Of a stretch of DNA of 64,000 bases, positions 1 to 64,000 are shown piece by piece. The stretch is from NCBI GenBank assembly GCA_026393455.1, contig JAPLAE010000061.1, forward strand, positions 1 to 64,000, read 5' to 3'. The stretch's first letter is position 1, and every line of letters starts with the position of its first letter. The translations under genes and the position numbers were made by a program. Under the pieces are notes generated by a model. That model was not told where the DNA came from and searched no databases. It worked only from the letters and a program-made list of their open reading frames with translations. Source of the DNA: Actinomycetota bacterium. Lineage in GTDB: Bacteria; Actinomycetota; Acidimicrobiia; Acidimicrobiales; Acidimicrobilacustridaceae.

Positions 1-165
1 CCGCACAGTCTTCGTTGTTTGGAGCGATTCCTACAAGACGTTTGAAGGAAAATGCACAGGGCTTATCGACGCACTCTCTGCGGTACGACCGCCACAACTG
101 CTGATGGCTGAGAATGGTGGACGGTACTTCGAGCACGCTTCGCTTATGCGGTTTGCGCCGCCAGC

Positions 166-1287
166 ATGACTGTATCGATGACCTCCCAGTATCGGAAGTA
201 CGCAATCGATCTCAAAGAGGTACTACTGCCTTGGTTTACGACACGCGTCTTAATTGGGGCGGGCTTTATCGTTGCCTATGCAGCATCGGAACATCTGGTT
301 CCGACCGACAAGCCAAATGTTCTTTCTGAGGGACTCATAGCGTGGGACGGCACTTGGTATCGCGATATAGCGATGCATGGGTACGGGAATGATTTAGCCG
401 GCCTTCGGTTTTTCCCACTCTTCCCCGTGCTTGGGCGCGCTTTTTCGGTGGTCACGTTTGGGCGCGCTGATGTCGCGCTCATAGTGATCGCCAATATCGC
501 TGCTCTCTTTCTGGCGATAGGGGTGCGCCGCCTTGTGCTCTTCGAGCGCGGCTCACGCGAGCTCGCAAACCGAGCAGTTTGGATGGTCTGTCTCTTCCCC
601 GGAGCGTTTGTTCTCGCATGGGGATATGCCGAATCGATTTGGCTGTGTGCTGCAGTGGCGGGATTTTGGGCTATCCGATCGCGACGCTGGGGATGGGCAA
701 TTGTCGCAGGGCTCATTTTGGGGTTCTCACGCCCGTTAGGAATCGCGTTTGCAGTTCCAGCACTGATCGAGTGCGCTCGAGTCTGGCGGCATGCGAAGAC
801 CAACGAACGTGCCCTCGGCGTCGCCGCAGTTACATCGCCATTTCTTGCCACTGGGGCGTATCTCTTTTGGGTAGGAAAAGAATTTGGCGACGCTTGGCTT
901 CCATTCACAGTGCAGAACAATCTCCGCGGCGTCTCGATGAATCCATTATCGAGAATATGGGAGGGCTTTTCGCAAATGTTTGGCGCACAGCGGCTTGGCG
1001 ACGGACTACACATCCCATTCGCTCTTGCCTTTATTGCTCTGCTCGTTTTCACATTCCGATGGTGGCCGGTTTCCTACGGTCTTTTCGCAGCGGTAGTGCT
1101 CACCGCTGCCCTCGGTGCTGAGAATCTCAATTCGCTTGAGCGATATGGAATCAACGCATTCCCGCTTGCGCTCACATTGGCTGTAGCAACACAGCACCAG
1201 CGGTCAGAACGTGTGGTTACGACAGTCCTTGCCGGTGGCGTGGTCGCGCTTAGCGCGCTCGCCTGGACCGGTGCCTACGTTCCCTGA
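166..1287 (+). CDS. Multi-pass membrane glycosyltransferase, PIG-V / GPI-mannosyltransferase-like
   Basis: 373 aa, many hydrophobic helices; N-terminal WDGTWYRDIAMHGY motif and FFPLFPVLGR typical of PIG-V-like mannosyltransferases. Confidence 0.7.
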   Translation: MTVSMTSQYRKYAIDLKEVLLPWFTTRVLIGAGFIVAYAASEHLVPTDKPNVLSEGLIAWDGTWYRDIAMHGYGNDLAGLRFFPLFPVLGRAFSVVTFGRADVALIVIANIAALFLAIGVRRLVLFERGSRELANRAVWMVCLFPGAFVLAWGYAESIWLCAAVAGFWAIRSRRWGWAIVAGLILGFSRPLGIAFAVPALIECARVWRHAKTNERALGVAAVTSPFLATGAYLFWVGKEFGDAWLPFTVQNNLRGVSMNPLSRIWEGFSQMFGAQRLGDGLHIPFALAFIALLVFTFRWWPVSYGLFAAVVLTAALGAENLNSLERYGINAFPLALTLAVATQHQRSERVVTTVLAGGVVALSALAWTGAYVP

Positions 1288-1328
1288 CTGTCGACACGCA
1301 GCGGTTGTTGCTGCGCGAGGATGTGGGT

Positions 1329-1535
1329 ATGGGCACTGACCTCTTCGACACCGCTCCACTCGATTTCGTGTGTCCCCGGTGTGCATTAGCCACGAGCGCG
1401 CGCTTCTATGGGCCATGTGATGATTGCCGCAACGGCATGCGAGCAACGTTGGGCTCGGCTCCTCGTGAAGTAGAAGCCGATGCTTATGAGCCAAAGATGA
1501 ATGTCGTTCCGAATTCGGTCGCTACAAAAGATTGA
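1329..1535 (+). CDS. Small zinc-ribbon-like hypothetical protein
   Basis: CPRC...CDDC paired cysteines; internal ATG at 1329 preferred to the ORF start at 1305. Confidence 0.45.
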   Translation: MGTDLFDTAPLDFVCPRCALATSARFYGPCDDCRNGMRATLGSAPREVEADAYEPKMNVVPNSVATKD

Positions 1536-1552
1536 CGATTCGGCGACTGCGA

Positions 1553-2029
1553 TTAGCTCTCGATTGCTATTTCTTCGATTGTCACAGTGGTCATCACGTC
1601 ACCAACTGCAATTGCCTTAACAACGTCGAGCCCAGCAATGGTGTGGCCGAAAAGGCTGTACTGCTTCGGAAGTCCGGGCTGGTCGCCGAGGCAGATGAAG
1701 AACTGAGAACCGTTGGTATCGGGACCGGAGTTCGCCATGGCAACGGCGCCATCGCGGTAGTTCCCCTGCACTGGCTCATCGGCAAACTTGTAACCCGGGC
1801 CACCGGTGCCGTTGCCTGTCGGGCATCCTCCCTGAATCACGAAGCCACTGACGACGCGATGAAAGGTGAGTCCGTCGTAGAAGCCGGAGCGAGCGAGGGT
1901 GACGAAATTGTTCACCGTCTTGGGCGCGATGCGAGGATCAAGATCCATCACGATCTCGCCCTTCGGGGTCGCGATCGTGACGCGGTAGATGGTTGACGTG
2001 TCGATTGTGAATTCAGGTGCGGATGCCAT
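1553..2029 (-). CDS. Peptidyl-prolyl cis-trans isomerase, cyclophilin type
   Basis: FHRVVSGFVIQGGCPTGNGTGGPGY, MANSGPDTNGSQFFI, LFGHTIAGLDVV cyclophilin motifs; start MASAPEF at 2029. Confidence 0.93.
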   Translation of the reverse strand: MASAPEFTIDTSTIYRVTIATPKGEIVMDLDPRIAPKTVNNFVTLARSGFYDGLTFHRVVSGFVIQGGCPTGNGTGGPGYKFADEPVQGNYRDGAVAMANSGPDTNGSQFFICLGDQPGLPKQYSLFGHTIAGLDVVKAIAVGDVMTTVTIEEIAIES

Positions 2030-2072
2030 GGGCGTATCGTGCCACAGACAGCGACCTCCTAGGCTCAAATTC

Positions 2073-2696
2073 ATGCCGCTCACGCATCAAGCCGCCTCGG
2101 AGGAGCTTGCTCGAGGCGACAAGATCATTCGCGGCCTAGTCGCTCGCCATGGTTTGATGAAGATCGGTGCGGCTCCCCCTGCCTCGAAAAGATTCGAATC
2201 GCTTGCGAATGCGATCGCTTCGCAGCAACTCAACGGTCGTGCCGCGGCGTCGATCTGGGCTCGAGTCAAGGGCCTTGTCGATGGTCCGTTCACGGCCGAG
2301 GCTGTCCGCACAGTGCCAGTTAGGCAATTGCGTGAAGCAGGTTTGTCAGGAGCAAAGTGTGCGTCTCTTCTCGACCTGGCCGATCAGGTCTCCGATGGTC
2401 GGGTCCGGTTGGATCGCATTGGCCGATTAACCGACGATGAAGTGGTGGATCACCTCGTCGGCGTGCGCGGGATTGGGCCGTGGACGGCGCAGATGTTTTT
2501 AATGTTCACGCTTCGCAGGCTTGATGTCTGGCCATCGGGCGATTACGGGGTTCGAAATGGTTATGGCCGCGCATTCAACGGAGGCGTTATGCCCACCGCA
2601 CGCGAAATTGCGCCCCTAGGCGATCGTTTCGCTCCGTATCGCAGCGTGGCGGCTTGGTATTGCTGGGCCGCGGCTGATGACCCCGAGTATCGCTGA
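2073..2696 (+). CDS. DNA-3-methyladenine glycosylase II / HhH-GPD family (AlkA-like)
   Basis: HhH-GPD region VGVRGIGPWTAQMFLMFTLRRLDVWPSGDYGVRNGY; ATG at 2073 after TAGGCT-N7. Confidence 0.88.
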   Translation: MPLTHQAASEELARGDKIIRGLVARHGLMKIGAAPPASKRFESLANAIASQQLNGRAAASIWARVKGLVDGPFTAEAVRTVPVRQLREAGLSGAKCASLLDLADQVSDGRVRLDRIGRLTDDEVVDHLVGVRGIGPWTAQMFLMFTLRRLDVWPSGDYGVRNGYGRAFNGGVMPTAREIAPLGDRFAPYRSVAAWYCWAAADDPEYR

Positions 2697-2702
2697 AGGC
2701 CC

Positions 2703-3716
2703 TCAGAGCGTGACGGGTGTGCCATGCAGTGGGAAGTGACACGCCACGTAGTGGTCGTCATCAACAGCAGTCATGACCGGTTCAACCTGTGCACACAACT
2801 CTTGAGCATTCGGGCATCTGGTCCGGAAGCGACATCCACTTGGCGGCGCTACGGGCGAGGGGATCTCGCCTGACAATCCTGCGAAATCGCCCTTCGGTGC
2901 ATCGGGATCCGGGTGGGGGATTGAGTCCAAAAGCGTCTTGGTGTACGGATGAGCCGGTGTCGAATACAGGGCATCGGGGTCACCCACCTCGCAGAGTTTG
3001 CCCAGATACATCACGGCAACGCGATCGCTTACGTTCTTCACCACGGCGAGATCATGAGCGATGAAGAGCATCGTGAGACCGTGTTGTTCTTTTAGATCCT
3101 GAAGAAGGTTGAGAATCTGGGCTTGCACCGACACGTCGAGGGCTGACACTGGTTCGTCGCAAATAAGTAATTTCGGCTCGAGCATGAGTGATCGAGCAAT
3201 GCAGATTCGTTGACACTGCCCGCCCGAGAATTCTGATGGACGGCGAGAGCGTGCGCCCTCGGGATCGATGCCGACCGATTCAAGAGTGCGGTCAACAAGT
3301 TCGTACTGTTCCGCTGTTGTTCCGCGTTTCCAAATTTTAAGGGGTTCGGCGACGATGTCGGTCACCTTGCGTCGAGGATTCAACGAAGAAATCGGATCCT
3401 GAAAGATCATCTGCATCTGCGGACGAAGCTCTCGAAGATCGGACCCGGATAATTCGGTGAGGTTCCTCTGTTCGAGGAAGACGGATCCAGAGGTTGGCGA
3501 AGGCATCTGCATAAGGGCGCGACCTGTTGTCGACTTGCCCGATCCGGATTCACCGACAAGGCCGAGAGTCTCGCCTGGAAGAAGATCCAAACTGACATCA
3601 CTTACAGCGTGGACCTTCAACCCTGTCGAGCCGATTGGAAATTCCACGACCAAGTTTTCCGCGCGCAGAATGGCTGCTGATGCGTTTCGCAAATGAGCGG
3701 TGCCCGATCCAGCCAC
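2703..3716 (-). CDS. Peptide/oligopeptide ABC transporter ATP-binding protein (OppF/DppF type)
   Basis: Walker [15 protein letters not shown], signature [10 protein letters not shown], Walker [14 protein letters not shown]-terminal [13 protein letters not shown] start overlaps the upstream stop (TAGTG) at 3716. Confidence 0.92.
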
Positions 3717-4804
3717 TAGCGATCTCCTACTGATGACATTGAGCCAGGCGCCGGAATGCCGACGGGAACGCCAGCGGCAAGATTGCGAGCAAGGGCTTCT
3801 CGATTCGCTTCGGTTCCCACCGGATACCAGCAACGCCAAGCGTGGCCGTTCTCTCTTTCGAGCGGTGGTTCCTCCACAAGACATTTTTCTTGGACATAGC
3901 GACAACGAGGAGCGAAGTTGCACCCATTTGGAGGTGAGAGAAGATTTGGCGGCCGGCCTGGGATCGCCTCTAGGCGCGTATGACTCGGACTCTCGATACG
4001 AGGTATCGAGCGCAGAAGTGCCTCGGTGTAGGGCATTCGAACATTACGGAACAACTCAGTCGTAGGCGCTTGTTCGACGACCTTGCCGCCGTACATCACC
4101 ATGATCTCGTCGGTTCGACAGGCGACTACGCCAAGGTCATGGCTCACGAGGATCATTGCCATGTGCCGGTCGCGCTGAAGGTCATCGAGCAAGTCGAGTA
4201 TCTGTGCCTGCACCGTGACATCGAGTGCGGTCGTTGGTTCGTCGGCGAAGAGAATCTTCGGTCCGCAGGCGAGAGCGATAGCGATGGTGACGCGCTGACG
4301 CATGCCGCCGGAAAGTTGATGCGGGTATTCGCTGAGGCGACGATCGGGCTCGGGGATGCCGACCTGGCGCAGAAGTGCAGCGGCCGTGGCCTTGGCCTCG
4401 TCTTTGTCGACTCCGAGGTGATGTCGAAGCGACTCGGTGATTTGCTTGCCGATCTTCATAACGGGATTGAGTGAGGTCATGGGATCTTGGAAAACCATGG
4501 CCATTTCGGCGCCCCACACCTTGCTCATCTGCTTTTCGTTGTAGGAGATGACGTCTTCACCTTCATAGAGGACGTGACCTTCGCGAATGACATTGCGTTT
4601 GGGAAGTAAACCCATGATCGAGCGTGCGAGAACAGTCTTACCCGATCCCGATTCACCCACGACCCCGAGTGTCTTGCCTCGATCGAGAACGAAGGAGACG
4701 TCGTCGACCGCATGGACAACGCCATGTTCTGTGCGAAACGAGGTAGAGAGGTTCTTCACCTCGAGTAGTGGTGAGTTCTGCGCATTCGGAGAGGCGTCGG
4801 TCAT
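3716..4804 (-). CDS. Peptide/oligopeptide ABC transporter ATP-binding protein (OppD/DppD type)
   Basis: GESGSGKTVLARS, QLSGGMRQRV, ILFADEPTTALD, C-terminal CNFAPRCRYVQEKC. Confidence 0.93.
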   Translation of the reverse strand: MTDASPNAQNSPLLEVKNLSTSFRTEHGVVHAVDDVSFVLDRGKTLGVVGESGSGKTVLARSIMGLLPKRNVIREGHVLYEGEDVISYNEKQMSKVWGAEMAMVFQDPMTSLNPVMKIGKQITESLRHHLGVDKDEAKATAAALLRQVGIPEPDRRLSEYPHQLSGGMRQRVTIAIALACGPKILFADEPTTALDVTVQAQILDLLDDLQRDRHMAMILVSHDLGVVACRTDEIMVMYGGKVVEQAPTTELFRNVRMPYTEALLRSIPRIESPSHTRLEAIPGRPPNLLSPPNGCNFAPRCRYVQEKCLVEEPPLERENGHAWRCWYPVGTEANREALARNLAAGVPVGIPAPGSMSSVGDR

Positions 4805-4806
4805 GA

Positions 4807-5787
4807 TCAGCCCTCCTTCACATCGGTATATTCACGAATTCGATCGCCAGAGAAATTCAGTGCAAGAACGGTGAGAAACAGGACGGCGCTCGGAATGAGA
4901 GAGATCCAAGGAGCGCCGTTTTCGAGTGCTGGCTTGCCACTCACAATCATGTTTCCCCAAGTTGCTGTTGATGCAGCGTCGATCGACAGACCGAGGAAGG
5001 ACAATCCGCCCTCTGCAACCATTGCTACAGCGATGGCGATAATTGAAAAGGAAAGCAGAGGCGGAACGATATTCGGCAGGATTTCTCGCCGCAGGATCCG
5101 AACGTGGCTTGCGCCAAGTGATCTAGCGGCGGTGACGAATTCCCGCTGACCGAAGATGAGCGCATTTGCTCGTACGAGACGCGCGGTGGGGGCGATGGCA
5201 ACGATGCCGAGAGCAATCGAGACGGTGAGGATCGTCTTTGAATTGGTGAAGTTCACAATGGCCAAAGCGAGAAGCAGGGCAGGAAACGAAAGCAACACGT
5301 CCATTGCCACCATCAAGACAGTTTCGGTCTTGCCCCGCAGGTAGCCGGCAGCGACACCAACGGCTGTGCCTATAACGCCCCCGAAGAGAATCGAGAGGAA
5401 CCCGACAGCGAGTGACGCTCGTGCGCCCCAGATGACTCGACAGAAAATATCCCGACCGAGCGCGTCGGTACCGAACCAGAACTGACTGCCCGGCGCAATA
5501 CGCGGACGCCCAACAATCTTGGAGGGATTTTTGATTGGAAGCCACGGAGCGGTGACGGCGAGAACGAGAACCAGAATGAAGAACCCGGCTGCAAACCAGA
5601 AAAAAAGACCCAAGCGCTTTTTGGGTCTTGCTCCATCGATCTGGTCGGGATCGAGTTTGCGAAGCGCTTCAAGACCATGCGCGTCACTATCAGCAATCCG
5701 TGTCACCTCGGTGGCGAGGTCGCCACTTGCGGCAAAGACCGAATCTACGGCTGGTCGACCGGCGTTGTCAGGCGAGGGCGCGGGCAT
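4807..5787 (-). CDS. Peptide/oligopeptide ABC transporter permease (OppC/DppC type)
   Basis: FGTDALGRDIFCRVIWGARASL and AARSLGASHVRILRREILPN permease motifs. Confidence 0.92.
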   Translation of the reverse strand: MPAPSPDNAGRPAVDSVFAASGDLATEVTRIADSDAHGLEALRKLDPDQIDGARPKKRLGLFFWFAAGFFILVLVLAVTAPWLPIKNPSKIVGRPRIAPGSQFWFGTDALGRDIFCRVIWGARASLAVGFLSILFGGVIGTAVGVAAGYLRGKTETVLMVAMDVLLSFPALLLALAIVNFTNSKTILTVSIALGIVAIAPTARLVRANALIFGQREFVTAARSLGASHVRILRREILPNIVPPLLSFSIIAIAVAMVAEGGLSFLGLSIDAASTATWGNMIVSGKPALENGAPWISLIPSAVLFLTVLALNFSGDRIREYTDVKEG

Positions 5788-6721
5788 GACGAATCCTGGG
5801 GTCGAGGGCGGCGTAGAGAAGGTCTACAAGGAAATTCAAAAGCACGTAGGCGCAGGCAATGACGACGATCGCGCCTTGCACTGGGACGTAGTCCTGACCC
5901 TGGATGGCAGCGTAGGTGTAACCGCCCAAACCATTCAGGCCGAAGATGACTTCGAGGATGATGGTGCCACCTACAAGCCGGCCGAAGTTCAGACCGATCA
6001 CTGTGATGAGCGAAAACGTTGAAGGCTTGAATGCATGCCCATACAACACTCTGCGCGGAGACATGCCTTTGGCACGAGCCATAGCGATGTAGTCCTCTTG
6101 CATCGTGGCGATGAGGTCGGTGCGCAGAAGTCGCATGTACACCGCCATTTCAGCAACGGCGAGGCAGATTGCGGGAATGGTGAGTGAAGCAAGACTCTTG
6201 AGTGGGTCGTCGCTGAAGGCCGTGTATCCGGTTGCGTTACCGATCCCTAATGTCACTGGGAAGATCCAAATGAGCAACATGGCCATGACGAAGTTTGGGA
6301 TTGCTAACAGCATGAACAAGGTCCCGCTCGAAAATCGATCGAGGATCCCTCCGGCCCGTTTTGCGGCTGCGAACGCTAAGGGTACTGACACAAGTAGCGC
6401 CAGGAACTGCGAGTAAAGAAGCAATTCGATCGTTACGGGCATCCGCTGAGCAAGGGCTTCTGAAACTGGTTGAGCGTTCCGAGCTGAGTTGCCGAGATCG
6501 CCAGATACGGCGTTGCCGAGCCAACGCACGTAGCGAACGGGCATCGGATCATTGAGATGAAACTCGATCCGCTTTTGATCGACGCATTCTTGGCCACCGG
6601 CCCCCGCGCACAGTCGCGTAGCGGTGTCTCCAGGAAGAAGTTCGAGAAGCAGGAACGACAGGAACGTCACGCACAGCAACACAACTACGAGTTGCGCCAG
6701 CTTCCTGCGTACGAACCTCAT
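5768..6721 (-). CDS. Peptide/oligopeptide ABC transporter permease (OppB/DppB type)
   Basis: LLELLPGDTAT N-terminus; YIAMARAKGMSPRRVLYGHAFKPS EAA-like loop; overlaps oppC-like CDS. Confidence 0.9.
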   Translation of the reverse strand: MRFVRRKLAQLVVVLLCVTFLSFLLLELLPGDTATRLCAGAGGQECVDQKRIEFHLNDPMPVRYVRWLGNAVSGDLGNSARNAQPVSEALAQRMPVTIELLLYSQFLALLVSVPLAFAAAKRAGGILDRFSSGTLFMLLAIPNFVMAMLLIWIFPVTLGIGNATGYTAFSDDPLKSLASLTIPAICLAVAEMAVYMRLLRTDLIATMQEDYIAMARAKGMSPRRVLYGHAFKPSTFSLITVIGLNFGRLVGGTIILEVIFGLNGLGGYTYAAIQGQDYVPVQGAIVVIACAYVLLNFLVDLLYAALDPRIRHARALA

Positions 6722-6949
6722 CGTGAAGCCTCAAGAGTGTGTGGATCGGGTTTTGGTGACATATATCTAGGGTTCTCGGGATGTAACTCGCGAGAGCAAA
6801 CCTCCCCCGTGTGACCTACGCCACAGATCGGAAACTAGGCACCACCTTCCGAGCTGTCAACTACCACGAGACTAGTTGACCCATTGAACCAAGGGTTCCC
6901 GGTCCCACGAAAAATGAGGTGGCTGTCGAACCGCCCACTTCGTCTCAAT

Positions 6950-7708
6950 TCACCATTGCGCTCTCGACTCGAGAACCTGCTTCAGAACTGCTGGGCGATC
7001 GGTCATGATGCCGTCAACGCCAAGGTCGAGGAGTCGACGCATTTCCTCGGGGTTGTCAATTGTCCAGACGTGTACCGGTACACCCAACCGATGAGCGCGT
7101 CGCACGAATCGCCTGTCAACAAGGGGGACTTTCCCGGCATGGGTGGGAACTTGAACGCAGTTATCTGCTGGTCGTGATCGGCCGAGCCCAAAACTTGATG
7201 CTCGTAGCTTGGCCACAGATCTCGGACCCATGGATGTGCAGACCGATTCCCCAAAACGCTCGCGGAACCTTTCAATGCGTCGATCAGAAAAGGAGCCGAT
7301 GCAGACTCGGTCAAGGGCGTGCAAACGTTGGAGGAGATCGGCTAACGGTTCGACTACTTCGTCATGCTTCGGATCGATATTGATGCGGAGGCCCGGCCAT
7401 GTATGCAGGAGATCCTCAAGCAAAGGAATCGGAGCAATCCCATCGATACGTGCGGCTGACACCTCAGACCACGGCAACTCGGCGATGAGACCAGTCCGAT
7501 CGGTGACTCGGTCGAGATGGTCATCGTGGAAAGCGATAACAACACCGTCAGCGGTGACGTGTGCATCTGTTTCGACATAACGAAAACCAAGATCGACGGC
7601 TTGCGAGAACGCTTCCATTGAGTTTTCTGGCCAATCTCCCGCACCGCCTCGGTGGGCGAAGGGGATTGGGCCCTCGTGGTCGAGATAGGCATGTGGGGGC
7701 GTGGCCAT
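6950..7708 (-). CDS. Glycerophosphodiester phosphodiesterase
   Basis: FAHRGGAGDWPENSMEAF, YVETDAHVTADGVVIAFHDDHLDRVT; leaderless-type TACGGT-N6-ATG. Confidence 0.92.
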   Translation of the reverse strand: MATPPHAYLDHEGPIPFAHRGGAGDWPENSMEAFSQAVDLGFRYVETDAHVTADGVVIAFHDDHLDRVTDRTGLIAELPWSEVSAARIDGIAPIPLLEDLLHTWPGLRINIDPKHDEVVEPLADLLQRLHALDRVCIGSFSDRRIERFRERFGESVCTSMGPRSVAKLRASSFGLGRSRPADNCVQVPTHAGKVPLVDRRFVRRAHRLGVPVHVWTIDNPEEMRRLLDLGVDGIMTDRPAVLKQVLESRAQW

Positions 7709-7766
7709 CCCCGCACCGTAGACGGCCGCGAGTAGGGAAGTCGGGGAGTGCCGATACCCTCACCAC

Positions 7767-8546
7767 GTGAGAAGAACTGATCGCTTCACAATGCTCATGT
7801 CTGGCGACGAAAGGTCGATCAACGTTGATGAAGCCGCCTTCCTTTTGGCGTCTCATTTCCACGAGGACCTGATTGTCGAAGATGGCATGGCTCATCTCGA
7901 TCGTTTGGCGCAAGGCTGCGGAGCTTCTCTCGACGCAGTTCGCACTCGCATCTTCGATGAACTCCAATTCAACGGGAACTCCTGCGGTTATTACGACCAG
8001 AACAATTCCTGTCTCGATTTCGTGATCGAGAAGCGTCTCGGAATACCAATCACACTTTCGATTGTTGTGATGTCTATTGGTCGTCGTGTCGGACGAACCT
8101 TCCATGGTGTCGGTATGCCCGGACATTTCCTTACGATGGACGCGGATTCAGGGACCTACATCGATGCATTCGACCAAGGCGCTTTGCTCGATGAATCGGG
8201 ATGTCAGCAATTGTTCAAACAGTTGCACGGACCAGATGCGCCTTGGCATCAATCGATGCTGGCACCGATCGGACCTCGTGGGATCGTCCGACGGATGCTC
8301 AACAATCTCGCCCAGGTAGCGACTCTTGAGAACGATCATCGGTCAAGAGTTATCGCCACTCGTCTGCGCAGTGTGCTGCCCGATGCTTCAATCTGGGAAC
8401 GAGCAGAACTTGCTCGTGCCTACGAGGCATCTGGCGACTTCGAAAAGGCCTCGTGTGTGCTTGAAGCCGTCGCCGCCGAAGCGCCCCCCGAGGAAGCGAC
8501 CGGTTTGCGTTTTGCGGCTTCCGCATTACGCGCTCGTTTGAACTGA
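7767..8546 (+). CDS. SirB1-family transglutaminase-like protein
   Basis: NSCLDFVIEKRLGIPITLSIVVMSIGRRVG...GVGMPGHFL, characteristic of the SirB1 N-terminal domain. Confidence 0.82.
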   Translation: MRRTDRFTMLMSGDERSINVDEAAFLLASHFHEDLIVEDGMAHLDRLAQGCGASLDAVRTRIFDELQFNGNSCGYYDQNNSCLDFVIEKRLGIPITLSIVVMSIGRRVGRTFHGVGMPGHFLTMDADSGTYIDAFDQGALLDESGCQQLFKQLHGPDAPWHQSMLAPIGPRGIVRRMLNNLAQVATLENDHRSRVIATRLRSVLPDASIWERAELARAYEASGDFEKASCVLEAVAAEAPPEEATGLRFAASALRARLN

Positions 8547-8602
8547 GTGCTTTGGAAATCAAATGATTCGGAGATGATCTTGCGCGCCGGTAGCGTGTAG
8601 GG

Positions 8603-10036
8603 ATGACCCGTCGTACAAAGATCATTGCTTCCATAGGCCCTGCCTCAGACGATCCGCGCGTGCTCAAGGGTCTGATGCAGTCCGGAATGGATATAGCGCG
8701 CATCAATCTTTCTCACGAATCGCTCGAACTAGCGCTTGAGCGCTACCACCGGATCCGTGCCGTCGCTGCTGATCTCGGCCGTCCGGTCGGCATCCTTGCC
8801 GACCTACCGGGCCCTAAAGTCCGCCTCGGCAAACTTCCCGGAGACGGAGTGCTTCTTGTCGACGGCCAGGAATTCCTCGTCACTCCTGGAACCGGATCGA
8901 GCACCTCAGACGTCTTCCAGGTTGACTACGAAGACCTACTGACCGACATACATGAAGGCGACCACTTGGTTTTCGGCGATGGAGCGGTGCAAGTGCTCGC
9001 TCTGGGTCGCCAAGGCGATCACCTCCGAGTTCGGGTGAATCACGGTGGTCACCTCACCGGTAGACCCGGAATCCATATCCCTTCTGACCGACTTCGTATC
9101 GCAACTCCAACTCCTGAAGATCTGCGTTTTCTCGACGCGTTTGTCGAAGTCGGCGTGGACATGGTTGCACTCTCTTTTGTGCGCTCCGCGCACGATGTTC
9201 GGCGAGTAGGAACTGAGCCCGCTCCGCGTGGACCAATGGTCATCGCCAAGATCGAAACTCGCGCTGCGGTGCAGAACCTGGCCTCAATCGTCGAAGTCGC
9301 CGACGCTGTGATGGTTGCGCGCGGCGACCTTGGCTCAGAATTCCCAATCGAGGAACTACCGCATCTGCAGAAGGAGATTATTCGGCGGTGTATCGCTGCT
9401 GGCCGCCCGGTTATTACGGCGACCCAGATGCTCGAGTCGATGATTCACTCTCCGAGCCCGACACGCGCCGAAGCCTCTGACGTTGCGAACGCGGTTTTCG
9501 ACGGATCATCTGCAGTCATGCTTTCAGGGGAGACCGCTATCGGCGACGATCCCGAGCATGTTGTCGATGTCATGGCCAGAATCGCTGCTCGGGCTGATGA
9601 GAAGTTCGACTACGCAGGATGGCCGACGCTTCTGGCCTCCCTTCAACTAGCGACCGGCGATAGCGCTGAATCTCGCGTGACCAATGCCGTTACCTCTGCC
9701 GCTCAGCGCGCAGCGAGCGAAATCGGAGCGGCGGCAATTCTGTGTATCTCGCAAAGTGGGTTCACTGTTCGTTCGGTCGCTCGCTTTAGGCCGAAGGCAA
9801 AAATCCTCGGATTTTCGTCAGATCCACGAACCATCAATCAGCTGACGCTGAGTTGGGGTACCACCCCGTATCACCTCGAAGCCACGGGTAGTGCTGATGA
9901 ACTCACCGACGAGGCGATCGCCCTTGCCCGTTCAAAGGGCGAGATACATCCCGGCGATCTCGTCGTTGTCGTCGGAGGTTCTCGTTTCTCAAAGGGTCGA
10001 GTCACAGACACCGTCCGTGTTGTCGAAGTCCCATAA
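8603..10036 (+). CDS. pyk: Pyruvate kinase
   Basis: TKIIASIGPAS, MDIARINLSH, VMVARGDLGSE, VITATQMLESMIHSPSPTRAEASDVANAVFDG. Confidence 0.98.
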   Translation: MTRRTKIIASIGPASDDPRVLKGLMQSGMDIARINLSHESLELALERYHRIRAVAADLGRPVGILADLPGPKVRLGKLPGDGVLLVDGQEFLVTPGTGSSTSDVFQVDYEDLLTDIHEGDHLVFGDGAVQVLALGRQGDHLRVRVNHGGHLTGRPGIHIPSDRLRIATPTPEDLRFLDAFVEVGVDMVALSFVRSAHDVRRVGTEPAPRGPMVIAKIETRAAVQNLASIVEVADAVMVARGDLGSEFPIEELPHLQKEIIRRCIAAGRPVITATQMLESMIHSPSPTRAEASDVANAVFDGSSAVMLSGETAIGDDPEHVVDVMARIAARADEKFDYAGWPTLLASLQLATGDSAESRVTNAVTSAAQRAASEIGAAAILCISQSGFTVRSVARFRPKAKILGFSSDPRTINQLTLSWGTTPYHLEATGSADELTDEAIALARSKGEIHPGDLVVVVGGSRFSKGRVTDTVRVVEVP

Positions 10037-10116
10037 TTCGTAACGAGTGTGAATTCGTCTTCACCTTGTGATTTCGAGAGCGTGTGAACAGTCAGAAGAT
10101 CTCGTAGCGTGAAGCC

Positions 10117-10563
10117 GTGACCGATTCCCGACCAATCAACCTTTCGACCTCGGGTCCGCCCGAGGCCGTACTTCCCGAAGAACCAGCTGCGCTTCGCCAT
10201 GCACTTGAACAAGCGCAAAACAGCGAAGAGAACCGCTTAGGGCTCCTTGGAGACATTGCCGGTCGAGCCCCTCGGTCGAGCAGTGTTTGGGCAGCGATGG
10301 GTGAGAGCGCATCATCGACCATCGAGGCCTATGCCTATTTCCGCGTCGGGTATCACAGAGGTCTTGATGCGTTGCGGGCAAATGGGTGGCGAGGTTCTGG
10401 TTATGTTCGTTGGGCGAATCCTTCGAACCGTGGGTTCCTCTCATGTCTCGCCGGGCTCGCACGATGCGCATCGTTGATCGGCGAGGAGGACGAGGCGGAG
10501 CGTTGCGAACTGTTTCTTCGTCAATGCGATCCCTCATGGCCTCCGACTGATTTTTCCGCCTGA
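10117..10563 (+). CDS. DUF3151-family conserved actinobacterial protein
   Basis: YFRVGYHRGLDALRANGWRGSGYVRWANPSNRGFLSCLAGLARCASLIGEEDEAERCELFL. Confidence 0.7.
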   Translation: MTDSRPINLSTSGPPEAVLPEEPAALRHALEQAQNSEENRLGLLGDIAGRAPRSSSVWAAMGESASSTIEAYAYFRVGYHRGLDALRANGWRGSGYVRWANPSNRGFLSCLAGLARCASLIGEEDEAERCELFLRQCDPSWPPTDFSA

Positions 10564-10566
10564 ACC

Positions 10567-11190
10567 TTGGCGCTCGTGGCCTTCACCGGAGCGGTACTCA
10601 CGGGTGGCGCGTCAACCCGCATGGGCCAGGACAAAGCTCTACTGGCGATCGATGGATCCGAAATGACGTCGATTGTGGCAACAGCTCTGCGTGACGCAGG
10701 CGCTCGAGAAGTTCTTACTGTTGGAGGGGACCTCTCCGCGTTGGCATCGCTCTCAGGCGTCGACCGACCAGTGCCTGACGACGAACCAGGCGAGGGGCCC
10801 CTCGGCGGAATCCTCACTGCGATGCGCTGTTCAGTCGACGATGTCGTCGTTGTGTTGGCTTGCGACACTCCGGCAATCACATCAGCAACTCCGATTGCCC
10901 TTGTCGCCGCATTGCTCGCTGATCCTGCCGCTGGGGTTGCGTACGCCGAAGTTGACGGGCGTGTGCAACCTCTCACCGCAGCATGGCGGATTAGTCGATC
11001 TTGGGACCTCGTTTCCGAAGCTTTTGCGGCAGGAGAACGGGCGCCCCGGTGTGTCTTTATGAGTTTGCCGGCCATCGCGGTAACGAACGTTCTCGCTTCT
11101 GCCGTCGACGATGTCGATCACCCTTCAGATCTTCGACGCTACGCTGCTGAATCGTTGACGTCTTCCACTCTGAATGAGGATTCCCGTTGA
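10567..11190 (+). CDS. mobA: Molybdenum cofactor guanylyltransferase-like NTP transferase
   Basis: GAVLTGGASTRMGQDKALL, EGPLGGILTAM, VLACDTPAIT; followed by a rhodanese CDS. Confidence 0.75.
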   Translation: MALVAFTGAVLTGGASTRMGQDKALLAIDGSEMTSIVATALRDAGAREVLTVGGDLSALASLSGVDRPVPDDEPGEGPLGGILTAMRCSVDDVVVVLACDTPAITSATPIALVAALLADPAAGVAYAEVDGRVQPLTAAWRISRSWDLVSEAFAAGERAPRCVFMSLPAIAVTNVLASAVDDVDHPSDLRRYAAESLTSSTLNEDSR

Positions 11191-11513
11191 GCGCAGTTCC
11201 TGAGATCGATCTGACAACTCTTGAGACGCTTCTTTCCGAATCGATTGTTCTTGTCGACGTTCGAGAAGATGACGAATACACCGACGGGCACGTGTCCGGT
11301 GCTGTGCATATTGCTCTCTCAACTGTTCCCGATCGTGTTGGCGAGATCCCATCAGACGGTCCGGTCTACGTCATCTGCGCGGTCGGCGGACGCAGCGGGA
11401 AGGCAGCAGAGTTTCTTCGGACAAAGGGGATCGACGCGATCAACGTTGCTGGAGGCACGAACGGTTGGGTCGACGCCGGACGTCCAGTCGTTCGCGGAAC
11501 ATCGCCGGTCTGA
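11187..11513 (+). CDS. Rhodanese-like domain protein
   Basis: LVDVREDDEYTDGHVSGAVHI, active site CAVGGRSGKAAEFL, NVAGGTNGW. Confidence 0.92.
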   Translation: MSAVPEIDLTTLETLLSESIVLVDVREDDEYTDGHVSGAVHIALSTVPDRVGEIPSDGPVYVICAVGGRSGKAAEFLRTKGIDAINVAGGTNGWVDAGRPVVRGTSPV

Positions 11514-11522
11514 TGGCCTCAC

Positions 11523-12689
11523 GTGCCTGACCCGAATTTTCGAATCGTCGATACCGAGAGCGAATTTGCTCGGGTTATAGAACTGCTGCGCGATCAACCC
11601 TGCTACGCGCTCGATACAGAGTTTCACCGAGAGCGGACCTACTACCCAAAACTGGCGTTGGTGCAGATCGCTTGGCCCGGCGACTTGGTATTAGTTGATC
11701 CTTTGGCAGTTGATCTGCTGCCGTTTGCCGAGATCCTCGAGAGTGACGCCACCGCTGTTCTTCATGCCGCCGACCAAGATCTCGAAATACTTGAACTGGT
11801 TTGCGGAACTGTGCCGCGTGTGCTTTTCGATACACAGATCGCGGCAGGTTTTCTGGGTCTCAGCACACCGTCGCTTACGACGATTTATGAGCGGTTTGTT
11901 GATTTCCGCGTCGGCAAGGGGGATCGTCTTACTGATTGGTTACAGCGACCTCTGACTGATGGTCAGCTCATCTACGCGGCAAATGACGTCGCCAGGCTTC
12001 TCGAAGTGAAGGATCGAATCGTCGAACAGCTAGAAGAGCGAGGCAGGTTGAGTTGGGCGTTGGATGAATGTGAAATCCAACGAGTCCGACTGCGTGGACA
12101 GCGCAATCCTGATGAAGCGTGGAGACGAATCAAAGAAGCTCGCCAATTGCGCGGTACTGCACGGACGGTCGCCAGGTCACTGGCTGCCTGGCGCGAGAGA
12201 CGAGCGGCCGCGCTAGATATTCCGGTGCGCTACGTACTTTCAGATATTGCACTCACCGGAATCGCGCAGCGTCCCCCGAAGGATCGTCGCGACCTTGAAA
12301 AAGTACGAGGGTTCGATCGCGGTACCCGTGAAGAGGTCGTGGGGGAGATCCTCAGCGCAGTCAAGGCCGGTCTTGCCGATACAAACCCAGTGGCGGACGA
12401 AGTGGTTTCAGGTGGTGTGGAGAAGGACCTGCGGCCAGCGATCGCCCTCATCTCGGCGTGGGTGGCCCAGTTGGCCCGAGATCTCGAACTCGATGCCTCT
12501 ATTTTGGCCACGAGGGGAGATATCGAGGCCTTTCTGAGGGGCGATGACAACGCTCGTCTCGCCACAGGGTGGCGTGAATCCCTAGCAGGGAGCCCCGTTC
12601 GCAGCCTCCTTGAAGGAGGAGCAGCTGTGGCCTTCGCCGGAAATGGCGAGCTAGTGATCGAGGAACGGTCGCGGAAACCCCTCTTATGA
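11523..12689 (+). CDS. rnd: Ribonuclease D (DEDD exonuclease with HRDC domain)
   Basis: YALDTEFHRERTYYPKLALVQI; DVARLLEVKDRI; C-terminal HRDC-like region. Confidence 0.92.
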   Translation: MPDPNFRIVDTESEFARVIELLRDQPCYALDTEFHRERTYYPKLALVQIAWPGDLVLVDPLAVDLLPFAEILESDATAVLHAADQDLEILELVCGTVPRVLFDTQIAAGFLGLSTPSLTTIYERFVDFRVGKGDRLTDWLQRPLTDGQLIYAANDVARLLEVKDRIVEQLEERGRLSWALDECEIQRVRLRGQRNPDEAWRRIKEARQLRGTARTVARSLAAWRERRAAALDIPVRYVLSDIALTGIAQRPPKDRRDLEKVRGFDRGTREEVVGEILSAVKAGLADTNPVADEVVSGGVEKDLRPAIALISAWVAQLARDLELDASILATRGDIEAFLRGDDNARLATGWRESLAGSPVRSLLEGGAAVAFAGNGELVIEERSRKPLL

Positions 12690-12771
12690 GGAAATCTCCG
12701 CTCGAGATGGCACAGCAGTGCCTCCGGTGCCGATACACTCACTCGGCAATCTCACCGACGGGAGTTGGCCG

Positions 12772-12966
12772 TTGAAAAAGGGTCGACATCGGCGTTTTGA
12801 GGAAGCGAGAGCTCTCAAGCGCACCAACGAAAATCTTGACGCGATCCTCGATGCTCGCGATGCCGAACCGTGCCCCGAATGTGGGGCCGATCCGGGCCAT
12901 GACCATTCGTCATGGTGCATGTACGACGCCGAGGCCGATCGCGACGAAAGCGCCTGGCCCTCCTGA
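12772..12966 (+). CDS. Small hypothetical protein with Cys/His pairs
   Basis: CPECGADPGHDHSSWCMYD; TTG at 12772 after GGGAG taken as the start. Confidence 0.35.
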   Translation: MKKGRHRRFEEARALKRTNENLDAILDARDAEPCPECGADPGHDHSSWCMYDAEADRDESAWPS

Positions 12967-13010
12967 ACTCCCATCGGTCCAGTGCCGGTGGACCGAACTG
13001 AAAGACACTC

Positions 13011-14843
13011 GTGCCCCCCACCTCTTCTCTTCCGTTGCGTAGCGTCGCGCTCGTCGCCCACGTTGATCATGGCAAGACTACTCTCGTCGACGCCTTACTT
13101 CGTGCGACCGGTACGTTCAGTGATCACGCCGCTGTGGTCGACCGAATCATGGATTCGAACGACCAAGAACGCGAGCGTGGCATCACAATCCTCGCCAAGG
13201 CCGCTTCGGTCACATGGAACGATATCCAGATCAATCTTGTTGACACCCCTGGCCACTCCGATTTCGGTGGCGAGGTTGAACGTGCCCTATCGATGGTTGA
13301 CGGTGTCATTCTTCTCGTCGACGCTGCTGAAGGCCCCTTGCCTCAGACCCGTTACGTGCTCTCAAAGGCTCTCGCGCTGTCATTGCCGACAGTTGTTGTC
13401 ATCAACAAGGTCGATCGCCAGGATGCGCGACCTGAAGAGGTTCTCGACGAGATCTACCAGCTGTTCCTCGACCTTGATGCCGATGAACATGCCATTGAGT
13501 TTCCTGTTATCTCTGCTATTGCCCGAGAGGGAAAAGCGGTTTCCGGAATAGGAATGCCGGGTGAAGACGATGATCTCACCCCACTGTTCGAGGCCATCGT
13601 CGCAGCGATCCCAGCTCCTACCGGCGATCCTGACGCTCCGGTGCAGGCGATTGTTACGAACCTTGATGCGTCGGAATATCTGGGCCGTCTCGCTATTGGT
13701 CGCGTGATGCAAGGAACGCTCCGCCGAGGCGAACAAGTTGCACTATGCGAAGAAGACGAAGGACAGAACCCGCTTCGGCGAAAGCTGACGCAACTCATGG
13801 CGTTCTCTGGCATCGGTCGGCTCGAGGTTGACTCGGTGAGAGCTGGCGACCTTTTCATCGTCGCCGGTTTCCCTGAAGTCGAGATCGGCGACACGCTCGC
13901 TGACTCGGTGAACCCAGTTGCGTTGCCACGCCTCACCGTTGATGAGCCCGTGCTTCGTATGACCTTCGGCGTTAATACTTCGCCGCTCGCAGGTAAAGAG
14001 GGGCAATTCCTGACCTCCCGCCATCTTCGTGATCGGCTCGACCGGGAAATCCTGGGCAACGTATCGATCAAGGTCGAACCAACCGAATCCCCCGACATCA
14101 TCGAGGTCTCGGGTCGTGGCGAACTTCAGCTCGCCGTACTCATCGAGACCATGCGCCGAGAAGGCTATGAGCTTCAGGTCAGTCGGCCTGAAGTCATCGT
14201 CAAACTGATCGACGGAACCAAACACGAACCGCTTGAGCGCGCTGTTATCGATGTTCCCGATGAGCATGTCGGAACTGTCACACAGGCTCTCGCTCCCCGT
14301 AAGGGACGCGTCACCGATCTTCGACCAGGCGACACCGGCCGAACGATTGTTACCGTAGAAGCCCCAGCACGCGGCCTTATTGGCTTCCGCTCAGGGTTAC
14401 TCACCGCTACACGCGGCACTGCCCTGATGCATCAGCACAATGCTGGTTGGGTGTCATGGGTCGGCGATCTCCCCACCCGCAAGGGCGGCGCCATGATTTC
14501 CGACCGCGACGGTACGTCCACTGGTTACGCTCTCGGAAACCTTCAAGAACGCGGAGAAATGTTCATCGGAGCCGGTGAAGCGGTCTACGAGGGAATGATC
14601 GTCGGAGAGAACTCACGCAGTGACGACATGATGATCAACATCATCCGCGAAAAGCAGAAGACCAACATTCGTACTCATTCTGCTGACGAAGCGATCAAAC
14701 TGGTCCCACCCCGTGAAGTCACTCTTGAAACAGCGATCGAGTTCATCGGTGATGACGAACTGGTCGAGATCACGCCGCAATCGCTTCGACTCCGCAAGCG
14801 CATGCTCAAAGAAGCAGATCGTCGCCGCACCAATAAGAAGTAG
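13011..14843 (+). CDS. typA: Translational GTPase TypA/BipA
   Basis: ALVAHVDHGKTTLVDALL, QERERGITILAK, DTPGHSDFGGEVER, INKVDR, C-terminal RKGGAMISDRDGTSTGYALGNLQERG. Confidence 0.97.
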   Translation: MPPTSSLPLRSVALVAHVDHGKTTLVDALLRATGTFSDHAAVVDRIMDSNDQERERGITILAKAASVTWNDIQINLVDTPGHSDFGGEVERALSMVDGVILLVDAAEGPLPQTRYVLSKALALSLPTVVVINKVDRQDARPEEVLDEIYQLFLDLDADEHAIEFPVISAIAREGKAVSGIGMPGEDDDLTPLFEAIVAAIPAPTGDPDAPVQAIVTNLDASEYLGRLAIGRVMQGTLRRGEQVALCEEDEGQNPLRRKLTQLMAFSGIGRLEVDSVRAGDLFIVAGFPEVEIGDTLADSVNPVALPRLTVDEPVLRMTFGVNTSPLAGKEGQFLTSRHLRDRLDREILGNVSIKVEPTESPDIIEVSGRGELQLAVLIETMRREGYELQVSRPEVIVKLIDGTKHEPLERAVIDVPDEHVGTVTQALAPRKGRVTDLRPGDTGRTIVTVEAPARGLIGFRSGLLTATRGTALMHQHNAGWVSWVGDLPTRKGGAMISDRDGTSTGYALGNLQERGEMFIGAGEAVYEGMIVGENSRSDDMMINIIREKQKTNIRTHSADEAIKLVPPREVTLETAIEFIGDDELVEITPQSLRLRKRMLKEADRRRTNKK

Positions 14844-14859
14844 GCGTCTCGACAGGTTC

Positions 14860-15615
14860 TTAGTCGTCGCTGGCAGCAGTGCGTTTCATTGATGGATGCG
14901 GAAGGAACACTTCGGTTCCTTTTCGTTCAATGATTTCTACGATGTGGTCGTACGCGCCTTGCCCAACCAGAGCAACGATCTCGTCTTTGCTCGAGACATA
15001 GACCGGGTCGGCGCCCACAAAGGCGCGTGGGTCTTCGGTGCACCACCAGTGGAAGTCGTCTCCGCCGTCACCCCAGTCACGGCGTTTCCATTCCCGGAGA
15101 ATATTTGTTTCCCATTCATTGTCGTCGATGTGGAAATCGAGTCGGACTGGAACCTGCCAGCAGACTTCCGGTTTCCAATCGATGAAGTTCTCGCCGCGAG
15201 ACTGTGCCGCCGTGTGAAACGCGCATCCGGCTCCGCCTTCAAATCCGGGACGATTGAGGAAAATACAGGCGTCTTCGTGACGTCGGGTCACCCACTCACC
15301 ATGGTCTTTGTGGATGGGCCCTCCGAGTTCTGCAGCGACGGCCTTGAATTGCCACTCGTCGTCACGTAACCGAGGAAAGACTTCGGCGACGCGTTTGCGG
15401 TCTTCTTTGTCCGCGAAATGGGCTCCGTGAGAGCAGCAGCCAAACATCTTCTCGGGCGCCGCTTCTTCTTCAATTCCTAGGCAACCGTCGCCGTAGATGC
15501 ACTTCCAGTTACTCGTAAGCCAAGTGACATCGAAGGTGTAGGTCTCTCCATCGAGATCGAATGAGATCCACTCGTGGGTGTCATCATCAGTGATCTCGCT
15601 TCGTTGCCCAGCCAT
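14860..15615 (-). CDS. Cysteine-rich conserved hypothetical protein
   Basis: 251 aa ORF with CIYGDGCLGI, GCCSHGAHF, GGAGCAFH, WWCTEDP. Confidence 0.65.
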   Translation of the reverse strand: MAGQRSEITDDDTHEWISFDLDGETYTFDVTWLTSNWKCIYGDGCLGIEEEAAPEKMFGCCSHGAHFADKEDRKRVAEVFPRLRDDEWQFKAVAAELGGPIHKDHGEWVTRRHEDACIFLNRPGFEGGAGCAFHTAAQSRGENFIDWKPEVCWQVPVRLDFHIDDNEWETNILREWKRRDWGDGGDDFHWWCTEDPRAFVGADPVYVSSKDEIVALVGQGAYDHIVEIIERKGTEVFLPHPSMKRTAASDD

Positions 15616-15701
15616 TGAATCATCCGTTCACTATCGGGTTGAGAGGACGAGCGAAACCTTAGTTGCTCGCTCTGTCTCAACCGGTGAGTAAGGATACGGA
15701 C

Positions 15702-15905
15702 ATGTCTGGAGAATTCGACGAACTACGAACTCGACTCGAAACGATTGCTGAAGAACTTGCCGACCTCGCAATCATTCGGCTGCGTGAATCGATTGATGCT
15801 GGTGGCCACGAACTGCCGGTCGACGAGAAGCGATTGACACGAGCTCGACGCGCCGTCGAGAAAGCCATCGTTCTGCTGAGTGAGCCCGACGACTCGATGG
15901 ATTAG
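15702..15905 (+). CDS. Small conserved hypothetical protein
   Basis: MSGEFDELRTRLETIAEELADLAIIRLRES...; charged helical; start at 15702. Confidence 0.6.
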   Translation: MSGEFDELRTRLETIAEELADLAIIRLRESIDAGGHELPVDEKRLTRARRAVEKAIVLLSEPDDSMD

Positions 15906-15906
15906 A

Positions 15907-18246
15907 TCAGACGCCAGCAAGACGCCCGTACAGCGTCGTTCGCTGCAAAGCTGTGCGGCCGATCGGAGCCACGAGTTCAGCAAAATCCGTAGGTTCCATA
16001 CCTTGACCATGATCGGCCCCTGCGGCCCGACTGATATTTTCGTCCATCAATGTCCCGCCCAGATCATTGGCCCCAGCCTGCAATGCCTGTCGAGATCCAT
16101 GGGCTCCGAGCTTCACCCATGAGGCCTGGATGTTGTCGATGAGGCCCCGATAGGCGATACGTGGGATTGCGTGCATGAGCATCGTTTCGCGGAAGGTAGG
16201 ACCACGTCGGGCCTTCTTCTGGAGATACAGAGGAGTCGCCATATGAACGAACGGAAGCGGAACGAACTCGGTGAATCCTCCCGTTTCCTTCTGCAGGTCT
16301 CTGGTTCGAACAATGTGACGGGCCCAATGAATGGGTCGCTCGACGGAACCGAACATGATCGTGATGTTGGAGCGAAGGCCAACGCTATGAGCGGTGCGGT
16401 GGGCTTCAAGCCATTCTTCGGTGTTGATTTTGTCCGAGCAGATAATCGCCCGAATTTCGTCGTCGAGGATCTCGGCGGCTGTGCCGGGAAGCGTCTTCAG
16501 CCCGGCGTCTTTGAGACGCCGAAGGTAAGAGTCGAGTGGCTCGTCGAGGCGTCGAGCGCCTTCGGTTACTTCGAGCGCGGTGAATCCGTGAATATGAATT
16601 TCGGGAACCGCTTCGGAAACGGCACGAGCCACGTCGATGTAATAGTTGCCGTCGAAGTCGGGATGAATACCGCCCTGGAGACACACTTCAGTTGCACCCA
16701 GATCAGCGGCTTCGCGACTTCTGGTTGCGATGTCGTCAAGCGTGAGGAGATACGGCGTGCCGCGAAGATTTAGCGAAAGCGGGCCTTTACTGAATCCACA
16801 GAATTTGCACTTAAACGTGCAGACATTTGTGTAATTGATGTTGCGGTTGTGTACCCACGTGACGGTGTCTCCAACTGCTTCCTGTCGAAGTTCGTCGGCC
16901 AATTGTGTGACAGCGGCGAAGTTCGGCCCGCGAGCTCCGAAAAGCGTGACGATCTCGTCGAGTCCAGGCTCTTGCCCTAAGCGCACTCCGGCGATGACTT
17001 CAGCAACTGCCCCTGTGGCTCGGCCCTCTGCAGGAACCAGAGCAGGTGGGCTGATACGCGAACCAGCACTCCAGATTGTCGAGCGTGGTCCGATTTGGAG
17101 GACTTCAACGCCATCGTCGACCTGTTCGGGAGCAGCGGGTTTGAGCGACTGTACGAAGACGGCGCCGGGATCATCTCTTGCGAGACCATCGGCATCTGAT
17201 CGATCCATCACCGAAAAGCGCAGGCTTTCATCGATCCACTTTGTCTCATTTCGTACGAATTCAGGGTGCACCGTGAGACGAGGAGCAAGTTCGAAACCCT
17301 TTGCTTCGGTAACTTCACGAAGTCGATCGAGGTCCGGCCACGGGCGTTCAGGGTTCACGTGGTCAGCGGTAACCGGGGACACGCCTCCCCAGTCGTCGAT
17401 ACCGGCATCGAGAAGCACACCGAAATCATCAGAAAGATTGGGCGGTGCCTGAAGGTGAATATCGGGCGGAAGAATCAGCCGGGCCAGTGCTATGGCGTCG
17501 AGGTAGACGTCGCTCGGACACGCTGGTGCGGAATGCATCGCTGTTCCCTCTTTGGGAAGGAAGTTCTGGACGATGACTTCTTGCACGTGGCCATGTCGAA
17601 GGTGCGATGCAGCAATGGCCTCGAGGGCTTCGATGCGATCCGACCGGTTCTCGCCGATGCCGACGAGGATCCCTGTGGTGAACGGTATGGCAAGTTCGCC
17701 AGCCGCCTCGAGCGTTGCCAGTCGACGTTCGGGAGTTTTGTCAGGGGCGCCACGGTGGCATTCGAGGTCCGCTCGAAGCGATTCAATCATCGCGCCTTGA
17801 GAGGGAGAAACCTTGCGCAATTGTGCGAGTTGATCGGCCGGGAGCGCACCCGCATTGGCGTGGGGGAGAAGCCCGGTTTCATCGAGCACAAGTTGGGCCA
17901 TCGCAGCGACGTAGTCAATGGTCGAGGAGTAGCCATTGTCGGAGAGCCACTGGGCCGCTATCGGATAACGATCCTCGGGAGCCTCGCCAAGCGTGAAGAG
18001 TGCTTCGTGACAACCAACCCGAGCGCCCGCGATCGCGAGAGCACGCACTTGGGCGGGAGAGAGGTATGGAGACTCAAGGCGCGCGGGCGGTTGCGCAAAG
18101 GTGCAATAGCCGCATCTGTCGCGGCACAGCATCGTCAGAGGAATGAATACCTTTGGCGAATAGGTGACTCTGACGCCAAATGAGTCGTCACGAATAGACC
18201 TGGCTCGCGCCATGAGTTCTTCGAGCGGAGCATCGAGCCGAAGCAT
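15907..18246 (-). CDS. fbiC: F420 biosynthesis FO synthase, CofG-CofH fusion (FbiC)
   Basis: Two radical-SAM Cys motifs: CRDRCGYC (CofG half) and CTFKCKFC (CofH half); start MLRLDA at 18246, TTG at 18294 possible. Confidence 0.93.
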   Translation of the reverse strand: MLRLDAPLEELMARARSIRDDSFGVRVTYSPKVFIPLTMLCRDRCGYCTFAQPPARLESPYLSPAQVRALAIAGARVGCHEALFTLGEAPEDRYPIAAQWLSDNGYSSTIDYVAAMAQLVLDETGLLPHANAGALPADQLAQLRKVSPSQGAMIESLRADLECHRGAPDKTPERRLATLEAAGELAIPFTTGILVGIGENRSDRIEALEAIAASHLRHGHVQEVIVQNFLPKEGTAMHSAPACPSDVYLDAIALARLILPPDIHLQAPPNLSDDFGVLLDAGIDDWGGVSPVTADHVNPERPWPDLDRLREVTEAKGFELAPRLTVHPEFVRNETKWIDESLRFSVMDRSDADGLARDDPGAVFVQSLKPAAPEQVDDGVEVLQIGPRSTIWSAGSRISPPALVPAEGRATGAVAEVIAGVRLGQEPGLDEIVTLFGARGPNFAAVTQLADELRQEAVGDTVTWVHNRNINYTNVCTFKCKFCGFSKGPLSLNLRGTPYLLTLDDIATRSREAADLGATEVCLQGGIHPDFDGNYYIDVARAVSEAVPEIHIHGFTALEVTEGARRLDEPLDSYLRRLKDAGLKTLPGTAAEILDDEIRAIICSDKINTEEWLEAHRTAHSVGLRSNITIMFGSVERPIHWARHIVRTRDLQKETGGFTEFVPLPFVHMATPLYLQKKARRGPTFRETMLMHAIPRIAYRGLIDNIQASWVKLGAHGSRQALQAGANDLGGTLMDENISRAAGADHGQGMEPTDFAELVAPIGRTALQRTTLYGRLAGV

Positions 18247-18256
18247 GTAGAGAACC

Positions 18257-18943
18257 CTATCGGGAGGTTCGTGCGCCCATTGCCGCGTTGTCAACGAGCC
18301 ACACGACCTCGGCCCCAGAGATATGTGTGGCTGGCGCGCTCAGATCGCCGTCAAGCACCCGATGGAGGGCTTCGGTCTTGGCCGCTCCCGCGACGGTGAA
18401 CACGATCTGTCTGCACTGCGAGATGGCCTCAAAGGTGAAGGTCAAACGTTCGTGGGGATTGTTTGCCAACGGATCGCGATTCGAAACAACAAGACGACCT
18501 TCCGGGGAATCAAGGGCGTCGGAATCTGGAAACAGGGAGGCAGTGTGACCATCGGGTCCGAGTCCTAAATGAATCAGATCGATTGGAGGCGAGGCTCGAA
18601 GGAGCTCCTCGTAGGCAAAGGCCGGATCAGGAATTTCTGATTGCATCGGATGGACCGCAGCAAGAGGACCAACGTGTTTGAGTAGAGCGTCTTGCACGAG
18701 TCGAAAATTCGAATCGATATCGGTGAGAGGAACGCAGCGCTCATCGCCCCACCAGCCGGTGACGTTCTTCCAGTCAATGACGGTTGAGGCAGAGCGGGAG
18801 AGTTCGCGATAGCAGTCGCGTGCGGTTGAACCGCCCGAGAATGCCAGCGACGACGGCCCTGGCGCATTCGATTTGGCGTGATCAACGACGAGTTGGGCGA
18901 AAGCTTTCGCTACGTCGTCTACGACGACGAGTGAACCATTCAC
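18257..18943 (-). CDS. pgl: 6-phosphogluconolactonase
   Basis: LAFSGGSTARDCYREL, VTGWWGDERCVPLTDIDSNFRL, HLGLGPDGHTASLFP. Confidence 0.95.
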   Translation of the reverse strand: MNGSLVVVDDVAKAFAQLVVDHAKSNAPGPSSLAFSGGSTARDCYRELSRSASTVIDWKNVTGWWGDERCVPLTDIDSNFRLVQDALLKHVGPLAAVHPMQSEIPDPAFAYEELLRASPPIDLIHLGLGPDGHTASLFPDSDALDSPEGRLVVSNRDPLANNPHERLTFTFEAISQCRQIVFTVAGAAKTEALHRVLDGDLSAPATHISGAEVVWLVDNAAMGARTSR

Positions 18944-20031
18944 TTCAGAGTCTTTGCCTTCGCTTCAAGAGACTCGAGAAGGTCGTCGAATGACTTCGAG
19001 AAGGACGCAACGCCCTCATCTTCGAGTTGCGCGGTTACATCTGCGAGTGAAATGCCGAGGTTGGCAAACGCTGCAAGGACAGCATGGGCGCCCGGTAGAT
19101 CAGCATCGACGGTTCGCTTGAGGGTTCCGTGATCATCGAAGTCATCAAGAGTCTTCTCAGGAATCGTGTTGACGGTGTTCGGGCCGATGAGCTGATCGAC
19201 ATAGAGCGTGTCTGGATAGTCGGGATTCTTTGTTGAAGTGGACGCCCAGAGTGGACGCTGCGGGCATGCTCCGCGCGCGACTAACGCGTCCCAACGGGGG
19301 CCACTAAACGTTTCGAGGAACGCCTCGTAGGCCACCTGCGCATTCGCAACAGCAACCTTGCCCTTGAGTTCTGCAGCCTCTGGCGAATTCACAGCGTCGA
19401 GACGTTTGTCGGCCTCTGAATCGACTCGACTGATGAAGAACGAGGCAACAGAAGAAACAGAGGAGAGGTCGCCTTCGCGAGCTTCGAGGCCAGAGAGGTA
19501 GGCCTCCATGACCTCACGGTAACGATCGAGCGAGAAGAGCAGGGTGACATTGACGCTCACTCCCTCGGAGATCATCGATCGAATGGCTGGGAGGCCTTCT
19601 TTAGTGCCTGGAATCTTTATGTAGAGGTTGGGCTGGTTAATGAGTCCATGGAGATGTCGCGCTGCGGTTGCAGTCCCCTCGGTATCACGAGCGAGGAGGG
19701 GAGAGACCTCGATGGAGACGTAACCATCGATGCCGTTACTTGCGTCATAAACGGGACGCAGCAGTGCGAGGACGTGGTTGATGTCGGTGACAACAAGTTC
19801 CCAGTACGCGTCAGTAACTGATGTTCCGTTCGAAAGGAGTTCGCGGAATTGCCCGTCGTAGGCATCCCCGCCAGAAATGGCGTGTTGAAAGATCGTTGGA
19901 TTCGACGTGACTCCACGAACACCGCGTTCAACCCAGCGCTGCATCTCGCCGTTTTCGATCCAGTCTCTCCGCACGTTGTCGAGCCAAGGACTTTGATCTT
20001 CGGTTGCATACAAATCAGTGAGACGAGACAT
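18940..20031 (-). CDS. tal: Transaldolase
   Basis: GVTSNPTIFQHAI, GYVSIEVSPLLA, LYIKIPGTKEGLPAI, LWASTSTKNPDYPDTLYVDQLIGPNTVNTIPEKTLDDF. Confidence 0.97.
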   Translation of the reverse strand: MSRLTDLYATEDQSPWLDNVRRDWIENGEMQRWVERGVRGVTSNPTIFQHAISGGDAYDGQFRELLSNGTSVTDAYWELVVTDINHVLALLRPVYDASNGIDGYVSIEVSPLLARDTEGTATAARHLHGLINQPNLYIKIPGTKEGLPAIRSMISEGVSVNVTLLFSLDRYREVMEAYLSGLEAREGDLSSVSSVASFFISRVDSEADKRLDAVNSPEAAELKGKVAVANAQVAYEAFLETFSGPRWDALVARGACPQRPLWASTSTKNPDYPDTLYVDQLIGPNTVNTIPEKTLDDFDDHGTLKRTVDADLPGAHAVLAAFANLGISLADVTAQLEDEGVASFSKSFDDLLESLEAKAKTLK

Positions 20032-20045
20032 CAGGGTTCTCCGAG

Positions 20046-22004
20046 TTAGTTGAGGACAATACGAACGTGTTCAATGACGTTTTCTACGGTCATGCCGAAG
20101 AGTTCCATGAGTTCCGAAGCCGGGGCGCTCGCTCCGTAATGGTCAATCCCGACGCAAGCATCGGCCCAGAGCGCCCAGCCGAACGTAGAACCGGCCTCGA
20201 CAGAAACACGTGGGAATCCTTCGCCAAGAATCGCTCGCTGGTAGTCATCATCTTGATCCATGAAGAGTTCCCAACATGGCATTGAGACAACTCGAGCGTG
20301 GATTCCCTCGGTCGCGAGTTGATCGGCAGTTGCAATACAGAGAGAAACCTCGGAACCGGTTCCGATCAGGACGACGTCTGGATCGGCTTTGGTCGAGCGA
20401 AGGATGTAGGCCCCACGTTCGACGTCTGTATTGCCGGCGGTGTTTTCGAGAACCGGAAGGTTCTGACGACTCAACACGAGTGCTGTTGGGCCGCCCATTT
20501 CAATGGCAATCCGCCAGGCTTGAGCGGTCTCGTTGGCATCGGCGGGGCGAATCACGCGCAACTTCGGCATCGCTCGCAGCGAGGCAAGGTGCTCGATCGG
20601 CTGATGAGTGGGTCCATCTTCTCCGACACCGATTGAATCGTGAGTCCACGAATAGATGACATGCAGATCAGAGAGAGCGGCCAAACGGACTGGCGGTCGC
20701 ATGTAGTCGGCGAAGACAAAGAATGTGCCTCCGAAGGGAATGATTCCGCCGTGTGCTGCCATGCCGTTCATCACAGATCCCATTGCATGCTCGCGAATAC
20801 CGAAATGGATCTGACGTCCGTCTCGATTCAATCGAGAGAATGGAACAGCGCCATCGAGTTCGACACCGCAATTGCCGGTGAGATCGGCTCCACCGCCCAT
20901 GAGGCCGGGAACGACGGGCGCTAACGCATTAAGAACCTTTTTGCCTGCTGCACGTGTCGCAACTGACTCGCCTGGTTCCCACGTTGGCAGAGCGTCCTTC
21001 CATCCATCGAGGCCCCGCCCTTCCAGCACGGCGTCGAGCACTGGTTTGTTTTCCGTCCAGTTCTCATACATCGAGTACCACGCTTCGCGCTCGGGGCGAT
21101 GGCGCGTTCCGGCAGCACGCATGTGCTCCAGAACATCTTCAGGACACCAGAAGGCTTCATCGGGCATGCCCATGAGAGCTTTCGTTGCGGTGATTTCTTC
21201 GGCACCGAAGGGATTGCCATGCGCATGTGCTGTATCGGTAAATTTTGCAGAGGGGAATCCGATATGGCTGCGCAGAACGATAAGTGATGGTTTGCCATCG
21301 ATAGCTTTCGCTCGATGCACTGCAGCCTCGAGAGCGTCGATTTCTTCGCCAATCTCACCGACGTTTTCAACGTGCCATCCGTAAGCGCGAAAGCGTTCTG
21401 CCGCATCATCCGAGAGCGCGAGTTCGGTCGGTCCGTCGATCGAGATGTGGTTGTCATCGTAAATCGCGACGAGCTTGTCGAGACCAAGGTGTCCAGCGAG
21501 AGACGCTGCCTCGTGCGAGATACCTTCCTCGAGATCTCCGTCTCCGCAAAGTACAAACGTGTGGTGGTCGAAAAGCTGCGGACCAAATTGGGCTCGCAGT
21601 GCATGCTCAGCGAGGGCCATGCCCACGGCGTTGGCGAGACCCTGACCGAGCGGCCCGGTCGTTACTTCGATGCCTGGGGTGTGCCCGCGTTCAGGGTGTC
21701 CGGCAGCAGGGGATCCGAACTGGCGAAAGTTCTTGATGTCATCGAGCGTCAGACCGAAACCGGTGAGGTACAGCATCGAATACTCGAGGATTGACGCGTG
21801 TCCACATGACAGGACAAAGCGATCGCGGTTCGGCCATTCAGGGCAACTTGCGTCGTAGCGCATCACGCGAGCGAACAGGGCATAGGCCAGAGGGGCAAGC
21901 GCCATCGCTGTTCCGGAGTGCCCCGAGTTGGCTTTCTGCGGTGCGTCCATTGAAAAACCGCGGACGACGTCAACGGTGCGGGCTTCGATTCTGCTTTCGG
22001 TCAC
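20046..22004 (-). CDS. tkt: Transketolase
   Basis: NSGHSGTAMALAPLAY, GHTPGIEVTTGPLGQGLANAVGMALAE, THDSIGVGEDGPTHQPIE; TAAGGT-N6-GTG start at 22004. Confidence 0.97.
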   Translation of the reverse strand: MTESRIEARTVDVVRGFSMDAPQKANSGHSGTAMALAPLAYALFARVMRYDASCPEWPNRDRFVLSCGHASILEYSMLYLTGFGLTLDDIKNFRQFGSPAAGHPERGHTPGIEVTTGPLGQGLANAVGMALAEHALRAQFGPQLFDHHTFVLCGDGDLEEGISHEAASLAGHLGLDKLVAIYDDNHISIDGPTELALSDDAAERFRAYGWHVENVGEIGEEIDALEAAVHRAKAIDGKPSLIVLRSHIGFPSAKFTDTAHAHGNPFGAEEITATKALMGMPDEAFWCPEDVLEHMRAAGTRHRPEREAWYSMYENWTENKPVLDAVLEGRGLDGWKDALPTWEPGESVATRAAGKKVLNALAPVVPGLMGGGADLTGNCGVELDGAVPFSRLNRDGRQIHFGIREHAMGSVMNGMAAHGGIIPFGGTFFVFADYMRPPVRLAALSDLHVIYSWTHDSIGVGEDGPTHQPIEHLASLRAMPKLRVIRPADANETAQAWRIAIEMGGPTALVLSRQNLPVLENTAGNTDVERGAYILRSTKADPDVVLIGTGSEVSLCIATADQLATEGIHARVVSMPCWELFMDQDDDYQRAILGEGFPRVSVEAGSTFGWALWADACVGIDHYGASAPASELMELFGMTVENVIEHVRIVLN

Positions 22005-22013
22005 GTCCAAACC

Positions 22014-23138
22014 TTAGTGGTGGGAACGCCCAAAGATGACTGCTGAGAACGGAGCGGAACAGAGCCCCGATTGACCTGTGCCGGGACCAATGACTGACGC
22101 CGCATGAATCCCAGCGTATGCCGAGGTACCGAGTGCTTCCCCGAGTATCCCAACCTCTCCGGTTCCGACGAGTTCGGTATCAGGATTGAGAGATCCGCAA
22201 GAGAAGACCAATGCGCCGAGGCCGCTCGATCCAAGCAGCGAGTCCTCAAGGTCAGCAAGTGGTCCATATCGATCCTGTCGAAGTAAGGCGATGCGATCAC
22301 CAACGTGCAGAGCGTGGGAAAGAGCGAGAGAATCGCTCGTTCGGTCTGCACCGAGAACTCGATAGACGTCGACGACGCGATCCGTATCGGGTTCTAGAAG
22401 AGCAACGGCAAGATCCTGAGCGGTAGTCGCTCGGCGTGACAATTCGATCGACGAGAGAACTTCCTTCGCAACCTGAAGCGCACTCTGATCGTCGATTTCG
22501 CACAGCATCAAACCCACGGTGTTCGTGACCACCATCGGAGCGGTTAGCGCCGTCGTTCCGTGAGCCAACGTCACGGTCGCATCTACCCCTGTCAGTGCGA
22601 GAGCGAGGAGACTTGGCGTTGTATTTCGTTCGCAATCCCGCAGCAGGCCTCCACGAGATGCGGCGAGCAGCGCTCCAGAAATCGATCGGCCGACCCTTAG
22701 CGAGCAGACCTGATCGATCCAGTCGGTTACACGTGGCTCTTCAGGGTCCCCGAAGAGAATGACGCTAGAAGCGGAGCGCATCGTTTGGTCGAATTCATGG
22801 TCATGGGCGAGAACTTGGTCGTCAACGGAAAACACCTGTATCGACTCCTCGCCTAACGACTCGTCGAGCCAGAGAGACCAAAGTGCTATTCCACTGCCCG
22901 TCGTCACCTCGCTCCCAGCTCCGATAACTCCATCAGAGACAACGAGAATGAAATTGCGTGGATGGAGAAGAACTCGAATGGTTTCGATGATGTCATCCGA
23001 AGTTCCGCCAAATGCTGGAGTAGCGAAGGCAACAATCAAATCAGCTTGAGGCTGATCGAGAGCTAGCAGTTCAGCGATGACATCGCCTGTCGCGTACGCA
23101 GGAATCGGATGTGTGGAAAGCGCAGCAGCGCAACGCAT
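22014..23138 (-). CDS. FIST-domain protein (FIST_N/FIST_C-like)
   Basis: FVVAFATPAFGG-type N-terminus, SDGVIGAGSEVTTGSGIALWS, GALVFSCGSLNPDTEL...GIHAASVIGPGTGQSGLCSAPFSAVIF resembling FIST_C. Confidence 0.65.
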   Translation of the reverse strand: MRCAAALSTHPIPAYATGDVIAELLALDQPQADLIVAFATPAFGGTSDDIIETIRVLLHPRNFILVVSDGVIGAGSEVTTGSGIALWSLWLDESLGEESIQVFSVDDQVLAHDHEFDQTMRSASSVILFGDPEEPRVTDWIDQVCSLRVGRSISGALLAASRGGLLRDCERNTTPSLLALALTGVDATVTLAHGTTALTAPMVVTNTVGLMLCEIDDQSALQVAKEVLSSIELSRRATTAQDLAVALLEPDTDRVVDVYRVLGADRTSDSLALSHALHVGDRIALLRQDRYGPLADLEDSLLGSSGLGALVFSCGSLNPDTELVGTGEVGILGEALGTSAYAGIHAASVIGPGTGQSGLCSAPFSAVIFGRSHH

Positions 23139-23524
23139 CAGGACGCGGGCGGGAGCAGTGTGAACGGCACGACGATGACCGGACCGAGATCAATTCGGCA
23201 GTGCGCTTCGACCGTGCCGTAATCATCGAAAGTCAGTTCAGCGCGCACGAGTCGGTAATTGAACTTGCCTGGCTCCACTTGGAGTGGCTGAACGTTGCGA
23301 GCTAGTTGTTCATCGCCGCGTCTGTATACGACCTCCAGCACACTGTTGTCGCGTGAGTCCGGGGGGCAATAGACGATCACGCAAAGGTGGGGCTCAATCG
23401 TGACGGGCGGCGGCCCGGCGGCCACGGCCGAGAATTGGACGCCGGTGATATCAATACGCGTTGATGGGCCTGCGACCTGACGAGTCTCAATTCCTTCAAT
23501 GAACAGTGCTGAGAGAATCTCCAT
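23138..23524 (-). CDS. Small conserved hypothetical protein
   Basis: MEILSALFIEGIETRQVAGPSTRIDITGV...; start overlaps the FIST operon, divergent from the TetR gene. Confidence 0.6.
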   Translation of the reverse strand: MEILSALFIEGIETRQVAGPSTRIDITGVQFSAVAAGPPPVTIEPHLCVIVYCPPDSRDNSVLEVVYRRGDEQLARNVQPLQVEPGKFNYRLVRAELTFDDYGTVEAHCRIDLGPVIVVPFTLLPPAS

Positions 23525-23583
23525 GAGAGGAACGGTAATCGCAGACAACGATCTGGAGAACGGGTCCCCGCTAGCCTCTCGAG

Positions 23584-24195
23584 ATGGCAGTAGGAGAAGG
23601 GAGTACCCCGACACGCGAAGTGATTCTCATCGAGGCGGAACTCTGCTTCGCCGAGAACGGTTTCGACGGCACATCGCTCAATGACATTGCAGGGGCCGTT
23701 GGTATCCGTCGGTCGAGCGTGCTCCACCACTTCCCTTCCAAAGAAGCCATCTATAAGGAAGTGTTTGATCGCGCATTAGCCGGTTGGATTATCCAGGTAG
23801 ATGAGGCAACGGACTCTCCCGTTCAAGGGTGGGAGAAAGTCGATCTCGTTCTCACAGCCGGTTTTCGGTTTTTTATAGAGAATTCGCAGTTTGTTCGTAT
23901 CGTGCGACGAGAAGCACTCGATGGAGGTCGTCGCCTAGGGGTTGATCTAGGTGTTGCTCTTCGCCCCCTGTTTGAAGGCGCTGTCGAATATTTCACGACA
24001 GAAATGAACGCTGGAACTTTTCGGCGATTCGATGCAGAACAGTTGATGCTTACCGGGTACGGGGCGCTTCTTAGTTACTTCAGTGACCTTCCGTTTATCG
24101 AGGGTCTCCTAGATCGAGATCCTCTGGCGATCGACGCGTTGGAGCAGCGACTCGAACACCTCCGAGCGTTTTTCCGCGCAGCTCTGCAACCATGA
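23584..24195 (+). CDS. TetR/AcrR-family transcriptional regulator
   Basis: N-terminal [54 protein letters not shown]6-ATG. Confidence 0.93.
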
Positions 24196-24851
24196 GCCGA
24201 ACGCTTTCCGAATCAGATTCGAAGGAATTGCTCGGTAGCTTTGGAATACCGTTCCTCCCCGAAGTTCTTGTCTCTTCGCGCGAACAGGTAGAGGCAGCCC
24301 TTGTCGGAATGACAGGTCCCTTCGCGGTCAAATTGTGCGGAGAAAACATTTCCCATAAATCAGAGCGCGGGCTTGTGCGTTTAGGCGTGAGCGGTACTCG
24401 TGCCGTCGAACAGGCGTGCCAAGAACTTCTCGACGCTGCCTTGCCCGAGGACGTCGCCACCGGCGTACTCGTCGCTCCTATGGCAACCGGTCTCCGAGAG
24501 TTCATCGCAGGGGTATCGGTAGATCCAGTGTTCGGACCGACGATTGTGTTCGGTCTTGGTGGTGTGCTGGCAGAGGCAATCGCCGACGTCACCGTTCGGC
24601 TCGCTCCCATACGACGCTACGACGCTCTGGATATGTTGAGTTCACTGCGGTGTCGCGCACTCCTCGCTCCGTTTCGTGGCGAGCCGGCCGTGGATCTTGA
24701 AGCGTTGGCCGACCTTCTCTGTTCGCTTTCCGATGCTGCTGTGAGCATCGTCGGACTCAGATCGATCGATGTCAATCCAGTCATGATCGTTAACGGTGTG
24801 CCCATCGCACTCGATGCGCTCGTCGAACGTTCGGGTGCGGAGCAGGAGTGA
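24192..24851 (+). CDS. ADP-forming acyl-CoA synthetase beta (ATP-grasp) subunit
   Basis: [69 protein letters not shown]. Confidence 0.85.
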
Positions 24852-26335
24852 TGGTCTCTTCCCACCATTTCCAAGCTCTTTTTGATCCGCGAGGGATCGT
24901 GGTTGCAGGAGCGTCGACTCATCCAGGAAAGTTCGGGTTTGTCGCGCTTCATAACATTCTCTCTTGCGGTTATGAAGGCGAAGTTTTCGCAACGAACCGT
25001 GAGCGCGTAGATGTCCTTGGGCGATCAACGGTCGCGGATCTCACCGAGATTCCTCACGGGAGAGCCGACCTTGTGTTTGTCTGCACCCCAGCGTCGTCAA
25101 ACCCCGAAGTCCTCCGTCAAGCTGCATCAGTCGGAATCAAGGCCGCATTCATCGCCTCTGCGGGATATGGCGAATCCGGCGAAGCCGGTCTCAAACTTCA
25201 GATGGAACTTGTTGAGCTAGCGACCGAACTGGACATGGTGATCGTCGGCCCGAATGGTCAGGGGCTTATCTCCACTCCATCTTCGCTCTGCGCTCAAATC
25301 GTCGCGCCGTATCCACCGGTAGGTTCGATTGGCATCGCTAGTCAGTCAGGTAACTTCGTTTCGTCGTTTATGAACCTTTCGCGCCAAAGCGGAGTGGGGA
25401 TCAGCCGCGCTATTTCTGTTGGGAATGCCGCTCAGGTTGGCATCATCGACATGCTCGAGTATTTCTCTGAGGATCCGAAAACTTCCGTGGGCCTCGTTTA
25501 CGTAGAAGGAATTTCCGACGGTAGGGGATTCGCCGAGCGTCTCAAGAAAGTTTGTCGGCGAATGCCAGTTGTCATTCTTAAAGGTGGGGCATCGGGCTTG
25601 GGCGCTCGTGCTGCGGCCAGTCACACTGGCTCGCTTGCGACTGACGACCGAGTGTTCGATGGCCTCTGTCGCCAGATGGGTGCAACCCGCGCGGGTTCGA
25701 TCGCCGAAGCGTTTGATATCGCAGCGGCCTTTGCGACGTTGCCAGCACCGCGCGGGCCGCGGTTGGCCGTGGTGACCACCGTGGGAGGATGGGGTGTGCT
25801 TGCGGCCGATGCCATCTCCAGCACGAGTCTTGAACTCGTCGATCTTCCGCCCGATCTGCGTGACACGCTTGATGCACTTTTACCTCCGAGGTGGAGCCGA
25901 AATAATCCAATCGACCTCGCCGGTGGCGAAACGAAGGACACGGTTCCTGCGGTCCTAGACGCCGTTGTTGGCCACCCTGAAATCGATGCGACATTGGTTC
26001 TCGGGATGGGCATCCAATCCAACCAAGGGAGACTCGAAAGGGAAGGTCCGTTTTACCCGGACCACGGTTTGGAACGAATCGTTGCATTCCACGACCGTCA
26101 GGACGCTCGCTATGTCGAAGTCGCACTTTCAGCGTCAGAAGCAGTTGATAAGCCAGTTCTCATCGCCTCAGAGTTGGCGATCGCCGATCCGGACAATGCC
26201 GCCGTCGCCGCTGTACGTTCGACCGGCAGTTTCTGTTTTCCCTCGGCTGAACGGGCAGTCGTCGCTCTGCACCACCTCCATGAACGCGCAGCCTGGCTTA
26301 CATCTTTCGGAACGCCAGGCATCGAGACGGAATGA
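24848..26335 (+). CDS. ADP-forming acyl-CoA synthetase alpha (CoA-binding) subunit
   Basis: FDPRGIVVAGASTHPGKFGFVALHNIL, GIASQSGNFVSSFMN, KGGASGLGARAAASHTGSLATDD. Confidence 0.88.
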   Translation: MMVSSHHFQALFDPRGIVVAGASTHPGKFGFVALHNILSCGYEGEVFATNRERVDVLGRSTVADLTEIPHGRADLVFVCTPASSNPEVLRQAASVGIKAAFIASAGYGESGEAGLKLQMELVELATELDMVIVGPNGQGLISTPSSLCAQIVAPYPPVGSIGIASQSGNFVSSFMNLSRQSGVGISRAISVGNAAQVGIIDMLEYFSEDPKTSVGLVYVEGISDGRGFAERLKKVCRRMPVVILKGGASGLGARAAASHTGSLATDDRVFDGLCRQMGATRAGSIAEAFDIAAAFATLPAPRGPRLAVVTTVGGWGVLAADAISSTSLELVDLPPDLRDTLDALLPPRWSRNNPIDLAGGETKDTVPAVLDAVVGHPEIDATLVLGMGIQSNQGRLEREGPFYPDHGLERIVAFHDRQDARYVEVALSASEAVDKPVLIASELAIADPDNAAVAAVRSTGSFCFPSAERAVVALHHLHERAAWLTSFGTPGIETE

Positions 26336-27738
26336 TGTCGGTCAGGACACATACTGCTTGGGTCGCGTTGGCGCTCACGCTCCTGCTTGTGCAGACCGCA
26401 AGCGCGACGGCTGAAGAGAAGCCTGACCCGTCGAAAGCACCCACAGTTCCGACAACTCCGGTTCTCTCTGCGCGACGTTTTCCCGGTGCGCTGCAGGCGG
26501 TCACAAGTGACGCAGATCTCGTTTCCTCAATTGATCTCTACCTCTCCAAGGTGGTCGGATCCACCTGTGCGCTGATTGAACAAGATGGTCGCGTTATCTA
26601 CCGTCACAATGAATCTGATTCGTTCGCTCCGGCATCGACTCAAAAACTCGCTACGGCGCTCGCAGCTATAGACATCCTCGGAGCGGATAGGACCTATTCG
26701 ACACGGTTCGTCGCCGCAAAGGAACCGAAGAACGGAATCATCGATGGGGATCTCTATGTAATCGGTGGGGGAGACCCCCTCTTCACTACGACCGGTTACA
26801 AAACCGTCTTCGATGATCCAGACCAATTCTCCGAGGACTTCGTAGCCCTGGCCGACACGCTCGCTGATGCGGGAGTGAAGCAGATCTCAGGCGGCATCGT
26901 TGGCGACGACTCTCGTTACGACGCCGTTCGTTGGGTCCCGACCTGGCCATCTCGCTATCAACAAGGCGACAGAGTTGCGCCTCTCTCCGCCCTTCTGGTC
27001 AACGATGGATCAACTGGATACAGCGATAGTCCAACCGATCCCACAACAACTCGGAAGGCAGGGGACTCGCCTCTGCTCTTCGCTCAGACGCTTCGTACCG
27101 TCCTGAATGGTCGCGGAATCAAGGTTGTGGGCGGAGCTTTGACGGGACGAGCACCGAAAGATGCGAAGGAGGTTGCGAGCTTCGAGTCAGTTCCTATGAC
27201 CAAAGTTCTTTCAGAAATGCTTGCTGACTCGGACAACACGACCGCCGAACTCATAGCGAAAGAAATTGGCTTGGAGTCCAAGGGGCAAGGAACAACGGCG
27301 GCTGGTATCGAAGCGATCAAGGAATCATTAACTCGCCAGGGATTCGATGTCTCTCGGTTGGTCATGCTCGATGGCTCGGGTCTTGACCTCGGTAACCGGA
27401 TGTCTTGCTCTCTGGATCTGGCGTTGGTCTCGGCAGTATCGAGGGTCCCAGAGCTCTCGGGCGCCCTGCCAGTCGGTGGACGTTCAGGCACACTGCGCAA
27501 ACGGATGTTGGCCTCAGCCTCGACCGGACGTGTTCGAGCAAAAACCGGCACGCTCACATCTGTAAATGCTCTCGCCGGTTTTGCCGACACCCCGCAAGGC
27601 AATCTGTTGACGTTCTCATTCATTCACAATGGAACCGATGTGCGTACTACTGCTGTTGCCGATGGGTTCACTGATCGTTTGATGGCCTACGCCAAGGGGC
27701 CAAAGATTGCGACGCTGAGTCCGCTGCCTACCAAATGA
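26332..27738 (+). CDS. dacB: D-alanyl-D-alanine carboxypeptidase/endopeptidase (PBP4/DacB family)
   Basis: N-terminal signal peptide; SXXK FAPASTQKLATALAA; LLVNDGS; SDNTTAELIAKEI; VRAKTGTLTSVNALAG (KTG). Confidence 0.92.
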   Translation: MMSVRTHTAWVALALTLLLVQTASATAEEKPDPSKAPTVPTTPVLSARRFPGALQAVTSDADLVSSIDLYLSKVVGSTCALIEQDGRVIYRHNESDSFAPASTQKLATALAAIDILGADRTYSTRFVAAKEPKNGIIDGDLYVIGGGDPLFTTTGYKTVFDDPDQFSEDFVALADTLADAGVKQISGGIVGDDSRYDAVRWVPTWPSRYQQGDRVAPLSALLVNDGSTGYSDSPTDPTTTRKAGDSPLLFAQTLRTVLNGRGIKVVGGALTGRAPKDAKEVASFESVPMTKVLSEMLADSDNTTAELIAKEIGLESKGQGTTAAGIEAIKESLTRQGFDVSRLVMLDGSGLDLGNRMSCSLDLALVSAVSRVPELSGALPVGGRSGTLRKRMLASASTGRVRAKTGTLTSVNALAGFADTPQGNLLTFSFIHNGTDVRTTAVADGFTDRLMAYAKGPKIATLSPLPTK

Positions 27739-28394
27739 CAGATTTCGAGAGCGATGGGCGCAGAGAACTCCCCTTGTTTCCTCTCGGTAGCGTTGCGCTA
27801 CCTGGAGTTGGGTTGCCTCTTCATGTATTTGAACCTCGCTACAGGGCGCTCGTTATGACGAGTTTGTCCTCGGACCGTCTTTTTGGATCTGTTCTCATTG
27901 CTCGCGGGAGTGAGATCGGCGGCGGCGATCAGCGCAACGATTTCGGAACCCTTGTGCGCATCATCGAAGCGCAAGAAGATGCCGATGGGCGCTGGCTGGT
28001 AACTGGCGTGGGAATTGAGCGGCTCCGAGTCCACGAATGGCTCAACGATGATCCATTCCCCCGAGCGGTGGTCGAGAGTTCTCCCGATACTCCCAATGGT
28101 TCGGACACGGCACCTCTTCTGGAACTCGCCCGATCACTCTGTGTCGAGGTCAGAAGGCGAACTGGATCAGGCGCCGATTTACAGACGATCGTCGACCTTC
28201 TTGATCCAGATCCATCGGTCGCTTCATTCCAGCTTCTCGCCCTGTCCACACTCGGACCAAGCGATCAATACACAGGTCTATGCGCACCTACAACCGCAGG
28301 GCGCCTCGAGTTTTTGTGTCAGTCGCTGCGGGACCAACTCGCCGATCTCGATGCAATCGAAGCACTGCACCGCAGGGAATCGTACGGCGAATAA
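27735..28394 (+). CDS. LON peptidase substrate-binding domain protein
   Basis: LPLFPLGSVALPGVGLPLHVFEPRYRALV; FGTLVRIIEAQEDADGRWLVTGVGIERLRV. Confidence 0.87.
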   Translation: MTDFESDGRRELPLFPLGSVALPGVGLPLHVFEPRYRALVMTSLSSDRLFGSVLIARGSEIGGGDQRNDFGTLVRIIEAQEDADGRWLVTGVGIERLRVHEWLNDDPFPRAVVESSPDTPNGSDTAPLLELARSLCVEVRRRTGSGADLQTIVDLLDPDPSVASFQLLALSTLGPSDQYTGLCAPTTAGRLEFLCQSLRDQLADLDAIEALHRRESYGE

Positions 28395-28515
28395 CGAGCG
28401 GAAAAGACGGGCTAGCGCTGCGTTCATGCTCCCACCACTGGAGAGTGGGATACTTAAATAGTGGAGCAGCGATGCCTTCACCCTTTCCCGGCATTGAGAC
28501 ATCGAAGGAACCATT

Positions 28516-28863
28516 GTGGCGAAATCAGCGTCGATAGCGGAGACCATCCAAGATCTTTGGGATCTTCTCGTTTCGTACGCCCGACAAGAGACGATCGATC
28601 CCTTACGCAATATCGTTCGTTACCTTGCGTTCGGCGTTGGCGGGATGATCGTGATCACTCTTGGAGTGTTTCTCCTCGGTCTCTCCGCACTGCGTGCCCT
28701 GCAGACACAAACAGGAGATCTCTTTACCGGCTTCTGGTCGTGGGTTCCTTACATCATCGTTGCGTTGATCTTCGGAGGTCTTGTCGCCTTTTCGATCTCA
28801 AGGATCGGCAAGGGCGGCGTTGGAACACAACCGGCGACCTCTTCTCAGAAGGGCAAAAAATGA
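28516..28863 (+). CDS. Small membrane protein, putative actinobacterial holin-X / DUF1469-like
   Basis: Amphipathic N-terminus then two hydrophobic segments; AAGGA SD before GTG. Confidence 0.5.
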   Translation: MAKSASIAETIQDLWDLLVSYARQETIDPLRNIVRYLAFGVGGMIVITLGVFLLGLSALRALQTQTGDLFTGFWSWVPYIIVALIFGGLVAFSISRIGKGGVGTQPATSSQKGKK

Positions 28864-29069
28864 CCTCCAACGCTCCGATTACCCGTGATCACATCGAAGA
28901 ACGATTTCGTTCGATCCAGACCGAAATTGAGGGCGTCGAATCCGAGGCTCGCAGTTACACCGCGATCGCCGTGGCTGCTGTAACGGTGACGGTCGTGGTC
29001 CTTGTTTTCGCGCTCGGAAGCAGGCGCGGGCGCAAGCGCAGAACATTCGTGGAGATTCGACGCGTATGA
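28860..29069 (+). CDS. Small single-TM hypothetical protein
   Basis: ATGA overlap with upstream stop; MTSNAPITRDHIEERFRSIQTEIEGVESEARSYTAIAVAAVTVTVVVLVFALGSRRGRKRRTF. Confidence 0.55.
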   Translation: MTSNAPITRDHIEERFRSIQTEIEGVESEARSYTAIAVAAVTVTVVVLVFALGSRRGRKRRTFVEIRRV

Positions 29070-29347
29070 GCGTCCTTTCCGACCTGCGCCGGAGGGCTCT
29101 TACCAAGGGACTCTTTGGTGGAAGCAGAGTGTGGTTGATTCTTGGTGTTGCCGCTTGGTCTCTCAGAGCCCTGAAGTGGGCGCTGCGTCCGGACCCGAAG
29201 ACTGTCTATAAAGGGAAACTCCTCTTGGGTGAGACGATCGTTCTTACCCATGAACCAGCCCCTCCGACGAGACGCCAACGACGCAAGGCGAAGAAGACCG
29301 AGAGGCACAATCGCACGAACGCTGATCGGCGCTCTGGCCGCGCCTAG
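29066..29347 (+). CDS. Small hypothetical protein
   Basis: ATGA overlap with upstream gene; 93 aa with basic C-terminus. Confidence 0.5.
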   Translation: MSVLSDLRRRALTKGLFGGSRVWLILGVAAWSLRALKWALRPDPKTVYKGKLLLGETIVLTHEPAPPTRRQRRKAKKTERHNRTNADRRSGRA

Positions 29348-29380
29348 GTGTTCGGGCTCTCGGCCTGCGATCATGTACTT

Positions 29381-29581
29381 GTGAAAGTTCGACTCCATAA
29401 CCCCCGACGGGATCTCGACATTGAAGGTCCCATCACGATCATCAATCTCCTCGCTCGTCTCGATCTCAACCGAGAAGCTGTGCTCGTCGTTCGAGATGGC
29501 GAACTTGTTCCTGGGGATGAATCCCTCTCCGATGATGACGCGATTGAGATTCGCCCCGTCATATCGGGAGGTGAGCAATGA
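29381..29581 (+). CDS. ttuB: ThiS/MoaD-like ubiquitin-fold sulfur carrier, TtuB-like
   Basis: VKVRLHNPRRDLDIEGPITIINLLARLDLNREAVLVVRDGELVPGDESLSDDDAIEIRPVISGGEQ; beta-grasp carrier pattern with near-terminal GG; overlaps ttuA by ATGA. Confidence 0.78.
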   Translation: MKVRLHNPRRDLDIEGPITIINLLARLDLNREAVLVVRDGELVPGDESLSDDDAIEIRPVISGGEQ

Positions 29582-30552
29582 AGTGCGTCACTTGTCGTGG
29601 CCCGGCCATCATTGATATTCGCCGCCATAACTCGAATTTCTGTGCCGAACACTTTATTGAGCAGTGTCAGCGCCAAGTTCGAAAGGCCATCGACGAGTTC
29701 TCCATGTTTGAGAAGTCGGACAAGATCTTGGTCGCGGTTTCCGGTGGAAAGGATTCGCTCGCGATCTGGGACCTTCTCCTCGATCTCGGCTACAGCGTTG
29801 ATGGGCTCTACATCGGTCTGGGAATCGGCGACTACAGCGATACCTCTCTTGAGTACGCAAGGGCCTATGCAAAGACGAGGTCTCTTCATTTGATTGAAGT
29901 CGACGTACCGTCCACGTTTGGTTTCGACATCCCCAATGGATCGCGAGCGGCCAAGCGCGTCCCGTGCTCGGCCTGCGGACTCTCCAAGCGTCATCTCTTC
30001 GATGAAGAAGCAGTCAAGGGCGGATACGACGTTCTAGTGACCGGTCACAATCTTGATGATGAAGCGGCCGTTCTGTTCGGCAACACCTTGCATTGGCACA
30101 CTGAATACCTCGGCCGACAGCTTCCTGTGCTGCCCGCCAGAGATGGGTTCCCCAAGAAAGTGAAACCACTAGTGCGCCTCGCTGAGCGGGAAACGGCGGC
30201 GTATTGCATCGTGAAGGGCATTGATTATCTCATCGATGAATGTCCTATGGCGGCTGGCAATAAACACCTCGGGTACAAGAACGCGTTGAATGAGATCGAG
30301 ACGGCATCGCCGGGAGCCAAACATTCCTTCTATTTCGGTTTCCTCGATCGGGCCGCGGAGTTTTTTGCAACTGAAGCCTCTATCGACCGCGAAGGACTCG
30401 GAGCCTGCGCATCATGTGGGGCCCCCACGACATCTGAAACTTGCGCTTTCTGTCGGCTTGTCCAACGAGCTGGCGGTCAACTTCCCGAACGAACCGGAGT
30501 CAACGCTGTGTCTGTCGATCTTGGACCTACCCGCTCAGGAGTTGTCCAATGA
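29578..30552 (+). CDS. ttuA: TtuA-like tRNA 2-thiolation enzyme (PP-loop ATPase, TtcA/Ncs6 superfamily)
   Basis: N-terminal Zn-finger CVTC...FCAEH; PP-loop AVSGGKDSL; VPCSACGLSKR and DECPMA catalytic/Fe-S cysteines; C-terminal CASC...CAFC Zn-finger. Confidence 0.85.
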   Translation: MKCVTCRGPAIIDIRRHNSNFCAEHFIEQCQRQVRKAIDEFSMFEKSDKILVAVSGGKDSLAIWDLLLDLGYSVDGLYIGLGIGDYSDTSLEYARAYAKTRSLHLIEVDVPSTFGFDIPNGSRAAKRVPCSACGLSKRHLFDEEAVKGGYDVLVTGHNLDDEAAVLFGNTLHWHTEYLGRQLPVLPARDGFPKKVKPLVRLAERETAAYCIVKGIDYLIDECPMAAGNKHLGYKNALNEIETASPGAKHSFYFGFLDRAAEFFATEASIDREGLGACASCGAPTTSETCAFCRLVQRAGGQLPERTGVNAVSVDLGPTRSGVVQ

Positions 30553-31322
30553 GTCGGACATTCGCTGTGGGCGACAGGGTGCTACTCATCGATCCCAAGA
30601 AGCGCCGTTATCTGATCACACTGAAACCTGCCGGAGAATTTCATTCACACTCGGGTTTCGTACCCCATGATTCACTCATCGATTCCCCAGAAGGCATCAC
30701 GGTTCAGTCGACGAAAAATGTTGGGTATCTCGCAGTTCGGCCGACACTTTCGGACTTCGTACTCAAGATGCCACGCGGCGCTCAGGTCATCTACCCCAAG
30801 GATCTCGGTCCCATACTGATGCACGCCGACATCTTTCCCGGGGCGCGAGTTCTCGAGTCAGGCATCGGCTCCGGGGCGCTCTCGATGACGATGTTGCGTG
30901 CCGGCGCCGACATCGTGGGCTACGAGTTGCGCGAAGACTTCGCCGACCGGGCGAAAGAAAATGTCGAGGCGTTCCTCGGTGCAGAGGTGCTCGATCGCTA
31001 CCGAATCGAATTACGCGATTGCTACGACGGAATCGATGAAACCGATCTCGACCGAGTGGTTCTCGATCTACCAGAGCCGTGGCAGGTAGTTCCCCATGCG
31101 GCCAAAGCAATGCATCCCGGTGGGATCCTCCTGGCCTACACCCCAAGCATTGTGCAGGCGATGCAACTGCGCGAGGCCCTCGAACAGAGCCCCTTCGATA
31201 TGCCTGAGACAATCGAGGTGCTGAATCGGACCTGGCACATCGAAGGTCTTGCGGTTCGGCCAGATCATCGAATGGTCGCCCACACTGGTTTCCTCACCCA
31301 TGCGCGCCTGCTCGGCGGCTGA
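30549..31322 (+). CDS. trmI: tRNA (adenine(58)-N1)-methyltransferase
   Basis: GAQVIYPKDLGPILMHADIFPGARVLESGIGSGALSMTMLRA; LDLPEPWQVVPHAAKAMHPGGILLAYTPSIVQ; ATGA overlap with ttuA. Confidence 0.95.
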   Translation: MSRTFAVGDRVLLIDPKKRRYLITLKPAGEFHSHSGFVPHDSLIDSPEGITVQSTKNVGYLAVRPTLSDFVLKMPRGAQVIYPKDLGPILMHADIFPGARVLESGIGSGALSMTMLRAGADIVGYELREDFADRAKENVEAFLGAEVLDRYRIELRDCYDGIDETDLDRVVLDLPEPWQVVPHAAKAMHPGGILLAYTPSIVQAMQLREALEQSPFDMPETIEVLNRTWHIEGLAVRPDHRMVAHTGFLTHARLLGG

Positions 31323-31358
31323 ACGCTTGGCTGCCGTGTCCAGTGGCCGGGTCCTCCT

Positions 31359-32525
31359 TTGAGTTTTCTAGACATCGCTCTTCTTGTTGCGATCGCTCTA
31401 GCGATTCTGGGTGGCTACCGCTTGGGCCTCATCACGAGAGTTGTTTCGTGGATCGGTCTCGCTGCTGGTCTTGCACTGGCTGTATGGCTTTTGCCTCGAT
31501 TCCTCGACCAGCTCGACTCAACTAACAGCGGGCTACTTCTCGTGCTTTCCATCGGACTCCTACTCGTGGGAGCCACTTTGGGCCAGGCCATCGGTTTCGT
31601 CGTCGGTGGTCGCCTCACGCCTCGGAGACGCGATGGCGCGTTTGGCGCCATTGATCGTGTGCTCGGTGGCATGGCTGGACTCGTTGGTGTCGTCATCATT
31701 CTTTGGCTCGTGATTCCCATCTTCATCGCGAGTCCTGGATGGTTGGCTTCACAGACCTCGAATTCTTGGATTGCCCGAACCGTTGAGAATTCACTCCCGC
31801 CTGCGCCAGACGCGATGCAAGCGCTTCGGTCAGTCGTCGGTCAAGATTCCTTCCCTGACGTCTTTGATGCGCTGCGTCCGACTCCCAATCTCGGGGCTCC
31901 TCCGGAATCGACTGGCCTTTCTCTCGATGTCGCTGCTCGAGTGGCGCGATCGGTTGTGAAAGTCGAGGGACCGGCCTGCAACAAACTGCAGGATGGCTCG
32001 GGTTTTGTCATAGGCGATGGACTCATCGTCACGAACGCCCACGTTGTTGCGGGAGAGCGGTCGACAAACATCCTTCGCGACGATGGGCGTCGATTCGATG
32101 GGACAGTGATTGCCTTCGATCCCGCACGCGATCTCGCCGTCGTTCGAGTGTCGGGTTTCGACCGTCCGCCTCTTCCCTTATCGAACGCAAAAAGTGAAGG
32201 GACAAGCGGGGGAGTCTTCGGTCACCCTGGAGGAGAGCCGCTTCGTATCGCTCCGTTCAAGGTTGCTCGTCTCATCAACGCAACTGGTCGAGATATCTAT
32301 GGCAGCAGCAAGACGGAGCGGAAAGTTCTCGAAATTTCTGCGACCTTGCGTCCAGGAGATTCCGGATCTGCGCTCGTGAACCAGCAAGGGGAAGTCGTCG
32401 GTATCGCCTTCGCTATTGCGCGCGACATTCCAAACGTGGCGTACGCCTTAACTCCATCAGAATTACAAGCGACACTCGCAACTACAGGGACGAAAACGGT
32501 AAGTACCGGCAGCTGTCTGAACTGA
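31359..32525 (+). CDS. MarP-like membrane serine protease (CvpA-type TM region plus trypsin-like domain)
   Basis: Four hydrophobic segments, then GSGFVIGDGLIVTNAHVVAGE, DPARDLAVVRV, RPGDSGSALVNQQGEVVGIAFA. Confidence 0.88.
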   Translation: MSFLDIALLVAIALAILGGYRLGLITRVVSWIGLAAGLALAVWLLPRFLDQLDSTNSGLLLVLSIGLLLVGATLGQAIGFVVGGRLTPRRRDGAFGAIDRVLGGMAGLVGVVIILWLVIPIFIASPGWLASQTSNSWIARTVENSLPPAPDAMQALRSVVGQDSFPDVFDALRPTPNLGAPPESTGLSLDVAARVARSVVKVEGPACNKLQDGSGFVIGDGLIVTNAHVVAGERSTNILRDDGRRFDGTVIAFDPARDLAVVRVSGFDRPPLPLSNAKSEGTSGGVFGHPGGEPLRIAPFKVARLINATGRDIYGSSKTERKVLEISATLRPGDSGSALVNQQGEVVGIAFAIARDIPNVAYALTPSELQATLATTGTKTVSTGSCLN

Positions 32526-32566
32526 AATTGGCTCAACCGGCATGCAGGATCGCGTGCCTCAACGCG

Positions 32567-32594
32567 AATGAGCCCCGGCGAACCGGGGCTCATT
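32567..32594. terminator. Bidirectional intrinsic-terminator-like hairpin
   Basis: AATGAGCCCCGG-CGAA-CCGGGGCTCATT, perfect 12-bp stem with 4-nt loop between convergent genes. Confidence 0.75.
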
Positions 32595-32621
32595 CATAAG
32601 ATTTCAGCGTTTCGATGCGTA

Positions 32622-32858
32622 TTACTCGACTTCGATAAAGATGCATTCTCCGGGGCATTCCTCTGCCGATTCGATGACTCCATCGAGTTGACCCTCGGGA
32701 ATGTTGGCGAGCCCGGCGGTGCCGCCTGGGTCGGAGAAGACCTTGTCGCCCTCCCTGACATATGCAAGACCATCGTCAAGCAGGGTGAACACGTCGGGCG
32801 CGATCTCTTCGCAGAGTCCGTCGCCTGTGCAGAGATCCTGATCGATCCAGACCTTCAT
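32622..32858 (-). CDS. Small ferredoxin
   Basis: WIDQDLCTGDGLCEEIAPDVF...AEECPGECIFIE; spacing suggests a 3Fe-4S or 4Fe-4S single-cluster ferredoxin. Confidence 0.88.
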   Translation of the reverse strand: MKVWIDQDLCTGDGLCEEIAPDVFTLLDDGLAYVREGDKVFSDPGGTAGLANIPEGQLDGVIESAEECPGECIFIEVE

Positions 32859-33066
32859 GTGTCAGTACACCTCTTCGTGAGGGGGGATAGGTAACGACGA
32901 AACCATAGTGGGTGAACGGCTCAACATGAAACACGGGGCCCCAATTACCGGACCTAGGAGATCGACCGTCTTAGGTGTTCGAACCCGTCAGCCCACATCT
33001 CGCCCGAGGCAGACCGAGGCCGAGTCCTCCCGATAGGGTCCGTGCCACGACGAGGAGGACTGCGTA

Positions 33067-34824
33067 ATGAGCCCCCAAGAAGCCGAAGAGAACAACACAG
33101 GTTCCAACGAGGACCTTCGTGAGCAGTTTCGTGTTCTTGAAGAAGAGGTCGCCTCTCTCCGTCGACGCCTCCAAGATGCGCCGAAGCGAGTCCGAACGCT
33201 TGAGGAGCGACTTTTGGAGACGAAAGGTCAGCTCACTCAGGCCGTTGGCCAGAACGAGAAATTGACCTACACGCTGCGAGAGGCCCGTGAGCACATTGCT
33301 TCGCTGCGTGAAGAAGTCGAAAAACTCACGCAGCCTCCGGCTGCCTACGGAACGTTCCTTGGCCAAAACGATGACGGAACTGCCGACGTTTACTCAGGTG
33401 GGCGGAAGGTACGCGTCTCCCTGCACCCAGACATCAACGCTCGGGAACTCATCCGTGGCTCCGAAGTCGTCCTCAATGAATCTCTGAACGTTGTTATGGC
33501 CAGATCTCCAGAGCGAACTGGTGAAGTCGTCACGTTTAAAGAGCTTCTGAGCGATGGCCTGCGGGCGATGGTCGTCGGCCGTGCGGACGAGGAACAGGTC
33601 GTTGAACTTGGTGCCGACCTACTCGGTGTGAAACTTCGCTCAGGCGATTCGGTCCTGCTCGACGCTCGAGCCTCAATGTTGCTTGAGAAGCTGCCTCGAC
33701 CCGATGTCGAAGAACTTGTGCTTGAGGAAGTTCCAGATGTCTCCTATGAAGACGTCGGTGGTCTCGATTCACAAATCGAGCAGATCATGGACGCAGTCGA
33801 GCTCCCGTTTCTTCATCACGAACTTTTTGCCGAACACAAGTTGCCTGCACCAAAAGGGATCCTCCTTTACGGACCTCCCGGATGCGGGAAGACGCTCATC
33901 GCGAAGGCAGTGGCCAACTCACTCGCGAAGAAAGTTGCAGAAGTATCCGGCGACGAACACGCTCGTAGCTACTTCCTGAACATCAAGGGGCCAGAACTCC
34001 TCAATAAGTACGTCGGCGAAACTGAGCGGCAGATACGTCTCGTGTTCGAGCGAGCGCGCGAAAAGAGCGAAGAAGGCTGGCCTGTAATCATTTTCTTTGA
34101 CGAAATGGATTCCCTTTTCCGCACGCGTGGAACAGGAATTAGTTCGGATATGGAATCCACAATCGTGCCGCAACTTCTCGCCGAAATCGATGGCGTTGAA
34201 ACGTTGAAGAACGTGATTGTCATTGGGGCTTCAAATCGAGAAGACCTGATCGATCCAGCAATCCTTCGTCCCGGTCGACTTGATGTGAAGATCAAAATCG
34301 AACGGCCTGACGAGAATTCAGCGGGTCAGATTTTTGCTCGGTACCTCACGTCTGATCTTCCTCTCGATGCGTCTGAAGTCGACTCCCTCGGCGGTGGAGA
34401 CCCTGAGAAGACCGTGCGAGTAATGATCGAACAGACGGTGGCCGAGATGTATCGCGCCGACGAAGCAAATCAGTTCCTTGAAGTCACCTACCAAAATGGC
34501 GACAAAGAAATCATGTACTTCAAAGATTTCTCTTCGGGAGCAATGATCGAAAACATCGTTCGTCGGGCGAAGAAACTCGCAATCAAACGATTCCTTCGCA
34601 CGAATGAGCGCGGTATTCGCGTCGACGACATGTTCGAATCGATTCATCAGGAATACAAGGAGCACGAAGATCTCCCGAATACGACGAATCCCGACGACTG
34701 GGCGAAAATCTCCGGCAAGAAAGGTGAGCGGATTATTTACATCCGAACACTGGTCAAGCATTCTGAATCGGAAACTGGTGGTGGACGGTCAATCGAGCGT
34801 GTCGGAACCGGTCAATACCTTTGA
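33067..34824 (+). CDS. arc: Proteasome-associated AAA+ ATPase Mpa/ARC
   Basis: N-terminal coiled coil, interdomain OB region, [43 protein letters not shown]-terminal GQYL. Confidence 0.97.
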
Positions 34825-34862
34825 GTGATTCAACGCGAATGACGAATCGGTAGTATCGGCTC

Positions 34863-36374
34863 GTGGCGATCCGGAAGATCTGCGGCATTGAGACTGAATA
34901 CGGCATCGTTCATCGCGGGATCGACGATCCCAATCCAATTACGGCTTCGTCGGTGCTCATCAACTCTTACTTGAGTGAACTCAATCGTTCCGGTGGATCT
35001 GCGCTCGGCGTACCCCAGATCGGATGGGACTTCGAGTTCGAGAGTCCAAGTCGCGACGCCCGAGGAGCCACGCCGATTGATGCGATGCCTCCTGAGATCG
35101 AGACGCATCTCACGAATGCAGTCCTAACAAATGGTGCTCGCTACTACGTCGATCACGCCCATCCAGAACTCTCGACGCCTGAGTGCGGTGATGCCCTTTC
35201 CGTCGTCACCTTCGATCGCTCTGCCGAAGTCATTCTCGAGCGCTCAATGCTCGCTGCAGATGCCCTACTTCCCGACGGACAGTCAATTGTCGTCTACAAG
35301 AACAACTCGGACGGCAAGGGAAACTCGTATGGGTGCCACGAGAATTATCTCGTCGATCGCGGCCTTCCTTTTGGTCGGATTGTTGCTGAAGTAACCCCTC
35401 ACTTCATCACTCGGCAGATCTTTTGCGGTGCGGGAAAAGTGGGCAGCGAGATCGGACTCTCTACGGATGAGGTGCCCTTTCAAATCAGCCAACGAGCAGA
35501 TTTCTTCGAGGAAGAGGTGGGCCTCGAGACAACGCTCAAACGACCAATCATCAACACGCGCGATGAGCCGCACGCTGACCCTCAGAAGTATCGAAGGCTC
35601 CACGTCATCATTGGTGACGCCAACATGAGCGAGGTGGCGACCTTCCTCAAGGTCGGCACCACCGCACTCGTATTGGCAATGATCGAAGACGATTGGGTCA
35701 ACGCCGATTTCCGATTCACCTCGCCGATTGCGGCACTTCGGTCCGTTAGTACCGATCTCTCGATGTCAGCAGTTCTGCCACTCGCCAGCGGCGGGTCGAT
35801 CACGGCCCTCGAGGTGCAAATGCACCTACTGGAGCGAGCAATCGACTGGACGGATCATCATGGATTCGAGCTTGTTGGAGAGGAAGCGGGACCAGAAATA
35901 CTCAAGCGTTGGAGTGAAGCGCTTTCGGCCATCGAAGCCGGGAGCGCTTCACTCGCTTCGACCGTTGATTGGATTGCGAAATACCGACTGATCGATGGCT
36001 ACCGCGAGCGACACGGGCTCTCTTGGGGCGACGCACGGTTGCATGCTCTTGATCTGCAGTATCACGATCTCCGCCCAGAAAAGTCCCTGGCTCGTCGGGT
36101 CGGCCTAGAAACAATCTGTTCAACGAGCGGCATCGAACGGGGTATCTCGCATCCACCGGATGACACTCGCGCCTATTTCCGTGGCGCCTGTCTGGCGAAG
36201 TTTGGTTCCGACATTGTTTCCGCGAATTGGGACTCCCTGGTCTTCGACGTCGGAGGGGCCTCGCTCCGGCGAGTGGCCATGATGGAACCGTCCCGTGGGA
36301 CCGCTGCCCACGTGGCTAGCGTGATCGAATCAAGCCAAACAGCCGCCGAGTTGCTAGATCAACTTGGCTCGTAG
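34863..36374 (+). CDS. dop: Pup deamidase/depupylase Dop
   Basis: [69 protein letters not shown]. Confidence 0.96.
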   Translation: MAIRKICGIETEYGIVHRGIDDPNPITASSVLINSYLSELNRSGGSALGVPQIGWDFEFESPSRDARGATPIDAMPPEIETHLTNAVLTNGARYYVDHAHPELSTPECGDALSVVTFDRSAEVILERSMLAADALLPDGQSIVVYKNNSDGKGNSYGCHENYLVDRGLPFGRIVAEVTPHFITRQIFCGAGKVGSEIGLSTDEVPFQISQRADFFEEEVGLETTLKRPIINTRDEPHADPQKYRRLHVIIGDANMSEVATFLKVGTTALVLAMIEDDWVNADFRFTSPIAALRSVSTDLSMSAVLPLASGGSITALEVQMHLLERAIDWTDHHGFELVGEEAGPEILKRWSEALSAIEAGSASLASTVDWIAKYRLIDGYRERHGLSWGDARLHALDLQYHDLRPEKSLARRVGLETICSTSGIERGISHPPDDTRAYFRGACLAKFGSDIVSANWDSLVFDVGGASLRRVAMMEPSRGTAAHVASVIESSQTAAELLDQLGS

Positions 36375-36428
36375 AGCGAGCAGTTGCGGTTCGCCAAGGA
36401 TTGCTCGCATCGAAAAGAAGGAGGTGCC

Positions 36429-36623
36429 ATGCCTGAACGTGAACAAATCAGACGAACTCCAGCTGAGCGACCCGGGACATCAGTGGATGACGCTCCCCAG
36501 AGTTCTGAATCGGGTGAAAAACTCAAAGCGGAACTCGATGACCTTCTCGACGAAATCGACGAAGTCCTTGAGACAAATGCAGAAGACTTTGTGAGGAGTT
36601 TCGTGCAAAAGGGTGGGCAATAG
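36429..36623 (+). CDS. pup: Prokaryotic ubiquitin-like protein Pup
   Basis: 64 aa ending DDLLDEIDEVLETNAEDFVRSFVQKGGQ; AAGGAGGT SD; follows dop. Confidence 0.97.
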   Translation: MPEREQIRRTPAERPGTSVDDAPQSSESGEKLKAELDDLLDEIDEVLETNAEDFVRSFVQKGGQ

Positions 36624-36665
36624 TCACTTGGGCTCCGCTGGCCTCGAGCCGGTAGCCTTTCGTCC

Positions 36666-37508
36666 GTGACTATGCCGTTCTTTGCACCTTCTGACGATCC
36701 CGGCCCCGACTTTGCTGCCCTTGCGAAAATCCAAGGGCTCGCTCCGATAGCGCCATTGTCAGCTGTTGACGATCGACTCCGCATTACCCATGCCACAACG
36801 GTCGTGGCCGTTCGGTATGTCGATGGCGTCGTCATGGCCGGTGACCGGCGAGCGACATCAGGCAACATCATCAGTCATCGCGCGATCGAGAAAGTGTTTC
36901 CCGCCGATCGCCATTCCGGAGTGGCAATAGCGGGTGCGGCTGGTCCAGCAATGGAAATGGTGAAGCTCTTCCAGCTTCAACTTGAGCACTACGAGAAAGT
37001 CGAAGGCTCGCAACTTTCTCTTGAAGGCAAAGCGAATCAGCTCGGTCAAATGGTTCGCAACAACCTGCCCGCAGCGATGCAAGGCCTCGTAGTTGTTCCG
37101 ATTTTCGCTGGATTCGATGTACGTCGCGAAACTGGACGACTTTTTCAGTACGACATCACCGGCGGTCGTTACGAAGAATCGAATTTCGCAACGAGCGGTT
37201 CCGGGGGTTCGCTGGCCGGCTCCGTCGTGAAGATGAAATTCCACGAAGGACTCACCCGAGATGAAGCAGTCGATCTCGTCATCACGGCGCTCTTTGAGGC
37301 TGCCGATGAAGATTCAGCTACCGGGGGCCCCGACATGGTTCGTGGCATTTACCCAGTCGTGGCAACTATCACGCTCGATGGTTTTGAACGGGTCCTCGAC
37401 GCCGAAATAGCCGAACGATTTGTCGGATTGCTCGATGTGCTTGCTTCCCGTGATGGTGGCGGTCGAATTTCTGAAACGGCCACCGAAACTGCAGGGGGTG
37501 CGCTATGA
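36666..37508 (+). CDS. prcB: Proteasome beta subunit
   Basis: THATTVVAVRYVDGVVMAGDRRATSGNIISHRAIEKVFPAD with processing site before TTV. Confidence 0.97.
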   Translation: MTMPFFAPSDDPGPDFAALAKIQGLAPIAPLSAVDDRLRITHATTVVAVRYVDGVVMAGDRRATSGNIISHRAIEKVFPADRHSGVAIAGAAGPAMEMVKLFQLQLEHYEKVEGSQLSLEGKANQLGQMVRNNLPAAMQGLVVVPIFAGFDVRRETGRLFQYDITGGRYEESNFATSGSGGSLAGSVVKMKFHEGLTRDEAVDLVITALFEAADEDSATGGPDMVRGIYPVVATITLDGFERVLDAEIAERFVGLLDVLASRDGGGRISETATETAGGAL

Positions 37509-38188
37509 GCATGCCGTTCTACGTTGCACCAGAACAGGTCATGAAAGATCGTGCCGACTATGCCCGCAAAGGTATCGCTCGCGGTCGTTCGCTGGTGGCG
37601 GTTCAATTTGCTGGGGGTATTGCGATCGTCGCCGAGAACCCTTCGACAACGCTTCGCAAAGTTAGTGAGATCTATGACCGTATTGCGTTTGCCGGTGTCG
37701 GCAAATACAACGAATTCGACCAGCTGCGAATCGCCGGCGTTCGCGCTGCTGATCTCAAAGGATTCTCCTACAGCCGTGAAGACGTCGACGCTCGGAGCCT
37801 GGGTAATCAATACGCACAGATCCTCGGTCAGGTTTTTACCCATGAGATGAAGCCCATGGAGGTAGAGATTCTCGTTGCCGAAGTTGGTGTTGCGGAACCG
37901 GACGACCAGTTCTTCCACATTCTCTACGACGGCACAGTTATGGACGAGAATCGATTCACCGTCTTAGGCGGCGACGCTGACGCTATTGCCAGTCGTCTTG
38001 AGGCGACTTGGGCCCCTGGACTTGATCTTCTTTCGGTGCTGGCACTAGCGGTTGCTGCATTGGCGGGACCCGACCGTTCACTCGTTGCTTCCGACCTTGA
38101 AGTAGCAGTTCTTGATCGAGGTGCCCAGCGACGCTCATTCCGCAGGATAGAACGCGCAGAATTGCCAGCCTTCCTTCCCGAAGCTTGA
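37505..38188 (+). CDS. prcA: Proteasome alpha subunit
   Basis: MPFYVAPEQVMKDRADYARKGIARGRSLVAVQFAGGIAIVAENPSTTLRKVSEIYDRIAFAGVGKYNEFDQLR. Confidence 0.97.
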   Translation: MSMPFYVAPEQVMKDRADYARKGIARGRSLVAVQFAGGIAIVAENPSTTLRKVSEIYDRIAFAGVGKYNEFDQLRIAGVRAADLKGFSYSREDVDARSLGNQYAQILGQVFTHEMKPMEVEILVAEVGVAEPDDQFFHILYDGTVMDENRFTVLGGDADAIASRLEATWAPGLDLLSVLALAVAALAGPDRSLVASDLEVAVLDRGAQRRSFRRIERAELPAFLPEA

Positions 38189-38236
38189 TTTTTGGCTGAG
38201 CACACTCGCCGGGAGCTTCGCCGGTAGCGTGCCGAT

Positions 38237-39595
38237 ATGGAGCGTCGAATCTTCGGACTCGAGAACGAGTATGGGGTTACATGCACGTTGCGCGGGCAAC
38301 GTCGTCTGAGCCCAGACGAGGTTGCGAGATATCTCTTCCGCCGTGTCGTCTCGTGGGGCAGGAGCTCAAATGTCTTCCTGCAAAATGGTGCTCGTCTCTA
38401 TCTCGATGTTGGATCGCACCCTGAATACGCAACTCCCGAATGTGACTCGATTCACGATGTCGTTGTTCATGACAAAGCGGGGGAGAGGATCCTCGAGCAG
38501 CTCTTGACGTCAGCCGAGAAACGCCTCGCCGACGAGGGCATCAATGGCGATATCTACCTCTTCAAGAACAACACTGATTCAGCGGGCAATTCCTATGGCT
38601 GTCACGAAAACTATCTGACAGGCCGGACCGAGGAACTCGCGCATTACACAAACGCATTGATTCCGTTTTTGGTAACGAGGCAAATCTATGCCGGAGCAGG
38701 CAAGGTTCTTCAGACCGCTCGCGGAGCGATGTTCTGCATCTCACAGCGAGCGGAACACATATGGGAAGGCACATCGTCGGCCACGACGCGCAGCCGCCCC
38801 ATTATCAACACGCGAGATGAGCCCCACGCTGATGCCGAGAAATATCGGCGCCTTCATGTGATCGTCGGTGATTCCAATATGAGTGAGTACGCAACGTTCC
38901 TCAAAGTAGGCACGACGGCGATTCTCCTTCGGATGCTGGAAGAGCCCAATGTGATCATGCGGGATATGACACTCGAGAACCCGATCCGGGCAATTCGAGA
39001 AATCAGTCACGACATGACGTGCACCCGAAAGGTTCGTCTCGCAAATGGGCGAGAGGCCACTGCGCTTGAGATCCAAAGCGAGTACCTCACACGAGCTCTG
39101 CGCTATGCCGAGCGACGCGATCTCTCTCCACTCGAGAAGCAAGCACTCGGGATGTGGGAAAAATCCCTCACGACGATCGAAAAAGATCCACTTGGCCAGG
39201 ACCGAGAAGCCGACTGGGTGATCAAATACAAACTGATCGAAGCGTTCCGCGAACGACATTCTCTTGAGCTCACTGATCCGAGGGTGTCGCTCCTTGACCT
39301 CCAGTATCACGACATCAGTCGCAAAAGAGGTGTTTTCTACCGCATGCAAGATCGTGGACTTGTTGAGCGCATTTGTGGTGATGCCGAAATTGAAGAGGCC
39401 ATTGAAACGCCACCGCAGACAACGCGGGCAAGATTGCGCGGGGAGTTCATCAAGAAGGCGAAAGAACGAAAGCGCGATTACACCGTCGATTGGGTGCATT
39501 TGAAGTTAAATGACCAAGCACAACGTACGGTTCTTTGTAAGGACCCGTTCCGGTCACACGACGAGCGCGTCGAAAAACTGATCGCATCCTTGTGA
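38237..39595 (+). CDS. pafA: Pup ligase PafA
   Basis: [71 protein letters not shown]. Confidence 0.97.
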
Positions 39596-39627
39596 CCCCT
39601 TCTGCAAATCATTTTGATGGATAACTC

Positions 39628-40605
39628 ATGACTCCGACTGATAAATCAGCAGAAAAGTTTGAACGACAGATGAATCTGCTCGCTGCTCTCAGCGATACGA
39701 CTCAGGGCATCCGAGCCGCCGATATCCAACAGCGAGTTCCTGGGTATAACCCGGATCACGATTCCTTCCGCAGAACTTTCGAGCGAGACAAGAAGGACTT
39801 ACTCAGTCTCGGCGTACCGATTGAAGTGGTTGTTGGCGCGACCGCAGACCTCACGGCGTATCGCGTCGATAAGTCGAAATACGAACTTCCCGATCCCGGT
39901 CTGGAAAGCGATGAGCTCGCAGCGTTGCATCTCGCTCTCGAGACAGTTGCTGTTGGTTCCTCGCAATCGGATATGGCGAGAGCAATGTGGCGGCTAGGCG
40001 GAGTAGTCGATGCCGCAACGAGTGATTCTCTCGGCGTACCAATCGGCGAGCTGACCGAGATACCCAGCGACCCTGCACTTGTTCCACTCTTTCGAGCGGT
40101 AACAGAAGGGCGGACCGCCACCTTTTTGTACGAGACCAGCGCCGGGGTTTCGGAACGGAGTGTGGAACCTTGGCACCTCGATTTTAAGCGAGGTCGATGG
40201 ACCCTTTCGGCATTCGATAGTGCCCGCGAGGACCAACGGAACTTCCGTCTCGACCGGATACGAGGAGATGTCGCGGTTGGTGACGTTGCCAGTCAGGCCC
40301 ATCCGTCGCCGTCGACATTGGTCGAACAATCTGATCCTTGGGAGTTCGGGGATAATGAACCAGTCTTGGTGAGCGTGAGGTTCGACTCTGAGGTTGCACT
40401 CTTCGCTGGGGAATCGTTGAGTTCATGCACGTCGACTCCAGATGGCGACGGATCCGTTGTTTTCGAAGTGCCTGTCACAAATTGGCCAGCGTTCCGCTCT
40501 TTTGTGCTCAGTTTCCTTGATCATGCCGAAGTCCTGGAACCGCCTGAGTGTCGAGCGGCGATGAGCGACTGGCTTCTGGCAATCGCGGGTGATCCCAATG
40601 GCTGA
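39628..40605 (+). CDS. pafB: WYL/HTH regulator PafB
   Basis: N-terminal HTH, WYL-like domain (EPWHLDFKRGRWTLSAFDSAREDQRNFRLDRI), directly downstream of pafA. Confidence 0.9.
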   Translation: MTPTDKSAEKFERQMNLLAALSDTTQGIRAADIQQRVPGYNPDHDSFRRTFERDKKDLLSLGVPIEVVVGATADLTAYRVDKSKYELPDPGLESDELAALHLALETVAVGSSQSDMARAMWRLGGVVDAATSDSLGVPIGELTEIPSDPALVPLFRAVTEGRTATFLYETSAGVSERSVEPWHLDFKRGRWTLSAFDSAREDQRNFRLDRIRGDVAVGDVASQAHPSPSTLVEQSDPWEFGDNEPVLVSVRFDSEVALFAGESLSSCTSTPDGDGSVVFEVPVTNWPAFRSFVLSFLDHAEVLEPPECRAAMSDWLLAIAGDPNG

Positions 40606-41548
40606 CCTCACTGCAGCAGAGAGGCTTGACCGAACCTTGGCGATTGTCCCATGGGTAGCGAATCAACCGAATGGAACAGCAACGTTCGACGAAATCGTGG
40701 ACCGATTCAACATTGGTGCCGACGACCTGCGTGATTGCCTTGTCATCACATCGATGGTGGGTGTGCACCCGTACACGCCCGACGTACTTATCAATGCGAT
40801 TATTGACGCCGATACCGTCACGATCGAACTTCCAGATTATTTCCGTCGACCATTGCGCTTGACTTCTGAACAGACATTCGCGCTACTCACATCAGCGAAG
40901 GCCCTGCTCTCAGTCCCCGGCGCCGACGAACACAGCGCCCTTGCTCGTGGGCTAGCGAAAGTTTTGCATGCCCTAGGAGAGGCTTCTGAGACTGCGGTCG
41001 AGATCGAAATCGATACAGCGTCAGACGCAATCACCGAGCAACTGCGCTTCGCAGTCGATTCCAAATGTTCCGTGATGATCACCTATTACAGCTACGGGCG
41101 TGACAACACCGGATCAAGAATTGTAGATCCGTGGTCGATTCATTCCGAAGGCGGACTCTGGTACCTGCAGGGTTGGTGCCATCAGAGTAACGCTGAGCGA
41201 ATTTTCCGAATCGATCGGATACGCGAAGTAACTCACACCGACCAAGCATTCGTTGTTCCTGATCCCATTCCAGAGTTCCGACTCTTCGACAGTGCGGACG
41301 CACAAGGGCGAGTGACGCTCCGGCTAAACGCCGCGACAAAGTGGGTTCTCGAGTACTACCCGACCGAATCGGTCACTCCAGAAGCAAACGGCGCGTTCTC
41401 TGTTGAACTCGCCATCGGTTCTGTCGCCTGGCTTGAGCGACTGCTTCTCCGTCTCGGCCCCGACGTCGCCATGCTCGACGCATCAGAGGGTCTCGAATCG
41501 GTCGGTGCTCTAGCAGCCCGGAGGTTGCTCGCCATCTACAGTGACTAG
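40589..41548 (+). CDS. pafC: WYL/HTH regulator PafC
   Basis: DPWSIHSEGGLWYLQGWCHQSNAERIFRIDRI WYL domain; overlaps pafB. Confidence 0.9.
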   Translation: MIPMADLTAAERLDRTLAIVPWVANQPNGTATFDEIVDRFNIGADDLRDCLVITSMVGVHPYTPDVLINAIIDADTVTIELPDYFRRPLRLTSEQTFALLTSAKALLSVPGADEHSALARGLAKVLHALGEASETAVEIEIDTASDAITEQLRFAVDSKCSVMITYYSYGRDNTGSRIVDPWSIHSEGGLWYLQGWCHQSNAERIFRIDRIREVTHTDQAFVVPDPIPEFRLFDSADAQGRVTLRLNAATKWVLEYYPTESVTPEANGAFSVELAIGSVAWLERLLLRLGPDVAMLDASEGLESVGALAARRLLAIYSD

Positions 41549-41602
41549 TCTGACGGCTCGGCCAGAACGAACAGGCCCCGTTTCCGATCCGAAAGCCGCC
41601 TT

Positions 41603-42232
41603 GTGACAAGCCCTGCAGCCAATCCCGTGGCTTCGCCTCGTATCTCTCGTTCCCGCCGACGAATTCTTGAGAAGTGGTTCGGTTCTCGAGGCGCTGGCAT
41701 CATCGAGTGGTTGATCGTAATTGTCGGAGCTGTTCTGCTCGCGCTTGTTGTGAAGCTCTTTCTGCTGCAGGCGTTCTACATTCCGTCACTTTCGATGTAC
41801 CCGACACTGCATGTCGGTGATCGTGTTCTGGTGAACAAACTCAGCTATCACCTTCACGACGTCAACCGTGGAGACGTCATCGTTTTCGAACGACCAGCGT
41901 CAGAAACCTCAAGCACAATCCCGGACCTGATCAAACGAGTCGTCGCTCTTTCTGGGGAATCTGTTGTGATCAAGGACGGTGCAGTCTTTATCGATGGAAC
42001 CCGACTCGATGAGCGCTACCTCCCGGATGGCACTGTGACCAGCACAGCCAATGCTCCGAACAAGTGCACAGAACAGGCCCCCTGCGTCATCCCCAATGGA
42101 CAAGTTTGGGTGATGGGGGATAATCGCGGCGACTCTAAAGACAGTCGCTACTTCGGCTCCATCGAAAAATCTTCGATTGTTGGACGAGCGTTCATAACAG
42201 TGTGGCCGCTGAGCCGCTTCGGACTGCTCTAG
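41603..42232 (+). CDS. lepB: Signal peptidase I
   Basis: FYIPSLSMYPTLHVGDRVLVNKLSY (catalytic Ser), VIVFERP, LIKRVVALSGESVVI, VMGDNRGDSKDSRYFG. Confidence 0.95.
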   Translation: MTSPAANPVASPRISRSRRRILEKWFGSRGAGIIEWLIVIVGAVLLALVVKLFLLQAFYIPSLSMYPTLHVGDRVLVNKLSYHLHDVNRGDVIVFERPASETSSTIPDLIKRVVALSGESVVIKDGAVFIDGTRLDERYLPDGTVTSTANAPNKCTEQAPCVIPNGQVWVMGDNRGDSKDSRYFGSIEKSSIVGRAFITVWPLSRFGLL

Positions 42233-42275
42233 AACACTGACAACAATCGCGTTTTACTCACCACATGCATTTTTC

Positions 42276-43001
42276 TCAGGAAGATTTATTGGCGAGCGCG
42301 TTCATCATGACGTCAACGTGATCGCTATAGACCCCGTCTATCCCAGCATCGATGAGTGCATCGAGAATCCGTTGGAATTGCGCATCCCACCCAAAGGCGA
42401 GGAGTTCGAAGCGGTGCACCATCGCTATGAGACCACCAGTCCAATCCGAGTGGTGGAGGTTCAACACATCCACCCCCATCTCCGCGCTGCGGGCGATATG
42501 GAGTTCAGGACTGCCTTCAAACTGAGCGGCTCGTGTTGACTCAACGAGATTGACGTCCGGCGAAAGAGTCCTCCAACCGCAAAGAAGATCGCGCGATGGA
42601 TGACAAAGCCAAAGTTGTGATTCAGCGCTTACATCTCGAGCGCAAGCGATCACCTCTGCAGCAGCTACGGGATCTTTGATATCGAGTGAAAACTCAACCG
42701 TGGCGCCCACCAGTTCGTAGAAACTGCGGAGCGTCGGAATGTGCGCAGGAAGTTCCGAAGAGTGAACCTCAGCGATTGGCCGCCGCCTGGGTCGTCTCCC
42801 GACGACACCGTCGTGGTCAAGAACAGCAACCCCATCGGATGTCATCCAGACGTCGCTCTCGATCCCTGTTGCCCCCAGGCGCACAGCGAGCTCGAACGCC
42901 TCCATCGTGTTCTCAGGCGCATTGGCCCTCGCTCCACGATGGGCGAAGCCGATGGGTGGCCGAAGCGATGGAAGACGAGTCACTGCTACAGACTGCCTCA
43001 T
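42276..43001 (-). CDS. Glycerophosphodiester phosphodiesterase (second copy)
   Basis: GFAHRGARANAPENTMEAFELAVRLGATGIESDVWMTSDGVAVLDHD. Confidence 0.9.
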   Translation of the reverse strand: MRQSVAVTRLPSLRPPIGFAHRGARANAPENTMEAFELAVRLGATGIESDVWMTSDGVAVLDHDGVVGRRPRRRPIAEVHSSELPAHIPTLRSFYELVGATVEFSLDIKDPVAAAEVIACARDVSAESQLWLCHPSRDLLCGWRTLSPDVNLVESTRAAQFEGSPELHIARSAEMGVDVLNLHHSDWTGGLIAMVHRFELLAFGWDAQFQRILDALIDAGIDGVYSDHVDVMMNALANKSS

Positions 43002-43069
43002 CGGAAGCTAGTGACGGCAACACGAGCGTTGCGGTCTCATGGTCGAAGTGCAGGGGTACGATGCGGTCC

Positions 43070-43405
43070 ATGTTTAATGTCGGCGGCGGTGAGGTCATTG
43101 TGATTCTCCTGCTGGCGTTGTTGCTGCTCGGACCTGAGAAGTTGCCGGACACGGCTCGAAAAGTGGGGAAGTTCCTCGCTGAAGTCCGACGGGTGACCTC
43201 AGGGTTCGAAGAAGAAGTTCGTTCCGCAATGGATATCGGCGAAGCCCGAACCGTGGATTCCGCCCTCGACCGCACGACCGACGGACCTCGCCTGGTCGCC
43301 CCCGTCGATCCCATTTCGGCAATGGACCCTTCGGCTGCGCCAACCCCGTTCATCGGAGACTTGTCCTCTGCTGACCCTGCTGACAACGGATCCGGGACAC
43401 ACTGA
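43070..43405 (+). CDS. Sec-independent protein translocase TatA/TatB
   Basis: MFNVGGGEVIVILLLALLLLGPEKLPDTARKVGKFLAEVRRVTSGFEEEVR; TACGAT-N7-ATG. Confidence 0.9.
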   Translation: MFNVGGGEVIVILLLALLLLGPEKLPDTARKVGKFLAEVRRVTSGFEEEVRSAMDIGEARTVDSALDRTTDGPRLVAPVDPISAMDPSAAPTPFIGDLSSADPADNGSGTH

Positions 43406-43413
43406 GACCAGCG

Positions 43414-44202
43414 ATGACGACAGAAACGAAACCTCCGTCTTCGGGTCATATGACGTTGTGGGAACACCTTGCAGAGTTACGGACCCGACTCTTCCGAATA
43501 GCGATTGCCGTCGCAGTTGGTGCGCTTCTCGGCTGGTTCCTCTATCCCTACGTATTGGCGATCCTCAAACACCCCTTCAACGAGGTGCAGCCGGGCCAGC
43601 CATTCATCGCGACTGAACCACTGCAAGCCTTCGGATTGCGACTCAAGATGTCTGGCTATATCGGTATTGCCGTCGCAATGCCGATCATCGTTTGGCAGAT
43701 ATGGCGATTCGTAACGCCTGGTCTCTATCCGCACGAGAAAAAGTACGCGGTTCCATTCACCTTGAGCGCTGTAATTCTCTTTCTAGGCGGAGCGACGTTG
43801 GCTTTCTACGTCCTCAATCCAACGCTTCAGTTCCTAACCACTATCGGCGGTTCACAAATCGAGCCCTTTTATACCGCCGACAGTTATGTGACATTGATCG
43901 TCTGGATGATGCTGGCGTTCGGCGTTGGCTTCGAGTTCCCGGTTTTGCTCGTTGCTTTGCAAATGATCGGTGTCATCTCGCCGAAGCAATTGCTTCGATG
44001 GTGGCGTCAAGCCATTGTCGTGATTGCAGTAATCGCCGCAGTAATCACCCCCAGTGGCGACCCAATCTCGATGATCGCGCTCGCGCTCCCGATGCTCGTT
44101 CTTTATGCTCTTTCGGTAGCCGTCGGAGCGATCATCCTTGCCCTGAGGCATCGAGCGAAACGGAAGGCTGCCTCGGACACCGTTGACGCCGCCGCCGATT
44201 GA
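43414..44202 (+). CDS. tatC: Sec-independent protein translocase TatC
   Basis: MTLWEHLAELRTRLFRIAIAV; FVTPGLYPHEKKYAVPF; GVGFEFPVLL; VITPSGDPISMIALALPMLVLY. Confidence 0.96.
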   Translation: MTTETKPPSSGHMTLWEHLAELRTRLFRIAIAVAVGALLGWFLYPYVLAILKHPFNEVQPGQPFIATEPLQAFGLRLKMSGYIGIAVAMPIIVWQIWRFVTPGLYPHEKKYAVPFTLSAVILFLGGATLAFYVLNPTLQFLTTIGGSQIEPFYTADSYVTLIVWMMLAFGVGFEFPVLLVALQMIGVISPKQLLRWWRQAIVVIAVIAAVITPSGDPISMIALALPMLVLYALSVAVGAIILALRHRAKRKAASDTVDAAAD

Positions 44203-46798
44203 CGTGACCCAATCATTCGAACTTGATCGATTCCAGTTAGAGGCAATCGCCGCCATCGACCGTGGCGTCTCAGTTCTTGTGTCGGCTCCGACTGGCTCCG
44301 GAAAGACGAAGATTGCGGAGCATGCGGTTGCCCTCGCATTGCGTTCAGGAACCCGAGCGTTCTACACAACACCGATCAAAGCACTCTCGAATCAGAAGTT
44401 TCACGATTTAACCGAGGAACATGGCGAGGCTTCGGTTGGTCTTCTCACTGGCGATACAGCAATCAATGGGGACGCTCCAATTGTCGTCATGACGACTGAA
44501 GTCCTTCGCAATATGATCTACGCCCGTTCGCCAGGTCTCGACGCCCTTGCGTGGGTGGTCCTCGATGAAGTTCATTACCTACAGGACACATACCGAGGAT
44601 CAGTTTGGGAAGAGGTGATTATTCATCTCCCGAAACATGTTCGACTTGTCTGTCTCTCAGCAACAGTCTCGAATGCCGATGAGCTTGGCCAATGGATTAG
44701 TGCAGTTCGAGGCCCCACCGAAGTGGTTGTCGAATCGAAACGCCCGGTCACTCTCGATAATTGGTATCTCGTAGCGGACCGCCAAGGCGATGGGCTTGTC
44801 TTGCTGCCAGCTCTCGATGACGGCAAGGCCAACGAGCGAGGCCATCGTTACGACTTAGATATTCGTGATCGATCGAGCGGTGGACGTCGACGCTATGCAA
44901 CACCGGGTCGAGTTGAGCTAGTGGAGTTGCTTGCAGAACGCTCGATGCTGCCGGCAATTTTCTTCATCTTCAGCCGAAACGGCTGCGACGACGCTGTTCA
45001 GTCCTGCACACGCGCTGGGCTTTCCTTTACCGATTCCAGCGAGCGAGAACGGATTCGTCACATCGCCGAGTCTCATGTTCGCGATCTGAGCGACGATGAC
45101 TTACGGGTGCTCGACTACGGGCGCTGGCTGGACTCGCTCGAACGCGGAATAGCTAGCCATCACGCCGGACTGGTCCCTCCTTTCAAAGAAGCTGTGGAGC
45201 AATGTTTCGTTGAGGGGCTGGTTCGTATTGTTTTTGCGACCGAAACCTTGGCACTAGGTATCAACATGCCGGCGCGAACGGTTGTTATCGACAAGCTCAC
45301 GAAATTCACCGGCGATGGCCATGAGTTCTTAACTCCAGCGCAGTACACCCAACTCACTGGACGGGCAGGCAGGAGGGGGATTGACGATCATGGCAACGCC
45401 GTTGTGCTTTGGTCTCCGTTTGTCACGTTTGATGATGTAGCGACGTTGGCCGCGAGTCGAAGTTTCCGGCTCACAAGTTCCTTCCGCCCGACATACAACA
45501 TGGCGGCAAATTTAGTCCGGAGGTACGACGCTGCGGAAGCACATCGCCTCCTCGGAAGTAGTTTCGCTCAATACCAAGCTGATGCCGATGTGGCGCGAGA
45601 GGAACTCCGAATAGCCACCCAGTTTGAAAAACTCGAGCGTCTCACCGAAGAAGCAACTTGCGACAGGGGAGACGTGGTTGCCTACAAGGCGCTTCTCGAT
45701 CGTGAACGCGGTGTGAAGCGGTCTGGAAGTGGCGGCTCCGCTGTTGAACGCGCGCTTTCAGAAATGAAGCCCGGTGACATTCTCTGGCTAGAGGGAAGCG
45801 GGGGACACGATCGCGTCGCAGTACTTTCTGTCTCTCACCGTAAAGGTGGCTCAGTTCGAGTCAAGGTGTTGAACTCTCGGCGCAATGTCCTGCAACTCGG
45901 GGCGAAGGATTTCGACGAAGCTCCGACCGTGGTCGGACATATCGATCTCCCAATTCCGTTCACTCCGATGAAGCCCAAGTTCCAGAAAGCGGTTTCGATT
46001 GAACTCGATCGCGTTGCCGGTCGGGTCCGATCACTTGCACCCGATCCCAATGAGAATGTTGATCGAGATCAGTGCGCCGAGCACCCAGTTCACGATTGCC
46101 CTCAGCGCGACCAACATCTGCGATCCCTGCGCGATGTTGAGCGCGTGAGAAAGGACATCGCTGGTCTCGAAAAACGAATCAGGTCCCGAACGGGTTCTCT
46201 CGTGGAACAATTCGATCGGATCCTGCAGATGCTCGAAAATTGGGGACACCTCGATGGATGGCGACTGACCGATCGTGGGGAACGATTAGTGCGGATCTAT
46301 CACGAGTCGGATCTCGCTATCGCCGAAGCGATCGAAGAGAACCTTTTCGATGATCTGACGGCTCCGGAACTGGCGGGTCTCGTGAGTTCTTTCATCTACG
46401 AATCTCGGGCGTCGAGTCCCGATCTTGGTACGTGGTTCACGCGTCGTTTACTTGCGGAACGCGCCGATCAGATTTCTGACCTTGCTTCGTCGATTTCACA
46501 AGATGAAATCCGTCTAGGACTTCCGGGAACTCGAACGACGGATCCAGCCTTCTTCGCACTGGCCCATGCGTGGGCTTCTGGCGATGAGCTCGATCACATG
46601 TTGGGTGACGATGAGATGCCCGGCGGAGACTTCGTTCGAACGATTAAACAACTCGTCGATCTCCTTCGTCAGATTTCAGAAACCGAAGCGACGTGTGCGC
46701 CAACTGCTTCCGAAGCTTCGGATTTGCTTCATCGTGGCATCGTCGCTGTTTCCGGTCGCGGTCGCGTTGCCGAAGAGCAGGATGACGGTTCGCCATGA
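44183..46798 (+). CDS. DEAD/DEAH-box helicase, HelY/Mtr4-like (Ski2 family)
   Basis: SAPTGSGKTKIAEHAVALAL, LDEVHYLQD, CLSATVSNADEL, FATETLALGINMPARTVVID, QLTGRAGRRGIDDHG. Confidence 0.94.
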   Translation: MTPPPIDVTQSFELDRFQLEAIAAIDRGVSVLVSAPTGSGKTKIAEHAVALALRSGTRAFYTTPIKALSNQKFHDLTEEHGEASVGLLTGDTAINGDAPIVVMTTEVLRNMIYARSPGLDALAWVVLDEVHYLQDTYRGSVWEEVIIHLPKHVRLVCLSATVSNADELGQWISAVRGPTEVVVESKRPVTLDNWYLVADRQGDGLVLLPALDDGKANERGHRYDLDIRDRSSGGRRRYATPGRVELVELLAERSMLPAIFFIFSRNGCDDAVQSCTRAGLSFTDSSERERIRHIAESHVRDLSDDDLRVLDYGRWLDSLERGIASHHAGLVPPFKEAVEQCFVEGLVRIVFATETLALGINMPARTVVIDKLTKFTGDGHEFLTPAQYTQLTGRAGRRGIDDHGNAVVLWSPFVTFDDVATLAASRSFRLTSSFRPTYNMAANLVRRYDAAEAHRLLGSSFAQYQADADVAREELRIATQFEKLERLTEEATCDRGDVVAYKALLDRERGVKRSGSGGSAVERALSEMKPGDILWLEGSGGHDRVAVLSVSHRKGGSVRVKVLNSRRNVLQLGAKDFDEAPTVVGHIDLPIPFTPMKPKFQKAVSIELDRVAGRVRSLAPDPNENVDRDQCAEHPVHDCPQRDQHLRSLRDVERVRKDIAGLEKRIRSRTGSLVEQFDRILQMLENWGHLDGWRLTDRGERLVRIYHESDLAIAEAIEENLFDDLTAPELAGLVSSFIYESRASSPDLGTWFTRRLLAERADQISDLASSISQDEIRLGLPGTRTTDPAFFALAHAWASGDELDHMLGDDEMPGGDFVRTIKQLVDLLRQISETEATCAPTASEASDLLHRGIVAVSGRGRVAEEQDDGSP

Positions 46799-47403
46799 CG
46801 ATAAAAAAAGAGAGCGAGTACGGCCGACTGGCTCCGTTGCCACCGGGTTCACCAATTGTGTCGTCTGACGCGGAGCTCCGAAGTGTTGTTTGTGCTGCAA
46901 GATCCGAGCATCGTTCGCCCGTCTCGGTTGGACTCCTTGGGGGTGACTTGTGCCGAACCCTCGGCGGGTCCGGCGATGCCACTCGACTGCAGACCTCCGA
47001 GGCACTCACTGTTCCCGTCGATCTACCCATCGCGGTTATCGACGGAACGGAGTATCCGTTTGTCGCCCATCTGTTGATCGGACGCCCGTTCGCAAAAAAC
47101 TTCGTTGTAGCGATGAACGCTCAATGGCTAGGAACGCTCGATCTAGGCCCTCGCTCTCATCCAGGCGATGGCCTCATTGATGTCACGTCAGGCACACTTC
47201 CGTGGACGCAACGGCGGCTGGCGCGCCGCCGGGCGCTCTCCGGCACTCATCTCCCTCATCCGGCATTGAAGCATCAACGCAGCTCCCACGAACTCTTCGT
47301 GTTCTCCTCACCTGTTTCCGTGCAGATCGATTCCTCTCTTCGACTCAAAGCCACGGAAATCTTGGTTCGAGTAGAACCAGACGCGTTCTTTGCCGTGGTG
47401 TGA
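46795..47403 (+). CDS. Truncated/degenerate diacylglycerol kinase-like protein
   Basis: VGLLGGDLCRTLGGSGD plus C-terminal VAMNAQWLGTLDLGPRSHPGDGLIDV DAGK-like segment; ATGA overlap with helicase. Confidence 0.55.
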   Translation: MTIKKESEYGRLAPLPPGSPIVSSDAELRSVVCAARSEHRSPVSVGLLGGDLCRTLGGSGDATRLQTSEALTVPVDLPIAVIDGTEYPFVAHLLIGRPFAKNFVVAMNAQWLGTLDLGPRSHPGDGLIDVTSGTLPWTQRRLARRRALSGTHLPHPALKHQRSSHELFVFSSPVSVQIDSSLRLKATEILVRVEPDAFFAVV

Positions 47404-47441
47404 CCATCCGGTCCGAGTCGTTCGCCATGTAGCGTTCTGAT

Positions 47442-48620
47442 ATGGACGTCAGCGACGCAAAGCGACAAGCCGTTGAGGTGATCGACAGTTACAGCGATCT
47501 GCTCCTCGAGATCTCTCACTCCATCCATTCACACCCCGAAGAGAACTATGCAGAACATCATGCCCATGATGTTCTGACCGCTGCGCTTGAAGCGAACGGT
47601 CTCCATGTTGAACGCGGAGCGTACGGCTTACCAACCGCCTTTGAAGCCTCGACCGGAACCTCCGGACCGGAGATCGCAGTTTTTTGCGAATACGACGCGC
47701 TCCCCGGAATTGGTCACGCTTGCGGACACAACATCATCGCCGCAGCTGGTCTCGGTGCCGCGCTCGGCGCGGGTTCGGTTGCAAAAGATCTTCACGGTCG
47801 ATTGCGAGTGTTTGGGTCTCCGGCCGAAGAGGGCGGGGGAGGCAAGGTCTTCATGCTCGAGCGTGGAGCCCTTGACGGAATCGATGCAGCGATGATGATC
47901 CACCCCGCCGATGCTGATCTGCGTTGGATGACGACAATCGCGGTTCAACAACTGATGGTGACCTGGCACGGCGAGGCTGCCCACGCCGCAGCCCAGCCAT
48001 GGAATGGCCGCAACGCGCTCGATGCTGCCGTCTTGGGATACATGAACGTGGCTGCTCTTCGCCAACACATCCGTCCTCAGGAACGGATCCATGGCGTGTT
48101 CACCAATGGCGGAGACAAGCCGAACATCGTCCCCGCCTCAGCAGCGATGCATTGGTTCGTCCGGGCCGCAGATGTCTCTTCGCTCGAGGTACTCAAGATG
48201 CGCGTCCTTTCAGCACTACAAGCAGGCGGCGACGCAGCCGGTTGCTCGACAGAGTTCTCTTGGCTTGAGCCTTCTTACGCTGAACTTGTTCGGAACGCAC
48301 CATTCGAGGAGCTCTACGCGTCGAATAGTGCGTCTCTCGGCCGGGTTGTTGCGGAGCCGAGTGGGGATTCGAATGTCGTGGGATCGACCGACATGGGAAA
48401 TGTCAGTCACGTGGTGCCATCCATTCACCCGATGATTGCGGTTGCTCCGCGAGGAGTTGGTATTCACACAGAGAAATTCACTGAGTTCGCGGCATCAGCC
48501 ACCGGCGACGCAGGAGTACTTGATGGGGCCAAGGCCATGGCGATGACAATCATTGACCTGTGGACCTCAGAAGAAATGCTGCGATCAGTTACCGACGCAT
48601 TCGCCGCTCGTCACATCTAG
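47442..48620 (+). CDS. M20-family amidohydrolase/peptidase
   Basis: SIHSHPEENYAEHHAHDVL, FCEYDALPGIGHACGHNIIAAAGLGAA, FGSPAEEGGGGKVFML. Confidence 0.93.
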   Translation: MDVSDAKRQAVEVIDSYSDLLLEISHSIHSHPEENYAEHHAHDVLTAALEANGLHVERGAYGLPTAFEASTGTSGPEIAVFCEYDALPGIGHACGHNIIAAAGLGAALGAGSVAKDLHGRLRVFGSPAEEGGGGKVFMLERGALDGIDAAMMIHPADADLRWMTTIAVQQLMVTWHGEAAHAAAQPWNGRNALDAAVLGYMNVAALRQHIRPQERIHGVFTNGGDKPNIVPASAAMHWFVRAADVSSLEVLKMRVLSALQAGGDAAGCSTEFSWLEPSYAELVRNAPFEELYASNSASLGRVVAEPSGDSNVVGSTDMGNVSHVVPSIHPMIAVAPRGVGIHTEKFTEFAASATGDAGVLDGAKAMAMTIIDLWTSEEMLRSVTDAFAARHI

Positions 48621-48678
48621 GTGCTCTTCTCAGCGGCATCCGCGTCCGGGTGCCCTCAACGCCGTACGGTTGCTCGCC

Positions 48679-50286
48679 GTGAGCGTCTACGTCGCAGAGG
48701 AGTTCAGCCCAGAAGAAGCCGATGTTCTACGTCGTTATTTCACGAACCTCTACGGACCAGTGTTTGCACTGGTAAATCTCCCCGAGGTTGTGAAAGGTGC
48801 GCTTTTCGCGAGGTATTCACGAACTCACAAAAGTCTCCGGAGACTGTTTCTCGACGAATTTGTCGGAGAACTCGACGTCAGTGGCGATGCCTCCATCGAT
48901 GCGACGATCGGGCTGCGCCGTGCCGAAGAGTTGTACGAAAAAGTGTTCTTTGAGTACGGCGATGACTCTGTCGCTCAGCTCGGGGGAGTGCATCTTGCCT
49001 GCGAGCAGGCCTCAAATCTTCTAACGAAGGTGCTTGAGTGGGGTCGACTTATGGCCTATCTCGAACAATCAACTCGCTATATCTCCTACGACGCTCGCAT
49101 CGGCGGCCGCTACAGGTTCTATCGTCCACCGGGAGTGCTCCAGTCGAGTTTGGGCACGCGTTATGTCGGTGATATGGATCGCCTCTTCGACACCTATGCC
49201 GAATTGCTGCCGGTACTCGTCGACGACATCCGGGAGCGAATCCCTAAGGACGCTGCTGATAGCGATTTCGTTTATCGCCAAGCAATACGAGCGAAGGCCT
49301 TTGACTCAATCCGGGGCTTGCTTCCAGCAGCTTCACTTTCGAATGTCGGCATCTACGGCACCGGACAAGGCTACGAAATGTTGCTCCTTCGTATGCGCGC
49401 TCATCCACTGCCTGAAGCCCGCACCTACGCAGACCTCATGCTCACCGAACTGCGCAAAGTCGTGCCGTCATTCCTCAAGCGGGTGGATCTCGACGACAGG
49501 GGAGTGGCCTGGAGTAACTACCTCAGTTCGAGTCGTAATGCCATGGATGACATTGCCGGACGCCTCTTTGCCGGAGTTGATGACGTTGACCCGGCTCCAG
49601 TCGTAACTCTCGTCGATTTTGATCCGGACGCCGAGATCAAACTCGTCGCCGCAGCGCTCTACCCGCACCTGTCGTTACCCGAGCGCCAAATCGAAGATCG
49701 GGTTCGGCTCATGAGTACCGAAGAGCGAGTAGCCGTACTCAGCGCTTACGAAGGCGGTCGCGACAGACGCCGGCATAAACCTGGTCGGGCTCTTGAGCGC
49801 CCCTCGTATCGATTCGACATACTTGCCGATTACGGCGCGTTCCGAGACCTCCAACGTCACCGCATGCTGACGATTGATTGGCAAAAGCTGACGCCGCTGC
49901 ACGGCTACACCCGCCCGGCTGCTGTCGATGACGCCGGCGTCGCAGCTACCTTCGACGAGGCGATGGAACGTTCAGCATCGCTCTATGAAGCGCTCGAAGA
50001 GCATTTCCCCTCCGAGTCTTCCTACGCTGTCTCGCTGGCCTATCGAGTGCGATTCTCGATGCATATGAATGCTCGTGAAGCGATGCATCTCATCGAGTTG
50101 CGCACAACACCCCAGGGCCATCCTGCCTACCGGATCGTCGGTCAAGAGATGCATCGTCTTATTGCCGAGCAGGCGGGCCACCACGCCATTGCCGACATGA
50201 TGCGTTTTGTCGATCACAGCGCGGAGCCCGAACTCGAGCGCCTTCAGGCCGAGCGAAGGGCCGAAAAGCGTCGTTTGGAGCCGTAA
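48679..50286 (+). CDS. Double-domain ThyX-like (FAD-dependent thymidylate synthase-like) protein
   Basis: N-half EWGRLMAYLEQSTRYISYD; C-half FRDLQRHRMLTIDWQKLTPLHGY and IELRTTPQGHPAYRIVGQEM; GTG at 48679. Confidence 0.75.
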   Translation: MSVYVAEEFSPEEADVLRRYFTNLYGPVFALVNLPEVVKGALFARYSRTHKSLRRLFLDEFVGELDVSGDASIDATIGLRRAEELYEKVFFEYGDDSVAQLGGVHLACEQASNLLTKVLEWGRLMAYLEQSTRYISYDARIGGRYRFYRPPGVLQSSLGTRYVGDMDRLFDTYAELLPVLVDDIRERIPKDAADSDFVYRQAIRAKAFDSIRGLLPAASLSNVGIYGTGQGYEMLLLRMRAHPLPEARTYADLMLTELRKVVPSFLKRVDLDDRGVAWSNYLSSSRNAMDDIAGRLFAGVDDVDPAPVVTLVDFDPDAEIKLVAAALYPHLSLPERQIEDRVRLMSTEERVAVLSAYEGGRDRRRHKPGRALERPSYRFDILADYGAFRDLQRHRMLTIDWQKLTPLHGYTRPAAVDDAGVAATFDEAMERSASLYEALEEHFPSESSYAVSLAYRVRFSMHMNAREAMHLIELRTTPQGHPAYRIVGQEMHRLIAEQAGHHAIADMMRFVDHSAEPELERLQAERRAEKRRLEP

Positions 50287-50416
50287 AAGGGGTGTCGTTT
50301 GTCACCTTTCGACATCTACGGCACGAATGGCACCAACACCACCCCAGAACGTGCCTATCATCCGCGGCACGATTCACCTTGGCCTCGCGTTGCGTAGGCC
50401 CTAACCCGAGGACTCC

Positions 50417-51046
50417 ATGGCTGACGATCCCATCGACGAAGAATTCGACGAGGAAGAAATCGACGTCGATCTCGAAGGTGAAGACCTCGAGGGCGAACTT
50501 GTCGAAGACCTTGAAGAGGTTCTCGTAGACGTTGTGCTCGAGGAAGACGACGAAGAGGCAGTCGCTGACGCTGCGCTAGCTGCGCGTCCCAAGCGCGAGG
50601 ATGAAGACGACGAAGAGGAAGATCTCAACCCCGACGACGTCGAAGCCGACCTCGATGCGATTCTGAAAGATCGAATCGCTGCCGCCGACGACGACGAAGA
50701 GGACGATGAAGAGGTCGTCCCCGAACCTCGAGCTCCTGCCGATATAGCGGAGGGAGTAACGCCGAAGAAGGCCAACGAATTCATGTGCACCGGTTGTTTC
50801 CTTCTGGTCAACCGTGGACAATTTGGTGCGCCTGGATCGATGCACTGTCCCGTTGGCGAGGCGGTGTGTCCGGCGATCTTGCACATTGAATCGGGCGCCC
50901 TCGATCGTCAGGTCAAAGCTGCAACAAAGAAGGCCCCAGTAAAGAAGTCCCCGGCCAAACCTGCGCCGGCCAAGAAAGCCGCTGCAAAAGCACCAGCCAA
51001 GAAGGCTGCGGCGAAGAAAGCCCCATCGAAGAAAGCCAAGAGCTGA
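50417..51046 (+). CDS. DUF4193-like protein with acidic N-terminus and Lys/Ala-rich tail
   Basis: Acidic EEEIDVDLEGEDLEG..., central FMCTGCFLLVNRGQFG...CPVGEAVCP, tail KKAPVKKSPAKPAPAKKAAAKAPAKKAAAKKAPSKKAKS. Confidence 0.75.
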   Translation: MADDPIDEEFDEEEIDVDLEGEDLEGELVEDLEEVLVDVVLEEDDEEAVADAALAARPKREDEDDEEEDLNPDDVEADLDAILKDRIAAADDDEEDDEEVVPEPRAPADIAEGVTPKKANEFMCTGCFLLVNRGQFGAPGSMHCPVGEAVCPAILHIESGALDRQVKAATKKAPVKKSPAKPAPAKKAAAKAPAKKAAAKKAPSKKAKS

Positions 51047-51047
51047 C

Positions 51048-51539
51048 GTGTCGGCATCGACGAGCGACTCGACCGTCGATCCAGTCGAGCAGTTGCTCGA
51101 CCTGTTTCTCTATGCGCCAATCGGATTTCTCGCGAAGAGCGCCGAGTCTGTTCCCGATCTCGCGAAGCGGGGCCGAACGCAAGCCGCAAACGCTCGTGTG
51201 ATTGGTCAGTTTGCTCTCGGAACATCGAATACGAAAGCTCGAAAGGCCTTCGCTGAAGCTGAACAGCACGTCCACGCCTTTCTAAAAATCATCGCCGAGT
51301 CGGCTGCTCCATCTCGGACTCAGGCTTCCCCCACAGCTTCGAGTTCCGGTTCAGAAAACAACGACAACTCTGCGACTCTTGCTGGCCCTATTGAGAACTA
51401 CGACACTCTCACCGCCGTGCAGATCCTCCCGCTGTTGGCGACACTTCCACCGGCAGAACTCCAGCAGGTGTCCGACTACGAACACACCCATCGAGCTCGA
51501 AAGACAATCCTCACCCGAATCCGTCAGTTGCAGGGCTGA
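51048..51539 (+). CDS. Conserved hypothetical protein
   Basis: 163 aa ORF starting GTG 2 nt after the DUF4193 stop. Confidence 0.6.
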   Translation: MSASTSDSTVDPVEQLLDLFLYAPIGFLAKSAESVPDLAKRGRTQAANARVIGQFALGTSNTKARKAFAEAEQHVHAFLKIIAESAAPSRTQASPTASSSGSENNDNSATLAGPIENYDTLTAVQILPLLATLPPAELQQVSDYEHTHRARKTILTRIRQLQG

Positions 51540-51540
51540 G

Positions 51541-52008
51541 ATGTCAACGACGGTCCGCCCTGCGGAGCAGTCGGACCTTAACGAGTTGGCCGTGCTCATG
51601 GACACAGCGGTTCTTGAGCTGCGAAACCAGCGCGGGGGAGAAGCACTGGCGTGGGCGATCGACCGCAACGCCTCCTCGCTGCTCTCACTCACTACGGCGC
51701 TCGACGCCCCCAACACAATGTTGTGGTGCGGTCTTTGGGAGAACGTCCTCGTTGGCTACGCGATTGCCTCAGTTGTCGCTGAGGGCGGTGATCAGGTCGT
51801 CTTGATCACTGACATCTACACCACGCCCGAAGTTCGTGACGTCGGCGTCGGCGAACTTCTGCTCGAATCTGCAATCGCTTGGGCCACGGTTCTTGATGCG
51901 GTGGCCATCGATGCTCACGCCCTCCCAGGAGCGCGTGAATCGAAAAACCTCTTCGAACGCTTCGGGCTTACTGCTCGGTTGATCACCGTTCGTCGTCAAC
52001 TGCGCTAA
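51541..52008 (+). CDS. GNAT-family N-acetyltransferase-like protein
   Basis: MSTTVRPAEQSDLNELAVLMDTAV...VLITDIYTTPEVRDVGVGELLLESAIAWA...ESKNLFERFGLTARL. Confidence 0.75.
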   Translation: MSTTVRPAEQSDLNELAVLMDTAVLELRNQRGGEALAWAIDRNASSLLSLTTALDAPNTMLWCGLWENVLVGYAIASVVAEGGDQVVLITDIYTTPEVRDVGVGELLLESAIAWATVLDAVAIDAHALPGARESKNLFERFGLTARLITVRRQLR

Positions 52009-52026
52009 GCGCACGACGATCTACGA

Positions 52027-52803
52027 CTAGCGGCCCTTCCATTCAGGCGCACGCTTTTCGATAAAGGCATTGAGGCCCTCAGTGGTGTCTTCCGACGCTA
52101 AGACGCGACCAAACGCAGCGCCCGTCTTCGCCATGATTGTTTCTTCATCGTCCCAGTCGGCTGCGATTACGAGAGTGCGGCTCTCCCAGACTGCGAGTGG
52201 GGCATTGACAGCAATTGCATTTGCCAGCTCCATCGCGCCCTCAAGTGCCTTTCCTTCAGCGGTGATGCGGTTCACGAGGCCGAGTTCATAGGCACGCTGA
52301 GCCGTGAGTGGCTCGCCGGTAAGGGCTACTTCGAGGGCCACATTCTTTCCGACGATCTTTGGGAGTCGATAAAGACCACCGGCTCCGGCAACGAGGTTGC
52401 GCTTCACCTCAGCGAGACCAAACTGTGAAATTTCGGAAGCAACAATCATGTCGGCGGCCAACGCGATTTCACATCCGCCTGCTGTCGCCAGACCGTCGAC
52501 GGCGGCAATAATCGGCTTCGTTCGCGGGAATGTTGTGAACCCTCCGAACCCGCCCTTCTTCGTGGCCAGATCGCCGGGTCGGCCCTCGCTGATGACTTTC
52601 AGATCGGCGCCGGCGCAGAACACCGGCTTCTTGTGCCCTGTGGTATTTGCTGTCAGCACGCCAACCCAAACGTCGGGGTCAGCCTCGAACGTCTCAAGGT
52701 GCACCGTCATTGCGTTTGCGACGTCGCCGTTCACCGCATTGCGGGCCTCGGGGCGGTTGAGGGTGAAAACTGCGACATGTCCGTGGACTTCATATTCGAC
52801 CAT
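52027..52803 (-). CDS. Enoyl-CoA hydratase/isomerase (crotonase)
   Basis: HVAVFTLNRPEARNAVNGDVA, PVFCAGADLK, AAVDGLATAGGCEIALAADMIVASE; start ATG at 52803. Confidence 0.94.
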   Translation of the reverse strand: MVEYEVHGHVAVFTLNRPEARNAVNGDVANAMTVHLETFEADPDVWVGVLTANTTGHKKPVFCAGADLKVISEGRPGDLATKKGGFGGFTTFPRTKPIIAAVDGLATAGGCEIALAADMIVASEISQFGLAEVKRNLVAGAGGLYRLPKIVGKNVALEVALTGEPLTAQRAYELGLVNRITAEGKALEGAMELANAIAVNAPLAVWESRTLVIAADWDDEETIMAKTGAAFGRVLASEDTTEGLNAFIEKRAPEWKGR

Positions 52804-52836
52804 CGCCAAACTCTAGCGAGTTCACTGCTGACTCTC

Positions 52837-52858
52837 AGTTTCGTCACGTGACGAAACT
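52837..52858. promoter_or_regulatory. Perfect 22-bp palindrome, putative operator
   Basis: AGTTTCGTCACGTGACGAAACT between divergent crotonase and HAD genes; its last T is the first base of the HAD -10-like TACGAT. Confidence 0.7.
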
Positions 52859-52869
52859 ACGATCGAATC

Positions 52870-53451
52870 GTGGCGAACATGGGTGGTGACTCGACTACGG
52901 TTCCGAAGATCCGGCGAATCGCGGTGTGCGATCTCGACGGGACGCTCGTCGACTCCGATGTCGCGTTGGCCGATGCCTTTCTTGCGCTGGGAGTTCAGCG
53001 TTCAGAGATCACCTATGGACATGTTCTGGCCGATGAGTGCCTGCGGTTGGGGATTTCGGTCGGGGAGTACCTCAACGTGTATGACCCTTCCAAGATCGCT
53101 CCGTTCCCAGGAGTAACAGAACTCGTCACTCATTTCGACCGATGGGCAATCTGTTCAAATAAGCACGCGGTTTCAGGCGCAGCGGAACTTGCTCGTTTCG
53201 GTTGGAGCCCCGAAGTGGCGTTATTTGCAGATTCGTTTATCGGCCCGAAAAGATTAGAGCCAGTACTTGACGCGCTTGGTCTGTCATCGAGTGATGTCGT
53301 GTTTCTCGGCGACACTGCTCACGATCGCCAGTGTGCACAGAGCGCCGGAGTCACGTTCGCTTTGGCAGGATGGAACCCTCGAGCACAGGCGAAACCAAAC
53401 GATGTGGTGCTCTCCCACCCAATCGAACTTCTCGAGTTGTTAACCGGTTGA
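52870..53451 (+). CDS. HAD-superfamily phosphatase
   Basis: AVCDLDGTLVDSDVALADAF, FPGVTELVTHF, VFLGDTAHDRQCAQSAGV. Confidence 0.9.
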   Translation: MANMGGDSTTVPKIRRIAVCDLDGTLVDSDVALADAFLALGVQRSEITYGHVLADECLRLGISVGEYLNVYDPSKIAPFPGVTELVTHFDRWAICSNKHAVSGAAELARFGWSPEVALFADSFIGPKRLEPVLDALGLSSSDVVFLGDTAHDRQCAQSAGVTFALAGWNPRAQAKPNDVVLSHPIELLELLTG

Positions 53452-53452
53452 T

Positions 53453-54913
53453 TCAGGCGGTTTCTTCGCCCTCGGAAGTCGGTTCTTCAACAGCAGCGTC
53501 AGTTTCACTCGACGCTGACTCCACGAGGTCTGAGGTCTCCGGTGTCGGAGCCTCTACTTCTTCGGCAAGAGGTTCGTCGGTTGTCTCGGTCGGATCAGCT
53601 TCGCTCGAAATCTCGGTGGCATCGGCAGCAGCTGGCGCTGCTACGTCAGTGAGCTTCGGCTTCGGCGGACGAGGCTTTGCTCCCGAACGCGACTTCGATG
53701 GCGCAGCGGCTTCGATTCCGAAGAGCGACGCGATCTGGGGGAGTCGAGCTGCGACCTTCTTGACTGCCGAAAGAAGTTCCGGTGAAGGCTCCACCGGGAT
53801 TCCGGCCGGCGTCACCTGCGTACGAACAGGCGAGAACGCCAATGCATCGAGAACCGTCGCATAACGATCCTGGCCAGTTTCTGGAGTGAGAGATGCAACA
53901 GTTGCTTCAGTGAGTTTGGCGGCAAGCTCTGCAGGAAGCGGAGAACCAGCCTTCGGCGGACGCGAACTCACACGCAGAGCACGGACTGCACGACCGCCGG
54001 CGAGGAGTTCGGTGATTTCGGTGAGCCATGCAGATTGCTCCGACTCCACACGTTGCGTCAGGCCGGCTTTCAACTTCTCGGCAAGTGCTCGGGAGTCATC
54101 GTCGCGGGCACCGGCATCGGCAGCCACGATGACCGAACGCAAATCGCGGAGGTCGAGTTCATCGATATCGGCGAACGCCGCTTCAGCTTTGTCGAGCCAT
54201 TCGGCAGAACGCAGAGCGGGCATCAGTTGCTCCGCAAGTTGCAGCAACGGCGCAGGACTGATTTCAGGTTTACCTTCGGCCTTATTGGTTTCGTTCTGCT
54301 TCTCGACTGCGAGGCGAACAGCCGGGATACCGCCCCTAAGAACCTGTTCAGCAATCGGCTTCTGTTCTGGTGCGAGTGCAGCGAGTGCAGCATTGCGGTG
54401 CGTGCGTCCCGCGCGGAGACGCTTTGCCTTCGGCTTCGGCTCTGGAGCAGGCGAAGTCGGACGGTTGGGATGTGAAGCGCGATTGCCGCTCTTGCGACGA
54501 GCGTCTTGTGAGCCTTCGCCTTCGCCTTCAACACGCGGCTTGCGATCACGCGGCGGACGTGAGTCTTTACGATCGCCATCGCCATCACGACGTGGTTTAC
54601 GATCGCCTCTATCACCACGTCCCTTCGGCGCAAGTTTCGTTGTTACGAGCGGTTCATCGTCACGACGTGGCGTTCCAACAATGACGATTCGTTCCGGCTC
54701 TTTGCGCGCACCCTTCGGCGCTAGCACCGAGATGATGTCAATGCCGTCCATCATAAAATCGGCATCGGCTCGGACCACATCGCCAACCTTGGCGCCGGCG
54801 AACAGCAGCGAACCGTTCAGTTCCCCTTTCGGCAACTTGGCCCCGGCAGCACGCCAGGTCCAGGTTCCGTCTTCTCGGGTACTTGTGAGTTCAACTTCGA
54901 TGCGGCGTGACAT
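53453..54913 (-). CDS. Hypothetical multidomain protein: small N-terminal beta domain, basic disordered linker, helical middle, acidic tail
   Basis: 486 aa ORF; RGDRGDRKPRRDGDGDRKDSRPPRDRKPR linker; Glu/Thr/Ala-rich C-terminus. Confidence 0.75.
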   Translation of the reverse strand: MSRRIEVELTSTREDGTWTWRAAGAKLPKGELNGSLLFAGAKVGDVVRADADFMMDGIDIISVLAPKGARKEPERIVIVGTPRRDDEPLVTTKLAPKGRGDRGDRKPRRDGDGDRKDSRPPRDRKPRVEGEGEGSQDARRKSGNRASHPNRPTSPAPEPKPKAKRLRAGRTHRNAALAALAPEQKPIAEQVLRGGIPAVRLAVEKQNETNKAEGKPEISPAPLLQLAEQLMPALRSAEWLDKAEAAFADIDELDLRDLRSVIVAADAGARDDDSRALAEKLKAGLTQRVESEQSAWLTEITELLAGGRAVRALRVSSRPPKAGSPLPAELAAKLTEATVASLTPETGQDRYATVLDALAFSPVRTQVTPAGIPVEPSPELLSAVKKVAARLPQIASLFGIEAAAPSKSRSGAKPRPPKPKLTDVAAPAAADATEISSEADPTETTDEPLAEEVEAPTPETSDLVESASSETDAAVEEPTSEGEETA

Positions 54914-54992
54914 AGGGAGAGAAGGCTAACGCTGAGCGTGTACGCAGAGCGAACGAGCGCATTCGAGGGTCCTCGCTGCTACGTTCCCGCAC

Positions 54993-55691
54993 ATGGCTGA
55001 CGAAGAGGTCGAGTACGGACAACGCCCGTTTCAGGCGCCCCCTGGGGCCACCGAAGTTTTCCTTGTTCGCCACGGACAATCGGCCGCGTTCAAAGAGGGA
55101 GAACCGTTTACCCTCGTCGATGGGCAGGGAGATCCGCCCCTGACGGCGCACGGCCACTGGCAAGCCGCACAGGTCGGAGAGCGACTTCGTCATGTTGATC
55201 TCGCCGCCGTCTATGTGACAACGCTCCAGCGCACTGCGCAGACAGCAGCGCCGCTCCTTGTTGCTATCGGACTGACCGCCATCGTTGAACCCAACCTTCG
55301 AGAGATTCATCTGGGGGAGTGGGAGGGCGGCCTCTTCCGTAAGAAGGTGGCCGAGCGAGATCCGGCGTTCCTCGAGGTTGAACGCACTCAGGACTGGAGC
55401 GCCATTCCCGGCGCTGAATCGTTCGCAGAACTTCAAGCACGCGTCGCTGGGGCGATCACCCGGATCCATGCTGACCACCCCGGAGAACGGATTGTGGCGG
55501 TCAGTCACGGGGGAGCGATCGGGGCTGCTCTTGCCCATGCAACAAGTTCGAGACCGTTTGCCTTTGCCGCTACCGACAATGCGTCGATCGCCCACCTCAT
55601 CGTGCTTGGCGATCGGTGGATCCTTCGCCGGTACAACGACACTGGACATCTTGGCGGCGAGCTGTCGGCGGTCGCGGAAGGACTCACCTAA
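54993..55691 (+). CDS. Histidine phosphatase (phosphoglycerate mutase-like)
   Basis: VFLVRHGQSAAFKEGE, TTLQRTAQTAAPL, EIHLGEWEGG, VAVSHGGAIGAAL. Confidence 0.93.
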   Translation: MADEEVEYGQRPFQAPPGATEVFLVRHGQSAAFKEGEPFTLVDGQGDPPLTAHGHWQAAQVGERLRHVDLAAVYVTTLQRTAQTAAPLLVAIGLTAIVEPNLREIHLGEWEGGLFRKKVAERDPAFLEVERTQDWSAIPGAESFAELQARVAGAITRIHADHPGERIVAVSHGGAIGAALAHATSSRPFAFAATDNASIAHLIVLGDRWILRRYNDTGHLGGELSAVAEGLT

Positions 55692-55789
55692 GTCGAAGTC
55701 CTGATTACCATTTGCCTGCTTGGTTGCCGATAATCCTCGTTATGTAAAGTGAGTGGATACTACGACCACAGGCGTGAACCGTTTGCGAA

Positions 55790-56158
55790 TCAGACAATGG
55801 TTGCCATTCGAGGCTCAAGCCTCGCGGCAACCAGCGGTTCAGCATTCTCCATGAGCCATGTCAACGCCTCTGAGAGGTCCTGCGCCGTGGATGATGCGGC
55901 AAGGTCCCGATTCACATCTTCAACCGCGGCCTGGAGGCAATAGAGCAATCCTTGGAGTTCCTCGATCGCCGATCGATCGACAATCACATCCTCGTCGTCG
56001 AGTCCATGGCTCTTGGCCAATTTCCTCGCCATATAGGACTGCTGACGACAACCAGCTCGGCAAAACGAGCGAGGCCGACCCGGACCTTCACGAGGTTCAA
56101 CGGGTCGACCGCACCACCGACATCTATTGGTCGGTTTTGCTCGGCCACTCTCACCCAT
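55790..56158 (-). CDS. Small zinc-finger-like hypothetical protein
   Basis: CRWCGRPVEPREGPGRPRSFCRAGCRQQSYMARK; ATG at 56158 or GTG at 56173. Confidence 0.65.
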   Translation of the reverse strand: MGESGRAKPTNRCRWCGRPVEPREGPGRPRSFCRAGCRQQSYMARKLAKSHGLDDEDVIVDRSAIEELQGLLYCLQAAVEDVNRDLAASSTAQDLSEALTWLMENAEPLVAARLEPRMATIV

Positions 56159-56190
56159 CGTTAATTTCGTCACGTGACGATATTAACGAT
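56157..56190. promoter_or_regulatory. 34-bp near-perfect palindrome, putative operator
   Basis: ATCGTTAATTTCGTCACGTGACGATATTAACGAT, 16 of 17 pairs symmetrical; shares core TTTCGTCACGTGACGA with 52837-52858. Confidence 0.7.
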
Positions 56191-56192
56191 TC

Positions 56193-57362
56193 TCAGCCTG
56201 TAAAGGTGGGAACTACTGGCGGCGCATCTGGCGCGGGCACTGCAGGGAGAACCGGAAACGGGAAGGCGGTGAGCGTCAACCCCCAAAGACCTTGGTAGGT
56301 CGCCAACAAACTCGGAATCCCTGGTTGCCACGAGGCATAGATCGATCCGAAGTCGGCTCCCGGCGTCGTGATCTGCCATGAGGACAGAATCGCAAATGGA
56401 GACGAACCATTCACCGCCCATGCTCCCCCGGTGGGCGACTGGCCAGATGCGAGTAGGGCTTGAATAACCAGAGCCGTCGAGTTGGGGTCGGGGTCTCCCC
56501 CGGTGAACCACGGAAACCCTGCGGCTTGTGGTCCGGATGTGGTCTGCGCTGCGTGCAGGAACGTCAGCGCGCTAGGTATCGCTGCCGTTTGACCTGCAGC
56601 TTTCAGCGCTTGAACAGCGAAGGCCGTGGAGTTTGTGTCGGCCCCGACATAGTTCAAGGAATCGGGAGCGTCGCAATCGTTAAGAGCGTTGCCGGTGTTC
56701 GCGCGAAATGCTTGCCATCCGCCCAGGGCGCCGGTCGGATTCGTTCCGCCGATGCACTGTTGACCAGCAATCCATTGCACCGCCGCAGAAGGCGGAGTGA
56801 TTCCTGACGCAAGCAACGCCATCACGACGAACGATTGGTCCTGCACTGCCGAATACGGTTCCTGGTAGCCGTAGAAACCGAAAACAGAAACGCCATAAAG
56901 CGCCTGTACACGAGTCAGAAGATTTGTTGCGGGGCTGCCGAAGGACGTCGGGTCTCCCCCGACAGTGCGAACCAACAGAATTAATTCACCCAAGCGCTCA
57001 GGTAAATCAGAGCCAACGGGAGCGACCGTTGATCCGCTGCCATCGTTGACGACCCAGTCATCGACATGCAGCGCGATGTAGCCCATCGCTCGCTCCAGAG
57101 CATCTCGATGCTGACCAGACGCAGCGAGACCGTTGGCGACGTACATCGTTTGCGTGGTTGTTGAGAAAGTCTCTCCCGGCACGTTCACTGCACCATCAGG
57201 GCCGACCTGAGCCGCCAACCAATCGGATGTGCGAGTCGAATCTGTAGTGGTCACTGCAGAGACTTGGAACACGGGTCCCGCTAGGTATGCGAGCGAGGCA
57301 ACGAGCAGCACAACCGTTCCGCGACGGAAGAGCTTCATTGCACGAGTGAACTGTTTGATCAT
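56193..57362 (-). CDS. Secreted alpha/alpha-toroid (prenyltransferase/squalene-oxidase-repeat-like) protein
   Basis: Signal peptide MKLFRRGTVVLLVASLAYLAGPVFQVSA; repeats DQSFVVMALLASG, NSTAFAVQALKAAGQ, NSTALVIQALLASGQSPTGGAW; AAGGA SD before ATG at 57362; Pro-rich C-terminus. Confidence 0.8.
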   Translation of the reverse strand: MIKQFTRAMKLFRRGTVVLLVASLAYLAGPVFQVSAVTTTDSTRTSDWLAAQVGPDGAVNVPGETFSTTTQTMYVANGLAASGQHRDALERAMGYIALHVDDWVVNDGSGSTVAPVGSDLPERLGELILLVRTVGGDPTSFGSPATNLLTRVQALYGVSVFGFYGYQEPYSAVQDQSFVVMALLASGITPPSAAVQWIAGQQCIGGTNPTGALGGWQAFRANTGNALNDCDAPDSLNYVGADTNSTAFAVQALKAAGQTAAIPSALTFLHAAQTTSGPQAAGFPWFTGGDPDPNSTALVIQALLASGQSPTGGAWAVNGSSPFAILSSWQITTPGADFGSIYASWQPGIPSLLATYQGLWGLTLTAFPFPVLPAVPAPDAPPVVPTFTG

Positions 57363-57399
57363 GTTGTCCTTAGGTTGGACCGACATTTCATCGGTGCCG

Positions 57400-57600
57400 A
57401 CCCTGGACGAACGCCAAATCGCGAACAACTCCGGGACTCGACACCGCATTCCACGACGGTGAGGTGAGTCTCGCTGCCCTGTTCGGTGATCCGACTCGGT
57501 CTGTCCCGGAAAGGCGACACACCACACGGTTGCGGGACAGCGCCGGAATCTCACCGGACTTCCCCTCACACGGCAGCTACTTCTTGTGGCGTCAGACAAG
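57400..57600 (-). ncRNA. Cobalamin (B12) riboswitch
   Basis: Minus strand: GCCACAAGAAGTAGCTGCCGTGTGAGGGGAAGTCCGGTGAGATTCCGGCGCTGTCCCGCAACCGTGT...TTTCCGGGACAGACCGAGTCGGATCACCG, matching the conserved cobalamin aptamer core; boundaries approximate. Confidence 0.92.
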
Positions 57601-57700
57601 CACCATTCGTTCTGCGAGTCAAGGACTGCACGCAAACGCATGTCAGACATAGGATCGATTCACAACCAAGGGTGACTCCCGTACTGAATGGAGAGCTGCG

Positions 57701-58507
57701 ATGACTGCAAGCCTCGATCCTGACAATTTTGGCGTCGTGCGCGGTGCATCGAAGCCAATCCCCTACGACATTCCTGTCTTCGCCACGCTCGAGGAAGAAC
57801 GTCAACACCGCAAGGAACGACTCGCTGCTGCATTCCGCCTCTTCGGAAAATTTGGGTTTGGCGAAGGCGTCGCCGGTCACATCACTGTTCGCGATCCAGA
57901 GCATCACGATTGCTTCTGGTTGAACCCAATCGGGATGGACTTCCGCCTCATCAGCGTTTCCGACCTGATCCTCGTCGACCACGAGGGCAACATTCTTCAC
58001 GGCGACTACGCAATCAATCAGGCGGCCTTCGCTATCCACTCTCAGATCCACGCCGCTCGGCCCGATGTCATCGCCGCCGCTCACACACACTCCATCTACG
58101 GCAAAGCATTTTCCACCTTGGGCCAATTGCTCGATCCGCTGACACAAGATGCGTGTGCCTTCTATGGCGACCATGTTCTTTTCGACGACTACACCGGTGT
58201 CGTTCTTGATTCCAGCGAAGGTCGCCGCATTGCCGAAGGTCTGGGCATGAAGAAGGCGGCAATTCTTCGCAACCACGGGCTTCTTACCGTGGGCCATTCC
58301 GTCGACGAGGCCGCCTGGTGGTACATCACAATGGAACGCAGCTGCCAAGCACAATTGCTTGCTATGGCTGCGGGCACGCCGATCTTGATCGATGACGAAT
58401 GCGCGGCGATGACCCATGACCAGGTAGGACTTCCGTTCGCCGGTTGGTTCTCTTTCCAACCGCTCCATGCCACGATCGTGCGCGAACAACCGGATCTTTT
58501 CGACTAA
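57701..58507 (+). CDS. Class II aldolase/adducin-family protein
   Basis: AFRLFGKFGFGEGVAGHITVRDPEHHDCFWLNPIGMDF, AAAHTHSIYGKAFSTLG, AAILRNHGLLTVGHSVDEAAWWYI. Confidence 0.92.
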   Translation: MTASLDPDNFGVVRGASKPIPYDIPVFATLEEERQHRKERLAAAFRLFGKFGFGEGVAGHITVRDPEHHDCFWLNPIGMDFRLISVSDLILVDHEGNILHGDYAINQAAFAIHSQIHAARPDVIAAAHTHSIYGKAFSTLGQLLDPLTQDACAFYGDHVLFDDYTGVVLDSSEGRRIAEGLGMKKAAILRNHGLLTVGHSVDEAAWWYITMERSCQAQLLAMAAGTPILIDDECAAMTHDQVGLPFAGWFSFQPLHATIVREQPDLFD

Positions 58508-58540
58508 GTTCCATTACACAATTGACGCTGATCACCGCAT

Positions 58541-58785
58541 GCGGGAGAGATCACTCGAGACCCTGATGGGGAGCTTCTAACGGGGCTACTTAGACGGAAT
58601 CGAATGGCGCCGAAGGAGCAACCCCCCGGGAAACTCTCAGGCTCATGTACCGCACGCGTAGGCAACTCTGGAGAGCAGTCATCGCTTCTGCGAATGACTC
58701 ACCGACGGGGAAAGTTGAAACCAACGGGAGTTTTCCGGCGGTTGACACGAAACTCTCAGGTACCACAACAGAGCGGGGTCCCGAC
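58541..58785 (+). ncRNA. Tandem glycine riboswitch
   Basis: GGGAGAG...GGCGCCGAAGGAGCAA...GAAACTCTCAGGC...ACTCTGGAGAG...CACCGACGGGGAAAGTTG...GAAACTCTCAGGTA...ACAGAGCGGGG directly upstream of gcvP. Confidence 0.92.
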
Positions 58786-58820
58786 TAGTGCGCTTACGCG
58801 CCACAACCATCGAGGCCGCC

Positions 58821-61718
58821 ATGACCGATCCCCGTCCGTCCTTAGAGCAGTTGATTGCATCAGACCAATTTGTTGGTCGGCATATCGGACCGTCTGACGA
58901 TGACATTGCCAAGATGCTCGCGGTTGTTGGCCAACCCACGCTTGCGGCGCTGATCGATTCGGTCGTACCGCCATCGATCCGATCAACCGCTCCCCTCGCC
59001 GTTCCTGAAGCAATCGATGAAGCAACCATGCTTTCGCGGCTGAACGCGATCGCAGAATCGAACGTGGTTCGCACGTCACTCATTGGCTGCGGATGGTACG
59101 GCTGCGTCACTCCCCCGGTGCTGCGGCGCAATGTGCTCGAGAACCCTGCCTGGTACACCGCCTATACGCCGTACCAACCGGAAATCTCTCAGGGTCGCCT
59201 CGAGGCCCTGCTCATGTACCAGACCATGGTGTGTGATCTCACGGGCATGGACATCGCCAACGCTTCAATGCTCGACGAATCCACCGCGGCAGCAGAAGCG
59301 ATGACACTGCTTTACCGGTCGAACGGTAAACGCGGCGATCGGTTCCTCATTGATCGCGACACACATCCGCAAACGGTGTCCGTCATCCAGACCCGGGCCG
59401 AGCCGCTCGGTTTCATCATCGAACTCGTCGATCCCGACGCACCAATCGCCGATGATGTTTTTGGTGTCCTTCTTTCACATCCAGGTTCTTCGGGTGCGAT
59501 CCGAAACCTCGCTCCTGCCATTGATGCTGCGCACATCGCAGGCGCACTCGTCGCCGTCACTACAGATCTGCTTGCGTGCTGTCTCATCACTCCCCCAGGG
59601 GAACTCGGAGCCGATGTTGTTGTTGGGTCATCGCAACGATTCGGGATCCCGCTTGGTTTTGGTGGTCCAAGTGCAGGTTTCCTCGCCACTCGCGACGAGC
59701 ACCGTCGCGTTCTTCCTGGTCGTTTAGTCGGCGTCTCTATCGACGCCGCTGGTCGACCTGCATACCGCCTTGCGTTGCAAACGCGAGAGCAGCACATCCG
59801 ACGCGAGAAGGCCACGTCGAATATTTGCACCGCTCAGGTTTTGTTAGCGGTACTGGCGGCGCTCTATGCGGCATGGCATGGTCCAGATGGGCTCAAGCGC
59901 ATTGCCACTCGCGTCAATCGTCTGACGTCTGTTGTAGCTACCGGTCTGCGAGAACTCGGTTTCGAACTTGTGAACCAGACCTTTTTCGACACGCTCACAG
60001 TAAAGGTGCCGTCAGGATCGGACGATCTCATCACCACCACTCGCGCCGCGGGGATCGAGATTCGACGAGTCGATGCCGACACGGTGTCGTTCTCAATTGA
60101 CGAGACCACCACCCCAGTCATCGTTGCAACACTTCTCGCGTGTTTCGGAGCAGTTGACGTTTCGATTGCCGGCATCGACGAGCGCTCGGGATCCTCGATC
60201 CCCGATTTCGCCCTCCGCTCGAGTACGTATCTTGATCATCCGAATTTCACGAGCCACCACAGCGAAACGGAAATGGTTCGTTATCTTCGACGACTCGCCG
60301 ACGTTGATCTTGCGCTTGATCGTTCGATGATTCCCTTGGGTTCGTGCACGATGAAATTGAACTCTGCAGCAGAGATGGAACCGATCACCTGGCCACAATT
60401 CGCCAACGTTCATCCGTACGTCGACCCCTCTGATGCGCAGGGGTACCGCACGATCATCACCGACCTTGAGCGCTGGCTCTCCGATATTACCGGCTATGAC
60501 GCGGTTTCGCTTCAGCCCAACGCCGGATCGCAGGGTGAATTCGCCGGCCTCCTCGCCATTCGCGCGTGGCATCTCGGCAATGGCGATTCAAATCGCGATG
60601 TTTGCCTGATCCCTGAATCTGCTCACGGCACGAATGCAGCAAGCGCATCCATGGTCGGCATGCGCGTCATCGTGATTGCATGTGACGAGAACGGCAACGT
60701 TGATGTCGATGATCTGCGGACCAAAATCGCAGAGTATGCAAACGACCTTGCCGCGTTGATGATCACCTACCCATCTACGCATGGCGTGTTCGAAGAGGCA
60801 ATCGGCGACATTTGTGCCGCTGTCCACGATGCCGGCGGACAGGTGTATCTCGACGGCGCAAATCTCAATGCGCTTGTCGGTGTTGCTCGACCCGGACACT
60901 TCGGTGCCGACGTCAGCCACCTGAACCTTCACAAAACATTTTGCATCCCTCACGGTGGTGGTGGTCCAGGAGTCGGACCAGTTGCGGTCCGCGCACACCT
61001 TGCCCCCTACTTGCCTGGTCACCCGGTCATACCGAGCGCCGGCCCTGTGCGTGACTCTTCAGTGAAAGGTCCCCTCGTCGGTGCAGTGTCATCAGCTCCC
61101 TATGGTTCAGCGAATATCTTGACCATTCCGTGGGCGTACATCTCGATGATGGGTCCGGCTGGTCTGGAACGCGCGACACACGTTGCCATCCTCAACGCCA
61201 ACTACGTTGCCCGCCGCCTGCAACATGCATATCCGGTTCTTTACACCGGACGCGACGATCTGGTTGCTCACGAATGCATTCTCGATCTTCGCCCGATCAC
61301 GAAAGAAACAGGCGTCACCGTCGACGATGTCGCAAAACGACTCATCGACTACGGATTCCACGCACCAACAATGTCGTTTCCTGTTGCCGGGACACTCATG
61401 GTGGAAAGCACCGAAAGCGAAAACCTTGCCGAGCTCGACCGCTTCTGCGACGCAATGCTCGCGATCCGTTCCGAGATCGATCGAGTTGCATCGGGAGAAT
61501 GGCCAGCCGAAGACAATCCTCTCCATAACGCCCCACACACAGCGGCTGATCTCACTGCTGGCTCTTGGACACATCCGTACACAAGGGAGTGCGCCGGTTG
61601 GCCCAATGGTCACGTCGCCGCTCGTTACTGGCCGCCCGTCAGTCGCATCGACGGCGCGCACGGCGACCGCAATCTGGTGTGCTCATGCCCGCCGATCGAA
61701 GCGTTCGCAGAAAACTAA
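58821..61718 (+). CDS. gcvP: Glycine dehydrogenase (decarboxylating), P protein
   Basis: [84 protein letters not shown]. Confidence 0.98.
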
Positions 61719-62801
61719 CTAGTGCACAAAGGGTGTCTTCACGACGCGAGCTTCGAGCATCGTGCCGCGAACATCGATCTCATAAACGTCTCCCACAATC
61801 GATTCAGGGGGGAGAAACCCGAGCGCGATTCCATGGCCAAGTTCTGGCGAGAAATTGCCACTCGTCACCACTCCGACGACAACGCCTTCGCTCAAAACGG
61901 GGGAACCCTCTCGCGGTGGTCGGCGACCCTCAGTCGCTAGTCCGAACAATCGGCGTGAGATGCCGCGGTCGCGCTCTGCGGCAAGCACTTCCGAACCGCG
62001 AAACGGTCCCTTATCGAAACGCACTGCCCAACCCAGTCCGGCCTGCAGCGATGTAATGCCTGATCCGAGTTCGTGTCCGTGCAGGGGCAATCCCGCTTCG
62101 AGTCGCAATGTGTCTCGCGCACCGAGACCCGCCGGCGTAACTCCGGCAGCAACGATTGCGTTCCAGAGTTCTCCAGCGTTGGATGCGGGGACCGCAATTT
62201 CCACTCCGTCCTCGCCGGTGTAACCCGTGCCGGCAACAACAACACCGATGCCGTTCCACTCAAGGCGTCGAACATCGAACCGAGCGACCGAGGCGATCGC
62301 TGGGTCGATTGTTTCGAGCAACGCACGAGAGTGAGGTCCCTGCACCGCAAGGATCGCCCGTTCAGAAGTGACATCTCGTGCATCGACAGAAACACCTCCC
62401 ATGGATTGCGCAATTTCCTCAATTGCCCCTGTGACGCGATCAGTATTTGAGGCATTCGGCATCACATCAAACGTCTCAGGGTCGACCCACCAAATGATGA
62501 TGTCGTCAACCACCGAAGCTGTGTCTTCGTCGAGAAGGTGGGTGTATTGCGCTCGACCTGAAGTCACCCGATTGAGGTCGTTGGTAAACGCGCGCTGTAG
62601 AACCTCGAACGCGTCGGGTCCGGTGACGCGCACGGTGCCCAGATGAGAGACGTCGAAAACAACCGCACTATGGCGACACGCACGATGTTCTGCCAGCGTT
62701 CCGTCCGCATAGGAAAGCGGCATATCCCATCCACCGAACGGCACCATTTTGGCGCCGATAGAACGATGAACCTGATCGAGTGGAGAAAGGCGTTCAGTCA
62801 C
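61719..62801 (-). CDS. gcvT: Aminomethyltransferase (glycine cleavage T protein)
   Basis: MTERLSPLDQVHRSIGAKMVPFGGWDMPLSYADGTLAEHRACRHSAVVFDVSHLGTVRVTG; GYTGEDGVEI; GLGARDTLRLEAGLPLHGHEL. Confidence 0.97.
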   Translation of the reverse strand: MTERLSPLDQVHRSIGAKMVPFGGWDMPLSYADGTLAEHRACRHSAVVFDVSHLGTVRVTGPDAFEVLQRAFTNDLNRVTSGRAQYTHLLDEDTASVVDDIIIWWVDPETFDVMPNASNTDRVTGAIEEIAQSMGGVSVDARDVTSERAILAVQGPHSRALLETIDPAIASVARFDVRRLEWNGIGVVVAGTGYTGEDGVEIAVPASNAGELWNAIVAAGVTPAGLGARDTLRLEAGLPLHGHELGSGITSLQAGLGWAVRFDKGPFRGSEVLAAERDRGISRRLFGLATEGRRPPREGSPVLSEGVVVGVVTSGNFSPELGHGIALGFLPPESIVGDVYEIDVRGTMLEARVVKTPFVH

Positions 62802-62831
62802 GCCCCGACCCTAGTTTCAGCAGTGGGTTGT

Positions 62832-63329
62832 TCAGACCACGTTTGCGACGACAGGCACTGCTTGCGTCGCAGTTTCGAGGTCTTCCGACGGCGGGCGCAG
62901 TTCGCGGATGCGTGCATCCATCTCATCTCGAACGCCACCAAGAGGGAGAATGTTGAGAACTCCCTGGCCGTTATGAATCAGATCGATCAGTTCTCCATCG
63001 GACTGGATAACGACCGAAGTCGAACCTTGGATGACGAGATTGGCAGAGGTGATCTCCTGACCAAGAATGTCGCGGAGGTAACTGAAAATCTCTCGCACGT
63101 TCTCAAGACGGATACCGGCATCGAGCAGGCTCTTAATGACCTTGAGTTCGAGAAGGTCGGTGTATCCGTAGCGACGACGGCTCCCGCTGCCTGCGGCGTC
63201 TGTAACCGTCGGGCGAACAAGATCGGTCCGCGCCCAGTAATCGAGCTGGCGATAGCTAATACCTACGATCTCGGCCGCTTTGGCACCGCTGAAGCCGTGG
63301 TCGGCGACGCGTTCGTTCGTGATTCCCAT
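62832..63329 (-). CDS. MerR-family transcriptional regulator
   Basis: GFSGAKAAEIVGISYRQLDYWARTDLVRPT; GGGAG SD upstream of ATG at 63329. Confidence 0.9.
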   Translation of the reverse strand: MGITNERVADHGFSGAKAAEIVGISYRQLDYWARTDLVRPTVTDAAGSGSRRRYGYTDLLELKVIKSLLDAGIRLENVREIFSYLRDILGQEITSANLVIQGSTSVVIQSDGELIDLIHNGQGVLNILPLGGVRDEMDARIRELRPPSEDLETATQAVPVVANVV

Positions 63330-63481
63330 GGAAACTCCCAAGTACAAAGCGCGGCAGCGAGTTGCTGCGCAACGGGATCGGCGTTGATCCCACGGATAAC
63401 AACGGCGAAATTACGCCGATGTGAGGAACGCTGACCGTACAACTCTGCGCGCGCGGCGTCAATGGTTCCCGATTTTCCTTC

Positions 63482-63976
63482 TCAGGACGCGAAATCCTCG
63501 GGATTCACGTTGTCGATGAAGGCACGAAACTCCTCGACCACGTCTCCCCCGTCGCCATTGTCATCGGTGTCGTCGTCGGGAAGGAGACCGGCCTCGTCGA
63601 GCACAGATTCTGAGGCCCACACGGGACAATGGAATCTAAGGGCGAGAGCCACGGCATCGGATGGACGTGCTGAAAGACGTGATTCGACGTCGCCAACCTT
63701 GAGGATGAGCTCCGCATAGAAGGTGCTTTGTTCAACACGAGTGATCTCGACCGCAGAAAGGGAGGCCCCGAGATGTTCGATGGTTTCACAAAAGAGATCG
63801 TGAGTCATGGGCCGAGGCGTAACCACACCGTCGAGCGCGAATCCGATCGCACCGGCTTCGGCTTGACCGATGAAGATCGGTACTAACCGGCCCGCTCCAG
63901 CGACCTCGCGTAAAACAAGCACAGGCGCATTGCCTGGAATGTCCACTCGGACAGCGATGACTTCCATCTCGACCAC
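63482..63976 (-). CDS. Bifunctional nuclease family protein (DUF151)
   Basis: VLVLREVAGAGRLVPIFIGQAEAGAIGFALDGVVTPRPMTHDLF; RPSDAVALALRFHCPVWASESVLDEAG. Confidence 0.93.
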   Translation of the reverse strand: MVEMEVIAVRVDIPGNAPVLVLREVAGAGRLVPIFIGQAEAGAIGFALDGVVTPRPMTHDLFCETIEHLGASLSAVEITRVEQSTFYAELILKVGDVESRLSARPSDAVALALRFHCPVWASESVLDEAGLLPDDDTDDNGDGGDVVEEFRAFIDNVNPEDFAS

Positions 63977-64000
63977 TTCGTTACCCTACCGGGGAAGAGG

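Follow-up and report, generated by a model that had tools for sequence, protein, structure and literature searches.

A riboswitch-controlled toroid protein as a candidate component of a two-part cobalamin capture system in actinobacteria

Introduction

Scavenging of B12 by bacterial proteins that combine a toroid with a beta-grasp domain has already been proposed, and the general idea is known. Burroughs et al. (2007; PMC1796856) described bacterial toroid and SLBB proteins encoded in operons with CbiO and CbiQ and proposed that they scavenge B12. The SLBB clade was found mainly in low-GC Gram-positives and planctomycetes and less often in euryarchaea, and animals were proposed to have acquired the toroid and SLBB combination from bacteria. 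The animal carriers themselves, intrinsic factor, transcobalamin and haptocorrin, are secreted, B12-linked proteins with a toroid and a beta domain. At the level of the transporter, the acI genome paper (PMC5301498) noted cobalamin riboswitches ahead of ECF modules in B12-auxotrophic bacteria. In Bacteroides, surface lipoproteins are reported to catch B12 before it reaches the transporter (PMC6143338).

Here, we analyzed a locus in the window, the whole 64,000-nt stretch of DNA under study, where a cobalamin riboswitch precedes the gene of a secreted toroid-type protein (hereafter alpha). A second cobalamin riboswitch, at another locus of the same genome, precedes a beta-grasp-like protein (beta) and ECF transporter genes. 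The arrangement shares with the SLBB-toroid proteins of PMC1796856 the pairing of toroid and beta-grasp domains, the secreted or surface location, the CbiO/CbiQ genes and the loss of B12 synthesis. It differs in that beta is unmatched by DUF4430, and the text of PMC1796856 makes no mention of riboswitches. The likeness to the animal carriers extends to domain order, which is that of three natural fusions among the relatives. In contrast, the sequences do not significantly match those of the animal proteins, and the two halves are separate here, at two loci. Moreover, the animal carriers use endocytic receptors, whereas the system described here is predicted to be surface-anchored and is apparently coupled to an ECF transporter. 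The riboswitch-controlled ECF module in a B12 auxotroph recalls the ECF cobalamin transporters (ECF-CbrT, PMC5997447; acI, PMC5301498), from which it differs by an S-component without a Pfam or NCBIfam match and by the addition of the extracytoplasmic alpha and beta proteins. The Bacteroides lipoproteins belong to a different, Gram-negative system and resemble the role proposed for alpha and beta in that B12 is caught at the surface, ahead of a transporter.

Alpha and beta have clear but distant homologues in the NCBIfam families NF053823 (SCO2321) and NF040672 (SCO2322), respectively, which carry no functional name, and no paper on the function of SCO2321 or SCO2322 was found in the open-access literature. 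New in the present analysis are the separation of the two parts, each behind a riboswitch of its own, the link to SCO2321 and SCO2322, and a PxFTG tag at the C terminus of alpha.

The alpha gene and its riboswitch

The features of the alpha locus, in order along the transcript, are as follows.

57434..57590, minus strand: cobalamin (AdoCbl-type) riboswitch aptamer; full-model match to RF01482, recurring upstream of orthologues
57367..57371, minus strand: AAGGA, a likely ribosome-binding site 4 nt upstream of the ATG; read from the sequence
56193..57362, minus strand: alpha gene, encoding 389 aa and including the stop codon; by its NF053823 match, a distant SCO2321-family member
57255..57362, minus strand: signal peptide region, residues 1-36, boundary approximate; a basic start followed by a hydrophobic stretch
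56247..57230, minus strand: alpha/alpha-toroid-type domain, approximately residues 45-372; squalene-hopene cyclase profile match, no DxDD
56196..56210, minus strand: C-terminal P-x-F-T-G tag, residues 385-389, a probable surface-retention signal; conserved tail, genome-wide recurrence and anchor replacement in relatives

The translation, beginning at the ATG at position 57362, opens with a signal peptide, continues as a helical repeat domain and closes with a Pro-rich tail. The first-pass annotation had described just such a secreted helical-repeat protein, encoded on the minus strand immediately downstream of a cobalamin riboswitch. Both parts of that description hold: the repeat motifs it quoted are present and conserved, and the RNA element is a full-length RF01482 match with a conserved core.

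The aptamer lies approximately 70 nt ahead of the alpha start codon. It scores 46.7 bits against RF01482 (E = 1.5e-7, full model, local search; cut-off, 50) and 27.2 bits against RF00174 (E = 5e-5, genome search; cut-off, 31.5). With both scores slightly under the curated cut-offs, the element goes undetected when the window is scanned with Rfam defaults. Copies at alpha orthologues score above the Rfam cut-off, and the core (GGGGAAGTCCGGTGAGA..TCCGGCGCTGTCCCGCAACCG, B12 box) is nearly invariant over 18 orthologous loci with divergent flanks; together, these observations argue that the riboswitch is real. Folding of the whole RNA region gave no signal beyond shuffled sequences (z = -0.14), and RNAalifold, run with unrefined boundaries, returned the core stem alone and showed little covariation. 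For this reason, no expression-platform mechanism is claimed.

Family and fold of the alpha protein

As a single query, alpha matched nothing in Pfam or PDB searches. The profile of its family, built from 31 orthologues, matches squalene-hopene cyclase structures in the PDB (E = 2e-11), which places alpha in the alpha/alpha-toroid superfamily. All 31 members also match the NCBIfam SCO2321 family NF053823 (best E = 6e-58). The window protein itself scores 94.5 bits (E = 6e-27), below the curated 300 bits. Judged by these profile matches, alpha is a homologous but distant relative of the SCO2321 family.

Searches for the animal carriers returned no match to intrinsic factor or transcobalamin, either for the 31 members in Pfam (E up to 1) or for the alpha profile in the PDB (E up to 10). 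Two AlphaFold models are of low confidence (pLDDT, 49.6 and 48.3), as only three close sequences served as input. With these models, Foldseek gave weak matches to squalene-hopene cyclases, complement C3 fragments and transcobalamins, none below E = 0.01. These matches fit a toroid fold and do not single out transcobalamin. The toroid assignment made in the first-pass annotation thus draws its support from the family profile and, weakly, from the models. Its remark that no catalytic DxDD motif is apparent extends to the whole family, the motif being present in 0 of 31 members. A search of viral contigs and a phage collection turned up no relatives.

The partner locus

The only other clear cobalamin riboswitch in the genome (C131:23849-24011, 40.4 bits) is followed by the genes for beta, a CbiQ-type EcfT, a fused ECF ATPase pair and a multi-pass membrane protein. 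EcfT matches CbiQ (PF02361, E = 3e-6), and the ATPase, which holds two ATPase stretches within one protein (EcfA-A'), matches TIGR04521 (E = 2e-90). With an EcfT of the CbiQ family and paired ECF ATPases, the gene run qualifies as an ECF transporter. The multi-pass protein is the putative S-component; it sits in the expected position and has no Pfam or NCBIfam match.

Beta is a secreted protein of 297 aa with a membrane anchor at its C terminus. It is a distant homologue of the SCO2322 family (NF040672), which all 18 beta family sequences match, with the beta of the window's genome scoring below the curated cut-off. By eye, we take its conserved YW-x-Y...DGD-x-EGW pattern to resemble the transcobalamin beta domain; PDB searches gave no significant match to transcobalamin structures. 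The label DUF4430 (PF14478) was considered for beta and is not supported: the genome search found it in none of the beta proteins, and of 17 members one matched, at E = 0.06. Near the beta/ECF run, L004:14652-15704 (minus strand) encodes a predicted regulator with HTH and B12-binding domains, which could be a B12-sensing, CarH-like regulator.

Recurrence, linkage and fusion in relatives

The window's genome was compared with 60 relatives. An alpha orthologue is present in 33 of these 61 genomes. The first-pass annotation had suggested surveying orthologues for the riboswitch, and wherever a standard single alpha gene has intact upstream sequence, a cobalamin riboswitch lies directly upstream (26/26 genomes of the order, the window's own included; lists joined by hand). 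Outside the 26 are two special cases, the remainder being cut by contig ends. G046 has a single riboswitch followed by beta, ecfT, ecfA, the S-component gene and, last, alpha in one run, and in G041 the riboswitch precedes a second, SLH-bearing alpha paralogue adjoining beta. Across the phylum, the riboswitch is upstream in 19 of 28 alpha loci, among them genomes above the SCO2321 cut-off; one of these riboswitches is marginal (E = 0.008), and two of the 28 loci are shared with the 26. The alpha gene at the contig end in L105 (G033:C243) has a second cobalamin riboswitch (5758-5890) directly behind it, and G033 has a further alpha copy on another contig.

Alpha and beta tend to occur together. 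Among 199 genomes of the phylum, alpha is found in 42, beta in 29 and both in 26. Fisher tests give 3e-10 in the relatives and 2e-18 in the phylum, values that serve as a guide, since related genomes are not independent. The two genes lie within 5 kb of each other in 22 of the 26 phylum genomes with both (read from lists by hand), and genes of the two families are adjacent in genomes scoring over the NF053823 and NF040672 cut-offs. The four genomes with alpha and beta apart, including that of the window, all belong to the window's order. It follows that the pair was probably ancestrally adjacent and later separated in this lineage, with a riboswitch retained at each gene.

Alpha and beta are fused in three genomes (L101, L177 and L184), with a riboswitch upstream of each fusion. 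Alpha comes first in all three, which is the transcobalamin order. That two co-regulated proteins occur fused points to an alpha-beta complex, whether physical or functional. Conversely, 6 of 38 beta genomes, several of them incomplete assemblies, have no detected alpha, so that alpha may not be essential to transport.

B12 synthesis and need

CbiC, a marker of de novo B12 synthesis, is absent from the window's genome and from 32 of the 33 alpha genomes, and B12-binding-domain proteins are present in 61 of 61 genomes. As the window's genome is 83% complete, its absences are not absolute; relatives with near-complete genomes show the same pattern. For alpha, the anti-correlation with CbiC falls short of significance (P = 0.085); for beta, P = 0.025.

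Proposed capture system and alternative explanations

The first-pass annotation had proposed an extracellular B12-capture factor. As a hypothesis, capture is supported by the recurrence of the riboswitch, the co-regulated beta on the ECF run, the fusions in transcobalamin order, and the loss of CbiC where B12-binding-domain proteins are present. Alpha is probably one half of such a factor and not a complete soluble carrier. What was computed comprises the two riboswitches, the genes present, the co-occurrence of alpha and beta, their adjacency and fusion in relatives, and the absence of CbiC. From this, we consider it likely that cobalamin is captured at the cell surface by a two-part system, of which alpha is the toroid half, and is delivered to an ECF transporter.

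In such a system, low intracellular cobalamin would lead the riboswitch to permit alpha synthesis, the direction of control being our assumption. The second riboswitch would likewise permit synthesis of the membrane-anchored beta-grasp-like protein with EcfT, the fused EcfA-A' and the S-component. Alpha would be secreted and kept at the surface, presumably via its C-terminal PxFTG tag. There, alpha and beta may jointly hold the corrinoid in a shared site, like the two domains of transcobalamin, and pass it on to the ECF S-component. A bolder version, on which we are rather more doubtful than confident, sees in the pair a two-chain bacterial transcobalamin with its own riboswitch for each chain, which would close over B12, hand it to the ECF transporter and carry on alpha a previously undescribed PxFTG sorting tag.

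The ligand could be another or an incomplete corrinoid, such as cobinamide or other cobamides, caught by the same architecture under the same regulation. The genomic context points to a corrinoid without saying which, and the riboswitch presumably reports the finished cofactor and not the imported form. We regard this as unlikely.

A smaller chance falls to a division of labor in which beta alone binds the vitamin. Alpha would then make no contact with B12 and would hold beta and the ECF importer in position, as a scaffold at the surface or as a partner that binds polysaccharide. The prominence of surface anchors and the beta genomes without detected alpha would suit such a role, to which the strong co-occurrence of alpha and beta and their fusion in transcobalamin order are opposed. 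Slightly less probable again is import of cobalt by the ECF transporter, with the riboswitch governing cobalt for B12 synthesis and alpha and beta acting as accessory metal-capture or surface proteins. EcfT is a member of the CbiQ family of cobalt transport, and cobalt transporters can lie behind cobalamin riboswitches (PMC2667541). However, a genome without the corrin-ring marker CbiC, as here and in nearly all alpha genomes, has little use for B12-driven cobalt import, and cobalt leaves the pairing of toroid and beta domain unexplained.

A secreted terpene cyclase or prenyltransferase-like enzyme, to which the nearest PDB profiles (squalene-hopene cyclases) might point, is very improbable for a secreted, B12-regulated protein that is fused to a beta-grasp-like domain in relatives; this reading was dropped, as none of the 31 family members has DxDD. 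That the resemblance to a riboswitch arose by chance, or that the riboswitch acts on a different gene, has next to no weight, since its score just under the Rfam cut-offs is outweighed by the full-length match, the constant position in relatives and the near-invariant core.

A capture role for alpha and beta would give the unnamed actinobacterial families SCO2321 and SCO2322 a candidate function that can be tested, and would suggest how actinobacteria auxotrophic for B12 acquire the vitamin. If true, the pair would be a bacterial counterpart, natural fusions included, of the animal two-domain B12 carriers. Because alpha and beta are seen as neighbors, as fusions and at separate loci, the evolution of the architecture is directly testable.

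The C-terminal tag

The Pro-rich tail of alpha closes with a conserved P-x-F-T-G, a feature absent from the first-pass annotation. An exact C-terminal P-x-F/Y-T-G follows an otherwise divergent linker in 27 of the 33 orthologues listed for the window's family. Untagged orthologues mostly have a transmembrane helix, SLH repeats or an LPETG sortase motif instead, and some orthologues outside the window's family have no evident anchor. The P-x-F-T-G ending is shared by many other signal-peptide-bearing proteins in genomes G000, G023, G027 and G034 (L114-L156). Compared with a reversed-pattern control, the excess is approximately eight- to tenfold in G034 (30 versus 3) and G027 (25 versus 3), approximately twofold in G000 (13 versus 6), and 5 versus 2 in G023. 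This distribution suggests that PxFTG is a probable surface-retention signal, seeming to replace other surface anchors. No publication naming the tag was found in the open-access literature.

Two further elements were observed in the window. A 17-nt near-perfect inverted repeat with no spacer (56157-56190) lies between alpha and the following gene on the minus strand. At 58532-58778, a tandem glycine riboswitch (59.3 and 46.3 bits) immediately precedes a gene at 58788 whose product resembles glycine dehydrogenase.
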